A stretch of DNA of 64,000 nucleotides from Streptomyces rubiginosohelvolus (lineage in GTDB: Bacteria > Actinomycetota > Actinomycetes > Streptomycetales > Streptomycetaceae). The stretch covers positions 142,818 to 206,817 of the forward strand of contig NZ_BMTW01000007.1 of the NCBI RefSeq assembly GCF_014649875.1, read 5' to 3'. A program made the translations under genes and the position numbers. The first letter of the stretch is position 1; each line of letters begins with the position of its first letter. The notes under the pieces were generated by a model, which saw only the letters and a program-made list of their open reading frames with translations, was not told the DNA's origin and ran no database searches. This document shows, piece by piece, positions 1 to 64,000 of the stretch.

Positions 1-136
1 TGCCATCGGGGTCGACGCCGCCGGAGCGGGCCGCGACCTCGATGTTCTTGATCAGCTTCGCGAAGAGCTTGCCGCGCTTGGCGTCAATCACGGCCTTCTT
101 GTGCTTCGTCGTAGCCCATTTAGAGTGGCCGGACAT
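1..136 (-). CDS. YebC/PmpR-family transcriptional regulator, N-terminal part
   Basis: The first 45 codons are visible; the gene runs off the left edge. The N-terminus [14 protein letters not shown], followed by a lysine-rich stretch and [14 protein letters not shown], is the signature start of the YebC family. These are cytoplasmic proteins that act as transcriptional regulators or, in some members, help ribosomes through proline stretches. The ATG at 136 is the family's usual start. The gene lies downstream of pdxS-pdxT on the same strand, the order I recall in mycobacteria. The role here is inferred from family membership only. Confidence 0.95.
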
Positions 137-197
137 CTGCCTTCTCCTTCGCGTCACCAAAATCGAGTCGAACCCGAGAGATCCTACCGGGGTCCGC

Positions 198-791
198 TCA
201 CTTCACTGCGCGCACCATGTCCACGAACAGAGCGTGCACGCGATGATCGCCGGTCAGTTCGGGATGGAACGACGTGGCGAGGACATTTCGCTGGCGTACG
301 GCCACGATGTGGCCGCCGTGCTCGGCGATGACCTCCGCCTCGGCCCCGACGGACTCCACCCAGGGGGCGCGGATGAACACGCCCTCCACGGGGCCGCCGT
401 CGATCCCGGCGACCTCGACCGCGGCCTCGAACGACTCGTTCTGCCGGCCGAAGGCGTTGCGCCGCACGATCATGTCGATGCCGCCGATGGTCTCCTGGCC
501 CGAGCGCGGGTCGAGGATCTTCTCGGCGAGCAGGATCATCCCGGCGCAGGTGCCGTAGACCGGCATCCCGGCCCGGACCCGCTCACGCAGCGGCTCCATC
601 ATGCCGAAGAGGACCGCCAGTTTGGACATGGTGGTCGACTCGCCGCCCGGGATGACCAGGCCGTCGACCTCGGCGAGCTCCTCGGGGCGCCGGACCGGCC
701 TGGCCAGGGCGTCCGCCGAGGCCAGGGCGATCAGGTGCTCCCGTACGTCGCCCTGAAGTGCGAGGACGCCGATCACAGGGGTGTCGCTCAT
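198..791 (-). CDS. pdxT: Pyridoxal 5'-phosphate synthase glutaminase subunit PdxT
   Basis: A 197-residue class I glutamine amidotransferase, the usual PdxT length. It hydrolyses glutamine and channels ammonia to PdxS for ribose-5-phosphate-dependent PLP synthesis in the cytoplasm. Visible motifs are GGES at residues 49-52, the nucleophile Cys82 in YGTCAGMI, and the catalytic pair His176/Glu178 in SFHPEL. The ATG at 791 lies 6 nt after the pdxS stop, so the two are probably co-transcribed, as expected for subunits of one complex. Confidence 0.98.
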
Positions 792-797
792 CAGTGG

Positions 798-1718
798 TTA
801 CCAGCCGCGGTTGGCGTAGCGCTCGGACTCGGGCAGGGTGTCGCAGTTGATGCCGACCATGGCCTCACCCAGGTTGCGGGAGGCGTCCGCGATGACCTTC
901 GGGTCGTCGTAGAAGGTGGTGGCCTTCACGATGGCGGCGGCGCGCTTGGCCGGGTCGCCGGACTTGAAGATGCCGGAGCCGACGAAGACGCCCTCGGCGC
1001 CGAGCTGGCGCATCAGCGCGGCGTCGGCCGGGGTGGCGACGCCACCGGCGGAGAACAGCACGACGGGCAGCTTGCCGAGCTCGGCGACCTCCTTGACCAG
1101 CTCGTAGGGGGCGCGGAGGTCCTTGGCGGCGGCGTACAGCTCGTTGTTGTCGAAGCCGCGCAGTCGCGCGATCTCGTTCTTGATCTGGCGCAGGTGGCGG
1201 ACGGCCTCGACGACGTTGCCGGTGCCGGCCTCGCCCTTCGAGCGGATCATGGCCGCGCCCTCGGCGATGCGGCGCAGGGCCTCGCCCAGGTTGGTGGCAC
1301 CACAGACGAAGGGGGTGGTGAAGGCGAACTTGTCGCTGTGGTTGACCTCGTCGGCCGGGGTGAGGACCTCGGACTCGTCGATGTAGTCGACACCGAGGGA
1401 CTGGAGGACCTGAGCCTCGACGAAGTGGCCGATGCGGGACTTGGCCATGACCGGGATGGAGACGGCCCCGATGATCTCCTCGATCATGTTGGGGTCGGAC
1501 ATCCGGGCCACGCCGCCGTCCTTGCGGATGTCGGCGGGGACCCGCTCCAGGGCCATGACGGCCACGGCGCCCGCGTCCTCGGCGATCTTCGCCTGCTCGG
1601 CGTCGACGACGTCCATGATCACGCCGCCCTTGAGCTGCTCGGCCATGCCGCGCTTGACGCGGGCGGTGCCGGTGGCGGGGGACTCGGCGGACTGCGGGGT
1701 GCTGGGAAGCGTGGACAC
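798..1718 (-). CDS. pdxS: Pyridoxal 5'-phosphate synthase lyase subunit PdxS
   Basis: A 306-residue TIM-barrel PLP synthase that condenses ribose 5-phosphate, glyceraldehyde 3-phosphate and ammonia to PLP, with ammonia supplied by PdxT. The Schiff-base lysine is expected at Lys93 in MAKSRIGHF, and the second lysine in the [12 protein letters not shown] loop is present. The start is GTG at 1718 behind a GAGTGAGG ribosome-binding site. The first 20 or so residues ([17 protein letters not shown]) form a low-complexity extension. It is the first gene of a two-gene unit with pdxT. Confidence 0.98.
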
Positions 1719-1851
1719 GGGACCTCACTCGGTGAAAGACGCTGGATACTGCATCGCCGAGCAAACGCTGTGGGAGCAGGCCACAGCAAGGGCCAATGAA
1801 CAGGCCGTGGATCGTTTTGGCCTGGGATCTCCGCCCCGGTCGTTCCCCGGC

Positions 1852-2400
1852 TCAGGTGCCCGGGCGGTCCGCGAGGGCCACCGGCGGGGCGTCGTCCATC
1901 TCGAAGGCGAGCGGGAACGGGGCGTGCCCGGCCAGCCGCAGGAGCCGGACCGTGCGGTGCCGGCGCAGGGCGCGGGCGGCGCGCACGGCGTCGTTGTGGA
2001 AGCGGCGGGCCATGGGCACGCGGCGTACGGCGGCGGCCAGTTCGGTGGCCGCGTCCTCGCCGCCGGGGATCTCCTTCACCGCGTCGACCTGGGCCGGTTC
2101 GCCGAAGACGGCGCGCAGGGCGGTGCTCAGTTCGCTCTCGGCGACCTCGCGGTGGTCCTCCTCGGCCTGCCGGGCGGCGTGCGCGGCCTCGTACAGGACG
2201 ATCGAGGCGGCCGGGTCCAGGACGCCGGAGGTGGCCAGCTCCTGGGTGACCGAGGCGCGGCGCAGCAGTTGGGCGTCGAGGGCGGCGCGGGCGGCGTCGA
2301 TCCGGGAGTGCAGACGGTCGAGCCGGCCGGCGGTCCAGCTGAGGTACACGCCGATCGCGATGAGCGCGAGGACGATCCAGACGATGAGGGTTACGGTCAC
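1852..2400 (-). CDS. Membrane-anchored protein, LemA-like, unknown function
   Basis: A 182-residue protein with one N-terminal membrane segment (about residues 3-22, TLIVWIVLALIAIGVYLSW) and a mostly helical soluble part with AARAALDAQLLRRASVTQEL. That layout resembles LemA-family proteins, but the similarity is weak and I give no function. I chose GTG at 2400 because the membrane segment begins there; the open frame extends 13 codons further to 2439. It sits between pimA and pdxS on the same strand, about 100 nt after pimA. Confidence 0.75.
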   Translation of the reverse strand: MTVTLIVWIVLALIAIGVYLSWTAGRLDRLHSRIDAARAALDAQLLRRASVTQELATSGVLDPAASIVLYEAAHAARQAEEDHREVAESELSTALRAVFGEPAQVDAVKEIPGGEDAATELAAAVRRVPMARRFHNDAVRAARALRRHRTVRLLRLAGHAPFPLAFEMDDAPPVALADRPGT

Positions 2401-2505
2401 GGGCCCACACGCTACCGTCGCCGGCGGCCCCCGCTTCAACAGGAGGCCCCCGAGGCCGCGTACCGGGGCCCGGACCGCGCCACCGTCGGCTGCGAACCCC
2501 CCGGC

Positions 2506-3666
2506 TCAGTCCCGCGCGAGCCCGAACCGGGCCCGCAGCCCGGAGCGTTCGTCCGCCGCGACGGACGCGGCCCCGTCGGTCACCGTCTCGTACACCGCGA
2601 GGATGTCGGCCCCCACCGTCGCCCAGTCGAAGCGCCGTACGTGGGCCTCGCCCCGCTCCCGCAGCCCCTTGCGACGCTCCGGGTCGCCCAGCAGCCGGAT
2701 CGCGGCCTCGGCCAGCGCCTCGGCGTCCTCGTTGGCGAACAGGTCGCCCGCCGCCCCCTGGTCCAGCACCTGCGCGAAGGCGTCCAGGTCGCTCGCGAGG
2801 ACCGGCGCACCGGCCGACAGCGCCTCGACCAGGATGATGCCGAAGCTCTCGCCGCCGGTGTTCGGGGCCACGTACACGTCGACGCTGCGCAGCAGCCGGG
2901 CCTTGTCCTCGTCGCTGACCATGCCGAGGAACTCGACGCGCTCGCGCAGCTCCTTCGGCAGCGTGGCCACCGCCTCCTCCTCGTCCCCGCGCCCGGCGAC
3001 CAGCAGCCGGGCCTCGGGGCGGGCGGCGAGGATCGCGGGCAGCGCCTTCATCAGGACGGGCAGGCCCTTGCGGGGTTCGTCGATGCGGCCGATGAAGCCG
3101 AGCGTCTGGCCCTGCCATTCCGCCTTTGGTTCGGCCTCGGCGAAGAAGCCGACGTCGACACCGTTGGGGATGACGACGGCGTCGCCGCCGAGGTGCTCGA
3201 CCAGGGTGCGCCGGGCGTACTCGCTGACCGCGATCCGGGCGCTGATCTTCTCCAGCGCGGGCTGGAGGATCGGGTACGCGGCGATCATCGCCCGGGAGCG
3301 CGGGTTGGAGGTGTGGAAGGTGGCCACGATCGGCCCCTGCGCCGCCCAGCAGGCCAGCAGACCCAGCGACGGGGAGGTCGGCTCGTGGATGTGGATCACG
3401 TCGAACGTGCCGTCGTGCAGCCAGCGCCGCACCCGGGCCGCCGACAGGAAGCCGAAGTTCAGCCGGGCGACCGAGCCGTTGTACGGGACCGGGACGGCCC
3501 GGCCCGCCGAGACGACGTACGGGGGCAGCGGGGTCTCGTCGTCGGCGGGGGCCAGCACGGAGACCTCGTGGCCGAGCCGGATCAGGTGTTCGGCGAGGTC
3601 CCGGATGTGGAACTGCACGCCTCCCGGTACGTCCCAGGAGTACGGGCAGACGATGCCGATCTTCAC
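2506..3666 (-). CDS. pimA: Phosphatidylinositol alpha-mannosyltransferase PimA
   Basis: A 386-residue GT4-family (GT-B fold) glycosyltransferase. PimA transfers mannose from GDP-mannose to phosphatidylinositol at the cytoplasmic face of the membrane, the first step to PI mannosides. The N-terminus has the acceptor-side glycine loop (WDVPGGVQFH). The C-terminal half has the nucleotide-sugar E-x7-E segment (GESFGIILVEALSAGAP). GTG at 3666 overlaps the stop of the upstream acyltransferase in a GTGA, so translation is coupled. Operon order pgsA-acyltransferase-pimA supports the assignment. Confidence 0.95.
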   Translation of the reverse strand: MKIGIVCPYSWDVPGGVQFHIRDLAEHLIRLGHEVSVLAPADDETPLPPYVVSAGRAVPVPYNGSVARLNFGFLSAARVRRWLHDGTFDVIHIHEPTSPSLGLLACWAAQGPIVATFHTSNPRSRAMIAAYPILQPALEKISARIAVSEYARRTLVEHLGGDAVVIPNGVDVGFFAEAEPKAEWQGQTLGFIGRIDEPRKGLPVLMKALPAILAARPEARLLVAGRGDEEEAVATLPKELRERVEFLGMVSDEDKARLLRSVDVYVAPNTGGESFGIILVEALSAGAPVLASDLDAFAQVLDQGAAGDLFANEDAEALAEAAIRLLGDPERRKGLRERGEAHVRRFDWATVGADILAVYETVTDGAASVAADERSGLRARFGLARD

Positions 3667-4574
3667 TTCGGTGCCCCCCGGGGGTCCAGGTCGTCCAGCC
3701 AGAGCCGCTGGAGCATGTGCCAGTCCTCCGGGTGCTCGGCGATCCCGCCGGCGAAGGCGTCGGCCAGCGCCTGCGTCATCGCGGAGGTCTTCTCGGCGCG
3801 GGTGCCTTCCTCCGGCATCTCGATCGCCGGGTGGACGCGCGCCTTCATCACCGGCGTGCCGTCGTACCAGAGGGTCACCGGCATCAGCAGCGCGCCGGTC
3901 TGCTGGGCGAGGAGCGCCGGGCCCGCGGGCATCCGGGCGGTGGCGCCGAAGAACGACACCTCGACGCCGGACGCGGACAGGTCCCGGTCCGCGACCAGGC
4001 AGACCAGGCCGCCCGCGCGCAGCCGCCGGGCCAGGGTCCCGAAGGCGGCCCCGCCGCTGTGCGGCAGGACCTCCATGCCGAGGCCCTCGCGGTAGGCGAC
4101 GAACCGGTCGTAGAGGGTGGCGGGCTCCAGCCGTTCGGCGACGGTGGTGAAGGGGACCTTGAGGTCGGTGGTGACCCAGGCGCCCGCGAGGTCCCAGTTG
4201 CCCAGGTGGGGCAGGGCGATGATCACGCCGTTCCCGGCGTCCATGCCCTCGGTCAGGTGGTGGACGTCCTTGACGTCGATGCTCGCCCTGATCCGCTCCG
4301 GGCTCCAGGTCGGCAGCCGGAACGACTCCATCCAGTAGCGCATGTAGGAGCGCATCCCGGCCCGCGACAGCTCGGCCAGCCGCGCCGGGCCCGCGTCGGG
4401 GACGACCCGCGCCAGATTGGACTCCAGGCGCAGCACGCTCTTGCCGCGCCGCTTCCAGACCTGGTCGGCGATGGTGCGGAAGAGGCGGGTGGCGGCAGGC
4501 TCGGGCAGCGTCTTGACCGCGCTCCAGCCCAGCCCGTACAGCCCGTCGGTGAGCCGGCCCTTGAGCGTACTCAC
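3663..4574 (-). CDS. Phosphatidylinositol mannoside acyltransferase (PatA-like)
   Basis: A 303-residue member of the LpxL/HtrB-type acyltransferase family. In actinobacteria, proteins at this position acylate the mannose of PI mannosides. The catalytic HX4D is His123-LGNW-Asp128 in ALPHLGNWD. The reading frame stays open upstream to 4730, but that extension lies inside pgsA in another frame and is arginine-rich nonsense. The real start is GTG at 4574, overlapping the pgsA stop (GTGA). Coupling to pgsA and pimA fits a PI/PIM pathway. Confidence 0.93.
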   Translation of the reverse strand: MSTLKGRLTDGLYGLGWSAVKTLPEPAATRLFRTIADQVWKRRGKSVLRLESNLARVVPDAGPARLAELSRAGMRSYMRYWMESFRLPTWSPERIRASIDVKDVHHLTEGMDAGNGVIIALPHLGNWDLAGAWVTTDLKVPFTTVAERLEPATLYDRFVAYREGLGMEVLPHSGGAAFGTLARRLRAGGLVCLVADRDLSASGVEVSFFGATARMPAGPALLAQQTGALLMPVTLWYDGTPVMKARVHPAIEMPEEGTRAEKTSAMTQALADAFAGGIAEHPEDWHMLQRLWLDDLDPRGAPK

Positions 4575-5278
4575 CGGTCGGCCTCGCTCCCCTGCCCGGC
4601 GGAGCCCGCGGAATCCGTGGCGGCCGGTCCCGTGACGGCCGCCTCGGCTGCGTCCGCCTCCGCCGACTCGCGGCGTACGGTCACCACCCGCTGGATCAGC
4701 GTCACGAGGCTGCCGACGGCGACGATCCACAGCGCGATCGGGAGCAGGACGTCGATGCCGGGGACCCCGAACGTGTGCAGTCCGGCGAGACCGGCGGCGA
4801 CCAGCGAGATCACCAGGCGCTCGGCGCGCTCCACGAGGCCGTTGACCGCGACCGGCAGCCCGATCGACTCGCCGCGCGCCTTCGTGTACGAGACCACCTG
4901 GCCGCTGGCCAGGCAGAAGATCGCGACGGCGCAGAGGATGTTGTCGTCACCGCTGCCCGCGTACCAGAGGGCGAAGCCGGCGAAGATCGCCCCGTCGGCG
5001 ACCCGGTCCAGCGTCGAGTCGAGGAACGCGCCCCACCGGCTGGAGATCCCGGCCTGCCTCGCCATGTTGCCGTCGACGAGGTCGGAGAAGACGAAGATCG
5101 TGATGACGATCGTGCCCCAGAAGAACTCTCCCATCGGGAAAAAGACCAGCGCACCTGCCATCACTCCGGCCGTGCCGATGAGAGTGACCGCGTCGGGGCT
5201 GACCCCGAGGCGGAGCAGCAGAGCGGCGAACGGTGTGAGGACACGCGTGAAGAATGCACGCGCGTACTTGTTCAGCAT
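4571..5278 (-). CDS. pgsA: Phosphatidylinositol phosphate synthase (CDP-alcohol phosphatidyltransferase)
   Basis: A 235-residue multi-pass membrane enzyme. Family knowledge: actinobacterial PgsA joins CDP-diacylglycerol and inositol phosphate to give PI phosphate. The full CDP-alcohol motif is visible at residues 66-91: Asp66, Asp69-Gly70, Ala73-Arg74, Gly83, Asp87 and Asp91. I chose ATG at 5278 (MLNKYARAFF), which begins the usual first helix; the 27 upstream in-frame residues are low-complexity. It is the first gene of the coupled PI/PIM operon. Confidence 0.95.
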   Translation of the reverse strand: MLNKYARAFFTRVLTPFAALLLRLGVSPDAVTLIGTAGVMAGALVFFPMGEFFWGTIVITIFVFSDLVDGNMARQAGISSRWGAFLDSTLDRVADGAIFAGFALWYAGSGDDNILCAVAIFCLASGQVVSYTKARGESIGLPVAVNGLVERAERLVISLVAAGLAGLHTFGVPGIDVLLPIALWIVAVGSLVTLIQRVVTVRRESAEADAAEAAVTGPAATDSAGSAGQGSEADR

Positions 5279-5597
5279 GGCCTTCCCGAGGGTTCGGTTC
5301 GCCGGGCGGCCCCTTCGGCCCCCGGCTGGCCCATCGTAGTCACGGCCGGACCCTTCCACCGGACGGGCACCCGCCGCCGGGTGTCCCCCGGCCCGGGCCC
5401 CGCCGTGTCCGGGGCGCGGTCCGTGGACGAGGCCGCCCGTGCGCGAGATATGGACGAGGCCACGTCACGGTGCCAAGCTCGAAGGACCGCGGGCGTCGCC
5501 GAGACCGCCGCGGCGGCCTCTCCACCCCCGTGACCACCGCTGCTCCGCGCGCGGTCGCCCTCCCCCGCACCGCGCCATCGACCGGGAGGCACGCACC
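5279..5597. other. Intergenic region between pgsA and the EF-G2 gene
   Basis: A divergent 319-nt gap that should hold promoters for both sides. On the minus strand there is a possible -10 hexamer TACGAT (5338-5333) upstream of pgsA, without a convincing -35. On the plus strand an 11-base string, TGGACGAGGCC, occurs twice near 5424 and 5452. I see no terminator, riboswitch or credible ORF. Confidence 0.4.
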
Positions 5598-7823
5598 ATG
5601 GGCGAGAAGGCACACGCACACCCCGGAGCCGCCGGAGGAGCACCGGCGGCCGACCGCCCCTCCGCCGTACGGAACGTGGTGCTGGTCGGCCCCAGCGGAT
5701 CGGGCAAGACCACTTTGGTCGAGGCCCTGGCTCTGACGGCGGGGGCGGTGAACCGGGCCGGCCGGGTCGAGGACGGGGCGACCGTCTCCGACTACGACGA
5801 GATCGAGCAGCGCCGACGGCGTTCCGTACAGCTCTCGCTGGTCCCGGTGGCCTGGGACGGGTGCAAGATCAATCTGCTGGACACCCCCGGCTACGCGGAC
5901 TTCGTCGGGGAACTGCGGGCCGGTCTGCGCGCGGCGGACGCGGCCCTCTTCGTCGTCTCGGCCGCCCAGGAGGCCCAGTCCGTGGCGGCGACCACCCGGG
6001 CCGCCTGGGAGGAGTGCGCGCTCGTCGGCATGCCGCGCGCGATCGTCGTCACGCACCTGGACACCGCCCGTACCTCCTTCGACGACATGACCCGGATCTG
6101 CGCCGAGAACTTCGGGGGCGACGACCCCGACGCCGTACTGCCGCTGTACCTGCCCGTGCTGGGTCCCGAGGGAGCCGACGGGCACGCCCCGCTGATCGGC
6201 CTCACCGGGCTGCTGAGCCGCCGGATCCTCGACCACTCCTCGGGCGAACGCACCGAGCTGCCGCCCGCGCCCGAGCAGGAGGAACCGCTGCGGGCGGCCC
6301 GGGACCGGCTGATCGAGGGGATCATCGCCGAGAGCGAGGACGAGTCCCTGATGGACCGCTACCTCGGCGGCGAGGACATCGACGTCGCGACCCTGATCGC
6401 CGATCTGGAACGGGCCGTCGCCCGGGGCTCCTTCCACCCCGTCCTCACGGCGGCCCCGGCGGCCGAGGGGGCCCGCCAGGGCATCGGCACCGTCGAACTG
6501 CTGGAGCTGATCACCCGCGGCTTCCCGACCCCGCTGGAGCGCACCCCGCCCGTCGTCACCACCCCGTCGGGCAAGCCCCGGCCCGCGCCGGTATGCGACC
6601 CGGACGGCCCGCTGGTCGCCGAGGTCGTCAAGACGTCCTCCGACCCGTACGTGGGCCGCGTCTCGCTGGTCCGCGTCTTCTCCGGCACCCTGCGCCCCGA
6701 CGACTCCGTGCATCTGTGCGGCCACGGCCTGGACGCCACGGGGCACGCCCCGCGCCCCTGCCACGAGGCGGAGATCCGCGTCGGGGCGCTCACCTCCCCG
6801 TTCGGCCGCCGGCAGAACGCGCTGGACCGGTGCGTCGCGGGCGATCTGGCGTGCGTGGCCCGGCTCGGCGAGGCGGAGACCGGCGACACGCTCTCCCCGG
6901 CCGGCGACCCCGTCCTGATCGAGCCCTGGTCGACGCCGGACCCGCTGCTCCCGCTGGCCGTACGGGCGCACGGCAAGGCGGACGAGGACAAGCTGTCGCA
7001 GAGCCTGTCCCGGCTGGTCGCCGAGGACCCCACGCTGCGCCTCGAACAGAACCCGGACACCGGCCAGGTCGTCCTGTGGTGCCTGGGCGAGGCCCACCAG
7101 GAGGTGGCCCTGGAACGGCTGCGCAGCCGTTACGGCGTCCAGGTCGACGCGGAACCGCACCGGGTGCCGCTGCGCGAGACGTTCGCGGGCCGGGCGGCCG
7201 GGCGCGGACGGCACGTCAAACAGTCCGGCGGACACGGCCAGTTCGCGATCTGCGAGATCGAGGTGGAGCCGCTGCCGCCGGGCTCCGGCATCGAGTTCGT
7301 CGACAAGGTCGTCGGCGGTGCGGTGCCGCGCCAGTTCATCCCCTCGGTGGAGAAGGGCGTCCGGACCCAGGCCGCCAAGGGGCTGTCCGCCGGGCACCCG
7401 CTGGTCGACGTCCGGGTCACGCTGCTGGACGGGAAGGCGCACTCGGTCGACTCGTCGGACGCCGCGTTCCAGACCGCCGGGGCGCTCGCGCTGCGCGAGG
7501 CCGCGGCCGAATCCCGCATCCAGCTCCTGGAGCCGGTGTGCGAGGTGAGCGTCCTGGTCCCCGACGACTACGTGGGCCCGGTGATGAGCGACCTGTCGGG
7601 GCGGCGGGGCCGGGTCGTGGGCACCGAGCAGAGCGCGGGCGGGCGCACTCTCGTACGGGCGGAGGTGCCGGAGATCGAGGTCGGCCGGTACGCGGTGGAC
7701 CTGCGCTCCCTGTCGCACGGCACCGGCCGCTTCGACCGTGCGTACGCCCGGCACGAGGCGATGCCGCAGCAGATCGCCGACCGGGTCCGCACGGAGTCGG
7801 CGAACGGGTCCCCCGGCGCGTGA
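5598..7823 (+). CDS. Elongation factor G-like protein EF-G2
   Basis: A 741-residue translational GTPase with the EF-G domain layout: GTP-binding domain, domain II, and EF-G domains III-V (SGGHGQFAICEIEVEP, later YVGPVMSDLSGRRG). The P-loop GPSGSGKT (residues 31-38) and G3 DTPGY are present. The G4 position reads VTHLD instead of the usual NKxD, typical of the divergent EF-G2 group whose role in translation is unclear. The ATG at 5598 is chosen because the 53 upstream in-frame codons are proline/arginine-rich with no family similarity. It is transcribed divergently from pgsA. Confidence 0.9.
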   Translation: MGEKAHAHPGAAGGAPAADRPSAVRNVVLVGPSGSGKTTLVEALALTAGAVNRAGRVEDGATVSDYDEIEQRRRRSVQLSLVPVAWDGCKINLLDTPGYADFVGELRAGLRAADAALFVVSAAQEAQSVAATTRAAWEECALVGMPRAIVVTHLDTARTSFDDMTRICAENFGGDDPDAVLPLYLPVLGPEGADGHAPLIGLTGLLSRRILDHSSGERTELPPAPEQEEPLRAARDRLIEGIIAESEDESLMDRYLGGEDIDVATLIADLERAVARGSFHPVLTAAPAAEGARQGIGTVELLELITRGFPTPLERTPPVVTTPSGKPRPAPVCDPDGPLVAEVVKTSSDPYVGRVSLVRVFSGTLRPDDSVHLCGHGLDATGHAPRPCHEAEIRVGALTSPFGRRQNALDRCVAGDLACVARLGEAETGDTLSPAGDPVLIEPWSTPDPLLPLAVRAHGKADEDKLSQSLSRLVAEDPTLRLEQNPDTGQVVLWCLGEAHQEVALERLRSRYGVQVDAEPHRVPLRETFAGRAAGRGRHVKQSGGHGQFAICEIEVEPLPPGSGIEFVDKVVGGAVPRQFIPSVEKGVRTQAAKGLSAGHPLVDVRVTLLDGKAHSVDSSDAAFQTAGALALREAAAESRIQLLEPVCEVSVLVPDDYVGPVMSDLSGRRGRVVGTEQSAGGRTLVRAEVPEIEVGRYAVDLRSLSHGTGRFDRAYARHEAMPQQIADRVRTESANGSPGA

Positions 7824-7976
7824 CCGGCGCACTGTCGCACACGCCGTCCCGTTCACGCCGGTGACCGGTGGTGGTGTGATCCGGACGATACGCTGTGGTC
7901 GCAGCTCAGAAGGTATGCCGCGTACGGTAGTTGGGCACACCGCAGGAGCAGACGTGCGGCGAGTGGGGGCGACAAG

Positions 7977-9647
7977 GTGGCCAACGACGGATTCGACTTC
8001 TCACCGGGGGCCCAGATCCCGATCCAGGGCTCGGGCAGTCAGACCGTGGCGACCAACGCCCTGGCCTCGGCGGCGTACCGGGACAGTCCGGTGGAGGCGA
8101 TCCTCGACGCCAACAGCGAGTGGCACAAATCGGAAGTGAAGCCGGGCTCCTCCAAACTCTTCAAGTCCGACTACTTCAAGCCGAATCTCGGTGAGGCGTT
8201 CGCCCGCGCCGTCCAGGAGCGCATGCTCGGCGGCGCCCGCAAGGCGCTCATCCAGTCCTTCGGGACGGACCCGCAGACCGTGGTGGAGCACTGCCTGTCG
8301 GCGAACAACCTGCGCAAGGCCCGCGACACCCGTCTCACCCTGGTGACCGTGGTGTTCGGTGTGCTGTTCCTGCCCGGCATGCTGGCCTGGGTGATCGCCT
8401 TCCGGATCCGGGACGTGCTCAACAAGTCCAAGGACACGGCGTTCAAGGCCGTCGGCACGGTGCTGCTGGCCGCCTTCGGGGTCGGTGCGCTGATCCTGGT
8501 GGTGAAGCTGCCGCTGGACGGCTTCTGGGCCCTCTACTTCCGGGGCGCGGTCATCGCGCCGGTGATCGGCTGGGTGCTCGCCAAACGGATCGCGGAGACC
8601 TCGGCCAAGGACATGCGGGCCCGCTGGGAGGGCCTTCTCTCCGGCACCGGGGTGATCGCGAAGATCCCCGAGGCGGTGCCGAAGAACCCCAACGAGACCG
8701 CGCGCGAGGCCCTGCGCCAGGGCCTGGAGAAGCTGTCGGCCGAGCAGCAGTCGAACGCCGTCTTCTACGCCGGCCCCAAGGGCGTCCTCGGCATGGGCAC
8801 CCGCTGGGGCAGCTGGCAGCTGGCCGAGGAGCTGATCCCCAAGGACCCGACGAAGGAGATCCACCAGTTCCGCAGCTGGGACCTGATCCGGATCATCCAC
8901 GACCAGCTGAAGATGCTGGAGCGCGGGCCGCTGAACACCGGCGGCTTCCCGAAGCCGTCCGTGAAGCACTGGATCGTCTCGCCCATCGGGGAGAAGGCCG
9001 ACGCCGTCACCCGCCCCGAGGGCGAGGACGTCGCCACCTTCCAGGTGAAGCCCCACGAGATACAGCGGATCTGCAACCACCAGCAGTTCGGCAGCGGCGA
9101 CCGGCACTACCTGGGCGTCCAGTTCACCCTCTGGGACGGCCAGCTGGTGATCACCATGATGATCACCGTCACCGTGCTCCACGAGACGCTGCGCATCGAG
9201 GTCACCGGCCATGCGCTCGGCCCGGTGCACGGTCTGTTCCTCACCAAGCCGGCGGCGAAGACGAAGACGGTCAACAAGACCGTCCGCTTCTGGGAGACCC
9301 GGGACGTCCAGCTGGCGCTGGTGGACGCCAAGGAGGTCGTCCGGCTCGCCCTGCGCGCCCCCCTCACCTGGTATCCGCCACTGCTGGACTACCTGGGCGG
9401 GAAGATCGTGCTGCCCGAGCCGTTCGGGCTGCGGCACGCGTGGGCGGCCAAGCCGTGGAACCACCGCTTCATGGCGGACGACGCGATGCGTGCCGCCACC
9501 CCGGTGCTGCGGGCGGTCCACTCGGCGGCGATGCGCGTCCTCGCGGAGAACGGGGTCGACACGGAGCGCTTCGACAACCGCTCGAGCATACTGAGCGGCC
9601 TCGTCCAGGACCCGGCCCCGCGCAAGGCCGACGTCTACGACGCGTAG
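7977..9647 (+). CDS. Conserved actinobacterial membrane protein, unknown function
   Basis: A 556-residue protein starting at GTG 7977. Three membrane segments are visible at about residues 119-143, 157-178 and 182-203. They follow a roughly 115-residue N-terminal soluble part and precede a 350-residue soluble C-terminal part with no motif I recognise. It ends at a strong convergent terminator (9662-9693). Its position between EF-G2 and the HIT/thrS genes matches what I remember from other streptomycetes, so it is probably conserved, but I cannot assign a role. Confidence 0.85.
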   Translation: MANDGFDFSPGAQIPIQGSGSQTVATNALASAAYRDSPVEAILDANSEWHKSEVKPGSSKLFKSDYFKPNLGEAFARAVQERMLGGARKALIQSFGTDPQTVVEHCLSANNLRKARDTRLTLVTVVFGVLFLPGMLAWVIAFRIRDVLNKSKDTAFKAVGTVLLAAFGVGALILVVKLPLDGFWALYFRGAVIAPVIGWVLAKRIAETSAKDMRARWEGLLSGTGVIAKIPEAVPKNPNETAREALRQGLEKLSAEQQSNAVFYAGPKGVLGMGTRWGSWQLAEELIPKDPTKEIHQFRSWDLIRIIHDQLKMLERGPLNTGGFPKPSVKHWIVSPIGEKADAVTRPEGEDVATFQVKPHEIQRICNHQQFGSGDRHYLGVQFTLWDGQLVITMMITVTVLHETLRIEVTGHALGPVHGLFLTKPAAKTKTVNKTVRFWETRDVQLALVDAKEVVRLALRAPLTWYPPLLDYLGGKIVLPEPFGLRHAWAAKPWNHRFMADDAMRAATPVLRAVHSAAMRVLAENGVDTERFDNRSSILSGLVQDPAPRKADVYDA

Positions 9648-9661
9648 GTACGACGCGTACG

Positions 9662-9693
9662 GCAGAGGCCCCCGCCGCGGCGGGGGCCTCTGC
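9662..9693. terminator. Bidirectional terminator hairpin
   Basis: A perfect inverted repeat with 15-bp arms (GCAGAGGCCCCCGCC and its complement) and a 2-nt centre, lying between two convergent genes that end at 9647 and 9704. Confidence 0.85.
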
Positions 9694-9703
9694 GTTCGAC
9701 GTC

Positions 9704-10255
9704 CTAGACGGCGGCGGGCCAGGCGTCGGCCAGCATCGCCCGGGTGTCGCCCAGCAGCTGGGGCAGCACCTTGGTGTGGCCGATGACCGGCATGAAGTTG
9801 GTGTCCCCGCCCCAGCGCGGCACCAGGTGCTGGTGCAGGTGGGCGGCGATCCCGGCGCCGGCGACGGAGCCCTGGTTCATGCCGATGTTGAAGCCGTGCG
9901 CCCCCGAGGCGGCGCGCAGCGCGACCATCGCCCGCTTGGTGAAGTCCGCCAGCTCCGCGGTCTCCGGCCCGTCCAGCTCGGTGTAGTCGGCGACATGCCG
10001 GAAGGGCACGACCATGAGGTGGCCGCCGTTGTACGGATACAGGTTCAGCACCGCGTAGACGTGCTCGCCGCGAGCCACGACGAGCCCGTCCTCGTCGGAT
10101 TTCGCCGGGATCGAACAGAACGGACAGCCGTCCTCGGCACCCGGGCCGCTCGGCTTGTTCTCACCCTGGATGTACGCCATCCGATGGGGCGTCCACAGGC
10201 GCTGGAATGCGTCGGGCGTCCCCACGCCGATCTGCTGCTCCGGCTCACTCGTCAT
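9704..10255 (-). CDS. HIT-domain protein, probable Ap4A phosphorylase
   Basis: A 183-residue histidine-triad protein. The triad His139-x-His141-x-His143 is in AAHLHQHLVP; a CPFC pair (Cys44, Cys47) may bind metal. The N-terminal LWTPHRMAYI and the neighbourhood of thrS and pgsA match the mycobacterial Ap4A phosphorylase as I recall it. These enzymes cleave diadenosine tetraphosphate with phosphate. The start is taken at MTSEPEQQ (10255); four more in-frame codons lie upstream. It converges with the membrane-protein gene ending at 9647. Confidence 0.9.
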   Translation of the reverse strand: MTSEPEQQIGVGTPDAFQRLWTPHRMAYIQGENKPSGPGAEDGCPFCSIPAKSDEDGLVVARGEHVYAVLNLYPYNGGHLMVVPFRHVADYTELDGPETAELADFTKRAMVALRAASGAHGFNIGMNQGSVAGAGIAAHLHQHLVPRWGGDTNFMPVIGHTKVLPQLLGDTRAMLADAWPAAV

Positions 10256-10333
10256 GCCGATCAGCATATTGCGTCACCCCGGCGGAGCGTGTCGCCGGGG
10301 GCGCACCGCTCGGCCGCCCACGATGCTGAGGCG

Positions 10334-11011
10334 ATGAGCGACCGAACCACCCCTGATCCACCCGCCCGGCTGACCCGCTGGGAGCAGCGCACGGAGGTGC
10401 CGCTCTTCCTCGCGGGGCTGATCTTCCTGACGGGGTACGCGGTCCGGGTGCTGACCCCGCACGAGGCGGAACCCTGGAACGACATCGCACTGATCCTCGT
10501 CTGGTCGACCTGGCTGCTCTTCCTCGTCGACTACGCGACCCGGCTGCACCTCAGCGGCTTGGGCGCGCGCTTCCTCCATACGCACTGGCTCGACACCGTG
10601 GTCCTGCTGCTGCCGCTGCTGCGCCCGCTGCGGATGGTCAAGGTGTACACGGCGGTCCAGCGCCGCCACGACCGGCCCCGGCTGGACCTGTACGCGCGCG
10701 TGATGGCGTACGCGGGGGTGACGGCCGTCCTGCTCGGCTTCGCCGCCTCGCTCGCGGTCTACCACCTGGAGCACCGCGCCCCGGACGCCTCGATCCGCAC
10801 GTTCGGCGACGCGGTGTGGTGGGCGTGCGCGACGCTCACGACGGTCGGTTACGGGGACGCCACCCCGGTCACGTTCTGGGGGCGGGTGGTCGCGACGGGG
10901 CTGATGGCCTGCGGTCTGGCGCTGCTGGGCGCGGTGACGGGGTCGTTCTCGTCGTGGCTGATCCAGGTGTTCACCCGGGAGGACGAGAAGCGGCCCCCGG
11001 AGCGGGGTTAG
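10334..11011 (+). CDS. Voltage-gated-type potassium channel subunit
   Basis: A 225-residue integral membrane protein carrying the K+ selectivity filter TVGYGD (residues 170-175) in a pore loop between two helices. Upstream there are hydrophobic helices at about 22-40 and 49-72, then a segment with LRPLRMVKVY resembling a reduced voltage sensor, so it looks like a 6TM Kv-type channel with a weak S4. Expected to form a tetramer in the plasma membrane. No cytoplasmic RCK domain follows. The start is ATG at 10334, divergent from the HIT gene by 78 nt. Confidence 0.92.
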   Translation: MSDRTTPDPPARLTRWEQRTEVPLFLAGLIFLTGYAVRVLTPHEAEPWNDIALILVWSTWLLFLVDYATRLHLSGLGARFLHTHWLDTVVLLLPLLRPLRMVKVYTAVQRRHDRPRLDLYARVMAYAGVTAVLLGFAASLAVYHLEHRAPDASIRTFGDAVWWACATLTTVGYGDATPVTFWGRVVATGLMACGLALLGAVTGSFSSWLIQVFTREDEKRPPERG

Positions 11012-11028
11012 CGCTCCGGGGGCCGCTT
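10988..11028. terminator. Convergent terminator overlapping the channel gene's stop codon
   Basis: 16-bp arms AAGCGGCCCCCGGAGC (10988-11003) and the exact complement (11013-11028) with a 9-nt loop containing the TAG stop. It separates the convergent channel gene and thrS. Confidence 0.8.
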
Positions 11029-11060
11029 CTGCGTCAAGGATCGAGCCTCCGGCGTACGGA

Positions 11061-13037
11061 TCAGACCTGTACGCGGTCCTCGACGGCCTTCGCGATCTTG
11101 GCGATGGCCTCGTCGACCGGGATGCCGTTCTCCTGCGAACCGTCGCGGTAGCGGAAGGAGACGGCGCCATTGGCCATGTCCTCGTCACCGGCGATGATCA
11201 TGAACGGGACCTTGTTCTTCTGCTGGTTGCGGATCTTCTTCTGCATCCGGTCCGAGGACGCGTCCACGTCCACCCGCAGCCCCTGCTTGCGCGCCTTGGC
11301 GGCGAACTCCTGCAGGTACGGGATGTGGGCGTCGCCGATCGGGATGCCGACGGCCTGCACCGGGGCGAGCCAGACCGGGAACGCGCCCGCGTAGTGCTCC
11401 AGGAGCACGGCGAAGAAGCGCTCGATGGAACCGAACAGAGCACGGTGGATCATGACCGGGCGCTGCTTGGAGCCGTCGGGACCGGTGTACTCCAGGTCGA
11501 ACCGCTCCGGCAGGTTGAAGTCGAGCTGCACGGTCGACATCTGCCAGGTACGGCCGATGGCGTCCTTGCACTGCACGGAGATCTTCGGGCCGTAGAACGC
11601 GGCGCCGCCCGGGTCCGGGACCAGGGGCAGGCCCTGCTTCTCGGCGACCTGGCGCAGGGTCTCGGTGGCCTCTTCCCAGGTCTCGTCGGAGCCGACGTAC
11701 TTCTCCGGGTCCTTGGTGGACAGCTCCAGGTAGAAGTCGGTCAGCCCGTAGTCGCGGAGCAGGTTCAGCACGAAGGTGAGCGTGCGGTCCAGCTCCTCCG
11801 CCATCTGCTCCTTGGTGCAGTAGATGTGCGCGTCGTCCTGCGTGAAGCCGCGCGAGCGGGTCAGGCCGTGCACGACGCCCGACTTCTCGTACCGGTACAC
11901 CGTGCCGAACTCGAAGAGGCGCAGCGGCAGTTCGCGGTAGGAGCGGCCGCGCGCGTCGAAGATCAGGTTGTGCATCGGGCAGTTCATCGGCTTGAGGTAG
12001 TAGTCCACCCCGTCGTCGAGCTGCATGGGCGGGTACATGCCGTCGGCGTACCAGTCCAGGTGGCCGGACTGCTCGAAGAGCTTGCCCTTGGTGGCGTGCG
12101 GGCTGTAGACGAACTCGTAGCCCTCCTCCTCGTGCCGGCGGCGCGAGTAGTCCTCCATGGCCCGGCGGATGACGCCGCCCTTGGGGTGGAAGACCGCGAG
12201 GCCGGGGCCGATCTGGTCGGGGAAGGAGAAGAGGTCCAGCTCGTTGCCGAGCTTGCGGTGGTCGCGCTTGGCGGCCTCCTCCAGGAACTCCAGGTGCGCC
12301 TTCAGCTCGTCCTTGGTGGGCCAGGCGGTGCCGTAGATGCGCTGGAGCATCGGGTTCTTCTCGCTGCCGCGCCAGTACGCCGCCGCGTTGCGCATCAGCT
12401 TGAACGCCGGGATGAACCGGGTGGTGGGCAGGTGCGGACCGCGACAGAGGTCCTTCCAGCACAGCTCGCCGGTCTTGGCGTCGAGGTTGTCGTAGATGGT
12501 CAGCTCGCCGCCGCCCACCTCGACGTCCGCGCCGTCGTCCGAGGAGGCGGAGCCCTTGATGCCGATGAGCTCCAGCTTGTACGGCTCGTTCGCGAGCTCC
12601 TCGCGGGCGTCCTCGTCGGAGACCACACGGCGGGAGAACTTCTGGCCCCGCTTCTGGATCTCCTGCATCTTCTTCTCGATGGCCTTGAGGTCCTCGGGGG
12701 TGAACGGCTTCTCGACGTCGAAGTCGTAGTAGAAGCCGTCCTTGACCGGCGGGCCGATGCCGAGCTTGGCCTCGGGGAAGAGCTCCTGCACGGCCTGGGC
12801 CATGACGTGCGCGGTGGAGTGGCGCAGGATGTTGAGGCCGTCCTCGGAGGAGATCTCCACGGGCTCGACGCTCTCGCCGTCCTGGAGGACGTACGAGAGG
12901 TCCTTCAGCTCGCCGCCGATGCGCGCGGCGACGACGGTGCGCTGACCGGGGAAGAGCTCACCGGCGGTCGTGCCCGTCGTCACCACGTGCTCTTCCCGCT
13001 CGGAATCGCGTTGGATGATCACACGGACGTCTGACAC
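11061..13037 (-). CDS. thrS: Threonyl-tRNA synthetase
   Basis: A 658-residue class II aminoacyl-tRNA synthetase. The order is an N-terminal TGS domain (about 1-63), an editing-type second domain with HSTAH (His73/His77), a catalytic core with the zinc-ligand region MNCPMHN (about residue 350) and motif 2 [12 protein letters not shown], then motif 3 around [13 protein letters not shown] and a C-terminal anticodon-binding domain. It charges tRNA-Thr and clears mischarged serine. The start is at 13037 with the family-typical [10 protein letters not shown] see no T-box upstream. Confidence 0.98.
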
Positions 13038-13136
13038 CGGTCTCTCCTGTCTGAGGGGGCACCTGCCTTCACATGGCTAAGCAATGCGAATCGTACCGAG
13101 CCGTACGCCCCCGACGCGAACGCCTTCGGGGCGGCC

Positions 13137-14390
13137 CTACGGCTCCTCCCCCGCGCACGCCTCCTCGAAGAAGTCGACGTTCTCCTGGAGCACCTTCATC
13201 AGCCGGTCCCGCTCCGCCTCGTCGACCTGGACGGGCGCGACCTGCGAGGCCCCGGTGAGCCGCCGGAAGCCGCCCCGGTTCTCCAGCCGCCCCTCCACCC
13301 GCAGCGGCAGCCCCACGAGGTGGGCGTGGCCCGCGATGCGGTACGCCTCCTCGTCCAGCTCCACGCGGACGTGCGCGACCTCGGCCCCGGCCAGCACCCG
13401 CAGCCGTACGATCCCGGCGCCGCGCGGCCCGGAGCGGCGCAGCCGGACCACCGCGCCGGTCAGCCGGACCTGCACGGCGGGTTCGTCGCGGAGGTAGCGG
13501 GCCCCTGCGGCGCGCAGGGCGGGCAGGTCGCCCGGGGAGAACTCGACGGGCGCGGGGCGGGCCGGGCAGCCGTCCGGGGTGCCCGCGGCGGGCGCCCACC
13601 GCAGATCGATCCGGGCCCCTTCCGAGCCGCGCACCAGGGCGATCAGCGCCTCGGTCAGCTCCCGGCCGACGCCCGCGGCGATCGCACTGTCGAAGGCCTC
13701 CATGCCGCCGGTGGCCCGCTGGTAGTCCACGGCATCCCGGGTGGCGTGCAGGGCGTGGCAGAGCTGGACGGCGACGGTGCGCCCGGAGGCGACGGGGACG
13801 TACGCGGTGAGGCTGCGGCCGTCGGCGCCGGGCCCGATCAGGGCGTCGTCGAGGGCGGCCCGGGCCTTCCGGCGGTGCCGGGCGCCGTGGTAGCCGGCCC
13901 GGCCGCGGGCCGCGAGTGCCCCGGCCATGAGGACCTGCCGGGCGGCCGACCGCAGCTCCTCGGCCTCGGTCCAGCCCGCGGCCCCGGCCGCTCCGGCCGC
14001 CGATTCGGGGACCTCGCGCCACCAGTGGATCTCGTCGCTGGGCACGGCGAGGGAGACGAGGACGTCACGGGCGGAGGGGTCCGCGCTGCGGCCGAGGGCG
14101 AGGAGGGCCTCCTCGATCAGCTCCCCGCTGTCGGGGAAGGCCGCGCTCTCGGGCACCAGCAGGCTGGTGGCCCCGGCGGCGGATCCGGGCGGGGTCCAGC
14201 GGCCGTAGCGTCCGGGCGCTCCCCCGCGCCGCTGCCAGCCGTGCCGCCGCAGGAGGGCCCCGAGGACGGCGGGGTCGGGCAGTTCGGTGCCCGCCTCGGC
14301 GAGCGGCGGGGGCCAGGGGCGGACGGTGGGGTGCGAGCGGGCGGCGGGCAGTCCCGCCGCGCCCGTGGGCTCGTCCATCGACCGGTGCAT
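13137..14390 (-). CDS. Hypothetical protein, coupled to a DUF4365 protein
   Basis: A 417-residue soluble protein that I do not recognise. It is rich in Ala/Arg/Pro, has no membrane segment, and ends in acidic FFEEACAGEEP. The ATG at 14390 shares one base with the upstream stop (TGATG), so it is translationally coupled to the DUF4365 gene, which argues for a joint function. An alternative start at 14378 (MDEPTGAAG) is possible. Third-position GC is high throughout, consistent with a real gene. Confidence 0.8.
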   Translation of the reverse strand: MHRSMDEPTGAAGLPAARSHPTVRPWPPPLAEAGTELPDPAVLGALLRRHGWQRRGGAPGRYGRWTPPGSAAGATSLLVPESAAFPDSGELIEEALLALGRSADPSARDVLVSLAVPSDEIHWWREVPESAAGAAGAAGWTEAEELRSAARQVLMAGALAARGRAGYHGARHRRKARAALDDALIGPGADGRSLTAYVPVASGRTVAVQLCHALHATRDAVDYQRATGGMEAFDSAIAAGVGRELTEALIALVRGSEGARIDLRWAPAAGTPDGCPARPAPVEFSPGDLPALRAAGARYLRDEPAVQVRLTGAVVRLRRSGPRGAGIVRLRVLAGAEVAHVRVELDEEAYRIAGHAHLVGLPLRVEGRLENRGGFRRLTGASQVAPVQVDEAERDRLMKVLQENVDFFEEACAGEEP

Positions 14391-14986
14391 CAGGGTCTCC
14401 CTCCGGCCCCGACCCGGGCCATGATGTCGCAGAGTGCGCGGTCGTCGAAGATCCGCGAGGTCGGGATGCGCACAGTGGTCCGGTACCGGCCCGTCACCGC
14501 GTGGCCGGCCAGGTTGGTCCAGTAGCAGCAGTGGCGCAGGTCGAGGCCGCCGGGCCCGGCCCGCAGCCAGTCGTCCTGGCTGCGGGGCACGATCATCACG
14601 ACCAGGATCTTGTGCACCGTCACCGGGCTGCGGGCGAGTTTGACGAGGTGGGCGTTGTCGAGGGTGAAGGAGAACGCCCCGCCCGCCGGGTGCGGCGGTA
14701 TCTGGTAGGTGCATTTGAGCTGCACCTTGATGGTCACCTCGTCGTCGACGGTGTGGGTGGGGGCGCCGTGGCTGACGTGCCAGTCGATGCCGTTGTCGGG
14801 GAAGGGCTGGGACAGGGAGCATCCCGCCGCCGCCGCGACGGCGTGCAGATAGCCCACCTGCAGGGTCTCCATGCAGGCGGTGGTGGCGAGGGAGCCGCGC
14901 AGCGGCGCGTCCGGCTGCTGCGGCGGCCGGGGCCCGAAGGGCTCGGCGCGGGCGGTTCCCCCGGGGTCGGGCTGCGCGAGCGCCAT
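14390..14986 (-). CDS. DUF4365 domain protein (nuclease-like fold)
   Basis: A 198-residue protein. After about 45 Pro-rich residues comes a DUF4365-type domain: ETLQVGYLHAVAAAAG, an acidic NGIDWHV, and VTIKVQLKCTY. The D...(Q)xK arrangement is what PD-(D/E)XK-like nucleases show, and DUF4365 proteins are usually placed in that superfamily. A nucleic-acid role is therefore possible but unproven. ATG at 14986 is preferred over longer in-frame starts because MALAQPD begins the plausible protein and GGAG lies just upstream. Confidence 0.75.
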   Translation of the reverse strand: MALAQPDPGGTARAEPFGPRPPQQPDAPLRGSLATTACMETLQVGYLHAVAAAAGCSLSQPFPDNGIDWHVSHGAPTHTVDDEVTIKVQLKCTYQIPPHPAGGAFSFTLDNAHLVKLARSPVTVHKILVVMIVPRSQDDWLRAGPGGLDLRHCCYWTNLAGHAVTGRYRTTVRIPTSRIFDDRALCDIMARVGAGGRP

Positions 14987-15212
14987 GGCTCCGTGTGCCT
15001 TCCGGGCGTGCCGATCGATGGCAGGTGGTCTGCCGGCGGGTTTCGTGGGCGGGACGGATCGACGGACGTCGGCGGCAACTGCCCGACGTCTCACCTGTGT
15101 TGTCACCGCATCAGACCGCCCGCAAACGGCGTATCAGGCAAACAGCCCGGGTATCACCGATATCGGGCAGAGGAATCACTCCATCTGCCGTGCGGGTGCG
15201 AGGAGTTCGGGG

Positions 15213-15938
15213 ATGATGCACTGGTTCGAAGGGCCACTGGCCGCTTTTGACACGGAGACGACAGGCGTGGACGTCGAGCAGGACCGGATCGTTTCGGCCG
15301 CTCTCGTCGCGCAGGACACCGCGGGCGGTCGCGTCCGCGTCACCCGTTGGCTGGTCAATCCCGGGGTTCCGGTCCCGCCCGGGGCGACCGAGATCCACGG
15401 GCTGACCGACGATCACCTTCAGCGCAACGGGCGTTGGCCCGCCCCGGTGATGGACGAGATAGCCCGGGCGCTGGCGGAGAGCTGTGCGACGGGCCGGCCG
15501 TTGGTCGTGATGAACGCCCCCTTCGATCTGACCTTGCTGGACCGGGAGTTGCGGCGGCACCGGGCATCGTCCCTGACGCGGTATCTCGACGGGGTGCCGA
15601 TGCGGGTGGTGGACCCGCGGGTGCTGGACAAGCACCTGGACCGCTACCGCAAGGGCCGCCGCACGCTCACGGATCTCTGCGCGCGGTACGAGGTGGTGCT
15701 CGACGGGGCCCATGACGCGGCGGCCGACGCGACGGCTTCGCTGGAGCTGGTGCGGGCGGTGTGCCGGCGTTTCTCGACCCGGCTGGAGCGGCTGTCGCCG
15801 TCGGAGCTGCACACCCTGCAGGCGACCTGGCACGCGGCCCAGGCGCGTGGCCTGGAGGCCTGGTTCGCGAAGAGCGGGACGCCGGAGGCGGTGGACCCGT
15901 CGTGGCCGCTGCGCCCGGAGCTGCCCGCCGCGGCGTGA
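15213..15938 (+). CDS. DEDDh-family 3'-5' exonuclease
   Basis: A 241-residue exonuclease of the DnaQ type. Exo I is FDTETTG with Asp13 and Glu15, Exo II is in NAPFDLTLLDREL, and Exo III is GAHDAAADA with the His/Asp pair of the DEDDh class. It would remove nucleotides from the 3' end of DNA or RNA. It is a stand-alone domain, without polymerase or helicase fusion. The ATG at 15213 has AGGAG 7 nt upstream. It is followed by a strong terminator. Confidence 0.92.
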   Translation: MMHWFEGPLAAFDTETTGVDVEQDRIVSAALVAQDTAGGRVRVTRWLVNPGVPVPPGATEIHGLTDDHLQRNGRWPAPVMDEIARALAESCATGRPLVVMNAPFDLTLLDRELRRHRASSLTRYLDGVPMRVVDPRVLDKHLDRYRKGRRTLTDLCARYEVVLDGAHDAAADATASLELVRAVCRRFSTRLERLSPSELHTLQATWHAAQARGLEAWFAKSGTPEAVDPSWPLRPELPAAA

Positions 15939-15975
15939 CGGCGCGGGTGGCCCGGACAGGTGCCCCGGACATGCG

Positions 15976-16010
15976 AAAGCCGGTCCGCGTGATGCGTGCG
16001 GACCGGCTTT
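15976..16010. terminator. Terminator after the exonuclease and tRNA-Val genes
   Basis: Perfect 13-bp arms AAAGCCGGTCCGC (15976-15988) and complement (15998-16010), 9-nt loop. It lies between the end of the plus-strand exonuclease and the 3' end of a minus-strand tRNA, and can serve both. Confidence 0.85.
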
Positions 16011-16016
16011 CCCGGG

Positions 16017-16088
16017 TGGGCGATACTGGGTTCGAACCAGTGACCTCTTCGGTGTGAACGAAGCGCTCTCCCACTGAGCTAATCGCCC
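16017..16088 (-). tRNA. tRNA-Val(CAC)
   Basis: A 72-nt cloverleaf with acceptor GGGCGAT pairing with ATCGCCC and discriminator A. The D-arm is GCTCAGTGGGAGAGC. The anticodon stem CTTCG/CGAAG encloses loop TTCACAC, giving anticodon CAC, and the T-loop is GGTTCGAACCC. No CCA is encoded. An identical copy is at 19148-19219. Confidence 0.97.
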
Positions 16089-16227
16089 GGGAACGGGTTG
16101 AACCATACAGGGCTTCGCGGGCTTCGTTCAAACCGCTTCCGGCCGCGTTCTACTCAGGGCGTCCCGGCCGGGAAGTGAGTATCCGAGCGCATGTACGGGC
16201 CGGGCGGCCGGGGTCACACTCCCGTAC

Positions 16228-19038
16228 ATGGAACATGTGCCCCCGCCCGCCGAGGAACTGGCCCGCCTCGACCGTGAACTGGCCGAGCTGGACGCCCGCC
16301 GGGCCCAGCTGCTGACCCGGCGCGCCTGGCTGCTCGCCGCGCTGCGGCCGCCCGCGCCGACGGCCGCCCCCGGCTGGAACCCGTCGGCCTGGGGCGCGCC
16401 CGCGGCCGGCCGCCCGGGCGCTCCGGCGCAGCCGTGGGGCTACGTTCCGCCGAAGCAGCCGTCCGCGCCGCGCAGTGCGCAGAACGTCCTGCTGACGCTG
16501 GGCGGTCTGCTGCTGACGATCGCGGCCATCGCGTTCACGCTGGTGAGCTGGGGCTCGATGGGGATCGGCGGCCGGTCGGCCGTGCTGGCCCTGGTGACCG
16601 TGGGGGCCCTGGCCGCCCCGGCGGTGCTGCTGCGGCGGGGCCTGACCGCGACCGCCGAGGCACTGGCGGCCCTGGCCCTGGTGCTGACGCTGCTGGACGC
16701 CTACGCGGTCCATGCGGTGGCGGCACCGGACACGGACGGGCTCGGCTTCACCGCCGTAGCCGCCGGGGTGCTCGCGGCGCTGTGGACGGCGTACGGGCTG
16801 GCGCTGGGCAAGCTCCACCTTCCGCTGCCCGCCGCCGTGGTCCTCGCCCAGTGGCCGCTGCTGTTCGGGGCGTGGGCCGCGGGCGCACCGGCGCTGGTGG
16901 TCGGGTGGGCGCTGCTGGCCACGGCGGTGCTGGACGGGGCGATCGCGCTGTGGGGCAAGGGCACCGGGACGCGGGTCACGGCATGCCTCGGCGGATCGGT
17001 GATGGCGTTCTCGGCGCTGATGGTGGGCCTGACGCTGTCCGTGACGGCCTCCGGGCCGCTCGGGGCGCTGGCGCCCGGTGCGCTCCTGCTGACGGGCGCG
17101 GCGGCGGCCCTGGCCGGGGCGTGGCGCGCACCGAGGGGTTTCGCGCGGGCGGGCGGTGTGGTGGCCGGTCTCGCGGTGGTGGCTGCGGTGGGCGGCGTCC
17201 CGGCGGCGGCGGTGCCGGAGGGCTGGCGGGTGCTCGCGTACCTGCTGGCCGGCCTTGCGCTGACGGCGGTCGTACGGACCCGGCTGCCGAGGAACGCGGC
17301 GATCGGCGTGCTGGTGGCACCGGCCGCGGTGGTGGCCGGTGCCCTGGTGGGTGCCCTGCCGGGGCTCGCGGCGGTGCTGCTGGGCCCGGTGACGCTGCTG
17401 TCGGACGTGTGGGCGGGATGGCCGGAGGGCTTCCGGGCCGCGGTGGGCTCGACGCTGCCGTGGTCGGAGCTGGCGGCGGCCCCGGTGGTGCTCGCCGTGT
17501 CGGCAGGGCTGCTGGGGTCGGCGTACCGGTGGTGGCCGTCGCTGGCCCGGATCGCCGCGCCGCTGATCGCACGGGAGGAGCCGGGGCCGGGCGGGAAGCC
17601 GGAGTCGGCCGGTGCGGCCGCGTACGACGCGGGTCCGGCGGGCTCGGCGGGAGCACCGGGCACCGGGACGCCGGAGGCGGGCGGAGCGGCCGTTCCGGGG
17701 ACCGGCGGGGAGCCGGGCGCCGGGACCGCAGGGACAGGCGGCACACCGGCCCCGGGCGCGTCGGGCGCAGGGGCACCGGGCGCACCCGGCGCGGCCGCTC
17801 CCGGGGCTTCCGGAGCGCCCTGGTACGCCGGAGGCCGGGCCGGAGCGCCCTGGTACGCCGGTGGGGCGCCCGCTGCCCGCAGGCGGCCGTCCGGGGCGGC
17901 CCTGCGCGGAGCTGCCGGTGCGGGGGCCGCCGTGCTGGGCTGGGGTGCGCTGTTGCTGGCCGGGGCCGTGCTGGATGTGCCCTACGCGGTCGCGGTGGCC
18001 GGGGAGACGGTCCTGGTGGCCGGTCTGCTGGCCCTGGCCGTACGCCGCGCGGGGAGCGGCCGGGACGCGTCGGCGGCGGTGACGGTGACCGCGCTGGTGG
18101 TGGCGCTGGCCGGGGCGGTGAGCGCCGGGCTGCTGTCGCTGGCGTCCGAGGGGACCTCCTATGCCGTGTTCGGCGCGCTGACGGCCCTGTTCGCCGGGGC
18201 GTCGGTCCGGGCGGGGGCCGGGGTGGAGCGTGCGGTGTTCGCGGTCGCCGCCACGGTCGGGGGCACCGTGCTCACGGGCTTCGCGGGCCGGTCCCTGGAG
18301 CTCGCCCCGCACGAGGCCGCGCCGCTGGTGCTCCTGGTGCCGGCGCTGACGGTGCTGTTCGGGGCCCGGCTGCGGCGGAACCCGGTGGCGTTGCCGGTGG
18401 AGCTGACGGGCGCGCTGGGTGCGCTGGTCGCCGTGGGGCTGGCGGTGCCGGACGCGCCGTTCCTGGCCCTGGTCCTCGCGCTGTGCGGGGTGCTGGCGGC
18501 GGGTGCGGCGGTGCGGCCGGAACGGCGCCCGGTGGCGGGGTACCTGGCGGCGGCGCTGTTCGTGCTGGCCACCTGGGTGCGGCTGGCGGCGTCGGAGGTG
18601 TCGTTCCCGGAGGCGTACACGCTGCCGGTGAGCGTGCCCGCGCTGGTGGTCGGGTTCCTGCGGCGGCGGAAGGACCCGGAGGCGTCGTCGTGGACGGCGT
18701 ACGGGCCGGGGCTCGCGGCGACGCTGCTGCCGAGCCTGGCGGTGGCCTGGACCGATCCGGACTGGCAGCGCCCGCTGCTGCTGGGCGTGGCGGCGCTGGT
18801 GGTCACGCTGCTGGGTGCGCGCCACCGCCTCCAGGCGCTGCTGCTGCTCGGCGGGGCGGTGCTGGCACTGGACGGGCTGCACGAGCTGGCGCCGTACGTG
18901 GTGCAGGTGGCCGGGGCGCTCCCCCGCTGGCTGCCGCCGGCCCTGGCCGGACTGCTGTTGCTGGTGGTGGGCGCGACGTACGAGCAGCGGCTGCGCGACG
19001 CCCGCCGGCTGAAGGACGCGCTGGGGCGGATGCGGTGA
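16228..19038 (+). CDS. Large polytopic membrane protein, unknown function
   Basis: A 936-residue protein. Residues 1-45 form a charged helix with an ELAELDARRAQLLTRRAWLLA pattern, likely a coiled coil. A Pro-rich linker follows, then many hydrophobic Ala/Val/Leu segments in two blocks. The blocks are separated at about residues 450-550 by a Gly/Ala/Pro/Thr-rich linker that contains APWYAGG twice (a 22-bp DNA repeat at 17810 and 17840). I count well over 15 possible membrane helices. I assign no transport or enzyme motif. It lies between two identical tRNA-Val genes on the opposite strand. Confidence 0.85.
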   Translation: MEHVPPPAEELARLDRELAELDARRAQLLTRRAWLLAALRPPAPTAAPGWNPSAWGAPAAGRPGAPAQPWGYVPPKQPSAPRSAQNVLLTLGGLLLTIAAIAFTLVSWGSMGIGGRSAVLALVTVGALAAPAVLLRRGLTATAEALAALALVLTLLDAYAVHAVAAPDTDGLGFTAVAAGVLAALWTAYGLALGKLHLPLPAAVVLAQWPLLFGAWAAGAPALVVGWALLATAVLDGAIALWGKGTGTRVTACLGGSVMAFSALMVGLTLSVTASGPLGALAPGALLLTGAAAALAGAWRAPRGFARAGGVVAGLAVVAAVGGVPAAAVPEGWRVLAYLLAGLALTAVVRTRLPRNAAIGVLVAPAAVVAGALVGALPGLAAVLLGPVTLLSDVWAGWPEGFRAAVGSTLPWSELAAAPVVLAVSAGLLGSAYRWWPSLARIAAPLIAREEPGPGGKPESAGAAAYDAGPAGSAGAPGTGTPEAGGAAVPGTGGEPGAGTAGTGGTPAPGASGAGAPGAPGAAAPGASGAPWYAGGRAGAPWYAGGAPAARRRPSGAALRGAAGAGAAVLGWGALLLAGAVLDVPYAVAVAGETVLVAGLLALAVRRAGSGRDASAAVTVTALVVALAGAVSAGLLSLASEGTSYAVFGALTALFAGASVRAGAGVERAVFAVAATVGGTVLTGFAGRSLELAPHEAAPLVLLVPALTVLFGARLRRNPVALPVELTGALGALVAVGLAVPDAPFLALVLALCGVLAAGAAVRPERRPVAGYLAAALFVLATWVRLAASEVSFPEAYTLPVSVPALVVGFLRRRKDPEASSWTAYGPGLAATLLPSLAVAWTDPDWQRPLLLGVAALVVTLLGARHRLQALLLLGGAVLALDGLHELAPYVVQVAGALPRWLPPALAGLLLLVVGATYEQRLRDARRLKDALGRMR

Positions 19039-19101
19039 GCCGTGCCGGTCCGGAGGCGCGCTGCGCGCAGCGACTCCCGGACCGGCGGGAGCGGGCAACG
19101 C

Positions 19102-19140
19102 AGAGGGCCCGGGAGACGGATTCCGTCTCCCGGGCCCTCT
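19102..19140. terminator. Terminator hairpin downstream of the membrane protein and tRNA-Val
   Basis: 19-bp arms (19102-19120 and 19122-19140) starting AGAGGGCCCGGGAGAC; almost no loop, so the top of the stem will open. It lies between the plus-strand membrane protein gene and the 3' end of the second tRNA-Val(CAC). Confidence 0.8.
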
Positions 19141-19147
19141 GTCCGGG

Positions 19148-19219
19148 TGGGCGATACTGGGTTCGAACCAGTGACCTCTTCGGTGTGAACGAAGCGCTCT
19201 CCCACTGAGCTAATCGCCC
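19148..19219 (-). tRNA. tRNA-Val(CAC), second copy
   Basis: All 72 nt are identical to the gene at 16017-16088, including anticodon CAC (loop TTCACAC) and discriminator A. Some flanking bases (gggtgg at the 3' side, gcccgg at the 5' side) are also shared. No CCA is encoded. Confidence 0.97.
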
Positions 19220-19273
19220 GGGCGCACCGCAAACATTACCCCATGTCAGCGGTGCTCCTGGACCCTCCCCGGG

Positions 19274-19729
19274 CTACTCGCTGATCTTCCACGGCATGGT
19301 GATGCCGAACTTCCAGACGTAGACCCCGACCAGCACCGCCATGATCACGAGCCCCACCGTGGTGAGGATGATGTTGCGTCGCCGGACCTTGGGATCGAGG
19401 GCCCGCTGCGCAGCCTCGGTGACCTTGCGCTTGGTCCAGCGCAGCACCAGCTGGGCCCAGACGAACTCGGTCGCCCAGATCGCCATGCCGGCGAAGATCA
19501 CCAGCCAGCCGGGGCCGGGCAGCACCAGCATGAGCACGCCCGCGACCACGACGCCGAGGCCGACGACGAAGACGCCGACCTGCCAGCTCAGGTGCAGCGC
19601 TTTCGACGCTTTGATGAAGCCCGGCGCCCGCGAGCCCAGCTCGCGTTCCTCCCGGTCCGATTCCCCCGTGGCGGATGTTGGGGGCGCCTGCTCGGCGACC
19701 CTGTTCCGCTCGTCACTCTCCGCGTTCAT
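19274..19729 (-). CDS. TIGR02611-type (PGPGW) membrane protein
   Basis: A 151-residue protein with a charged N-terminal tail (1-40) and membrane segments at about 50-70, 75-97 and 120-140. The diagnostic VLPGPGWLVIFAG is at residues 69-81. Members are conserved in actinobacteria and have no established function. It is transcribed divergently from ssgB, 200 nt away, and so shares its upstream region. Confidence 0.88.
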   Translation of the reverse strand: MNAESDERNRVAEQAPPTSATGESDREERELGSRAPGFIKASKALHLSWQVGVFVVGLGVVVAGVLMLVLPGPGWLVIFAGMAIWATEFVWAQLVLRWTKRKVTEAAQRALDPKVRRRNIILTTVGLVIMAVLVGVYVWKFGITMPWKISE

Positions 19730-19853
19730 GAACCCAACTTACCCGACCCGCCGCGGTCACACTTTTGTCACTGGAATGGACGCATAACGCAAAGTTACAC
19801 GCCGCTGAGCGAGGGACCCGAAGCATCACAAATGGGTCAGAGGGGTTTACAAC

Positions 19854-19868
19854 GCCACCGTAGGTGGC
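19854..19868. promoter_or_regulatory. Short palindrome upstream of ssgB
   Basis: GCCACC-GTA-GGTGGC, 62 nt before the ssgB ATG. It may be an operator or the base of a leader hairpin. I could not fit a standard or WhiG-type promoter with confidence in the 200-nt gap. Confidence 0.3.
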
Positions 19869-19929
19869 ATGTCGATTTCGCCGACGTGCGAATCCCCGAG
19901 CGCACACTGAGCGAAAGGCCCTGGCGCTT

Positions 19930-20343
19930 ATGAACACCACGGTCAGCTGCGAGCTGCACCTGCGCCTCGTTGTGTCGAGCGAGTCCTCACTGCCTGTACC
20001 CGCGGGCCTGCGGTATGACACGGCCGATCCCTATGCCGTGCACGCCACCTTCCACACCGGAGCGGAGGAGACGGTCGAATGGGTATTCGCCCGTGACCTC
20101 CTCGCCGAGGGGCTGCACCGGCCCACCGGCACCGGAGACGTCCGCGTCTGGCCATCTCGTAGTCACGGTCAAGGCGTCGTATGCATCGCCCTGAGCTCCC
20201 CAGAGGGAGAAGCCCTGCTCGAAGCTCCGGCGCGGGCCCTGGAGTCGTTCCTGAAGAGGACCGACGCCGCGGTTCCGCCCGGCACCGAGCATCGTCACTT
20301 CGATCTCGACACGGAGCTCTCCCACATCCTGGCCGAGAGCTGA
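19930..20343 (+). CDS. ssgB: Sporulation and cell division protein SsgB
   Basis: A 137-residue SsgA-like protein, the length of SsgB. Known role: with SsgA it marks septum sites in aerial hyphae and recruits FtsZ, and it is needed for sporulation. Recognisable stretches are MNTTVSCELHLRLV at the start, then YDTADPYAVHATFHTG, EWVFARDLLAEG, GDVRVWPS and the C-terminal LDTELSHILAES. ATG at 19930. It is followed by two inverted repeats and then a CGNR zinc-finger gene. It ties the organism to sporulating streptomycetes. Confidence 0.97.
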   Translation: MNTTVSCELHLRLVVSSESSLPVPAGLRYDTADPYAVHATFHTGAEETVEWVFARDLLAEGLHRPTGTGDVRVWPSRSHGQGVVCIALSSPEGEALLEAPARALESFLKRTDAAVPPGTEHRHFDLDTELSHILAES

Positions 20344-20362
20344 GCCAGGCAGAGAGCCGCTA

Positions 20363-20391
20363 GACGCCGTCCGACTCGGGGCGACGGCGTC
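20363..20391 (+). terminator. First hairpin after ssgB
   Basis: GACGCCGTC (20363-20371) and GACGGCGTC (20383-20391), 9-bp perfect arms, 20 nt after the ssgB stop. Confidence 0.6.
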
Positions 20392-20416
20392 GTGACGACA
20401 ACCGCATAGGGCAGAC

Positions 20417-20460
20417 ACCGGCGCCGTCGCCGCGGAATCCACCGCGACGACGGCGCCGGT
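20417..20460 (+). terminator. Second, stronger hairpin after ssgB
   Basis: 13-bp perfect arms ACCGGCGCCGTCG (20417-20429) and its complement (20448-20460). Together with the first hairpin it forms a tandem terminator region before the next gene. Confidence 0.65.
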
Positions 20461-20492
20461 GCGTCCCGCCCCTCCCGCTCCCTCCTCCGGGC

Positions 20493-20535
20493 GCCGGAGG
20501 GGTTCGTTCCCCCGGGGGCCGGAGGGGTTCGTTCC
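20493..20535. repeat. Two direct 18-bp repeats with 25-bp period
   Basis: GCCGGAGGGGTTCGTTCC occurs at 20493-20510 and 20518-20535, in the non-coding gap before the CGNR gene. Confidence 0.8.
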
Positions 20536-20637
20536 GCTCCCGGCCCGGCCCGCACCGGCCCGGGGGCCGACGGGCCGAGCCAGTAGAGTCAGCCGCCATC
20601 GGCAGGCGCCCGCCCGCCGGAGGCCAGGGAGCGAAGC

Positions 20638-21222
20638 GTGCTGATCCCTCACGACACCCGGATCGCCCTCGACACGGTGGTCGATCTGATGAACACCGCG
20701 CCGGAGAGCGAGCCGCCGCCGGACGGCACCGGGGACGGACCCGAGGACGGGCTCGCCGACATCCCCGCGCTGTACGCCTTCGCGGAGCGGCATCACATCA
20801 GCGGGGTCGGCACGCTCGGCGAGAAGGACCTGGCCGCCGTGCGGGACGTACGGGACCGTTTCGCCGAGGTCTTCGCGGCGCCCGACCCCCGTACCGCGGC
20901 CGACCTGGTCAACCGGCTCGTGGCGGCGGCCGGGACCACCCCGCAGCTCACCGACCACGACGGCTACGACTGGCACGTGCACTACTTCGCGCCGGACGCC
21001 TCGATCGCCGACCATCTCGCGGCCGACTGCGGCATGGCGCTGGCCTTCATCATCGTGGCGGGCGAGCAGGAGCGGCTGCGGCGCTGCGAGGCCCCGGACT
21101 GCGGGCACGCGTTCGTCGACCTGTCGCGCAACCGCTCCCGCCGCTACTGCTCCAGCCGTACGTGCGGGAACCGGCTCCACGTCGCGGCGTACCGGGCCCG
21201 GCGCAAGGAAGCCGCGGGCTGA
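20638..21222 (+). CDS. CGNR zinc-finger protein
   Basis: A 194-residue protein with a C-terminal CGNR-type zinc finger: Cys150, Cys155, Cys171 and Cys176, the last in RTCGNRLHVAAYRARR. The N-terminal part has the family's usual LIPHDTRIALDTVVDLMNT opening. These are thought to be DNA-binding regulators. It has a 14-residue Pro/Gly/Asp insert near residue 25. The start is GTG at 20638 after GGGAGCGAA. It lies downstream of ssgB but is separated by the hairpins, so it probably has its own transcript. Confidence 0.9.
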   Translation: MLIPHDTRIALDTVVDLMNTAPESEPPPDGTGDGPEDGLADIPALYAFAERHHISGVGTLGEKDLAAVRDVRDRFAEVFAAPDPRTAADLVNRLVAAAGTTPQLTDHDGYDWHVHYFAPDASIADHLAADCGMALAFIIVAGEQERLRRCEAPDCGHAFVDLSRNRSRRYCSSRTCGNRLHVAAYRARRKEAAG

Positions 21223-21261
21223 CGCCGTCGCCGGCGCCACCCCGCGCGGCGGCGCGGCGCG

Positions 21262-21417
21262 TCACAGCATGAAGAGGTCGTGCAGGGCGGCCATCAGCAG
21301 CAGCACCCCGATGACCGTCAGGAAGATCATCAAAGGCGGCTGGGAGAGCGCGAAGAGGCAGCCGCGGGGCTCTTCGGCGGGGCGTGCGGGGGCTTCGCCC
21401 CGGGAAGTGTCCACCAT
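21262..21417 (-). CDS. Small single-pass membrane protein (51 aa)
   Basis: A 51-codon ORF translated by eye. It has an N-terminal soluble part (MVDTSRGEAPARPAEEP), then CLFALSQPPLM and one membrane helix (IFLTVIGVLLLMAALHDLFML) reaching the stop. Third-position GC is high and the composition is typical of small streptomycete membrane proteins. It converges with the CGNR gene, 39 nt apart. Function unknown. Confidence 0.7.
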   Translation of the reverse strand: MVDTSRGEAPARPAEEPRGCLFALSQPPLMIFLTVIGVLLLMAALHDLFML

Positions 21418-21595
21418 CTCGGTGTGATCATGACGCACGCATGGGCGGGTTCGCGCTCAACCGGGGTCATTCCCCCGGGAGTTCACCGTCCCGTGGCCAT
21501 CGGAAATCGCTCCGGCGTACGGGTCGCCGTCAGGCATTCGGAAGCCCTTCGGCCGGGACGTGCCGAACGCCCGGGCCCGCCGGGCACCCGGTGCC

Positions 21596-22057
21596 TCAGA
21601 TGCCGTGCTTCTTGAGGATCGCCTCGATGTCGCTGAAGTCGTCGCCGGGCGCGGCGGCCTCCTGCTTCTTCTTCGGCTTCGCCGCCGTCGAAGCCGGCCC
21701 GGCCCCGACGCCCGCTCCGAGCGAGGGGGCGGAGGCGCCCGGGGCGACCGCCTCGTTGCGCCCGGCCGCCCGCGCGGCCTTGCGCTCCGCGCGGGTGGTA
21801 CCGCTGCGGCGCTCGACGGCGCGGGTGGTCATGAACAGCAGCCAGGAGAGGCCGAGCACCCCGAAGCCGAGCCAGACGCTCGGCTTGAAGGCGATCCCGG
21901 CGATCCACTCGACGACCCCGGTCAGCACGAGCCCGATCGGGACGAGGGAGTAGGCGGCGATCCTCGTCGCCGTGAGGAACCGCTTGCGGTACGCGGTCAC
22001 CGCGGCGATGCCCAGGCCGGCCGCCGACACCGCGGAACAGATGGTCTCGGCAAGCAT
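21596..22057 (-). CDS. Small membrane protein with Lys/Ala-rich tail
   Basis: A 153-residue protein with three membrane segments in the first 80 residues (LAETICSAVSAAGLGIAAVT, then AAYSLVPIGLVLTGVVEW and WLGFGVLGLSWLLFMT). A charged Ala/Pro/Lys-rich cytoplasmic tail ends in DDFSDIEAILKKHGI. The ATG at 22057 has GGAGG 5 nt upstream. The tail's acidic/helical end looks like a docking peptide, but that is speculation. Function unknown. Divergent from the DsbA-like gene. Confidence 0.8.
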   Translation of the reverse strand: MLAETICSAVSAAGLGIAAVTAYRKRFLTATRIAAYSLVPIGLVLTGVVEWIAGIAFKPSVWLGFGVLGLSWLLFMTTRAVERRSGTTRAERKAARAAGRNEAVAPGASAPSLGAGVGAGPASTAAKPKKKQEAAAPGDDFSDIEAILKKHGI

Positions 22058-22225
22058 CACGGCCTCCAGGCGCAGGGGGTACGTCCCTTCCATCCTGCAC
22101 CGACGAGCGCCGTCGGGGCCACGGCGGCGGTCCACCTCAGGGACATTTCAGGGCCGGGCTCCTCCCCAGGGGGTGGGGTCCGGTGCGGATTGGGTCGCGC
22201 CCGCCCGGCCTGGAAGACTGGGCGC

Positions 22226-22744
22226 ATGAGCGATTCCTCCCCCGCGGCACCGGTCGTCCTCGACCTCTGGTGCGATCTCGAATGCCCCGACTGCCACCGC
22301 GCCCTCGACGACGTACGCGCCCTGCGCGCGCGGTACGCGGACCGCCTGGAGATCCGCCTGCGGCACTTCCCGCTGGAGAAGCACAAGCACGCGTTCGCCG
22401 CGGCCCAGGCCGCCGAGGAGGCCGTCGAGCAGGGCCAGGGCTGGCCGTACATCGAGGCCCTGCTGTCCCGGACCGACGACCTCGGCCGTACGGGCGAGCC
22501 GGTGCTCCTCGACGTGGCCCGCGAACTGGGCCTGGACACTGAGGAGTTCGACACGGCGCTGATCGACGGCCGGCATCTGCTGATCGTCGACGCCGACCAC
22601 GCCGAGGGCAAGGCGATCGGCGTCACCGGTACGCCCACCTATGTGATCGGCGACGAGCGGCTGGACGGCGGCAAGAGCCAGGAGGGGCTGCGCGAGCGGA
22701 TCGAGGAGATCGTCGACCGGACCCTGGCCGCGCGGGACCGGTAG
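22226..22744 (+). CDS. DsbA-family thioredoxin-like oxidoreductase
   Basis: A 172-residue thioredoxin-fold protein with active site Cys20-Pro-Asp-Cys23 (WCDLECPDCHR) and a cis-proline loop GVTGTPTYVIG. There is no signal peptide, so it is a cytoplasmic member, related to the FrnE/DsbA group that handles disulfides or glutathione/mycothiol conjugates. ATG at 22226. The next gene is convergent. Confidence 0.9.
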   Translation: MSDSSPAAPVVLDLWCDLECPDCHRALDDVRALRARYADRLEIRLRHFPLEKHKHAFAAAQAAEEAVEQGQGWPYIEALLSRTDDLGRTGEPVLLDVARELGLDTEEFDTALIDGRHLLIVDADHAEGKAIGVTGTPTYVIGDERLDGGKSQEGLRERIEEIVDRTLAARDR

Positions 22745-22788
22745 CCGACGGCCGGGGCGGCCACCGGGCGACGGCTCCGGAGGACCGC

Positions 22789-23625
22789 CTACAGCGCCTT
22801 GGCCAGGTTGTACCGCGTCGTCGTGTAGCCCAGGGACTCGTACAGCCGCAGGGCCGGGGTGTTGGACGCGAAGACGTGCAGGCCGAGTCGGTCCGCGCGC
22901 CAGGCGCGGGTGATGTCCTCGGCGAGCAGCATCAGGGCCCGGCCGTGGCCCCGGCCCCGGTGTTCCTCGCGCACCTCGACGTCGAAGACGAAGCCGCCCG
23001 TATCGCCCGGCTCCAGCTCCCGCAGGGCCGCCCACACATGGCCGACGACCTCGCCGGCCTGGAGCAGCACCCGGAAGCGCATCCCCTCGGTCGCCAGTCC
23101 GTCCGGCAGGTGGGCCGCGTGGTCGGTCTCGGACTTGAGCCGGGCCTGCTCGGGCTCGACACCCCGGTCGATCCAGTTCTGTGCGTACGCCCGCACCGCG
23201 TCCTGCCGCCAGGCGGCGAACTCCTCCTGGCTCATGTCGCGCGAGGTGAGGCCCGCGGGCAGCGGGACGGCGTCCGGGCCGAGGTCCTTGACCATGTTGC
23301 GGCTGCGCTCGGTGTAGCCGAGGGCGGCCGCGAGGCGCCGGGCCGGGTCGTTGTCGGCGGGGACCTCCACCCGGACCCGGGTGCAGCCCCACCCCCGCAG
23401 CACCTCCTCGGCGGCGAGCGCCGCGATGACGCCCCGGCCGCGCCTGCGCCGGGACTCCTCCACGCTGAGGGAGCGCAGCACTCCGGCGGTCGGGCCGAAC
23501 GCGTCGTCGGTGCTGATCGCGACGGAGCCGACGGGCCGCCCGTTGTCGCACACGTCGTAGTGGCGGGCCCGCGCGCCGTCGGCGCCCTGCTGAAGCGGCC
23601 CGGACGGCCGGAGTGTCGTCGTCAT
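22789..23625 (-). CDS. Tandem GNAT N-acetyltransferase
   Basis: A 278-residue protein with two GNAT-type halves. The N-terminal half has LRSLSVEESRRRRGRGVIAA and the C-terminal half has VEVREEHRGRGHGRALML followed by LHVFASNTPALRLYESLGY, the usual acetyl-CoA loop and last motif. The substrate cannot be told; mycothiol synthase has this two-domain plan, but I see no specific support. The start is ATG at 23625; a TTG one codon earlier is possible. Confidence 0.88.
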   Translation of the reverse strand: MTTTLRPSGPLQQGADGARARHYDVCDNGRPVGSVAISTDDAFGPTAGVLRSLSVEESRRRRGRGVIAALAAEEVLRGWGCTRVRVEVPADNDPARRLAAALGYTERSRNMVKDLGPDAVPLPAGLTSRDMSQEEFAAWRQDAVRAYAQNWIDRGVEPEQARLKSETDHAAHLPDGLATEGMRFRVLLQAGEVVGHVWAALRELEPGDTGGFVFDVEVREEHRGRGHGRALMLLAEDITRAWRADRLGLHVFASNTPALRLYESLGYTTTRYNLAKAL

Positions 23626-23665
23626 CAAAGGTTTGTATCCCCTGGACGAGACGCCGTCACGCGCT

Positions 23666-24490
23666 TTACGGGTCGAGGTCGTCGCCGGCCCGCTCGGCGA
23701 AGATCCGCATGGCCTTCGCCGTCACCGGTCCGATCGCGGGCGTCAGCTCCCGGCCGTCGACCCGGTGCACCGCCTGGACGTCGCGGAGGGTCGAGGTCAG
23801 GAACACCTCGTCGGCCTCGGCGAGGACATCCATCGGCAGATCGGTCTCCTCGGCCCCGGTCCACTCCACGGTCAGCGCGCGGGTGATCCCGGCGAGGCAG
23901 CCGGAGGCGACCGGCGGGGTGTGGACGCGGCCGCCCAGGACGACGAACACATTGGAGCCGGTGCCTTCGCAGAGCCGGTCGGCGGTGTTGGGGAACAGCG
24001 CCTCGGAAGCGCCCCTCTCCCGCGCCCGGGCCAGGGCGACGACGTTCTCCGCGTACGAGGTGGTCTTCAGGCCCGCGAGCGCGCCGCGTTCGTTGCGCGT
24101 CCAGGGGACGGTGATCACCGCGGTGCTGTCCGGGCGGCGGCTCACCCCGTCGAGGGCGACGACGAGGCTCGTCCCGTGGTCGCCCCGGTCCGAGCCGAGC
24201 GGGGACAGCCCGCCGGTGTAGGTGATCCGCAGACGCCCCAGGGCGACGGGGTTGGCGTCGATGACCGCGGCGACGGCGCGGCGGACCTCGTCGTGGTCCG
24301 GGTCGGGCAGGCCGAGGCCCCGGGCGGAGCGGGTGAGGCGGTCGAGGTGCCGGGTCAGCGCGAAGGGGCGCCCCTCGCTCGTACGCACCGTCTCGAAGAT
24401 GCCGTCGCCCACGGTCAGTCCGTGGTCGAGCACCGAAAGCCGGGCGTCGTCGGCGTCCCGCAGTCCGCCGTTGACCCAGATCCTCATCAT
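23666..24490 (-). CDS. pabC: Aminodeoxychorismate lyase (class IV aminotransferase fold)
   Basis: A 274-residue PLP fold-type IV protein. It begins MRIWVNGGLRDADDARLSV and has the conserved LDHGLTVGDGIFETVR, the catalytic lysine in LKTTSYAEN, and the phosphate-binding ITRALTVEW region. It converts 4-amino-4-deoxychorismate to p-aminobenzoate and pyruvate for folate. ATG at 24490 overlaps the pabB stop (ATGA), so coupling to pabB strongly supports PabC over a branched-chain or D-amino acid aminotransferase. Confidence 0.9.
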   Translation of the reverse strand: MMRIWVNGGLRDADDARLSVLDHGLTVGDGIFETVRTSEGRPFALTRHLDRLTRSARGLGLPDPDHDEVRRAVAAVIDANPVALGRLRITYTGGLSPLGSDRGDHGTSLVVALDGVSRRPDSTAVITVPWTRNERGALAGLKTTSYAENVVALARARERGASEALFPNTADRLCEGTGSNVFVVLGGRVHTPPVASGCLAGITRALTVEWTGAEETDLPMDVLAEADEVFLTSTLRDVQAVHRVDGRELTPAIGPVTAKAMRIFAERAGDDLDP

Positions 24491-25542
24491 GCGTCCCTTC
24501 CTGTCTCCTCGAACATCCCCGACGCTACAGCGAGCAGCCGGGAGGCCTTGAGTTCGGTCTCGTCCCATTCGCGCTCCGGGTCCGAACCCCAGGTGATCCC
24601 CGCGCCGGTCCCGAACCGCAGCAGCGGCGCGGGACCGGTCCGGTCGATCCAGAACGTCCGTATGCCCACGGCGAGCGACGCGGTGCCCCGGTCGGCGTCG
24701 ACCCAGCCGATCGCCCCGCAGTACGGCCCGCGCGGGCCCCGTTCCAGCTCGGCGATGATCCGCAGCGCGCTGGACTTCGGCGCGCCGGTGACCGAGCCGG
24801 GCGGGAAGGCCGCCGCGAACAGCTCCGGCCAGCCCGCTCCGTCGGCCAGCCGGCCCCGGACCGAGGAGACGAGGTGGACGAGGCCCGGGTGCTTCTCCAC
24901 CACGCAGAGATCGGGAACGCTCACGCTGCCGGTGGCGCAGACCCGGCCCAGGTCGTTGCGGACCAGGTCCACGATCATCACGTTCTCGGCGTGGTCCTTC
25001 TCCAGCAGATCGTCCTCGGTCCGGCCGGTGCCCTTGATCGGCCCGGACTCCACCGTCCGCCCGTCGCGCCGGAGGAAGAGCTCCGGAGAGGCGGTGGCGA
25101 TCTCCACACCGTGGCCGGGCAGCCGGATCGTTCCCGCGTACGGGGCGGGGTTGCCGCGGGCGAGCAGAGAGGTCAGGGCGTCGACGTCGGCGCCGGCCCC
25201 GCCGCCGGGGAGCGGTGCGGACAGCACCCGGCAGAGGTTGGCCTGGTAGACGTCGCCCGCCGCGATGTGTTCACGGATTCGCCGTACGCCCGCCGTGTAG
25301 GCGTCACGGTCCAGCGAGGAGGTCCAGTCCCCGGCAGCGGGCCCGCGCCAGGCTCCGGGCGCGGGAGGGGGCACCGCTTCCCTGCGTACGTCGGAGAAGC
25401 GGGCGCACACGATACGCCCCTCGAAATCGGCGGATACCGCCCAGAAACCGGACGAGTCGAGTGCCGCGGGATCGTGGGTCACATCCTGCAGACCGGAGGC
25501 TATGAGGCCGTCGAAACGGGCCAAGGGGGCGAGGTCGGACAC
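24487..25542 (-). CDS. pabB: Aminodeoxychorismate synthase component I
   Basis: A 351-residue chorismate-binding enzyme. The signature PIKGTGRTEDD, with lysine where anthranilate synthase has alanine, identifies PabB; GSVTGAPK and ELFLRRDG are also present. It aminates chorismate using ammonia from a PabA glutaminase, which is not in this window. I choose GTG at 25542: a good -10 hexamer TAGACT (25555-25550) lies exactly 7 nt upstream, which fits a leaderless mRNA and would fall inside the longer ORF starting at 25566. Confidence 0.9.
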   Translation of the reverse strand: MSDLAPLARFDGLIASGLQDVTHDPAALDSSGFWAVSADFEGRIVCARFSDVRREAVPPPAPGAWRGPAAGDWTSSLDRDAYTAGVRRIREHIAAGDVYQANLCRVLSAPLPGGGAGADVDALTSLLARGNPAPYAGTIRLPGHGVEIATASPELFLRRDGRTVESGPIKGTGRTEDDLLEKDHAENVMIVDLVRNDLGRVCATGSVSVPDLCVVEKHPGLVHLVSSVRGRLADGAGWPELFAAAFPPGSVTGAPKSSALRIIAELERGPRGPYCGAIGWVDADRGTASLAVGIRTFWIDRTGPAPLLRFGTGAGITWGSDPEREWDETELKASRLLAVASGMFEETGRDA

Positions 25543-25549
25543 GCGAATG

Positions 25550-25555
25550 AGTCTA
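25550..25555 (-). promoter_or_regulatory. Possible -10 box for leaderless pabB-pabC transcript
   Basis: TAGACT on the minus strand, 7 nt before the GTG of pabB. The -35 region is not clear. Confidence 0.45.
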
Positions 25556-25699
25556 GGACGGTGCACGGTGACCTGCGTCGGGGCCAGGAGCGGCCCGGGG
25601 TCGCCGCAGCACGCTGCACAAACGCGTTTTTGTACTGGCCCAGGAATCCGCTAGAGTTCAACACGTCGCCGGGACGCGCAAGCGGAACGGGAAAGACAA

Positions 25700-25772
25700 G
25701 CGGACGTAGCTCAGTTGGTAGAGCGCAACCTTGCCAAGGTTGAGGTCGCCAGTTCGAACCTGGTCGTCCGCT
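25700..25772 (+). tRNA. tRNA-Gly(GCC)
   Basis: A 73-nt cloverleaf: acceptor GCGGACG/CGTCCGC, discriminator T, anticodon stem CAACC/GGTTG with loop TTGCCAA, T-loop GTTCGAAC. First of five tRNA genes in a row. Confidence 0.98.
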
Positions 25773-25810
25773 CGCAGAAGGTGGGGGATTCTTCCCGAGC
25801 TCCCATCCCT

Positions 25811-25881
25811 GGTGGAGTGGCCGAGAGGCGAGGCAACGGCCTGCAAAGCCGTCTACACGGGTTCAAATCCCGTCTCCACCT
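25811..25881 (+). tRNA. tRNA-Cys(GCA)
   Basis: A 71-nt cloverleaf: acceptor GGTGGAG/CTCCACC, discriminator T, anticodon stem ACGGC/GCCGT with loop CTGCAAA. Confidence 0.98.
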
Positions 25882-25885
25882 CCAA

Positions 25886-25957
25886 GGACGATTAGCTCAG
25901 CGGGAGAGCGCTTCCCTGACACGGAAGAGGTCACTGGTTCAATCCCAGTATCGTCCA
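25886..25957 (+). tRNA. tRNA-Val(GAC), copy 1
   Basis: A 72-nt cloverleaf: acceptor GGACGAT/ATCGTCC, discriminator A, anticodon stem CTTCC/GGAAG with loop CTGACAC, T-loop GGTTCAATCCC. It starts only 4 nt after tRNA-Cys, so the two must be cut from one transcript. Confidence 0.97.
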
Positions 25958-25993
25958 CTGATCCGCAAGGATCACCGGTCCGTAAGGATCCCC

Positions 25994-26065
25994 GCGCGAT
26001 TAGCTCAGCGGGAGAGCGCTTCCCTGACACGGAAGAGGTCACTGGTTCAATCCCAGTATCGCGCA
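25994..26065 (+). tRNA. tRNA-Val(GAC), copy 2
   Basis: A 72-nt cloverleaf: body identical to copy 1, but the acceptor stem is GCGCGAT/ATCGCGC, two base pairs changed on both sides. Confidence 0.97.
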
Positions 26066-26098
26066 CGCAGTACACGGGCAGTAAACGCAGGTTCACCT

Positions 26099-26170
26099 GC
26101 GCGATTAGCTCAGCGGGAGAGCGCTTCCCTGACACGGAAGAGGTCACTGGTTCAATCCCAGTATCGCGCA
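26099..26170 (+). tRNA. tRNA-Val(GAC), copy 3
   Basis: 72 nt, identical to copy 2 including the acceptor stem GCGCGAT/ATCGCGC. Last gene before the cluster's terminator. Confidence 0.97.
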
Positions 26171-26175
26171 CCAGC

Positions 26176-26211
26176 AAGAACCCCCGGTCGTCTCCACGAC
26201 CGGGGGTTCTT
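26176..26211 (+). terminator. Terminator of the tRNA cluster
   Basis: 16-bp perfect arms AAGAACCCCCGGTCGT (26176-26191) and complement (26196-26211), 4-nt loop, ending in TTCTTT. A canonical intrinsic terminator 6 nt after the last tRNA. Confidence 0.92.
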
Positions 26212-26281
26212 TCGTCGTACGGTCCATCCGTCCGTACCGCCCCGCGTGGCCCGGGCCACGCGGGAAGCGGCTCGGAACGGC

Positions 26282-26587
26282 TCAGGACGAGAAGAGCATC
26301 CGGCCGAAGCCCTTCTGGCGGTGGTGGCCGTAGTGACCACCGTGCCCGCCGTGCTGCGGCGCACCCCAGGCCGGGGCGTGGGCGGCGGGAGGTGCGGCCG
26401 GGTAGGCCTGCTGCGGGGCGGGGGGCGCGGGCGGAGCCTGCTGGGCCCACTGGGACTCCAGGCGGGTCAGGGACTCCAGCTCGCCGTAGTCGAGGAATAT
26501 CCCCCGGCAACCGTTGCACTGCTCGATCTGAACACCGTTGCGGTTGTACGTGTTCATCTGCGCGTGACACTTCGGACACTGCATCAT
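26282..26587 (-). CDS. TFIIB-type zinc-ribbon protein
   Basis: A 101-residue protein with an N-terminal zinc ribbon: CPKC near residues 4-7 and CNGC near 24-27 with the following CRGIFLDYGELESL, the pattern of the zf-TFIIB family. A Pro/Ala/Gln-rich linker and a His/Gly-rich tail (HGGHGGHYGHH) then end in RMLFSS. The His-rich tail may bind metal. Function unknown. Two consecutive ATG codons (26587 and 26584) are possible starts. It faces the tRNA terminator. Confidence 0.85.
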   Translation of the reverse strand: MMQCPKCHAQMNTYNRNGVQIEQCNGCRGIFLDYGELESLTRLESQWAQQAPPAPPAPQQAYPAAPPAAHAPAWGAPQHGGHGGHYGHHRQKGFGRMLFSS

Positions 26588-26652
26588 CGACTCGGCTCCT
26601 CGCCCTCGTTGTGCCGTCGCCGGAATGTCTGCCCGGCCACGGTCCGTTCACC

Positions 26653-27687
26653 CTACGACGCGGGACCGGTGGCCAACTCGGGCGGCAACGTAGCGATTCG
26701 GGCACAGGATTCGATCATCAGCTGTTCGTGCTCGTCCGGATCCCGTTGCTCCGCGGCGCACTTGGCGAGGGCGACGGCCGCCGTCTGCACCGTGAGCGCG
26801 CGGGCGGGGACGTCCAGTGCGGGCCAGGGGTCGCCGTCGGCGGGAACGGCCGGTCCCCCGGCGGAGCGGTAGGCGTCCAGGAAGGTGGACCAGTCCTCGG
26901 GGGCCAGGAGTCCGGCCGCGTACCAGGCGGCGGGCCGGCCTAGGTCCCAGGCGGGCTCGCCCACCCCCGCGTCGTCCATGTCGATGAGCAGCCAGGGCCC
27001 GTCGGGGGCGGGGTGGCGGACGAGCTGACCGAGGTGCAGGTCCCCATGGCACAGGGAGCTGCCCCTCCGCACGGGGGCCGGGACCTCGCCCCGCGCCCAG
27101 GCGGGCAGAGCACGCCAGCCGGCCAGCACGGAAAGGCCGGCCGGGTCACGGGGCGGGGCGGTCGCGTCGCCGGGCAGGGTGGCCGCGTCGCGGGTCCCGC
27201 AGGAGACGGCGGTCGCGTCGGCGCGGAGGGCCGCGCGCATCCGGGCGACGGCCCGGGCCGCCTTGGCCGGGCCGCGCATCGGCGGCAGCGGGAACGGGGG
27301 CTTCGTCCGGTGGAGGCGGGCGAGCAGGTCGGCGGCCTCGGCCCAGGGGGCCGCGCCGGGGTCGGTGGGGTCCACGGGCGCGCCGAGCGGCCAGAGGGTG
27401 ACCGGGCGGGCGGTGGGCGCGGCGGGCGCCGGGGCGGGGAGCGGCGGGAGCAGGATGCCGGCCAGCTGCGGGGCGGCGGCCAGGGCGATCCGGGCGGCCA
27501 GCGCCTCGCGGTCGGTGTCCGCGGCGTGGGCCTTCGCGACGATCGCGCCGCTGCGCACCACCGTGCCGTCGGGCCGGTCCGCGAGAACCTGCGGCGGCTC
27601 GCACACGCAGGGCGTCCGGGCGGGGTGGGAGAGGCGGTGCGCGAGCGTGCCCAGGTCATGGACTACTGAGGTCTGGGTGGTGGTCAA
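26653..27687 (-). CDS. Aminoglycoside phosphotransferase-family kinase
   Basis: A roughly 344-residue APH-fold kinase. The catalytic loop CHGDLHLGQLV and the metal-binding LIDMDDAGVGEPAWDLG are clear. The substrate is unknown; such chromosomal members usually phosphorylate small metabolites rather than antibiotics. The start is uncertain: TTG at 27687 (LTTTQTSVVHDLG) follows GGGGGAG closely, while the frame stays open to a GTG at 27765 through a low-complexity stretch. It is preceded upstream by the 25-bp repeat array. Confidence 0.8.
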   Translation of the reverse strand: MTTTQTSVVHDLGTLAHRLSHPARTPCVCEPPQVLADRPDGTVVRSGAIVAKAHAADTDREALAARIALAAAPQLAGILLPPLPAPAPAAPTARPVTLWPLGAPVDPTDPGAAPWAEAADLLARLHRTKPPFPLPPMRGPAKAARAVARMRAALRADATAVSCGTRDAATLPGDATAPPRDPAGLSVLAGWRALPAWARGEVPAPVRRGSSLCHGDLHLGQLVRHPAPDGPWLLIDMDDAGVGEPAWDLGRPAAWYAAGLLAPEDWSTFLDAYRSAGGPAVPADGDPWPALDVPARALTVQTAAVALAKCAAEQRDPDEHEQLMIESCARIATLPPELATGPAS

Positions 27688-27798
27688 CGGCTCCCCCGGC
27701 GGCGGTCGGCCCGGCCGTGGCACCGGGCCCGCCGTGAGCGTAACGCGCGAGACGGGCCGAGCCACGGCGGTGCGCGGGGTCGGCCCGTCGCCCCGTCC

Positions 27799-28016
27799 GC
27801 CTGTCGGGAAGCGCCTGGGCCCGGTCAGCCGGGAAGCGCCTGGGCCCGGTCAGCCGGGAAGCGTCCAGGCCTGGACGGCCAGGGAGCGTCCGGCCCCGGT
27901 CAGCCGGAAGGCACTTTGGCCCGGACGGCCGGAAAGCGCCCCGGCCCGGACAGCAAGAAGGCACCCCGGCCCGGTCGGCCGGAAAGCACCCCGGCCCGGA
28001 CAGCGCGATGCCCGGT
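27799..28016. repeat. Array of about eight and a half 25-bp tandem repeats
   Basis: Units start at 27799, 27824, 27849, 27874, 27899, 27924, 27949, 27974 and 27999, an exact 25-nt period. The general form is a G(T/A)C-(A/G)GCC start, then GGAAGCGCC, then a GGCCCG end. Units 1-3 are nearly identical and the rest diverge. Because 25 is not a multiple of three, the array cannot encode a repeating peptide. It lies in the gap between the phosphotransferase start and a small membrane protein gene. Confidence 0.9.
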
Positions 28017-28126
28017 CAGCTCCCCAGCTGACCGGACAAACGCTGCCGTCCGCCGCACCCCCGTCCCCACGGGGCTGTTGGCCGGATGTGTGGGTCCGGA
28101 CCGCTCTTCCGGACCCCGGGCGCCGC

Positions 28127-28333
28127 TCAGCGCCCCAGCATCACCGCCACGGACGACGCTTGTGTGACCACCGCTTCCCAGCCGCCGAAGACGACCACCA
28201 GCAGGGCCGCCAGGGGAAGGACCATCGCCGTCGCCACCAACGGGTGACGGGTGCCGGACTGACGGGCGCCGAACGAGGCGTACGCCTTGCGTCCCCGCAT
28301 ACGGACCACCGTCCGCGTTGCCGTGTCCGCCAT
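28127..28333 (-). CDS. Small membrane protein (68 aa)
   Basis: A 68-residue protein: basic N-terminus (MADTATRTVVRMRGRKAYASF) and one membrane helix (VATAMVLPLAALLVVVFGGW) near the C-terminus, ending SSVAVMLGR. The ATG at 28333 has GGAGAGG 5 nt upstream, better than the longer in-frame start at 28432. Function unknown. An 11-base motif repeated three times lies upstream (28358-28430). Confidence 0.75.
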   Translation of the reverse strand: MADTATRTVVRMRGRKAYASFGARQSGTRHPLVATAMVLPLAALLVVVFGGWEAVVTQASSVAVMLGR

Positions 28334-28946
28334 GGTTCCTCTCCTGACCTGATCGGGAAGCGGCGGGCGTGACCTCGGGGGACGAGTGCTTCGCCCGCCG
28401 CTTGATCTCAACATTAGGTAAGCGGCGGGCACAGGGCGTCATGCCCGCGTACCGAATGGCGGGCCTCCCGGAGGATGAGGGGTCGTCGATCGGCGTACTC
28501 CCCTGGGTGGAGACGGACCCCCGGAGGTTGGGGTCATCCCGGAGGGGCTCCGGGGCCCGCCGCGTGCACGGCCGGTGCGGCCCGGGGGCGCGGAAGGGCG
28601 CCGGCGGGTGACTTCACTCACGTCCGCCGCTCCCCGGTGGGCGGCCCGACCGCCTCGGGGACCACCGGGGACACCGCCACCCCGTACACGGGGGCGGTGG
28701 TCACGTCCTGGGTGGCGGACGCGCCCCGGCGTTCCCTCGGTGATCCAATCCCCCTGCCCCGGTGGCCGTTTGGGGCGACCGGCCGGCCGAAGGGCCCGGA
28801 TCCCCTGCGCACTGACCCCTCTTCACCTCTCCCGCCCGGCACGGACAATCGAAACCCCGGCGAGGGCGCGGCCTCTGAGCGCGCCGGGCGCGGGGTACGT
28901 AAGCTGTGCCTCGTCAGGCGGACCAGGCAGCGGGGATGGGCAGACG
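28334..28946. other. 613-nt gap between small membrane gene and kinase gene
   Basis: Divergent intergenic region. It holds the motif AAGCGGCGGGC at 28358-28368 and 28420-28430 and its inverse at 28393-28403; the last two can pair. On the plus strand a possible -10 TAAGCT lies about 50 nt before the kinase ATG without a clear -35. A 56-codon plus-strand ORF (28441-28611) has high GC3, but no RBS or motif convinces me. Confidence 0.5.
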
Positions 28947-30344
28947 ATGGCGATGATGCGGCTCCGGCGCGAGGACCCGCGTCTCGTCGGCTCGTTCCGG
29001 CTGCACCGGCGGCTCGGCGCGGGCGGCATGGGCGTCGTCTACCTCGGCTCCGACCGGCGCGGCCAGCGGGTCGCCCTCAAGGTGATCCGGCCCGACCTGG
29101 CGGAGGATCAGGAGTTCCGTTCGCGGTTCGCGCGCGAGGTGTCGGCGGCCCGGCGCATCCGCGGCGGCTGTACGGCCCGGCTGGTCGCCGCGGATCTGGA
29201 GGCGGACCGCCCGTGGTTCGCCACGCAGTACGTGCCCGGCCCCTCGCTGCACGACAAGGTCGCCGAGGAAGGGCCGCTGGCCGCCGCGGAGGTCGCCTCG
29301 ATCGGGGCGGCGCTCTCCGAGGGCCTGGTGGCGGTGCACGAGGCGGGGGTGGTCCACCGGGACCTGAAGCCGTCGAACATCCTCCTCTCCCCCAAGGGCC
29401 CCCGCATCATCGACTTCGGTATCGCCTGGTCGACCGGGGCGAGCACGCTCACCCATGTCGGTACGGCGGTGGGGTCGCCGGGGTTCCTCGCGCCCGAGCA
29501 GGTCCGGGGCGCGGCGGTGACGCCCGCGACGGACGTGTTCTCGCTCGGCGCGACCCTGGCGTACGCGGCGATGGCCGACTCCCCGTTCGGGCATGGCAGT
29601 TCCGAGGTGATGCTGTACCGCGTGGTGCACGAGGAGGCGCAGCTTCGCGGGGTGCACGACGCGTTGGCCCCCCTGATCAGCGCCTGTCTGGCGAAGGATC
29701 CTGAGGAGCGGCCGAGCACGCTGCAACTGTCCATGCGGCTCAAGGAGATCGCGGCGCGCGAGGCGCAGGGGCTGCACGAGAGCCGGCCGCCCGTCCAGCG
29801 TTCCGCCCCGGACACCGAACGGCCGACGGGGCGGATGGCCGATCCGTACGCCGATGAGCACACCCGTCGTTCGGAGGGCCCGTCCGGCTCCCGCCCCCAG
29901 CCGGGCAGGCGTGGGGCGCCGGTACGCTCGGGGCCGCCGCGCACCGGTGGCTCGCGCCCGCAGCAGGCGTCGCGCAACACGACGCGTTCGGGTGGGAAGA
30001 CCGGGAAGCGGCAGGGGGCTCCGGCCGGGACGAACGGACGCCCGGGCACGCGTTCCGGGGGCCGTACGACCTCGGCGGGGCGGCGTCCGGCCAATCCGCG
30101 GCTGCTGCGTCAGCGGCTGGTGGTGTTCGTCGTGGTGACGTTGCTGGTGGCGCTGGGCATCGCGGCGGCGCAGGGCTGCCAGGGGCCGGCGCGCGGGCTG
30201 GGCGGGAGCGAGCGGCCGGGCGGCGGGGTGTCGCAGGTACAGGCACAGGCCGATGGGGCGCCGGGCGGTTCCGGGGCCGGTCTCGGTTCCGCCTCCGGTG
30301 CCGGGTCCGCGGTCCCGGCAGTCCCGGCAGTCCCGGCGTCCTGA
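28947..30344 (+). CDS. Membrane-anchored Ser/Thr protein kinase
   Basis: A 465-residue Hanks-type kinase (PknB-like). Visible are the Gly-rich loop LGAGGMGVVYLG near residue 25, the lysine in VALKVI, the catalytic loop HRDLKPSN, DFG in IIDFGIAWS, and APEQVRG. After the kinase domain (about 10-265) comes a Pro/Arg/Gly-rich juxtamembrane linker, one membrane helix (VVFVVVTLLVALGIAAA, about residue 400) and a short Gly/Ala/Val-rich outer tail without PASTA repeats. It may sense something at the membrane, but no sensor domain is present. ATG at 28947 (MAMMRLRRED). Confidence 0.93.
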   Translation: MAMMRLRREDPRLVGSFRLHRRLGAGGMGVVYLGSDRRGQRVALKVIRPDLAEDQEFRSRFAREVSAARRIRGGCTARLVAADLEADRPWFATQYVPGPSLHDKVAEEGPLAAAEVASIGAALSEGLVAVHEAGVVHRDLKPSNILLSPKGPRIIDFGIAWSTGASTLTHVGTAVGSPGFLAPEQVRGAAVTPATDVFSLGATLAYAAMADSPFGHGSSEVMLYRVVHEEAQLRGVHDALAPLISACLAKDPEERPSTLQLSMRLKEIAAREAQGLHESRPPVQRSAPDTERPTGRMADPYADEHTRRSEGPSGSRPQPGRRGAPVRSGPPRTGGSRPQQASRNTTRSGGKTGKRQGAPAGTNGRPGTRSGGRTTSAGRRPANPRLLRQRLVVFVVVTLLVALGIAAAQGCQGPARGLGGSERPGGGVSQVQAQADGAPGGSGAGLGSASGAGSAVPAVPAVPAS

Positions 30345-30378
30345 CGCCGACGCCCGGACCGCCCGGGGCCGTCCTCGT

Positions 30379-31197
30379 TCAGTTCTCCGGGCGTCCCGTG
30401 GCCACCGCGTAGAAGGCGACCGCGGCGGCCGCGCCCACGTTCAGTGAGTCGACGCCGTGCGCCATCGGGATGCGCACCCATTCGTCCGCGGCCATCAGGG
30501 CCCTCGTGGACAGTCCGTCGCCCTCGGCTCCGAGCATCAGCGCCACCCGTTCCAGCCGGTGCGGAGCGGCCTCGTCGATGCTGGTGGCCTTGGCGTCCGG
30601 GGTGAGGGCGAGGAGCCGGAAGCCGGCCTCCCGTACCGTTTCCAGCGACTTGGGCCAGGCTTCGAGCCGGGCGTAGGGGACGGAGAAGACCGCGCCCATG
30701 GAGACCTTGACGGAGCGCCGGTAGAGCGGGTCGGCGCAGTCCGGGGAGAGCAGGACCGCGTCCATGCCCAGGGCCGCCGCGCTGCGGAAGATGGCCCCGA
30801 TGTTGGTGTGGTCGTTCACCGACTCCATGACCACGACCCGGCGCGCGGTGCCGAGCAGTTCGTCGGCGGCGGGCAGCGGCTTGCGCTGCATGGAGGCGAG
30901 CGCGCCGCGGTGGACGTGGTAGCCGGTGACGCGTTCGGCCAGCTCGGGGGCGACCGCGTACACCGGGGCCGGGACCTCGTCGATGACGTCCCGCATCACG
31001 TCCACCCACTTGGCCGAGAGCAGCATGGACCGCATCTCGTACCCGGTCTGCCGGGCGCGGCGGATCACCTTCTCGCCCTCGGCGATGAAGAGCCCTTCGG
31101 CGGGTTCGCGCCGTCGTCGCAGCTCGACGTCGGTCAGGCCGATGTAGTCGCTCAGCCGCGGGTCGTCGGGGTCGTCGACGGTGATGAGTTCTGCCAC
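30379..31197 (-). CDS. TrmH/SpoU-family RNA 2'-O-methyltransferase
   Basis: A 272-residue SPOUT methyltransferase. The three SpoU motifs are present: NDHTNIGAIFRSAAALG, LMLGAEGDGLS and IPMAHGVDSLNVGAAAAVA. An N-terminal substrate-binding part (LFIAEGEKVIRRA) is as in TrmH/RlmB. It methylates a ribose in tRNA or rRNA with SAM; the target cannot be told. The start is GTG at 31197. It converges with the kinase gene. Confidence 0.93.
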   Translation of the reverse strand: MAELITVDDPDDPRLSDYIGLTDVELRRRREPAEGLFIAEGEKVIRRARQTGYEMRSMLLSAKWVDVMRDVIDEVPAPVYAVAPELAERVTGYHVHRGALASMQRKPLPAADELLGTARRVVVMESVNDHTNIGAIFRSAAALGMDAVLLSPDCADPLYRRSVKVSMGAVFSVPYARLEAWPKSLETVREAGFRLLALTPDAKATSIDEAAPHRLERVALMLGAEGDGLSTRALMAADEWVRIPMAHGVDSLNVGAAAAVAFYAVATGRPEN

Positions 31198-31286
31198 AGG
31201 GTGATACTGCCTTGTCCGGTGTGCGGTGCCAACGCCCGGGAGGGAGTTGCGTAACCGCGGGTTACGGGGCGGGGGCCGGCTCTCGC

Positions 31287-32579
31287 CTACTCGGCCGCGC
31301 CCTCGGCGGGGGCGGGCGCGGAGTCCGGGCCGACCGCGACGACGTCGCCGATGACGATCACGGCGGGCGGGCGGACGTCCTCGGCGACCGCTCGCTCCCC
31401 GACGTCCGCGAGGGTCGCGTCGACCCGGCGCTGAGCGGCGGTGGTGCCCTCCTGGACGAGGGCGACGGGGGTGGCCGGGTCCTTGCCGTGGGCGATCAGG
31501 GCGGCGGCGATGGCGCCGATCTTGTCGACGGCCATGAGGAGGACCAGGGTGCCGCGCAGCCGGGCGATGGCCGCCCAGTCGACCAAGGAGCGCGGGTCCT
31601 CGGGGGCGACATGGCCGCTGACCACGGTGAACTCATGGGCGACACCCCGGTGGGTGACCGGGATGCCGGCCGCACCGGGGACGGAGATGGTGCTGGAGAT
31701 GCCGGGGACGACCGTGCAGGGGATGCCCTCGGCGGCCAGCGCCTGGGCCTCCTCCATACCGCGGCCGAAGACGAACGGGTCGCCGCCCTTGAGCCGGACC
31801 ACGGACTTGCCCGCCTTGGCGTGCTCGATGAGCGCCTGGTTGATCGCCTCCTGGGCCATGAAGCGGCCGTACGGGATCTTCGCGGCGTCGATGACCTCGA
31901 CGTGCGGCGGCAGTTCGTCGAGCAGGTCGCGGGGGCCGAGGCGGTCGGCGATGACCACGTCGGCCTCGGCGAGGAGGCGGCGGCCCCGGACGGTGATCAG
32001 GTCCGGGTCGCCGGGGCCTCCGCCGACGAGCGCGACGCCGGGGGCGCGGGTGCGGTGGTGCGGGGCGGCGATGCTGCCGTCGCGCAGGCCTTCGACGATG
32101 ACGTCACGGAGGGCGGCGGAGTGCCGGGGGTCGCGGCCCCGGGGGGTGGTGTTGAGGACGGCGACGGTGATGTTCTCGATGCGGCCGGTGGCCGGGGTCC
32201 AGGCGGTGGCGGCCTCGGCGTCGTCGGACCGGACGCACCAGGTACGGGTGCGCTCGGCCTCGGCGGAGGCGGCGTCGTTGGCCGTGGTGTCGGAGGAGGC
32301 GACGAGGGCGTACCAGGTGTCGGCGAGGTCGCCGTCCTGGTAGCGGCGGCGCTCCCAGCGGATCTCCCCGGCGTCCGCCATCGCCTCGACGGAGGGCGTG
32401 GCGGAGGGGGAGATCAGGGTGATGACGGCACCGGTGGCGATGAGCTGCGGCAGCCTCCGCTGGGCGACCTGTCCGCCGCCGATGACGACGACGCGGCGAC
32501 CGTGCAGGCGCAGGCCTACGGGGTACGCGGGGTGGTCGGCGTGACCTGAGCGGTCGGCGTGGTCTGCGTGCTCGGCCAT
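31287..32579 (-). CDS. cobA: Siroheme synthase-type protein: precorrin-2 dehydrogenase + uroporphyrinogen-III C-methyltransferase
   Basis: A 430-residue fusion. The N-terminal Rossmann domain (LHGRRVVVIGGGQVAQRRL, about 23-150) resembles precorrin-2 dehydrogenase. The C-terminal SUMT domain (about 180-420) has VALVGGGPGDPDLITVRG, YGRFMAQEAINQ, VVRLKGGDPFVFGRG and PGISS. It methylates uroporphyrinogen III at C2 and C7 to precorrin-2, the branch point to cobalamin and siroheme, and may oxidise it further. The N-terminus carries an unusual His-rich string HADHADRSGHADH. It lies upstream of the cobalamin genes on the same strand but 250 nt apart. Confidence 0.93.
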   Translation of the reverse strand: MAEHADHADRSGHADHPAYPVGLRLHGRRVVVIGGGQVAQRRLPQLIATGAVITLISPSATPSVEAMADAGEIRWERRRYQDGDLADTWYALVASSDTTANDAASAEAERTRTWCVRSDDAEAATAWTPATGRIENITVAVLNTTPRGRDPRHSAALRDVIVEGLRDGSIAAPHHRTRAPGVALVGGGPGDPDLITVRGRRLLAEADVVIADRLGPRDLLDELPPHVEVIDAAKIPYGRFMAQEAINQALIEHAKAGKSVVRLKGGDPFVFGRGMEEAQALAAEGIPCTVVPGISSTISVPGAAGIPVTHRGVAHEFTVVSGHVAPEDPRSLVDWAAIARLRGTLVLLMAVDKIGAIAAALIAHGKDPATPVALVQEGTTAAQRRVDATLADVGERAVAEDVRPPAVIVIGDVVAVGPDSAPAPAEGAAE

Positions 32580-32730
32580 GGCGGTACGGCTCCTCGTGCG
32601 GGTGCTGCGTTGCGTGCCGCTGCGGCGGTGGAGCGGCTGTGACGTGCGGGAAGTGGGGTGCGGGTGGGAACACGATACGGGGTGGGGGCAGGGGGCGGGG
32701 CGAGGTGGGGGCGCCTGCGGCGGGCCTACT

Positions 32731-32803
32731 CCCCTGCCCCGCCCCTTCCCGAAACCGGGGCTCCGCCCCGGGCCCCGCTCCTCAAACGCCGGAGGGGCTG
32801 GAG
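32731..32803. repeat. Dispersed streptomycete intergenic repeat
   Basis: A GC-rich block with a hairpin CGGGGCTCCGCCCCG and the tail CTCAAACGCCGGAGGGGCTG. From memory, near-identical strings occur between genes in many Streptomyces chromosomes. It lies between the cobT stop and the SUMT gene. Confidence 0.65.
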
Positions 32804-32828
32804 TGGGGCCGGGGCGGAGTGGGGCGGT

Positions 32829-35800
32829 CTACTTCTCCGTTACGCCTGCCGAGTCGAACGTCGCCACCTCGTGCATCGCCCGCGCCGCGCTCTGCACGAT
32901 CGGGAGTGCCAGCAGCGCGCCGGTGCCCTCGCCCAGGCGGAGGTCGAGGTCGACCAGGGGGCGCAGGCCCAGTTTGTTGAGCGCGGCGACGTGGCCGGGC
33001 TCCGCGCTGCGGTGGCCCGCGATGCAGGCGGCCAGTGCCTCGGGGGCGATGGCGCGGGCGACCAGGGCGGCGGCGCCCGCGCTCACGCCGTCCAGGATCA
33101 CCGGCGTACGCAGGGAGGCTCCGCCGAGGAGGAAGCCCGCCATCGCCGCGTGTTCCAGGCCGCCCACCGCCGCGAGCACGCCGATCGGGTCGGCCGGGTC
33201 CGGCTGGTGCAGGTCGAGGGCGCGGCGTACGACGTCGACCTTGCGGGCGTGCATCTCGTCGTTGATCCCGGTCCCCCGGCCGGTCACCTCGGCCGCGTCG
33301 ATCCCCGTGTAGACGCAGATCAGCGCAGCCGACGCCGTGGTGTTCGCGATGCCCATCTCGCCGGTGAGCAGCGCCTTGTTGCCCGCCGCCACCAGGTCCC
33401 TGGCCGTCTCGATGCCGACCTCGATCGCGGCGAGGACCTCTTCGCGGGTGAGCGCGGGGCCCGTCGTGAAGTCCGCCGTACCCGGGCGCACCTTGCGGGG
33501 CAGCAGACCGGGGGTCGCGGGCAGGTCCGTCGCCACGCCGACGTCCACGACGCAGACCTCCGCGCCGACCTGGGCCGCGAAGGCGTTGCAGACGGCTCCG
33601 CCGCCGAGGAAGTTCGCCACCATCTGGGCGGTGACCTCCTGCGGCCAGGCGGTGACCCCCTGGGCGTGCACCCCGTGGTCACCGGCGAAGATCGCGACGG
33701 CCGCGGGTTCCGGGATCGGCGGCGGGCACATCCGGGAGAGCCCGGACAGCTGCGCGGAGATGATCTCCAGCATGCCGAGCGCCCCTGCGGGCTTCGTCAT
33801 CCGCTTCTGGCGTTCCCACGCCTCGCCGAGCGCCTTCGCGTCCAGCGGGCGGATCGCGGAGATCGTCTCCTGGAGCAGATCGTGCGGCTCGGCGCCGGGC
33901 AGCGCGCGACGGCCGTACGTCTCCTCGTGGACGACCCAGGACAGCGGGCGGCGCTTGGACCAGCCCGCCTGCATCAGCTCGGGCTCCTCGGGGAACTCGT
34001 CGACGTAACCGACGCAGAGGTAGGCCACGACCTCCAGGTGCTCGGGCAGGCCCAGCGCGCGAACCATCTCCCGCTCGTCGAAGAAGCTGACCCAGCCGAC
34101 GCCGAGACCCTCGGCGCGGGCCGCCAGCCACAGGTTCTCCACGGCCAACGCGGAGGAGTAGGGGGCCATCTGGGGCTGGGTGTGCCGGCCCAGGGTGTGA
34201 CGGCCGCCGCGGGTCGGGTCCGCGGTCACGACGATGTTGACCGGGGTGTCGAGGATCGCCTCGATCTTCAGTTCCTTGAACTGCTTCGCCCGGCCCTTGG
34301 GCAGCGACTTGGCGTAGGCGTCGCGCTGGCTCTGGGCCAGTTCGTGCATGGAGCGGCGGGTCTCCGCCGAGCGGATGACGACGAAGTCCCACGGCTGCGA
34401 GTGGCCGACGCTCGGCGCGGTGTGCGCCGCCTCCAGCACCCGGAGCAGGACCTCGTGGGGAATCGGGTCGCTGCGGAAGCCGTTGCGGATGTCCCGGCGT
34501 TCACGCATGACCCGCAGCACCGCTTCGCGCTCGGCGTCGTCGTAACCGGGGGCGGGCGGGGTGTTGGCCGGTTGCTCGGCGGTCTCGACAGCCTGCACCG
34601 GCTCCAGCAGTTCCTCGGGCTGCGGGGCCTCTGCCTGCTGCGGCTCTTCGGCCTGTGCCTGCGGCTCCGGAAGGAGCTCCGGCGTCTCGATGACCTCGGG
34701 GCCGGTGCCGTCCTCGGCGTCGGGCGCGACCCCGTGGGCAGCCTCGGGCTCCGCCGCTGCCACTGCGGGCTCGACCGTGGGCTCGGGGGCGGGAGCCGGG
34801 GCCGCTTCCTGCTCAGGCGTCTCCCCTCCGGCCGTTCCCTCGGTCACCGGCTCGGCGGCCTCGGCGGGCTGCTCGGCGGGCTCTCCTGCGACGGGCTCCG
34901 GCTGCACGAGCTCAGGCTGTACGGGCTCGGGGGCGAGCGGCGGGGCCGCCGGGTCGGGCTGTGCCACGGCGGGCTCCGGAGCCACGGCCGCCTCCGGGCT
35001 GTCGGCCACTGCTGCGGCCGGGGCCGGTTCGGGGGCCGGTTCGACGGGCTGCTCCTGCTCGGGCTGGGCCACCTGCTCAGGCTGCACCACGGGCTCGGGC
35101 TGTGCCACCGGCTCGACGACGGGCTGGTCCTGCACCGGAGCCTGAGGCTCCGGGGCGCCGCCTTCCACCGGGACTGCCTCTGCCTCGGGCTCCGGGGCCA
35201 CGGCGACGACCTGCTGGGCCTCCACCGGCTCCGGCGTCTCCTGCGCGGCCTGTGCGGGTGCTTCCGCCGGTTCGGCCGGGGTCTCCGGCCGGGCCGCCTC
35301 GGGCTCCGGGACGAGGACCGGTCCGGCGGGGGGCATCGCCACCGCGACCGGCTCGGGAACGACCGTTTCTGCCGGGACGGCCTGCGGGGCCGGCTCGGGC
35401 TGCACCGGCTGGTCCAGCTGCTCGACCGGGGCCGCCGGGACCGCCGGGGCGATCGGGGCCACCAGGACTTCCTCGGGGGCGGGCACGGGCGCCTGCTCCG
35501 CCGGCTGAACCTGCGGAGCCGGCTGAACCGGCTGCTCGGCCTGAACCGGCTCCTCAGCCACCACTTCGGCCTGCTCGGCCACCGCGGGCTCCGTCACCGG
35601 CTGCTCGGCCGTGACAGCCTGCTCCGGCTCCACCGCGACCTGCTCCGACTGCTGAACCGGCTCGACAGCCGTCTGCTCCGCAACCACCGGCTCGGCCACC
35701 GGCTCCGCGACGGGCTGCTCAGGCTGTGCCCCCCACGGGGCGCCGGCCTGCGGCGGGATCTCGCCCAGCTGCGGGCCCGGCAGGGTCGAGGGGTCCTCGG

Positions 35801-36407
35801 CCGGGATGTCGAAGTACTCGGGGCCGGTCGTCGGCGGGCCCGCGTGGCGTGCGGGGGCAGCGGGCCGGGTGGCACCGGCGGGGCCCCGGTCGGCCAGGGA
35901 GCGTACGACGCCGCCCTGCGTACCGCCGCCGTACGACGGAGGGTCGGCGGCGGCCGGGCCCCGGTGCAGGGGGCGGCGGGCGGCGGCGGGAGCGGCGTGC
36001 GCGCCCACGGGTGCGGGCGCGGGCGCGGGGATGCGTACGCCGTTGAGGTCCACGGAGCCGGAGTCGCGGCCACCGGACTCGTGCGTGCTGTGCGTCTCCA
36101 CGGCGGGGGCCGCCTGGACCTGCTGCGCGGGAACCTGCGGCTGGGGCTGCGCCGGGCCGTGCTCGGCCACGGGCGGCTGCGCCGTCGCGGTCTGCGCGAG
36201 GGGCTGGCCCTGTGCGGGGGCGGGGGCGGCCTGCGGGTCGCTCCAGGCGCCCTGGGAGGTCGGCATCAGCAGGAGGTCGTCGTCCTCGGGGGTGTGCTCG
36301 GAGGGGTCGAGGAAGGTGTGCGCGTCCGGGGCGGGGATGCCCGGCTGCTCCACCATGCCTGCGTTCTCCGGCAGTCCCTCGCCCGGGATCTGGCCGGTGT
36401 CAGTCAT
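32829..36407 (-). CDS. cobT: BluB-CobT fusion: DMB synthase + nicotinate-nucleotide:DMB phosphoribosyltransferase, with long disordered N-terminus
   Basis: A 1192-residue protein with three parts. Residues 1 to about 615 are Pro/Glu/Ala/Val/Gln-rich low complexity full of QPVxxPE- and VAEPV-like units. About 620-840 is a flavin nitroreductase-fold domain with RRDIRNGFRSDPIP, HTAPSVGHSQPWDFVV and GVGWVSFFDE, matching BluB (5,6-dimethylbenzimidazole synthase). About 855-1192 is CobT, with TKPAGALGMLE, IFAGDHGVHAQGV and the catalytic-glutamate region DLDLRLGEGTGA. One chain would thus make DMB and activate it to alpha-ribazole phosphate for vitamin B12. The ATG at 36407 is the natural start. The disordered half is far larger than in ordinary CobT (about 350 residues). 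Confidence 0.92.
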   Translation of the reverse strand: MTDTGQIPGEGLPENAGMVEQPGIPAPDAHTFLDPSEHTPEDDDLLLMPTSQGAWSDPQAAPAPAQGQPLAQTATAQPPVAEHGPAQPQPQVPAQQVQAAPAVETHSTHESGGRDSGSVDLNGVRIPAPAPAPVGAHAAPAAARRPLHRGPAAADPPSYGGGTQGGVVRSLADRGPAGATRPAAPARHAGPPTTGPEYFDIPAEDPSTLPGPQLGEIPPQAGAPWGAQPEQPVAEPVAEPVVAEQTAVEPVQQSEQVAVEPEQAVTAEQPVTEPAVAEQAEVVAEEPVQAEQPVQPAPQVQPAEQAPVPAPEEVLVAPIAPAVPAAPVEQLDQPVQPEPAPQAVPAETVVPEPVAVAMPPAGPVLVPEPEAARPETPAEPAEAPAQAAQETPEPVEAQQVVAVAPEPEAEAVPVEGGAPEPQAPVQDQPVVEPVAQPEPVVQPEQVAQPEQEQPVEPAPEPAPAAAVADSPEAAVAPEPAVAQPDPAAPPLAPEPVQPELVQPEPVAGEPAEQPAEAAEPVTEGTAGGETPEQEAAPAPAPEPTVEPAVAAAEPEAAHGVAPDAEDGTGPEVIETPELLPEPQAQAEEPQQAEAPQPEELLEPVQAVETAEQPANTPPAPGYDDAEREAVLRVMRERRDIRNGFRSDPIPHEVLLRVLEAAHTAPSVGHSQPWDFVVIRSAETRRSMHELAQSQRDAYAKSLPKGRAKQFKELKIEAILDTPVNIVVTADPTRGGRHTLGRHTQPQMAPYSSALAVENLWLAARAEGLGVGWVSFFDEREMVRALGLPEHLEVVAYLCVGYVDEFPEEPELMQAGWSKRRPLSWVVHEETYGRRALPGAEPHDLLQETISAIRPLDAKALGEAWERQKRMTKPAGALGMLEIISAQLSGLSRMCPPPIPEPAAVAIFAGDHGVHAQGVTAWPQEVTAQMVANFLGGGAVCNAFAAQVGAEVCVVDVGVATDLPATPGLLPRKVRPGTADFTTGPALTREEVLAAIEVGIETARDLVAAGNKALLTGEMGIANTTASAALICVYTGIDAAEVTGRGTGINDEMHARKVDVVRRALDLHQPDPADPIGVLAAVGGLEHAAMAGFLLGGASLRTPVILDGVSAGAAALVARAIAPEALAACIAGHRSAEPGHVAALNKLGLRPLVDLDLRLGEGTGALLALPIVQSAARAMHEVATFDSAGVTEK

Positions 36408-36739
36408 GCGTACCCCTCGCCCATCGTCAGTGCTCCTTCGGCCCTTCGCCCGGGACGCCGAACCACGGCACGCCGGTGCTCGTCATCAAGAACGAGCGGG
36501 CTCGCCGCGCGGCACGAAACGCCCGCGGGCTTCCTATTCTCGCGGCCGATCGCCGCCGCGACAGGCAGTTCTGCCACGGCTCACTGTGGACTGCGCCACG
36601 TTGCGCGTCCCCCGGGTTGTGCCGTACCACAGAGCGGACCAAAACAGTCCACTTTTCCGGACATTGACGAACGAAGCGACGAACGTCCGGGCGCGGTACA
36701 ACAATCGGCCAGCCTACCTCGCGTACCGGGCGTAACGGA
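36408..36739. other. Leader region upstream of cobT
   Basis: A 332-nt gap between cobT and the cbiET stop, of lower GC than the genes. I searched both strands by eye for a B12-box (cobalamin riboswitch) and found none. A minus-strand TAGGCT (near 36717-36712) could be a -10 without a clear -35. A 19-codon ORF (36427-36486) is listed separately. Confidence 0.5.
36427..36486 (-). CDS. Candidate 19-residue leader ORF upstream of cobT
   Basis: The ORF reads MTSTGVPWFGVPGEGPKEH and ends 19 nt before the cobT ATG. Nearly all of its codons end in G or C, unlike the region just upstream. There is no strong RBS (ATG preceded by CTCGTTCTTG). It may be a regulatory peptide or chance; whether homologues keep the peptide sequence is unknown to me. 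Confidence 0.35.
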   Translation of the reverse strand: MTSTGVPWFGVPGEGPKEH

Positions 36740-37978
36740 TCAGGGGGCGAGGTCCGAACGCCCTGCGGAGAGAAGGAACACGACGGACCTCTCCCGCTCG
36801 GTCCACACCTCGGTGTCCAGGTCGACGGACTGGAGCAGGGAGCATTCGACGGTGTAGCCGTTGCCGGTGAGGGCCGCGCCGAGCGCCTCGGCCTCGTCCC
36901 GGTTGGACGCGTGCGTGACGATGCGTTCCGGCCGCCGGTCGATGACGGCCCGGGCCACCGGGACTCCCCCGCCGCCGATCCGTACGACGTCGGGTTCGGG
37001 CAGCCTTTCCAGGATGTGCGGGGCGCTGCCGCGGACGACCTGGACGGGGACGCCGAAGGCGCGGGCGGCGGCCTCGGTGCGGGCGCAGGCGGCCGGGTCG
37101 GCGTCCACGGCGAGGACCGCCGCGCCGAAGCGGGCCGCCTCGACGGCGAGGGCGCCGCTGCCGGAGCCGATGTCCCAGAGCAGGTCGCCGGTGCGGGGGC
37201 CGAGGCGGGCGAGCTGGGCGGCGCGCAGTCCGGGGAACTCGCCCTCGCCGGACTCCTGCATGCGTTCGGCCCCGGCGGCCCGGTAGGCCTGGGCGGGCAG
37301 GGCCCAGCCGCGTATCCCCTGGGGGTAGGCGGGCCGGCGGCCGGCGATCCAGGCGCCGGACGCGGTGGTCTCGGGTCCGCTGCCGATGACGATCACGACG
37401 TTGGGGTCGCGCCAGGTGTGGTCGGCGGCCTTGTCGGAGGTGAGGACGGTGACGCGTTCGCGGTCGCTGCCCAGCTCCTCGCAGATGACGAAGGTGCGGT
37501 GGACGCCGTCGAGGAGGAGGGCCAGTTCGGCGGGGCCCGCACCCGGTGAGGTGAGGACGGCGACCTTGTGGTGGGCCCGGCAGACGTTGACCGCGCGGCG
37601 CAGGGTGCGGGGGTGGGCGACGACGACCTGGGCGTCGTCCCAGGGCATGCCGGCCCGGGCGAAGGCGGTGGCCACGGAGGAGACGGCGGGGACGACCTCG
37701 ACCTCCAGGCCGTGTTCGCGGGCGCGCAGGGTGCGGACGACGCCGAAGAAACCGGGGTCGCCGTCGGCGAGGACCACGGCGCTGCCGCGGTGTCCGGCGA
37801 TCCTGCGGGCGGCGAGGTCGACGCTGCCGAGGCGGATGCGTTCGGCGTTCGGGGGCACTTCCGGCAGGGCGAGATGGTGTGCGGCGCCGGCGACGAGCGT
37901 GGCGGCCGAGAGCGCGGCCGTGGCCGCTCCGGGCAGTGGCGAGCCGTCCCAGCCGATCACCGTGACCCGGTCGGCCAT
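36740..37978 (-). CDS. cobL: Precorrin-6Y C5,15-methyltransferase (CbiE-CbiT fusion)
   Basis: A 412-residue bifunctional enzyme. The N-terminal CbiE-type tetrapyrrole methylase (VTVIGWDGSPLPG, VVLADGDPGFFGVVR, VVPAVSSVATAFARAG) is followed by a C-terminal class I SAM methyltransferase of CbiT type with LLWDIGSGSGALAVEAARFG. Together they methylate C5 and C15 and decarboxylate the acetate side chain in cobalamin synthesis. ATG at 37978 is chosen over the 14-codon upstream extension. It lies just upstream of cobT on the same strand. Confidence 0.95.
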   Translation of the reverse strand: MADRVTVIGWDGSPLPGAATAALSAATLVAGAAHHLALPEVPPNAERIRLGSVDLAARRIAGHRGSAVVLADGDPGFFGVVRTLRAREHGLEVEVVPAVSSVATAFARAGMPWDDAQVVVAHPRTLRRAVNVCRAHHKVAVLTSPGAGPAELALLLDGVHRTFVICEELGSDRERVTVLTSDKAADHTWRDPNVVIVIGSGPETTASGAWIAGRRPAYPQGIRGWALPAQAYRAAGAERMQESGEGEFPGLRAAQLARLGPRTGDLLWDIGSGSGALAVEAARFGAAVLAVDADPAACARTEAAARAFGVPVQVVRGSAPHILERLPEPDVVRIGGGGVPVARAVIDRRPERIVTHASNRDEAEALGAALTGNGYTVECSLLQSVDLDTEVWTERERSVVFLLSAGRSDLAP

Positions 37979-38098
37979 CGTCGTCTGTCTCCTGGGGTGT
38001 CGGAGGGGTGGGGCGTCCACCCGTGTGTGCCGGGCAGGGGTGAGAGTACCTGGTCCGGGCCAAGGGCCAGCAGGGGGCCCACGACAGGTCTTCGGGCT

Positions 38099-38746
38099 CT
38101 ACTTCCAGTCGTTGTACGTGCCGTAGCCGCCGGCGTCCGCGAGCTGTTCGGCGACCCCTTCGAGGTCCTCGGGGAGGAGTCCCCAGACGATCAGGTCGGT
38201 GCGGATGTCGGTCCAGCCGCCGTCGGTGCCGTTCTCGGTCCGGGTGCGGGCGATGCGGGCGTTGCGCAGGACGCCCTCGCTGATGCAGCCGAGCTTCTGG
38301 GCGACCTGCTGGGAGGCGGTGTTGTCGGCGGGGGTGCGCAGCTCGATGCGTTCGAAGCCCTGGTCGCGGAAGAGCCATTCGGCTATGGCGAGCACGGATT
38401 CGGTGGCGTACCCCTCGCCGCGGGCCCAGGGGGCGGTGACGTAGCGGACCTCGGTGGAGCGGGTGCGCCAGTCGGTGTTCAGGAGGCGGACGCTGCCGAC
38501 GAGCCGCTGGGTGAGGAACTCGGTGACGGCGAGGGCGATGCCCTGGCCGCCGGTCCGTTCGGCAGGAGCGATCCTGCGGACCCAGCGCTCGGCGTCGACC
38601 TGGGCATAGGGGTTCGGTCCGTCCATCCACGCGACGACCGCCTCGTCGTTCATCATCTCGATGTACGCGGGGATGTCGGCCATCTCGAAGGGGCGCATCA
38701 CCAACCTGTCCGTGCTGATGGAGATGGACGGAAAGGTGGTAGTCAT
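38099..38746 (-). CDS. GNAT acetyltransferase (RimJ/RimL type)
   Basis: A 215-residue GNAT protein: STDRLVMRPFEMADIPAYIE at the start, the acetyl-CoA loop WARGEGYATESVLAIAEWLF and the late ELRTPADNTASQQVAQKLG. This is the RimJ/RimL pattern that acetylates N-termini of proteins or small amines. The ATG at 38746 has GGAG 6 nt upstream. It is separated from metQ by a strong terminator. Confidence 0.9.
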   Translation of the reverse strand: MTTTFPSISISTDRLVMRPFEMADIPAYIEMMNDEAVVAWMDGPNPYAQVDAERWVRRIAPAERTGGQGIALAVTEFLTQRLVGSVRLLNTDWRTRSTEVRYVTAPWARGEGYATESVLAIAEWLFRDQGFERIELRTPADNTASQQVAQKLGCISEGVLRNARIARTRTENGTDGGWTDIRTDLIVWGLLPEDLEGVAEQLADAGGYGTYNDWK

Positions 38747-38825
38747 GCGCAGCTCCATGCCGAGGACCGGGTAAAAGCACAGCATGCAGCATCGGGTCCG
38801 CCTTGTGCATGGGCGGGTCGGCACG

Positions 38826-38867
38826 ACGGAGCCCCGCACCTCCGGGCAGGGAGGTGCGGGGCTCCGT
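38826..38867. terminator. Terminator after metQ
   Basis: 18-bp perfect arms ACGGAGCCCCGCACCTCC (38826-38843) and complement (38850-38867), 6-nt loop, 21 nt beyond the metQ stop. Confidence 0.9.
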
Positions 38868-38887
38868 CGGCAAGTGCCGGGCTGGGG

Positions 38888-39754
38888 TCAGGACTTGGCG
38901 GGGGCGCCGAAGGCCGGGACGATCGAGCCCTGGTAGGTGTCCTCGATGAACTTCTTGACCTCGTCGGAGTTGAGGAGCTTCGCGAGCTTCTCGACGCGCG
39001 GGTCCTTCTCGTTGCCCTCCTTGACGGCCAGGAAGTTGGCGTACGGGTTGCCCTCGGCCTTCTCCAGGGCGATGGAGTCCTTGCCGGGCTTGAGCTTGGC
39101 CTCGATGGCGTAGTTGCCGTTGATGACGGCGGCGTCCACGTCGTTCAGGGCGCGGGGCACGGTGGCGGCCTCCAGCTCCTTGAACTCCAGACCCTTCTTG
39201 TCGGTGATGTCGCTCAGCTTGGCGCTGGTGCCGACGCCGTCCTTGAGGGTGATGAGGCCGTTCTCGGCGAGCAGCTGGAGGGCGCGGCCGCCGTTGGTGG
39301 TGTCGTTGGGGACGGCTATGGTCTGGCCGGCCTTGATGTCCTTGAGGTCCTTGACCTTGTTGGAGTAGAGGCCGAGCGGCTCCAGGTGGACGTTGACCAC
39401 CGGCACGATGGTGGTCTTCTGCTTGGCGTTGAAGTCGTCCAGGTAGGGCTTGTGCTGGAAGAAGTTGGCGTCGACCTGGCCGTTCTGGGTCGCGGTGTTC
39501 GGCAGGACGTAGTCCGTGAACTCCTTGACCTCCAGCTTGAGGCCCTCCTTGTCCGCCAGGTTCTTCTTGACGAAGTTCAGGATGTCGGCGTGCGGCGTCG
39601 GGGACGCGGCGACGACGAGGGCCTTGGAGGTGTCTGCGTTCGCGCCGGTCTCGCTCTTGGACGCCGGGTCGGAGGACGTACCGCAGGCGCTGAGGCCGAA
39701 GGCGAGGGCGGCGGTGGCGGCGGCAGCTGCGGTGATCTTGATGTTCTTGCGCAC
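38888..39754 (-). CDS. metQ: Methionine ABC transporter substrate-binding lipoprotein
   Basis: A 288-residue NlpA/MetQ-family protein. The signal peptide MRKNIKITAAAAATAALAFG ends in the lipobox LSAC with Cys24 as lipidation site. The mature part has FTDYVLPNTATQNGQVDANF and the typical NFFQHKPYLDDF. It binds methionine outside the membrane and delivers it to MetI/MetN. It lies about 80 nt after metI and is followed by a strong terminator, so it is the last gene of the operon. Confidence 0.95.
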   Translation of the reverse strand: MRKNIKITAAAAATAALAFGLSACGTSSDPASKSETGANADTSKALVVAASPTPHADILNFVKKNLADKEGLKLEVKEFTDYVLPNTATQNGQVDANFFQHKPYLDDFNAKQKTTIVPVVNVHLEPLGLYSNKVKDLKDIKAGQTIAVPNDTTNGGRALQLLAENGLITLKDGVGTSAKLSDITDKKGLEFKELEAATVPRALNDVDAAVINGNYAIEAKLKPGKDSIALEKAEGNPYANFLAVKEGNEKDPRVEKLAKLLNSDEVKKFIEDTYQGSIVPAFGAPAKS

Positions 39755-39833
39755 GAAAAGTGCCTCTTTCTTGTGGTGGTGCGCCCGGACAAGGAGTTCG
39801 GGCTCGGTGGGGACGGAAAGTTCTGGGGGGTCC

Positions 39834-40505
39834 TCAGGAGGCGGCGCGGCCTCGGCGGGCCAGCAGCCGGACGGTGAGGTCGCCGATCAGCTGGATCACG
39901 GTGACGATGACGATCAGCAGCGCGACGGTGATCAGCATGAACTGGTTGTCGAAGCGCTGGAATCCGTAGGTGACGGCCTTGGAGCCGAGTCCTTCGCCGC
40001 CGACCGCACCGGCCATCGCGGAGTAGCCGATGAGCACGATGAGGGTGGTGGTGACGCCGGAGACGAGCGAGGGCAGGGCCTGCGGGAGGAGCACCTTGCG
40101 GACGATCGTGGGGATGGAGCCGCCCATCGACTGGACCGCTTCGACGAGCCCGTGGTCGACCTCGCGGATCGCCGTCTCGACGAGCCGGGCGAAGAACGGG
40201 ATGGCGCCGACGGCGAGCGGCACGATCATCGCGGTGGGGCCGATGAAGGTGCCGACGACCCAGGTGGTGAAGGGGATCAGGGCGATCAGCAGGATGATGA
40301 AGGGCAGCGAGCGGCCGATGTTCACGATCACGCCGATGACCTTGTTCACCACGGTGTTCTGGAGCAGTCCGCCCTTGTCGGTGAGGACCAGCAGAACACC
40401 GAGCGGCAGTCCGCCGACGACGGTGACCAGGGCGGACCACAGCACCATGTAGAGGGTGTCGTAGGTGCCCTGGGTCAGCAGGGGCTGCATTTCGGACCAG
40501 GTCAC
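39834..40505 (-). CDS. metI: Methionine ABC transporter permease
   Basis: A 223-residue inner-membrane permease with five or so helices; MetI-type sequence TWSEMQPLLTQGTYDTLYMV at the N-terminus and the ATPase-contact EAVQSMGGSIPTIVRKVLLP loop. GTG at 40505 overlaps the metN stop (GTGA), so the two are translationally coupled. Confidence 0.95.
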   Translation of the reverse strand: MTWSEMQPLLTQGTYDTLYMVLWSALVTVVGGLPLGVLLVLTDKGGLLQNTVVNKVIGVIVNIGRSLPFIILLIALIPFTTWVVGTFIGPTAMIVPLAVGAIPFFARLVETAIREVDHGLVEAVQSMGGSIPTIVRKVLLPQALPSLVSGVTTTLIVLIGYSAMAGAVGGEGLGSKAVTYGFQRFDNQFMLITVALLIVIVTVIQLIGDLTVRLLARRGRAAS

Positions 40506-41581
40506 TTGACGACCTCCTTGGTGATCGCGGCGGGCGTCTGCTCCGGTACGGCGGGGGCGGCGGCGGTCGCGGCGCTCTCGCCGTCGACGACCTCGGCCTG
40601 GAGGCCCTGCTCGCGCAGGAAGCCGATGGGGACGACGTTCTCCTCGAACCGGCCGGGCAGTTCGATGCGCATCCGGCCGATCTGCTTGCCGCCGACGGTG
40701 TCCATCGCGGCGCCGAGGATCGAGATGTCGATGTTGTACGTCCGCGAGAGCTGGGAGATGACCGGCTGGGAGGCCGACTCTCCCTGGAAGGTGACGTCGA
40801 CGACCGTGCGGTCCGGGCCGGAGGCGGTGCCGCCGACCGGGAACAGCTCCTGGGCCAGTTCGGAGCCGGGGGTGGCGAGGAGTTCACCGACGGTCCCGGA
40901 CTCGACGATCCTGCCGCGCTGCATGAGCGCCGCGGAGTCGCAGATGGTCTTGACGACGTCCATCTCGTGGGTGATGAGCAGGACGGTGAGGCCGAGCTGC
41001 TGGTTGAGGTCGCGCAGCAGCTGGAGGATGGAGCGGGTGGTCTCGGGGTCGAGCGCGGAGGTCGCCTCGTCGGAGAGCAGCACCTGGGGGTCGCCCGCGA
41101 GGGCGCGGGCGATGCCCACGCGCTGCTTCTGGCCGCCGGAGAGCTGTCCGGGGTAGGACTTCGCCTTGTCGGCGAGCCCGACCAGGTCCAGCAGCTCCTT
41201 GGCCTTGCGGGTGCGAGCCTGGCCGGAGACGCCGAGGATCTCCAGCGGCAGTTCGATGTTGTCCAGGACGGTGCGGGAGTCCAGCAGGTTGAAGTGCTGG
41301 AAGACCATGCCGATGCGGGTGCGCGCCCGGCGCAGCTCGGCGCTCGCCCGCCGGCCGCGGCCGGCGAGGGCGGTGAGGTCCTGGCCGGCCACCGTCACGG
41401 TGCCGGAGGTGGGGCGTTCCAGGAGGTTGACGCAGCGGATGAGGGAGGACTTGCCGGCGCCGCTCTGTCCGATGACGCCGTACACCTCGCCTTCGCGGAC
41501 GTGCAGGTCGACGCCGTCGAGTGCGGTGACCTCACGGTCGCGCGACTGGTAGACCTTCGTGAGGCCCGTCGTGGTGATCAC
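40502..41581 (-). CDS. metN: Methionine ABC transporter ATP-binding protein
   Basis: A 359-residue ABC ATPase: Walker A GQSGAGKSS (about 38-46), signature LSGGQKQRVGIARAL, Walker B VLLSDEATSALDP, then a C-terminal NIL domain (VDVTFQGESASQPVISQLS), which in MetN binds methionine and shuts the importer down. A further 15-residue Ala/Pro tail follows. The start is GTG at 41581 with only a weak RBS. Upstream is a 220-nt leader preceded by a candidate leader peptide. Confidence 0.95.
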   Translation of the reverse strand: MITTTGLTKVYQSRDREVTALDGVDLHVREGEVYGVIGQSGAGKSSLIRCVNLLERPTSGTVTVAGQDLTALAGRGRRASAELRRARTRIGMVFQHFNLLDSRTVLDNIELPLEILGVSGQARTRKAKELLDLVGLADKAKSYPGQLSGGQKQRVGIARALAGDPQVLLSDEATSALDPETTRSILQLLRDLNQQLGLTVLLITHEMDVVKTICDSAALMQRGRIVESGTVGELLATPGSELAQELFPVGGTASGPDRTVVDVTFQGESASQPVISQLSRTYNIDISILGAAMDTVGGKQIGRMRIELPGRFEENVVPIGFLREQGLQAEVVDGESAATAAAPAVPEQTPAAITKEVVK

Positions 41582-41800
41582 AGGGGGTTTCCGTCACTGT
41601 CGAGTGCGCGGCGCGGTGTCCGCCGGGCACGGGGCATTCGTCGAGGAGACTGTTCGGGCTGGTGGGCCGGTTTACGTCTCGGCATGGCTTCGGGCGGCGA
41701 TCGGCCGGGGGTCAGCGCATGCGCGGGCGGGCTCGTTCCAGGGACTGCGAACGGCACAGGCTCGGGTCTCGCTTCGGGGCGCGAGGCTCAGCGGGGGCCC

Positions 41801-41887
41801 TCAGAAGGCGCGCATTCGACACATACAACGAGCACCGGGCGGGCTGATCGCCTCGGTCGCAAGGGTGCGGCTGCTCGTCGTGGTCAT
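41801..41887 (-). CDS. Candidate Cys/Met-rich leader peptide upstream of metNIQ
   Basis: A 28-codon ORF beginning MTTTSSRTLATEAISPPG and ending ARCMCRMRAF. A cluster of two Cys and two Met codons sits just before the stop, followed by about 220 nt of leader with possible hairpins before metN. This is the layout of amino-acid-responsive attenuators, and small Cys-rich leader ORFs are known upstream of sulfur genes in actinobacteria. Function here is inferred. Confidence 0.55.
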   Translation of the reverse strand: MTTTSSRTLATEAISPPGARCMCRMRAF

Positions 41888-42185
41888 GGGCCCCAGTAAA
41901 ACAGACGTGAGGTCGCCGTGATCCCGGCTGTCCGCATAGCGGACAGTGGTGGATGGCCGGACGCCTGCCTTCCGGTTAGGCCGCCCGGCTTTGTGAATAC
42001 GGCTGTGACCTGCGACGACGGGCATGATGCGGGAGTGTGTCCGATGACACCCGGACCCTCAAGGAGCGGAACCTTGACCGCCGGTTGTGTTCAAGGCCAC
42101 CCTCGCGCGGCCGGGGGGGACAGCCGCCCGCGCGGTGGCCGGGGCCGCACGCGGGCGGGCGTTCCGTCCGTAATACCCTCGACTC
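41888..42185. other. Intergenic region between the metN leader and a membrane protein gene
   Basis: Holds the 19-bp palindrome at 41928-41946 and, on the plus strand, TAATAC (42171-42176) ten bases before the next ATG, which could be a -10 of a nearly leaderless transcript. I see no gene. A short GTGTC/GACAC repeat is near 42036. Confidence 0.5.
41928..41946. promoter_or_regulatory. Perfect 19-bp palindrome, probable operator for metNIQ
   Basis: CTGTCCGC-ATA-GCGGACAG, 8-bp perfect arms. It lies 41 nt upstream of the leader-peptide ATG, where a metNIQ promoter should be. Such TCCGC-TAT-GCGGA sites resemble operators of IclR-family regulators; the regulator is not known from this sequence. Confidence 0.6.
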
Positions 42186-42545
42186 ATGCTTGACGCCCTG
42201 ACGGTCGCGGTCGCCGTGACCGCGCTCGCCCTCGCCGCCTGGTGCGGACACGCCGCTTACCGGGACCAGCCGACGAAGGACTGGCATTTCATCGGGATGG
42301 CGGTCGTCTCCGTGCTGGCGCTGGCCCAGTTGGTGGTGGGCGTCGTACAGCTCGCGCGCGGGGAGCGGCCGGAGCAGGGCATGGCGGTGTTCATCGCCTA
42401 TCTGATCGGTTCGTTCGCCGCGGTGCCCGCGGCGGGCTTCCTGTCGCTGACCGAGCGGACCCGATGGGGCTCGGTGACGGTGGCGGCGGGCGCGGTCGTG
42501 CTGGCGGTTCTGGAGGTCCGGCTCTATGACATCTGGGGAAACTGA
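42186..42545 (+). CDS. Small four-helix membrane protein
   Basis: A 119-residue protein with four hydrophobic stretches (TVAVAVTALALAAWCGHAAY, AVVSVLALAQLVVGVVQLA, AVFIAYLIGSFAAVPAAGFL, VTVAAGAVVLAVLEVRLY). No RBS is visible, while TAATAC lies 10 nt upstream, so the mRNA may be leaderless. It is followed 1 nt later by a related-looking membrane gene. Unknown function; its paired arrangement suggests a two-subunit membrane unit. Confidence 0.8.
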   Translation: MLDALTVAVAVTALALAAWCGHAAYRDQPTKDWHFIGMAVVSVLALAQLVVGVVQLARGERPEQGMAVFIAYLIGSFAAVPAAGFLSLTERTRWGSVTVAAGAVVLAVLEVRLYDIWGN

Positions 42546-42546
42546 C

Positions 42547-42987
42547 GTGAGCGACACCGACCGCCCCGAGGTGGCCACGGCCCCGAAGCCGCCCTTCGAA
42601 CTGGGCACGGGGCCCGGCCGGGTCCTGGTCTGGTTCTACGGGGTGTTCACGGTCGCGGCGGCCTCGCGGACGATCGTCGAGATGGCCCGGGGCTTCGACC
42701 GCGCTCCGCTCGCCTACTCGCTCTCGGCGGTCGCGGCCGTGGTGTACGGCTTCATCACGTACTCGCTGGTGCGCGGCGGGGAGAAGGCCCGCAGGGCGGC
42801 GCTGGTGTGCTGCGCGGCGGAGCTGCTGGGCGTGCTGGTCGTCGGCGCGTGGACGCTGGCCGAGCCGGCCACGTTCCCGGACGCGACGGTGTGGTCGGAC
42901 TTCGGGATGGGCTACCTCTTCATCCCGGTGATCCTGCCGGTCACCGGGATGATCTGGCTGCGCCGCGCGAAGACGGTGGCGGTCTGA
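42547..42987 (+). CDS. Small four-helix membrane protein, partner of the preceding gene
   Basis: A 146-residue protein with a soluble N-terminus (SDTDRPEVATAPKPPFELG) and four membrane helices, starting with RVLVWFYGVFTVAAASRTIV and ending with a short basic tail RRAKTVAV. I take GTG at 42547, 1 nt after the upstream stop; an ATG at 42526 inside the previous gene is the alternative. Function unknown. Confidence 0.8.
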   Translation: MSDTDRPEVATAPKPPFELGTGPGRVLVWFYGVFTVAAASRTIVEMARGFDRAPLAYSLSAVAAVVYGFITYSLVRGGEKARRAALVCCAAELLGVLVVGAWTLAEPATFPDATVWSDFGMGYLFIPVILPVTGMIWLRRAKTVAV

Positions 42988-43036
42988 GCCCGGGGCTCCG
43001 CCCGGTCCGTTCCGCCCGGCCTCGCGCGGCGTCCGG

Positions 43037-43540
43037 TCAGGCGCTGGCCACGAAGTCCCGGTCGGCGGCGTCCTTCTCCAGCAGGATCAGGCGTACGCCG
43101 TCGGCACCGGTGACGGCGCCCACCTGCGCGTATCCGGCCTTGCGGTAGAGCCGGAGATTGCTCTCGCTGCGGTGGCCGCTGTGCAGCCGGTAGCGGGTCG
43201 CCGCCCGCTCGGCGGTCAGCGCCGATTCGGCGGCCAGCAGCAGCCGGGCGCCGAGGCCGTGGCCCTGGAGCCGGGGGTGGACGCAGAGCTTCCCGATCAG
43301 GCCCGTGCCGTCGGGGTCGGTGAACCCTCGGACCGAGCCGACGACTTCGTCCCCGAGCCGGGCCACGAAGACCAGGTCGTCGGCGACTTCGGCGCGCAGT
43401 GAGTCGAGGGTCTGGACGAGCGGGTCGATCCGGTAGTTGTCGTACAGCTCCGCCTCGCGCTGGAAGCAGAGGTACTGAAGTCTGAAGATCTGCTCGACGT
43501 CCTGTGCCGTCGCCGCCGAGATGGTCACGCTCATGCCCAT
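43037..43540 (-). CDS. GNAT acetyltransferase
   Basis: A 167-residue single-domain GNAT protein: VTISAATAQDVEQIFRLQYL, the acetyl-CoA loop KLCVHPRLQGHGLGARLLLA, and HSGHRSESNLRLYRKAGYAQV. Substrate unknown. The ATG at 43540 has GGGAGG upstream; an ATG two codons later is possible. It sits 46 nt downstream of the sigma-factor gene on the same strand and may be co-transcribed with it. Confidence 0.9.
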   Translation of the reverse strand: MGMSVTISAATAQDVEQIFRLQYLCFQREAELYDNYRIDPLVQTLDSLRAEVADDLVFVARLGDEVVGSVRGFTDPDGTGLIGKLCVHPRLQGHGLGARLLLAAESALTAERAATRYRLHSGHRSESNLRLYRKAGYAQVGAVTGADGVRLILLEKDAADRDFVASA

Positions 43541-43586
43541 GTGTGCACGCCTCCCGCTCACCTGTCCGCCGGTTGCCTACCGCTCC

Positions 43587-44132
43587 CTATCCCCGCACGG
43601 ATGGGGCGACAACCTCCGCAGCCAGCATTCTGCGCAGACATCCAAGGCAACGGGAACGGATCGGGCCCAAACTCCCCTGTGACATACCCAACTCCCCTGC
43701 GATTTCCCGGTAGGTCGGGTCGCCGGGGTCGAGTAACGCCTCCAGCAGCCGGGGGCAGCGTCCGGGCAGCCGGGCCATCGCGGAGCGCAGCGCCCGGCGT
43801 TCGGCGGCCCCGAGCGCGGCGCGTTCCGGGCAGCCGGCCGGCCCGGCGACGGGTTCCGTTCCGGCGTACGGGCGTTCCCGCCGGACCGTGCGCCGGCCGC
43901 GGCGGGCCTCGGCCCGTACGGTGTCGCGGACCCAGCGGGCGGCGTCGGCGGGCGGGCCTGCGGCGGCCGGGCGCTCCAGCAGCCGCACCCAGACGCTCTG
44001 TTCGAGGTCGGCGGGTTCGACTCCGGCGGCCGGGGCCTCGGCCCTCGCCTCCGCGCGCACCAGGGGTTGCAGGGCGTGGACGACGCGGGCGGTGGAGGAG
44101 GCGGGGTCGAGGTCATGATCGAGAAGCGTCAT
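43587..44132 (-). CDS. Small sigma-70 family (ECF-like) sigma factor
   Basis: A 181-residue protein. The N-terminal part resembles sigma region 2 (LEQSVWVRLLERP, then DAARWVRDTVRAEARRGRR). The C-terminal part is region 4-like, with TYREIAGELGMSQGSLGPIR as the DNA-binding helix-turn-helix and RSRCLGCLRRML at the end. No anti-sigma gene is adjacent. The Cys-x2-Cys near the C-terminus is unusual and might respond to redox or metal. ATG at 44132. Confidence 0.85.
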   Translation of the reverse strand: MTLLDHDLDPASSTARVVHALQPLVRAEARAEAPAAGVEPADLEQSVWVRLLERPAAAGPPADAARWVRDTVRAEARRGRRTVRRERPYAGTEPVAGPAGCPERAALGAAERRALRSAMARLPGRCPRLLEALLDPGDPTYREIAGELGMSQGSLGPIRSRCLGCLRRMLAAEVVAPSVRG

Positions 44133-44255
44133 GCCCCGGCGGACGTGCCGGTGGGGGCGGCCGGTTGCTCCGGCCGCGCCGCACCACCCGACCGGGGCAT
44201 GCGGGGGCGTACGGCTGACGGCGCGCCCCGCGTAAACGGCAGGCGCGCCGCGGCG

Positions 44256-45416
44256 TCAGCGTTCCGCGTGGTCCGCCGCGGCGAGCAGCGCCGTGTCCGG
44301 GTGGTCGGCGAAGATGCCGTCGATGCCGGTGGCGAAGTAGGCCGCGCAGGCGCCGAACACGTCCCCGTAGGCGTTGGGGTCGGTGCCGCGCCGGAAGTCG
44401 GCGGGCAGGAAGCTGTTCTCGTTGCGCAGGGTGTACGGGTGGAGCAGCAGGCCCTTGGCGTGCGCGTCCCGTACGAGCGTGGTCGGGGTGGTGAGCCGCC
44501 CCGAGGCGTCCTTGGGGATGACCAGGTCGAGGGTGGGGCCGATGCCCTGGGCGAAGGAGGCCATCCACTTCAGGCCGGCGGGCTTCACCAGATCGGCGAC
44601 CGTGCGCGGGTCGCCCGACTCGACGAAGTCCCAGGGGCGCTCCTTGGGTCCGGACAGCAGGACGATGCGCGGGGTGTCGACGAGCCGGGCCAGGCGCTGG
44701 ACCGAGCCGGGCTCGAAGGACTGGAGGATGAGGGCGGAGTTCCTCCGGTCCCGGCCGTACCGGCGCAGCAGCCGGGCGAGCGGCTCCTCCAGGCCGAGGC
44801 CGAGCTTGCGGAAGTAGGTGGGGTGCTTGGTCTCGACGTACAGCCAGACGGGCTTTCCGCGCTTGCGGCCCTCCTTCTCGGCCCAGCGCAGGACCTCCTC
44901 GAAGGTGGGGACCGTCCACCGGCCGTTGTAGAGGGTGTTGTCGGGACGGTTGCCCGGGATGCGCTCCTTGGCCCGCAGGGTCTTGAGCTCGGCGAGGGTG
45001 AAGTCCTCGGTGAACCAGCCGGTGTAGGAGACGCCGTCGATGCTCTTGGTGGCCTTGCGGCCGGCGAACTCGGCGTGGTCGGCGACGTCGGTGGTGCCGG
45101 TGATGTCGTTCTCGTGACGGCAGACGAGATGGCCGTCCTTGGTCGGCACGAGGTCCTGCTCGACGATGTGCGCGCCCATGTCGAGGGCCAGCTGGTAGGA
45201 GCCGAGGGTGTGCTCGGGGCGGTAGCCGCTGGCCCCGCGGTGGCCGATCACCGTGGGTACGGGCAGATCGCGCAGCGATCCGTGGCCGCCCGTGCCGTGG
45301 CCGCGGCCCCGCTCGGCGGCCTGGGCGGCGGCGGGCAGGCCGAGGGCCGCGGTGCCGAGGACCGCGGCGCCCAGAAGGGTCCGCCGGCCGGGGGTCTTCC
45401 GCGCACGCTCCGTCAT
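44256..45416 (-). CDS. glpQ: Tat-exported glycerophosphodiester phosphodiesterase
   Basis: A 386-residue secreted enzyme with a Tat signal (GRRTLLGAAVLGTAALGLPA, twin Arg11-Arg12, cleavage after AQA). GDPD motifs are VIGHRGASGYRPEHT with His59-Arg60 and Glu68, VEQDLVPTKDG, and CRHENDITG. It hydrolyses glycerophosphodiesters to glycerol 3-phosphate outside the cell, giving phosphate and carbon. ATG at 45416; the longer frame to 45530 has no family similarity. Divergent from the plsC-like gene. Confidence 0.94.
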   Translation of the reverse strand: MTERARKTPGRRTLLGAAVLGTAALGLPAAAQAAERGRGHGTGGHGSLRDLPVPTVIGHRGASGYRPEHTLGSYQLALDMGAHIVEQDLVPTKDGHLVCRHENDITGTTDVADHAEFAGRKATKSIDGVSYTGWFTEDFTLAELKTLRAKERIPGNRPDNTLYNGRWTVPTFEEVLRWAEKEGRKRGKPVWLYVETKHPTYFRKLGLGLEEPLARLLRRYGRDRRNSALILQSFEPGSVQRLARLVDTPRIVLLSGPKERPWDFVESGDPRTVADLVKPAGLKWMASFAQGIGPTLDLVIPKDASGRLTTPTTLVRDAHAKGLLLHPYTLRNENSFLPADFRRGTDPNAYGDVFGACAAYFATGIDGIFADHPDTALLAAADHAER

Positions 45417-45679
45417 GAATGCTCCTCGCTTGGTGATGTCCGGGACCGGTCGAGCGAGGCCCGATCGTAGGCTGGGAGACGTAAGAGAGGACGGACCTTC
45501 GGCCAACGTGGCGGAAACACATGTCAACACCGCGTATCCGCTCCGTGAACCCGATGTGCGATCAGCGCATACCCGCGAGTATCGTCCTCACCTGCACCGA
45601 CCATCATCCGTCGGCACCGGCCACCGCCCGTGGGACCCGTTCCCGCGCGGCCGGCCCGGCCACGACACCGGAGGAACCG

Positions 45680-46351
45680 TTGTCCCGTCTCACGGTCATC
45701 AAGGCAGTGCTCGGACCGATTCTGCGCCTGATGTTCCGCCCCCAGGTGGAGGGCGCCGAGAACATTCCCGGGACCGGCCCTGTGATCCTCGCGGGCAACC
45801 ACCTGACGTTCATCGACTCGATGGTCATGCCGATCTGTGTCGATCGGCCGGTGTTCTACATCGGCAAGGACGAGTACGTCACGGGCAAGGGGTTCAAGGG
45901 CCGGCTGATGGCCTGGTTCTTCACCGGCTGCGGCATGATCCCGGTGGACCGGGACGGTGGCCGGGGCGGTGTCGCGGCGCTGATGACGGGCCGCCGGGTG
46001 CTGGAGGAGGGGCAGGCCTTCGCGATCTACCCCGAGGGCACCCGCTCCCCCGACGGCCGGCTCTACCGGGGCCGTACGGGCATCGCGCGGCTGACGCTGA
46101 TGACGGGTGCGCCGGTGATCCCGTTCGCGATGATCGGCACCGACAAGCTGCAGCCGGGCGGCGCGGGTCTGCCCCGGCCGGGCAAGGTCACGGTGCGCTT
46201 CGGGGAGCCGATGGAGTTCTCGCGCTACGAGGGCATGGACCGCGACCGCTATGTGCTGCGGGCGGTGACGGACTCGGTGATGGCCGAGGTGATGCGGCTG
46301 TCCGGCCAGGAGTACGTGGACATGTACGCGACGAAGGCGAAGGCGGCCTGA
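45680..46351 (+). CDS. 1-acyl-sn-glycerol-3-phosphate acyltransferase (PlsC family)
   Basis: A 223-residue acyltransferase. HX4D is His41-LTFI-Asp46 in GNHLTFID; the substrate-binding motif is YPEGTRSPDG. It makes phosphatidate or acylates related lipids at the membrane. I choose the TTG at 45680 (SRLTVIKAVLGPIL) because GGAGGA lies 4 nt upstream and the 53 longer in-frame codons lack similarity. It is followed by a terminator. Confidence 0.92.
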   Translation: MSRLTVIKAVLGPILRLMFRPQVEGAENIPGTGPVILAGNHLTFIDSMVMPICVDRPVFYIGKDEYVTGKGFKGRLMAWFFTGCGMIPVDRDGGRGGVAALMTGRRVLEEGQAFAIYPEGTRSPDGRLYRGRTGIARLTLMTGAPVIPFAMIGTDKLQPGGAGLPRPGKVTVRFGEPMEFSRYEGMDRDRYVLRAVTDSVMAEVMRLSGQEYVDMYATKAKAA

Positions 46352-46374
46352 TTTCGTAGGCCGCGCCGACGCGG

Positions 46375-46411
46375 GAAGGGCCCGCACCCCACTTCGGGGT
46401 GCGGGCCCTTC
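46375..46411. terminator. Convergent terminator between plsC-like gene and MFS gene
   Basis: 16-bp perfect arms GAAGGGCCCGCACCCC (46375-46390) and complement (46396-46411), 5-nt loop, between stops at 46351 and 46424. Confidence 0.9.
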
Positions 46412-46423
46412 GTCGTACACCCC

Positions 46424-47968
46424 TTACGGGTGCTCGATGCCGTCCTCCAGCTTCTGGCCCCGCAGCAGGAACCAGGCGGCGACGGCCGCCGCCAGCAGGA
46501 CCGCCGCGCCGACGCCCGCGGCCGACCGCAGTCCGTCGACGAACGCCTCCTGGGCCGCCGAGACCAGCGGCCCCGCCTGCGCGGCGGGCAGCGCCGCGGC
46601 CGATTCGACCGCACCGCCCAGCGACTCGTGGGCGGCCGACTCGACATCGGCGGGGATGCCGGACGGGGTCGGGAAGCCCCGGTAGACACCGGTGACGATG
46701 GAGCCGAGCAGAGCGATGCCGAGGGCGGCGCCCAGTTCGTACGCGGTCTCGGAGACGGCGGACGCGGAGCCCGCCTGCTCCTTCGGGACGCTGGAGAGGA
46801 TCACGTCGGCGGTGACGGTGAAGGCGAAGCCCGCGCCGACGCCGACGACCAGCAGCATCGCGCCGAGCAGCGGATAGCCGGTGTGCTGGTCGAGCAGGGT
46901 CACACTGCCCAGGGCGAGACCGACCGCGGCCAGGCCGCCCGAGACGACGGAGCGGACCGAGAAGCGGCGGGCCGCGAATCCGGCCAGCAGACCGGCGGTC
47001 ACCGCGCCGATCGCGGCGGGCAGTTCGGCGAGTCCGGCCTCCAGCGGGCCGCGGCCCTGGACCAGTTGCAGGAACTGGGAGAGGAAGAAGACCAGGCCCG
47101 ACAGTCCGAGGATCGTCAGCAGGTCGGCGAGGACCGCGCCGGAGAAGCCCCGGTGGTGGAAGAGCCGCATGTCCAGCAGGGGTGCGGGCAGCCGCAGTTG
47201 CCTGCGGACGAACCAGGTCAGCGCGCCGACGCCGACGACGGCGGCCACGGCCGAGTCCCAGCTCACTCCGTGCGAGGCCGTCTCCTTGATGGCGTACACG
47301 ACACCGATCATGCCGACCAGGGAGAGCCCGACGCTGAGCATGTCCCACGGGCCGGGGGCCGGGTTCTTGGACTCGGGGATCAGCTTGATGCCGACGACCA
47401 CGAGGACGGCCATCACGGGCAGGTTGATGAGGAAGACCGAGCCCCACCAGAAGTGTTCCAGCAGGAATCCGCCGACGACCGGGCCGACGGCCGCGCCCGC
47501 CGAGGCCATGGCGCCCCAGATCCCGATGGCGAGGCTGCGCTCGCGCGGGTCGTGGAAGAGGTTGCGGATCAGGGCGAGCGTGGACGGCATCAGGGTGGCG
47601 CCCGCGACACCGAGGAGCGCCCGGGCCACGATCATCATCTCGGGCGTGGTCGCGTACGCGTTGAGCACGGAGACCGCGCCGAACGCCACGGCGCCGACCA
47701 GCAGCAGCTTCTTGCGGCCGATGCGGTCGCCGAGGCTGCCCATGGAGACGAGCAGGCCGGCGATGACGAAGGAGTAGACGTCACCGATCCAGAGCAGCTG
47801 GGTCCCGGTGGGCTCCAGGTCCTCGCTGAGGAACGGGGTGGCGAGACCGAGGACGGTGGCGTCCACGGCCACCAGCAGCACGGCGAGGACGAGGACGGCG
47901 AGCGCGATCCACCGCCCTGGACGGCGTACCGCGTCCATGGTGTCCGGGTTCTTCTCGGTGCTGATCAT
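46424..47968 (-). CDS. MFS drug efflux transporter, DHA2 (EmrB/QacA) type
   Basis: A 514-residue, about 14-helix major facilitator. It has RWIALAVLVLAVLLVAVDAT at the start, motif A GDRIGRKK, and motif C-like GAMASAGAAVGPVVGGFL. It would export drugs using the proton gradient. ATG at 47968 overlaps the TetR stop (ATGA), so regulator and pump are one operon. The substrate is not evident from sequence. Confidence 0.93.
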   Translation of the reverse strand: MISTEKNPDTMDAVRRPGRWIALAVLVLAVLLVAVDATVLGLATPFLSEDLEPTGTQLLWIGDVYSFVIAGLLVSMGSLGDRIGRKKLLLVGAVAFGAVSVLNAYATTPEMMIVARALLGVAGATLMPSTLALIRNLFHDPRERSLAIGIWGAMASAGAAVGPVVGGFLLEHFWWGSVFLINLPVMAVLVVVGIKLIPESKNPAPGPWDMLSVGLSLVGMIGVVYAIKETASHGVSWDSAVAAVVGVGALTWFVRRQLRLPAPLLDMRLFHHRGFSGAVLADLLTILGLSGLVFFLSQFLQLVQGRGPLEAGLAELPAAIGAVTAGLLAGFAARRFSVRSVVSGGLAAVGLALGSVTLLDQHTGYPLLGAMLLVVGVGAGFAFTVTADVILSSVPKEQAGSASAVSETAYELGAALGIALLGSIVTGVYRGFPTPSGIPADVESAAHESLGGAVESAAALPAAQAGPLVSAAQEAFVDGLRSAAGVGAAVLLAAAVAAWFLLRGQKLEDGIEHP

Positions 47969-48516
47969 TGCTCCACGCTCCGGCGTGCTCCGCCGAGCAG
48001 CAGCTCGACGATCATGTACTGGAAATCCTGTGCGGCGACCCGGCCCGCCTGGATGGACCAGGCTCCGGTGCCGACGAGGCCGTAGAGGGCCTCGGTCAGC
48101 CAGGCGGGGGTGAGGTCGATACGGAACTCGCCGCGTTCCTGGCCGCGGCGGAAGAAGGCGGAGACGCGGGCGTCGGCCCGGTTCCAGCCCTCGTTGACCT
48201 CGTCGCCCTCGAAGAGCTGGTTCTCGTTGACGAGGAAGGACATCAGCCCGGCGCTGGGCTCGACGGCCGCGATGAGTCGCCGCAGCCCCTCCTCCGAGGT
48301 GTCCTCGTCGAGCCGGGCGGCGTCCAGGGCCGCCTCGAACTCCTGGAGACCGAGGTTCTCCAGCGCCTTCACCAGGGCGTCGCGCCCGGCGAAGTGGCGG
48401 TGGAGGGTGGCCCGGCCGATACCCGCCGCCTTGGCGACCTCGTCCATGGTGGCGGTCGATTTACGGGTCAGCAGGGCGGCGGCGCTGCGCAGCACCTGCT
48501 CACGGTCGAGTGTCAT
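47965..48516 (-). CDS. TetR-family repressor of the adjacent MFS pump
   Basis: A 183-residue TetR/AcrR protein with an N-terminal helix-turn-helix (TMDEVAKAAGIGRATLHRHF) and a C-terminal ligand domain. I choose ATG at 48516: an inverted repeat with TetR-operator features begins on that codon, and TATGTT 7 nt upstream fits a -10 of a leaderless transcript. The longer frame to 48543 would translate through the operator. Presumed autoregulator of the TetR-MFS operon. Confidence 0.9.
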   Translation of the reverse strand: MTLDREQVLRSAAALLTRKSTATMDEVAKAAGIGRATLHRHFAGRDALVKALENLGLQEFEAALDAARLDEDTSEEGLRRLIAAVEPSAGLMSFLVNENQLFEGDEVNEGWNRADARVSAFFRRGQERGEFRIDLTPAWLTEALYGLVGTGAWSIQAGRVAAQDFQYMIVELLLGGARRSVEQ

Positions 48517-48553
48517 GAGACGAACATAACCCATGTGAGACATCTTCGTCTCA
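48516..48553. promoter_or_regulatory. Probable TetR operator with three half-sites
   Basis: TGAGACGAA (48516-48524) and its complement TTCGTCTCA (48545-48553) form a 9-bp inverted repeat. A further TGAGAC at 48536-48541 makes an 18-bp TetR-sized palindrome with GTCTCA (48548-48553). It overlaps the start of the TetR gene. Confidence 0.65.
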
Positions 48554-48610
48554 TCGAAGAGCGTGCGGGCTCACCCGGGGGCGAACCGGGCGCGGCGGGA
48601 TGGGACCGGG

Positions 48611-48650
48611 AAACAAAAAAAGTGGCCGGAGGAAGAACCTCTCCTGGCCA
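48611..48650 (-). terminator. Intrinsic terminator on the minus strand between helR and tetR
   Basis: Read on the minus strand: stem AGTGGCC/GGCCACT extended by GGAG/CTCC with one bulged A, then TTTTTTTGTTT. The T-run is outstanding for this GC-rich DNA. No minus-strand gene ends here; it lies just after a minus-strand promoter. Confidence 0.8.
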
Positions 48651-48657
48651 CTCTCAA

Positions 48658-48686
48658 CTTATAGCGCATGGGGGGTCTTGCCGCAA
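48658..48686 (-). promoter_or_regulatory. Minus-strand promoter inside the helR inverted repeat
   Basis: -35 TTGCGG (48686-48681), 17-nt spacer, -10 TATAAG (48663-48658). Predicted start near 48651, directly before the terminator hairpin at 48650-48611. Confidence 0.6.
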
Positions 48687-48694
48687 GGCCCCCC
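48670..48694. promoter_or_regulatory. Rifamycin-associated-element-like inverted repeat upstream of helR
   Basis: GGGGGGTCTTG-CCG-CAAGGCCCCCC, 11-bp arms with one mismatch. From memory, a CTTGCxGCAAG core inverted repeat (RAE) controls rifamycin-inducible genes in actinomycetes, including helR. Here it lies 75 nt upstream of the GTG of a HelR-type gene; a plus-strand -35 TTGCCG (48679-48684) with CAGAAT 18 nt further would start toward helR. Confidence 0.75.
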
Positions 48695-48768
48695 AAATGC
48701 CGCAGAATCGTCCGCCGTAGCCGGGACGGGGCACCGCCCCGTAAGCACCGCAGATCGGAACTGACGAC

Positions 48769-50934
48769 GTGACACCCCTGACCACCAGCGCGTTCGACCT
48801 CCCCGACCGGCTCTCCCCCAAGGCCGACCCGGCGCTGATCACCGAGGACGAGCAGCACTTCGCGGCCATCGCCCACTGCCTGGAACAGTCGATCGCCGAG
48901 CTGACCGACCGGCTCGCGGCCGAGCGCCGGGCGCCCGGCGGGGCGAGCCGGGCCGCGATGGACCGGGACGTGGAGATCCACCGGCTGACCGCCCGGCTGC
49001 GCACCCTGCGCCGGTTCGGCCTCGACCTGTGTCTCGGGCGCATGGTCCCCGCGGACGGCTCCGGGCCGCTGTACGTAGGGCGGCTCGGCCTCACCGACAG
49101 CACGGGCCGCCGGCTGCTGGTCGACTGGCGCTCCCCCGCCGCCGAGCCGTTCTTCGGCGCCACCCACGGCGACCCGATGGGCCTGGTGAGCCGCCGCCGC
49201 TACCGGTGGACCGGCGGCCGGGTCGGCGACTACTGGGACGAGGTGTTCGCGCCGGAGGGGCTCGCCGGGCATGCCGCGCTGGACGACCGGTCCGCGTTCA
49301 TCGCGAGTCTGGGCTCCGCCCGGTCGGCCCGGATGCGCGATGTGCTGGGCACCATCCAGGCCGACCAGGACGCCGTCATCCGGGCGGGCTCCCGGGGCGC
49401 GCTCGTCGTCGACGGCGGGCCCGGCACGGGGAAGACCGTCGTCGCCCTGCACCGCTCCGCCTATCTGCTGTACGCCGACCCGCGCCTGGGCCACCGCCGC
49501 GGCGGCGTGCTGTTCGTCGGGCCCAACGAGCCCTATCTCGGGTACGTCGCCGATGTCCTGCCGAGCCTCGGCGAGGAGGGGGTGCAGACGTGCACCCTGC
49601 GGGACCTGGTCGCCGAGGGCGCGGCGGCGGAGCCCGAGACCGATCCGGAGGTGGCCCGGCTGAAGGCGTCGGCGGAGCTGGTGGCGGCGGTCGAGCCGGC
49701 CGTCCGGTTCTACGAGGAGCCGCCCTCCGAGGGCGTACGGGTGGAGACGCACTGGTCGGACATCTGGCTGAGCGCCGCCGACTGGGCCTCGGCGTTCGGG
49801 GCGCCGGATCCGGGCACGCCGCACAACGAGGCGCGCGAGCAGGTCTGGGAGGAACTGCTCACGATCCTGGTGGACAAGCACGACGGCGACGCCCCGGCGG
49901 AGCAACTGCGCGCCTCGCTGCGGCGGAACCGGGAGCTGTTCGCCCTCTTCGACCGTGCCTGGCCGCTGATCGAGGCGGCCGACCTGGTCGCCGACCTCTG
50001 GTCCGTACCCGCGTATCTGCGCAGGTGCGCCCCCTGGCTGACCACCGAGGAGGTCCGGCGGCTGCGGCGGGCGGACGCGCAGGCCTGGACGGAGTCCGAC
50101 CTGCCGATCCTGGACGCGGCACGGCTGCGGCTCGGCGATCCGGAGGCGTCCCGGCGCCGGCGCCGCCACGAGGCCGCGGCCGCCGCCGAGCGGGAGCAGA
50201 TGGACCGGGTCGTCGAGAGTCTGCTCGCCGACGAGACGCTGGCCGACGCCGATGCGGACGGTGAGGGGGCGCTGGTGATGCTGCGTGGGGAGGACCTGCG
50301 GGAGTCCCTGGCCACCGCCGACCGGCCGAGCGGGGTCGAGCCGGACCTGCTGGCCGGGCCGTTCGCGCACATCGTCGTGGACGAGGCCCAGGAACTGACC
50401 GACGCCCAGTGGCAGATGCTGATCCGGCGCTGCCCGTCCCGCAGCTTCACCGTCGTCGGGGACCGGGCGCAGGCCCGGAACGGGTTCCCCGAGACCTGGC
50501 GGGAGCGGCTTGAGCGGGTCGGTCTCGACCGGATCACCCTGGCCTCGCTGACCGTCAACTACCGCACGCCGGAGGAGATCATGGCGGAGGCGGCACCGGT
50601 CGTCCGGGCCGCGCTCCCCGACGCCAATGTGCCGGTCTCCGTCCGCAGCAGCGGCATCCCGGTCGCCCACGGCCGCGCCGAGGACCTGGACACCGTCCTC
50701 GCCGACCGGCTCGCCGCGCACGAGGACGGGACCGCCTGTGTCATCGGCGCCCCGGACTTCCGGCCGACGGCCCGGGTGCGGTCGCTGACCCCGGAGCTGT
50801 CGAAGGGCCTGGAGTTCGACCTGGTCGTGCTCGTCGAACCGGAGACGTTCGGCGAAGGCGTCCGGGGGGCGGTGGACCGGTATGTGGCGATGACCCGGGC
50901 GACCCGGGAACTCGTGATCCTCACGCGTCCCTGA
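48769..50934 (+). CDS. helR: HelD-family RNA polymerase recycling ATPase, HelR type
   Basis: A 721-residue UvrD/Rep-like ATPase of the HelD family. It has an N-terminal coiled-coil arm (about 25-95, EDEQHFAAIAHCLEQ), a family-specific LLVDWRSPAAEPFFGATHG, Walker A GGPGTGKTVVALHR (about 214) and Walker B IVVDEAQELTDAQWQML, then late motifs in TVNYRTPEEI and the end SKGLEFDLVVLVEPE. Known role: HelD-type proteins pull nucleic acid and inhibitors off stalled RNA polymerase, and HelR displaces rifamycins. The upstream RAE-like repeat makes the HelR assignment likely. The start is GTG at 48769. Confidence 0.88.
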   Translation: MTPLTTSAFDLPDRLSPKADPALITEDEQHFAAIAHCLEQSIAELTDRLAAERRAPGGASRAAMDRDVEIHRLTARLRTLRRFGLDLCLGRMVPADGSGPLYVGRLGLTDSTGRRLLVDWRSPAAEPFFGATHGDPMGLVSRRRYRWTGGRVGDYWDEVFAPEGLAGHAALDDRSAFIASLGSARSARMRDVLGTIQADQDAVIRAGSRGALVVDGGPGTGKTVVALHRSAYLLYADPRLGHRRGGVLFVGPNEPYLGYVADVLPSLGEEGVQTCTLRDLVAEGAAAEPETDPEVARLKASAELVAAVEPAVRFYEEPPSEGVRVETHWSDIWLSAADWASAFGAPDPGTPHNEAREQVWEELLTILVDKHDGDAPAEQLRASLRRNRELFALFDRAWPLIEAADLVADLWSVPAYLRRCAPWLTTEEVRRLRRADAQAWTESDLPILDAARLRLGDPEASRRRRRHEAAAAAEREQMDRVVESLLADETLADADADGEGALVMLRGEDLRESLATADRPSGVEPDLLAGPFAHIVVDEAQELTDAQWQMLIRRCPSRSFTVVGDRAQARNGFPETWRERLERVGLDRITLASLTVNYRTPEEIMAEAAPVVRAALPDANVPVSVRSSGIPVAHGRAEDLDTVLADRLAAHEDGTACVIGAPDFRPTARVRSLTPELSKGLEFDLVVLVEPETFGEGVRGAVDRYVAMTRATRELVILTRP

Positions 50935-50989
50935 GGCCGCCGGGCCGGGTCGGCGGGGCGGCACGGCAGGCCGCCCGGCCGGGTCGGCG

Positions 50990-51961
50990 TCAGTGCCAGG
51001 GCAGCCCGGCGCGGTGCCGCCAGTACGCCTCCGGCTCCTCGACCAGGGCGTCGAGGCTCGCCCGCTGCTCGTCGTCCAGGTCGACGACGGCGGCGTGCAG
51101 ATTGCCGGAGAGCTGGGCAGCCGTGGCGGCGCCGGAGAGCACGACGCCCGCCCAGGGCTGGTGCAGGACGAGTGCCAGGGCCACCGCGTCGCCGCCCACC
51201 CCCGCGTCGGCGGCGATCTCCTGGAACACGGCGGGGGCCTCGTCCCCGGCGAGCCGCCCGTTGGCCATGCCCTCCTTGACGATCACGGTGAGCCCGGCGT
51301 CGTGGGCCTCGGCGAGCGCGGGCGCGGCCGAGGTCTCCAGGGCGTTGTAGGTGGCCTGGACCGTACGGAAGAGGGGCTCGCCGTCGACCGTGACGGCGAG
51401 GGCGGCCCGGATCGCGTCGGCCTGGGCGGGCCCGCTGGTGGAGAGGCCGACCGTGACGCCGTCGGCGGCCAGGGCGGCCAGCCGGTCGAGCAGTTCCTTG
51501 TCGGTGAGCGCCGGGCTGTCCGGGGTGACCGAGTGGACCTGGTAGAGGCTGAGCCGGTCGCCGAGGAGGTCGCGGGTCTCGGCGTACTGGCGCTCGAAGG
51601 TGGCGAGACTGTGGTCCTTGACCTCGTGGTGCTCGGCCTCGACGCTCCAGTCGGCGGTGTAGGTGTAGCCCCATTTGGAGCCGACGACGAGGTCGGTGAA
51701 GGAGGGCCGGGCGTCCAGCCACTCGGCGAGGAACTCCTCGGCGCGGCCGTAGGAGCGGGCGGTGTCGACGTACCGGACGCCCTGCGCGTAGGCCGCGTCC
51801 AGGAGCTCGTGGGTGCGAGCGCGCAGGGCGTCGGGATCGCGGTCGGCGGGCAGGTCGCGGTCCCGGTGGAGGTTGATGTAGCCGGGCCTCCCGACGGCGG
51901 CCAGGCCGAGTCCGATGTGGGCGGTCGGGGTCGTCGCGGCGGCCAGGGCGGCGAAGGGCAT
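50990..51961 (-). CDS. Aldo/keto reductase
   Basis: A 323-residue NADPH-dependent (beta/alpha)8 oxidoreductase. The catalytic tetrad is visible: Asp and Tyr in YVDTARSYGRAE, Lys in VVGSKWGY, and His in YQVHSVTPD. Substrate unknown. The ATG at 51961 has GAGGAG upstream. It converges with helR and precedes no operon partner. Confidence 0.93.
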   Translation of the reverse strand: MPFAALAAATTPTAHIGLGLAAVGRPGYINLHRDRDLPADRDPDALRARTHELLDAAYAQGVRYVDTARSYGRAEEFLAEWLDARPSFTDLVVGSKWGYTYTADWSVEAEHHEVKDHSLATFERQYAETRDLLGDRLSLYQVHSVTPDSPALTDKELLDRLAALAADGVTVGLSTSGPAQADAIRAALAVTVDGEPLFRTVQATYNALETSAAPALAEAHDAGLTVIVKEGMANGRLAGDEAPAVFQEIAADAGVGGDAVALALVLHQPWAGVVLSGAATAAQLSGNLHAAVVDLDDEQRASLDALVEEPEAYWRHRAGLPWH

Positions 51962-52063
51962 CGCGGGCTCCTCGGGGTCGGGTTTCGGTTACTCCTACCC
52001 CGGTGAACGTAGCTCGCGACACCCTTCGTGGACCTCTTACGACACCGCCACCACCTGCTGCCC

Positions 52064-54821
<2,758 letters not shown>

Positions 54822-54857
54822 GGGTTTCTCCTTACGGTGCAATCACTGATGGGTATA

Positions 54858-54886
54858 ACTATGCGGTCCTCCGTATTGTTTGTCAA
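54858..54886 (-). promoter_or_regulatory. argG promoter with candidate ARG box
   Basis: TTGACA (54886-54881), 17-nt spacer, CATAGT (54863-54858). The -10 region (TAACTATGCG on the plus strand) resembles the argC -10 region (TGACTATACGC), so ArgR may bind both. Confidence 0.65.
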
Positions 54887-55000
54887 AGCGGCTGGTCAGA
54901 GGGGTGCTCATGACCGTATGGCGGGGAAATACCGGCGCTTCCGGTCCGGAAGCGCCGCTAGCATCGGCAGCCGAGCACGGGAGATCGGGGAGGGGCCGCG

Positions 55001-56368
55001 GTGGACGGCGGTTACGGGGAGACCCTGCGGGCGGTGATGCGGGTGCGGGACGGCGCCGCACTGGCCGAGACGTTCGATGTCGCGTCGGCCGGGGAGTGGC
55101 TGGCGTTCGACGCGGGGGTACGGGATCTGGGCGACCGTCCGTGGCTGCTGTCCCGCGCGTCCGAGGAGCCGGGACGCCCGGCCGGGGTGCTGGGACAGTC
55201 GGGCGGGGTGCTGGGACGCCCGGGCGAGGTGCTGGGACGCCCGGGCGGGGAGCCGGGGCGGCCGGCCCGGACGCTGCTGGACCGGTTGCGTGGCCGGGCG
55301 GGTTCGAGGGCCGTTCCCCCGGCCGCACCGCCGGTCCCGGATGCGCCCGCCATCGCGCTGTGCCACCCGGACGGGCGGGTCCGGGAGGCGGCGCTGGACG
55401 CGGTCCGCACCGCCCCCGAGCTGCGGCCGCTCCTGGTGGTGCGGTGCGCGGACTGGGTCGCTCCGGTCCGCGAGAAGGCACGGGCGCTGCTCGCCGGACT
55501 GCCCGGCGACGCGCTGTTCCCGCTGGCCGAGCTGATCCTGCGGCTGTCCCGGCGGGCGCGCGGCGACTTCGCCCGGACCCTGCTGGAGGGCGCGTTGCGC
55601 GAGGGGCCGGCAGCCGAGGTGCTGGCGCTGACGGCCCACCCCGACCGGGCGACATACAGGCTCGCGTACCGGATCGCGGTGGAGCGGGGGCTGCTGACAC
55701 CGATGGAGCTGGCCGCCACGGCGGCGACCTGCGGTGACGTCGCGCTCCAGGACCTCTGCGCGGAGGCCGCCGTGAGGCCGGGCGCGACGCCGGGCCCGGA
55801 CGCGGCCGCCGTACTGGACCGGCTGCTGGCGGCCCGCGCTCCCCGGGTGCGCGCGGCCGGGGTGACCGCCTTGCGGCGGGCCGGGCGGCACGGTGACGCG
55901 AAGCCGTTCCTCGTCGACCGCTCGGGCGTTGTACAGGCCTGCGCGCGCTACGTCCTGCGGCAGGGCGGCGGCGACCCGCTCCCCGTCTACCGGGCCCTGT
56001 GTGCCGAACCGGCCGCGCACCCGGCTGCCGCTGCCGGGCTCGGCGAATGCGGCGACCGCGCGACGGACGCGGGGACGCTGTGGGCCCTCCTCGGGCACCC
56101 GCTGCCCTCGGTACGGGTGCACGCGATCAGCGGGCTGCGCGCGCTGGACGTGGTGGAACGGGAGCGGCTGACGCCGTTGCTGGACGACCCGAGCCCGGCC
56201 GTGGTGCGGGCGGCGACCCGGGCCCTGCTGCCGGATGCCGCCGGGATTCCGGAGCACCTGCTGCGCGAGCGGAGTGCGGCGGACCGCCCGCGCGCGGTGC
56301 GGGTGGCGGCGGACCGGCTGCTGCGGGCGGCGGGGCTGCAGAGGCGCCCGGCCCCCGGGTACCGGTGA
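55001..56368 (+). CDS. HEAT-repeat protein
   Basis: A 455-residue soluble protein made mostly of HEAT/PBS-lyase-type helical repeats (for example CHPDGRVREAALDAVRTAPE, then LGHPLPSVRVHAISGLRAL and LLDDPSPAVVRAATRALLP). HEAT arrays usually bind proteins or nucleic acids. A Gly/Arg/Pro-rich segment near residues 57-85 comes from an in-frame 21-bp tandem repeat (VLGRPGG-like units). The start is GTG at 55001 behind GGGGAGGGG. Unknown function; divergent from argG. Confidence 0.82.
   Translation: MDGGYGETLRAVMRVRDGAALAETFDVASAGEWLAFDAGVRDLGDRPWLLSRASEEPGRPAGVLGQSGGVLGRPGEVLGRPGGEPGRPARTLLDRLRGRAGSRAVPPAAPPVPDAPAIALCHPDGRVREAALDAVRTAPELRPLLVVRCADWVAPVREKARALLAGLPGDALFPLAELILRLSRRARGDFARTLLEGALREGPAAEVLALTAHPDRATYRLAYRIAVERGLLTPMELAATAATCGDVALQDLCAEAAVRPGATPGPDAAAVLDRLLAARAPRVRAAGVTALRRAGRHGDAKPFLVDRSGVVQACARYVLRQGGGDPLPVYRALCAEPAAHPAAAAGLGECGDRATDAGTLWALLGHPLPSVRVHAISGLRALDVVERERLTPLLDDPSPAVVRAATRALLPDAAGIPEHLLRERSAADRPRAVRVAADRLLRAAGLQRRPAPGYR
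55172..55265 (+). repeat. In-frame 21-bp tandem repeat inside the HEAT gene
   Basis: Units of the form GTGCTGGGACGCCCGGGCG encoding VLGRPG(G/E) variants, four to five imperfect copies; a site likely to vary in copy number between strains. Confidence 0.7.
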
Positions 56369-56476
56369 CGCCGCGGCCCGAGGTGCCCCGCCGGGCCGAG
56401 CGGGGCGGGCCCGCCGCTGGGCCGTACGGAGCAGGTCCGGTGGGGCGTCGGCCCCGGTCGCCGTACGGTCCGGAGC

Positions 56477-57181
56477 ATGCGCAGATCACTGGTGACCGCC
56501 GCCGTTCTCCTCGCCCTGGCCGGCTCCCTCGGGGCCGCCCCCGCCTCCGACGTACCGCCCCTGCCCGACCGGCTGGCGGACACCGGCGGCGGCACGCAGC
56601 TGATCACCGCCGAGGCCCCGGACGCCGGGTCCACCACCGGCACGGTGACCTGGTGGGAGCGGCGCGGGGGCCGGTGGGCGGAGGCGGGGTCCGCGCCCGC
56701 GCGGTTCGGGGCGAACGGGCTGGCCGAGGGGGCGACCCGGGAACAGGGCACCAGCACCACGCCGACCGGGCTGTACGACCTGCCGTACGCCTTCGGCATC
56801 GAGGACGCCCCGGCGGGGACGACGTATCCGTACCGGAAGGTGGACGACGACTCCTGGTGGTGCCAGGACAACGACTCGGTCGCGTACAACCGCTGGGTGG
56901 AACCGCGGCCCTCCCACTGCCGGGCGGCAGAGGCCGAGCACCTCGTCTCCTACGGCACGCAGTACGCCCGGGCGCTGGTGATCGGCTTCAACTACGAGCA
57001 GCCGGTTCGCAATCGGGGCGCGGGGATCTTCCTGCATGTGAACGGGCGCGGGGCGACGGCGGGTTGTGTGTCCGTACCCGCCGACGCCATGGCGGAGATC
57101 CTCGCCTGGGCGGAGCCGGAGCGGCGGCCGCACATCGCGGTCGGGACCTCGTCGGGCCCGACCGCGATCACGCGCTACTGA
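56477..57181 (+). CDS. Secreted L,D-transpeptidase-like (YkuD) protein
   Basis: A 234-residue protein with a signal peptide (MRRSLVTAAVLLALAGSLGA, cleavage after APA). The C-terminal part has the YkuD catalytic cysteine region: IFLHVNGRGATAGCVSVP, with His 11 residues before the Cys and TxGC where classical members have S/T-HGC. Upstream TSTTPTGLYDLPYAFG fits the fold. It probably cross-links or trims peptidoglycan outside the cell, but the missing second histidine leaves activity open. ATG at 56477. Confidence 0.8.
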   Translation: MRRSLVTAAVLLALAGSLGAAPASDVPPLPDRLADTGGGTQLITAEAPDAGSTTGTVTWWERRGGRWAEAGSAPARFGANGLAEGATREQGTSTTPTGLYDLPYAFGIEDAPAGTTYPYRKVDDDSWWCQDNDSVAYNRWVEPRPSHCRAAEAEHLVSYGTQYARALVIGFNYEQPVRNRGAGIFLHVNGRGATAGCVSVPADAMAEILAWAEPERRPHIAVGTSSGPTAITRY

Positions 57182-57191
57182 ACGGAGCGGC

Positions 57192-57728
57192 TCAGCGGTC
57201 GTTCTGAGCGAGCCTCAGCAGGTGGTCGGCCAGCGCCTGACCGCCGCCCGCGTCGCGGCTGATGAGCATCAGCGTGTCGTCCCCGGCGATGGTGCCGAGG
57301 ATGTCGTGCAGTTCGGCCTGGTCGATGGCCGAGGCGAGGAACTGGGCGGCGCCCGGCGGCGTACGGAGCACGACGAGGTTGGCCGATGCCTCCGCCGAGA
57401 TGAGCAGTTCGGCCGAGAGCCTGCGCATCCGCTCCTCCTTGGCCGAGCCGCCCAGCGGGGCCTGCGGGGTGCGGAATCCGCCCTCGCTGGGCACCGCGTA
57501 GATCAGCTCGCCGCCGGTGTTGCGGATCTTCACGGCGCCCAGCTCGTCGAGGTCGCGGGAGAGCGTCGCCTGGGTGACGCTCAGCCCGTCGTCGGCGAGG
57601 AGCTTGGCCAGCTGACTCTGCGAGCGGACCGGCTGCCGGTTCAGGATGTCCACGATCCGGCGGTGGCGGGCGGTGCGGGTCTGCGGCACGGACGGCCCGC
57701 CGTGCTCGGATTCCTGCGCCTCGGTCAT
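57192..57728 (-). CDS. argR: Arginine repressor
   Basis: A 178-residue ArgR/AhrC protein. It has an N-terminal winged helix ([37 protein letters not shown]) and a C-terminal arginine-binding, hexamer-forming domain with the [12 protein letters not shown] motif. It represses arginine genes when arginine is present. ATG at 57728; 25 nt after argD, last gene of argCJBDR. Confidence 0.96.
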
Positions 57729-57753
57729 CGTCGTCGCCTCATTCTCCGGAGGG

Positions 57754-58977
57754 TCATGCTCCGGATCGTCCGTCCCCGTGTGCCGCGTCGAGAGCGCCCG
57801 GCAGGATCTCCAGGAACGCGTCCACCTCCGCGTCACCGATGATCAGCGGCGGCATGAGCCGTACGACATCGGGGGCGGGCGCGTTCACCAGGAGGCCGGC
57901 TCCCTGGGCCGCCTGCTGCACCTGCGGTGCGAGGGGTCCGGTGAGCACGATACCCAGCAGCAGGCCACTGCCGCGGACATGGAATACCAGCGGGTGTCCC
58001 AGCGCCTCCACACCGTCGCGGATCCTCTCGCCGAGCCGCTTGACGTTGTCGAGCGTGCCGTCGGCCGCGAGGGTGTCGATGACGGCGAGTCCGGCGGCGC
58101 AGGCGACCGGGTTGCCGCCGAACGTCGTGCCGTGGTGCCCCGGCTTCAGCAGGTCGGCGGCCGGGCCGAAGGCGACCGTCGCGCCGATCGGCAGACCGCC
58201 GCCGAGGCCCTTCGCGAGCGTGACGATGTCCGGCTCGACGCCTTGGTGCGCCTGGTGCTCGAACCACTGGCCGCAGCGGCCGATGCCGGTCTGCACCTCG
58301 TCGAGGACGAGGAGCGTCCCGGTCGCCCGGGTGATCTCCCGGGCGGCCTCCAGATAGCCCTTGGGCGGGACGACGACGCCGTTCTCGCCCTGCATCGGTT
58401 CGATGACGACCAGTGCGGTGTCGGTCGTGACGGCCGCGCGCAGGGCGTCCACGTCCCCGTACGGGACATGGGTGACATCACCGGGGAGCGGGCGGAACGG
58501 CTCCTGCTTCGCCGGCTGGCCGGTCAGCGCGAGCGCGCCCATCGTCCGGCCGTGGAAGCCGCCGTCGGTCGCGACCATGTGGGTGCGCCCGGTGAGCCGG
58601 CCGATCTTGAAGGCGGCCTCGTTGGCCTCCGCACCGGAGTTGGCGAAGAAGACCCGGCCCTGACGGCCGAAGAGCTGGAGCAGCCGCTCCGCGAGGGCGA
58701 GCGGCGGCTCGGCGATGAACAGGTTCGACACATGGCCGAGGGAGGCGATCTGGGTGGAGACGGCCTCGACGACGGCCGGGTGGGCGTGGCCGAGGGCATT
58801 GACCGCGATGCCGCCGACGAAGTCGAGGTAGCGGGTGCCGTCCTCGTCCCAGACATGGGCGCCCTCGCCGCGGACGAGGGACAGGCGGGGGGTGCCGTAG
58901 TTGTCCATCAGCGCGCCCTGCCACCGCGCGGTGAGCCCGGTGTCGGTTCCGGTGCCGATGCCGATGCCGGTTGTCAT
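57754..58977 (-). CDS. argD: Acetylornithine aminotransferase
   Basis: A 407-residue class III PLP aminotransferase. The PLP lysine is in [27 protein letters not shown] and [13 protein letters not shown] are present. It converts N-acetylglutamate semialdehyde to acetylornithine. An N-terminal Thr/Gly run ([14 protein letters not shown]) is low-complexity. ATG overlaps the argB stop (ATGA). Confidence 0.97.
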
Positions 58978-59899
58978 GATTCCCCCAGTTCAGGACCTGT
59001 GTGTACGTCGATGGGGGCGTCCGGCACGACCATGGTGCCGATGCCCTCGTCGGTGAAGATCTCCAGCAGGATCGAGTGCTGGACGCGCCCGTCGATGACG
59101 CGGGCGGTCTCGACGCCGTTGCGCACGGCGTGCAGACAGCCCTGCATCTTGGGGACCATGCCGCTGGACAGCTCGGGCAGCAGCTTCTCCAGCTCGCTCG
59201 CGGTGAGCCGGCTGATGACGTCGTCGCTGTGAGGCCAGTCCTCGTACAGCCCCTCGACGTCCGTGAGGACCATCAGCGTCTCGGCGTTCAGCGCGGCGGC
59301 GAGCGCGGCGGCCGCGGTGTCGGCGTTGACGTTGTAGACGTGGTGGTCGTCGGCGGAGCGGGCGATGGAGGAGACGACCGGGATGCGGCCGTCGTCCAGG
59401 AGCGCCTGGATGGCACCGGTGTCGATGGCGGTGATCTCGCCGACCCGGCCGATGTCGACGGACTCGCCGTCGATGGTGGGCCGGTGCTGGGTGGCGGTGA
59501 TGGTGTGGGCGTCCTCGCCGGTCATGCCGACGGCGAGCGGGCCGTGCTGGTTGAGGAGGCCGACCAGTTCGCGCTGGACCTGTCCCGCGAGCACCATCCG
59601 GACGACGTCCATCGCCTCGGGGGTGGTGACGCGCAGCCCGGCCTTGAACTCGCTGACCAGGCCCTGCTTGTCGAGCTGGGCGCTGATCTGGGGGCCGCCG
59701 CCGTGCACGACGACGGGCTTGAGGCCGGCGTGCCGCAGGAAGACGACGTCCTGGGCGAAGGCGGCCTTCAGCTCCTCGTCGATCATGGCGTTGCCGCCGA
59801 ACTTGATGACGACGGTCTTGCCGTGGTGCCGGGTCAGCCAGGGCAGCGCCTCGATGAGGGTCTGCGCCTTCGGGAGTGCGGTGTGCTTCCGCGCGGCGC

Positions 59900-59903
<4 letters not shown>
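58974..59903 (-). CDS. argB: Acetylglutamate kinase
   Basis: A 309-residue amino-acid kinase: KFGGNAMID near residue 35, VVHGGGPQI and the late [12 protein letters not shown]. It phosphorylates N-acetylglutamate, the arginine-feedback step. ATG at 59903 overlaps the argJ stop (ATGA). The open frame upstream to 60176 is a shadow inside argJ. Confidence 0.97.
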
Positions 59904-62134
<2,231 letters not shown>

Positions 62135-62161
62135 AGCCGCAGCGGCTCTCGGGGCGCGGCC

Positions 62162-63520
62162 CTAGGCCCCGCGGTCGTCCCGGTTGTTCCACTCCCAGCT
62201 CCAGAGCGCGGAGAGCCGGTGGTCGTGCTCGTAGCCGGGGCGGGTGTGCGAGCCCACGCGGGCGATCGCCTCGCCGGTGCGCGGGTCGTTCCGGCGGAGG
62301 AGGCCGTAGGCGGCGTTGAGGCGGGTTCCGAGGTCGTCCGCGTCGAGCAGGGGGATCAGGGCGTCGGCGATCGCGGCCGTGCCGTCCTTGCCGTCGGCCG
62401 CGGCCTCCGCCGTGCGGGCCCGTACATCGGCCATCGGATCCCGGAGCAACGCGACGACGGCGTCCGTGAACTCGGGGCTTCCGTCGTGAGCCGCCGCCAG
62501 GACCGCGCCGGCCGCCGCACGCACCGTCCCGTACTCGTCCCCGGCCAGATCCAGCAGCGTGGCCCGGGCCGCCACGCCGAGGGTGAGGCGCGCGTCGTCC
62601 CAGTCGAGGAGGAGGCCGGGGACCTGGGCGCGGACGCGTGGGTCCGGGTGGTCGGCGTGCCTGCGCCCTACGGCCTCCGCCTCCTCATGGTCGAAATCAC
62701 CCAGGACGCGGAGCACCTCCGCGAGAACGTCCGGGTCGTCCTCCCCCTCCACGGTCCAGGCCACGAGGAGATCCGCCGTCTCCTTCTCGTAGGAGTTCCG
62801 GCTGCTCGACCCCGTCAACTGGTAGAAGGTGAGCACGCCGAGGACGAAGTGGCGGTGCTCCGGGTCCGGGCTGCGGCGGTACGCCGTGACGGCCGACCAG
62901 GTCTCCTTGCTGCGGCGTTCGCTGAGTACCCATTGGGCGGACCAGCGGTCGACATGCTCCCGGTCGCGCGGTGCCACGGCCCTGGTCACCAGCTCGTCCA
63001 CGGGCGTCAGGACGCGGAAGGCCCACTCCAGGTCCGTCAGGATCGCCCCGTGTCCGGCGCGGACCGTGACGTCTCCGAGCGTCAGCTGCGTCACGTGGTC
63101 GTACTCGTCGTCCTTCACACGGCACGCGCGCACCGCGCCGGTCCCGCCCGCCCTGGTCCGGAGCACGGCTTCCGCGCCCCGCTCGTACCGGTCCCGGGCG
63201 AGGGCGAGCAGGTGCGTCCTTCGGGACTCCGCCAGGCGCAGCCCGGGCTCCCGGCCCAGGACGGCCGTCACCATCGCGGGAGAGCCTCCGTCGACGGCCC
63301 GTACCAGTGGGGTCGTTCCGTCCGGGAGCCCGTGGTCCGGGTCCGCGCCGCCCTCGACCAGAGCCCCCGCGACGGCGTCGTCGTACGCGGCGACCGCCAG
63401 GCACAGCACCGGCAGGCCGTCGTCCGTGCGGGTGTCCGGGTCCTCCCCCGCCGCCAGCAGGGCGGTCACCTTCTCCGCGTCCCCGCGCACAACCGCCGCC
63501 ACCAGATCCCTCGCGCCCAT
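62162..63520 (-). CDS. Ankyrin-repeat and HEAT-repeat protein
   Basis: A 452-residue soluble protein. The N-terminal third is ankyrin-like (LVAAVVRGDAEKVTALLAAG, ALVEGGADPDHGLPDGTTPL). The middle has a FYQLTG...EKETADLLVAWTVEGEDD segment. The last third consists of HEAT/Armadillo-like helices (HADHPDPRVRAQVPGLLL, LRDPMADVRARTAEAAADG). Likely a scaffold for protein contacts; no enzyme motif. ATG at 63520; the frame upstream to 63955 is a low-complexity shadow. Confidence 0.85.
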   Translation of the reverse strand: MGARDLVAAVVRGDAEKVTALLAAGEDPDTRTDDGLPVLCLAVAAYDDAVAGALVEGGADPDHGLPDGTTPLVRAVDGGSPAMVTAVLGREPGLRLAESRRTHLLALARDRYERGAEAVLRTRAGGTGAVRACRVKDDEYDHVTQLTLGDVTVRAGHGAILTDLEWAFRVLTPVDELVTRAVAPRDREHVDRWSAQWVLSERRSKETWSAVTAYRRSPDPEHRHFVLGVLTFYQLTGSSSRNSYEKETADLLVAWTVEGEDDPDVLAEVLRVLGDFDHEEAEAVGRRHADHPDPRVRAQVPGLLLDWDDARLTLGVAARATLLDLAGDEYGTVRAAAGAVLAAAHDGSPEFTDAVVALLRDPMADVRARTAEAAADGKDGTAAIADALIPLLDADDLGTRLNAAYGLLRRNDPRTGEAIARVGSHTRPGYEHDHRLSALWSWEWNNRDDRGA

Positions 63521-63743
63521 GCTCCGCCGCCCCCGCCCCGTAACGCACCGCGGGGCCGGACGCCCCTGCGTGAGGGTAGTCAGCCGGCGGGCGGTCGGCG
63601 CGGTCGGGACGGGGGGCGGGGGCACTCGGAGAGCGACGGGCGGAGCGATACTGGTCCTGGCAGTCGCCTCGCCGGGCGGGCTCGGGCGGTGAGGTCCCAT
63701 TCCCAGTCGACGCATCGGTCGACGCCTTTGAGGGGAGCCGTTC

Positions 63744-64000
63744 ATGACCACGGCGAAAGACCTGTTCATCATCGCGATGGACCCCGCACCGGAGCACACC
63801 GTGGGGCAGGGCGATCTGTCGCTCGCCCTCGCCGGTGCCGAACTGCTCGACCTCCTCGACGCGGGGACCATCACCGTGGACGGCGACCTCGTCGTACCGG
63901 ACGGATCGTCGGTGCCGGACGACCGGCTGCTCGCCGCGGCCGCCGCGGGGATCACCCGGCAGCCGCCCCACGAGCGGATCGAGGACTGGCTGTGGCGCCG
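63744..64000 (+). CDS. GPP34 (GOLPH3-like) family protein, N-terminal part
   Basis: The first 85 or so codons; the gene continues beyond the right edge. MTTAKDLFIIAMDPAPEH, then LSLALAGAELLDLLDAGTITVDGDLV is the GPP34 pattern. The eukaryotic relative GOLPH3 binds phosphoinositide lipids; bacterial members are common in streptomycetes and of unknown function. The ATG at 63744 has GGGGAG upstream. Confidence 0.8.
   Translation, partial: MTTAKDLFIIAMDPAPEHTVGQGDLSLALAGAELLDLLDAGTITVDGDLVVPDGSSVPDDRLLAAAAAGITRQPPHERIEDWLWR

Follow-up and report, generated by a model that had tools for sequence, protein, structure and literature searches.

A conserved antisense promoter predicted within the RAE palindrome ahead of actinobacterial rifamycin-resistance genes

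Results and Discussion

The helR locus and its RAE

The window analysed here, a stretch of 64,000 nucleotides (72.7% GC) from Streptomyces rubiginosohelvolus, contained helR, encoding an RNA polymerase recycling motor ATPase that matched NF041254 at 1255 bits against a cut-off of 750 (Table 1). On the other side of the intergenic region lay genes for a TetR-family regulator and a DHA2/LfrA-like MFS efflux protein. The palindrome between them, GGGGGGTCTTGCCGCAAGGCCCCCC with core CTTGCCGCAAG, was a rifamycin-associated element (RAE) both by sequence, as a 19-bp palindrome around CTTGCSGCAAG, and by position, with a rifamycin-resistance gene downstream. RAEs were described as 19-bp palindromes at rifamycin-resistance genes by Spanogiannopoulos (2014), here as related in PMC10719064, and the published element agrees with the one analysed here in palindrome, in the genes served (helR, rox, rgt, arr) and in the overlapping sense -35 (PMC10719064).

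On the minus strand, TTGCGG (48686-48681) was followed after 17 nt by TATAAG (48663-48658) and then by GAGTGGCCAGGAGAGGTTCTTCCTCCGGCCACTTTTTTTGTTT. An earlier note on this DNA had read these hexamers as a promoter inside the RAE, and the sequence was present as it described. Its placement of the -35 within the RAE stood; the -10 is better read as TAAGTT after a 19-nt spacer, because mycobacterium-like homologues drop the upstream TA and keep TANNNT at the same position. TATAAG begins two bases further upstream than TAAGTT, and its first bases were not kept in mycobacterium-like arr loci. The same palindrome held a mirrored sense promoter for helR, TTGCCG-19-CAGAAT. The further description of the minus-strand motif as one of the better σ70-like promoters did not hold, as its consensus count of 8/12 was reached by 39 sites in the window, itself included. 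A generic promoter and terminator scan of the window detected neither the antisense promoter nor the antisense terminator, whose stem is bulged and whose loop is long. With a weak motif score and a silent scan, the case for the antisense promoter rests on conservation.

Reading along the minus strand, the TTGCGG of the palindrome was followed by TATAAGTT and then by a hairpin and seven T. The hairpin region folded at -20.1 kcal/mol (z -2.8), and the AAAAAAA at 48615-48621 was the single A7/T7 run within the 64-kb window. A GC-rich hairpin with a U-tract is the make-up of an intrinsic terminator, so the earlier claim of a terminator immediately after the antisense start was borne out; the predicted antisense RNA would be about 36 nt long. 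An Rfam search of the site returned nothing at gathering score and chance matches only. By a strict pattern the genome held two RAE promoters, at helR and at an rph-like gene. The second (L002, G000:C3:300566) carried a near-identical antisense block, GCGCTATAAGTTGAG, again followed by a hairpin.

Table 1. Features of the helR intergenic region and its neighbours, in window positions.
Feature	Position	Strand	Basis or remark
RAE palindrome GGGGGGTCTTGCCGCAAGGCCCCCC, core CTTGCCGCAAG	48670..48694 (core 48677-48687, dyad 48682)	.	Sequence
Predicted sense -35, TTGCCG (towards helR)	48678..48683	+	Sequence; mirrored geometry at 151/162 sites; M. smegmatis P2 -35 over RAE (PMC10719064)
Predicted sense -10, CAGAAT	48703..48708	+	19-nt spacer; 21-26 bp off dyad
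Predicted antisense -35, TTGCGG, overlapping the sense -35	48681..48686	-	Sequence
Predicted antisense -10, TAAGTT	48656..48661	-	19-nt spacer; 21-26 bp off dyad; TANNNT at 156/162 sites
Conserved discriminator and start GARAGT/GG; predicted antisense +1 at 48649	48648..48655	-	G at +1 (98% of sites) and +2 (96%)
Predicted terminator hairpin of the antisense transcript	48621..48652	-	Folding; stem covariation
U-tract of the predicted antisense terminator, TTTTTTT	48615..48621	-	Sole A7/T7 run of the window
helR, RNA polymerase recycling motor ATPase	48769..50934	+	NF041254, 1255 bits
Inverted repeat ATGAGACGAACAT/ATCTTCGTCTCAT at tetR start, probable TetR operator	48515..48554	.	Operator role inferred
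TetR-family regulator, likely start near 48516	47965..48543	-	Outside conserved element
MFS (DHA2/LfrA-like) efflux gene	46424..47968	-	Outside conserved element

Conservation of the mirrored promoter layout

We gathered RAE sites by the palindrome alone, using the pattern GGNCTTGCGGCAAGNCC. Of 150 genomes from the genus, 127 contained it (a reversed control pattern gave few matches), as did 48 of the 114 genera in the class. TANNNT stood on one arm in 156/162 sites, drawn from 48 genera, exactly 21-26 bp from the dyad, and in 151/162 CANNNT stood on the opposite arm as well, likewise at exactly 21-26 bp; TANNNT on both arms was found at none of the 162. The two -10 elements, TANNNT (antisense) and CANNNT (sense), were thereby each separated from their -35 by 19 nt. 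The CANNNT arm led into a resistance gene, the products being HelR (64), Rox (40), Rph (19), Rgt (15), Arr (6) and an ABC transporter (3), with families assigned from sequences and the window gene by NCBIfam. One Arr of the set presumably resembles the M. smegmatis enzyme. None of the ORFs on the TANNNT arm matched the HelR, Rox, Rph, Rgt, Arr or ABC families. The RAE promoters ahead of ABC-transporter ATPase genes (L073, L075, L077) mark these as candidate rifamycin efflux or protection genes under the same control.

An independent set of 80 helD loci was fetched by protein similarity, ignoring the RAE. Fifty contained the RAE core with at most one mismatch, at least one of these (L189) being a chance match, and among the 50 candidates antisense TANNNT was present in 46 and sense CANNNT in 48; at two further loci, L168 and L213, the antisense box was present, displaced by one base. 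Outside the class, where sites were picked via the sense half alone, antisense TANNNT was found in 8/8 credible sites, a ninth (L249) resembling a chance match. Complete RAE promoter pairs outside class Actinomycetes (L248, L258-L264) lay ahead of monooxygenase (rox-like) or rph-like genes. Variants of the RAE core mostly preserved TTG...CAA, and the antisense arm was conserved at least as well as the sense arm. A scan of viral contigs found no such layout.

We are highly confident, on the strength of these site sets, that the RAE is the shared core of two predicted back-to-back promoters in mirror image whose architecture is conserved throughout the phylum. The layout extends from Streptomyces to mycobacteria, and the predicted antisense promoter is universal at RAEs. 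The earlier note had staked its proposal on promoter and terminator being kept in relatives; they were, the terminator commonly and not universally.

Two further sequence elements were seen near RAEs. In the sense leader of many rgt, rox and rph loci (e.g. L047, L079), a block resembling GGCCGARGCCAGAACCTGCGGAAA was conserved 33-60 bp from the dyad. Upstream of mycobacterial helD (L093, L168, L169), an SOS-box-like TCGAACATGNGTTCGA lay on the antisense side, about 55-75 bp from the RAE, so that helD there adjoins a probable DNA-damage promoter.

Asymmetry of the two promoters

The antisense -12 was T in all sites and the sense -12 was C in 97%, a contrast that is partly due to how the sites were oriented, with gene-based orientation concordant in all families. 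Discriminator GC was 0.44 on the antisense side (GARAGT) versus 0.81 on the sense side, antisense starts had G at +1 in 98% and at +2 in 96% of sites, and a purine occupied +1 in 155/156 antisense versus 13/156 sense arms. By general knowledge of promoters, these contrasts suggest that the antisense promoter would be the stronger of the two and the sense promoter the weaker, with its C at -12, GC-rich discriminator and pyrimidine at the usual +1. Counting against promoter function, the spacer is 19 nt long in each, and each -35 is poor, agreeing with consensus at 3-4 of 6 bases.

The antisense terminator

A strict definition of a hairpin followed by a T-run was satisfied by 65/156 antisense arms and 2/156 sense arms, against about 13 for shuffled antisense arms. 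Within the genus 46/69 sites had a strict antisense terminator, elsewhere 19/87, and among arr loci 0/6. In many sites the stem began at the predicted +1. Self-pairing was perfect in 48 sites compared to 13.8 when arms were exchanged between sites, and where a base of the 5' stem departed from consensus pairing with the opposite base was retained 93 times out of 131 (75 Watson-Crick, 18 G-U), counted by a stem-anchored leave-one-out procedure. RNAalifold on a MAFFT alignment of the hairpins returned no structure because loop lengths vary. The terminator, as predicted from this pairing, is selected as a structure and is common without being universal, unlike the antisense promoter. A variable loop with a covarying stem is as expected of a terminator and not of a sequence-specific sensor RNA, a role that had also been proposed for the short transcript and that we do not favour.

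The neighbouring efflux genes

The tetR-MFS pair accompanied just 5 of about 236 RAE/helD loci, and by rough ORF scoring the neighbouring gene on the antisense side faced the RAE at 68 loci and pointed away at 50. With such mixed orientation and so rare a pair, the antisense promoter has no consistent target gene, and neighbour orientation ruled it out as the driver of a divergent gene. A gate coupling efflux to helR, as the earlier note had envisaged, accordingly found no support. At one locus (L165) the same tetR-MFS pair as at 46424-48543 of the window sat beside an RAE driving rox in place of helR, suggesting exchange of resistance genes at one site.

Relation to known promoter systems

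Bidirectional promoters in bacteria commonly share or overlap their -10 regions. The RAE resembles them in having opposed promoters with common elements and differs in that the overlap lies at the -35, within a fixed palindrome, and under one drug response. Among the openly searchable journal papers, none was found that describes an antisense promoter at the RAE; the accounts read present a putative factor site with sense promoters and mention neither a mirrored antisense promoter nor a terminator for it. Mapping in M. smegmatis placed the -35 of sense promoter P2 over the RAE, and a further sense start, P1, is reported some 20 bp upstream of the element (PMC10719064); no conserved -10 for P1 was seen in Streptomyces-type loci. 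Rifamycin-inducible, palindrome-dependent expression is known for M. abscessus helR (PMC10719064). In M. smegmatis, rox, helD and arr rank with the most strongly rifampicin-induced genes, independently of sigB (PMC6529629).

In B. subtilis, a strong antisense promoter at helD makes a terminated RNA of about 90 nt and silences the sense promoter until rifampicin causes arrest (PMC12802891, 2026). Its authors set the actinobacterial RAE aside as a separate case with an unexplained mechanism. The two are alike in placing a strong antisense and a weak sense promoter before helD, in the short terminated antisense RNA and in the use of polymerase as sensor, the RAE counterparts being predicted. They differ in geometry: the B. 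subtilis helD/pps promoters are convergent, share no -35 and act by collision, whereas those of the RAE diverge from overlapping -35s. An antisense and a sense promoter before a rifampicin-defence gene were recognizable at the RAE by sequence only, and the convergent arrangement with 45-100 bp between promoters was absent. The RAE is therefore a system that would work like the B. subtilis dual-promoter alarm and not a member of it. Mycobacterial rpoBC has tandem promoters, and rifampicin shifts output to the second of them (Zhu 2018, as outlined in PMC10719064). The rpoBC pair shares with the RAE, as proposed here, two promoters of unequal rifampicin sensitivity, and differs in being tandem, in its roughly 2-fold response, and in having neither palindrome nor antisense RNA.

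RNA polymerase as a possible rifamycin sensor

The conserved two-promoter layout may be a means of sensing rifamycin. We put the probability at roughly 0.55 that it is a polymerase-sensing promoter pair, in which the weak resistance promoter is held in check by the strong antisense one until rifamycin-bound polymerase lifts the restraint; here we infer that both promoters fire, which of them is the stronger, and that the drug operates the switch. The RAE would supply a single -35 core to two divergent promoters of housekeeping type in mirror image, of which the antisense one would yield a dead-end RNA, stopped after about 35 nt in many loci. While polymerase is active, repeated antisense loading would capture the common -35 and starve the sense promoter. 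Rifamycin-bound polymerase would arrest at the antisense promoter as a plug, blocking further loading there, so that drug-free polymerases could load on the sense side and turn on helR, rox, rph, rgt or arr. The polymerase itself would then be the sensor, and the earlier link to RNA polymerase as the rifamycin target is plausible. A weak point is that such a plug would work only if drug-arrested polymerase held the antisense -10 and start while freeing the common -35.

In a stochastic version with illustrative parameters of our choosing, the plug raised sense output about 4-6-fold once 1-5% of the polymerase carried the drug. Strict steric exclusion was rejected as the switch: calculated as (1-phi)(1+a)/(1+(1-phi)a+phi·a·r), induction never exceeded 1 over the parameter grid, because an arrested polymerase that blocks both sides can only lower sense output. 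Nor can the B. subtilis collision mechanism be carried over unchanged, because the RAE promoters diverge. That the RAE needs no dedicated drug-binding regulator, being a protein-free switch of mirror promoters on one -35 with the antisense side plugged, seems to us a proposition of slightly less than even odds. The rifampicin-resistant polymerase subunit of the RAE carrier Nonomuraea (PMC8655204) is awkward for a polymerase sensor.

Alternatively, the RAE might be the operator of a rifamycin-responsive transcription factor that controls both flanking promoters, the antisense one being secondary. This is the view taken in the literature (PMC10719064, PMC12802891), and in M. abscessus removing half of the RAE abolishes induction (PMC10719064). 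A perfect palindrome of 19-21 bp fits a bound regulator, as do the GGGG/CCCC flanks, which are conserved beyond what a -35 requires. A regulator site alone, however, leaves unexplained why antisense TANNNT, GARAGTGG and the GG start are kept before six unrelated gene families with no consistent gene downstream of them; the palindrome can be read as two overlapping TTGCSG -35s, in keeping with its core variants, and no RAE-binding factor was reported in the literature examined. We regard an operator, though the main rival, as rather unlikely.

The remaining explanations concern the antisense transcript. It could act in trans, its loss under rifamycin derepressing the resistance genes: a short-lived RNA of this kind would naturally report on initiation, and its 5' stem, GGCAAGGAG, is strongly conserved in Streptomyces-type loci. 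The non-conserved loop and covarying stem speak against this, as do the few recognizable terminators in other genera and their absence from arr loci, and the antisense RNA has no overlap with the sense mRNA; we hold it to be improbable. Another possibility is that a symmetric -35 creates the antisense promoter as an inert by-product, with the hairpin serving as an ordinary insulating terminator. Bidirectional promoters are common in bacteria and stray transcripts are stopped by terminators, yet a by-product would decay, while the antisense TANNNT is kept across the palindrome-defined and independent sets, on an arm conserved no less than its sense counterpart, which makes this very improbable. 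Least credible is that read-through from the antisense promoter joins tetR-MFS efflux with helR. The layout does exist in the window, its neighbours are common to four relatives, and in two of these (L024, L165) no clear T-run follows the hairpin; against it stand the rarity of the pair, the mixed orientation of upstream genes at other loci, and a probable tetR operator (48515-48554) beyond the terminator.

Implications

With a conserved second promoter predicted in the RAE, a single point mutation in the antisense -10 could answer the question of how rifamycin is sensed, and the two-promoter layout offers a sharper signature for inducible rifamycin-resistance genes. If the polymerase-sensing promoter pair is correct, Actinobacteria from Streptomyces to mycobacteria would possess a protein-free drug switch with a geometry unlike the convergent B. 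subtilis version, and a single principle, in which RNA polymerase acts as the sensor, would cover rifampicin sensing in both groups.
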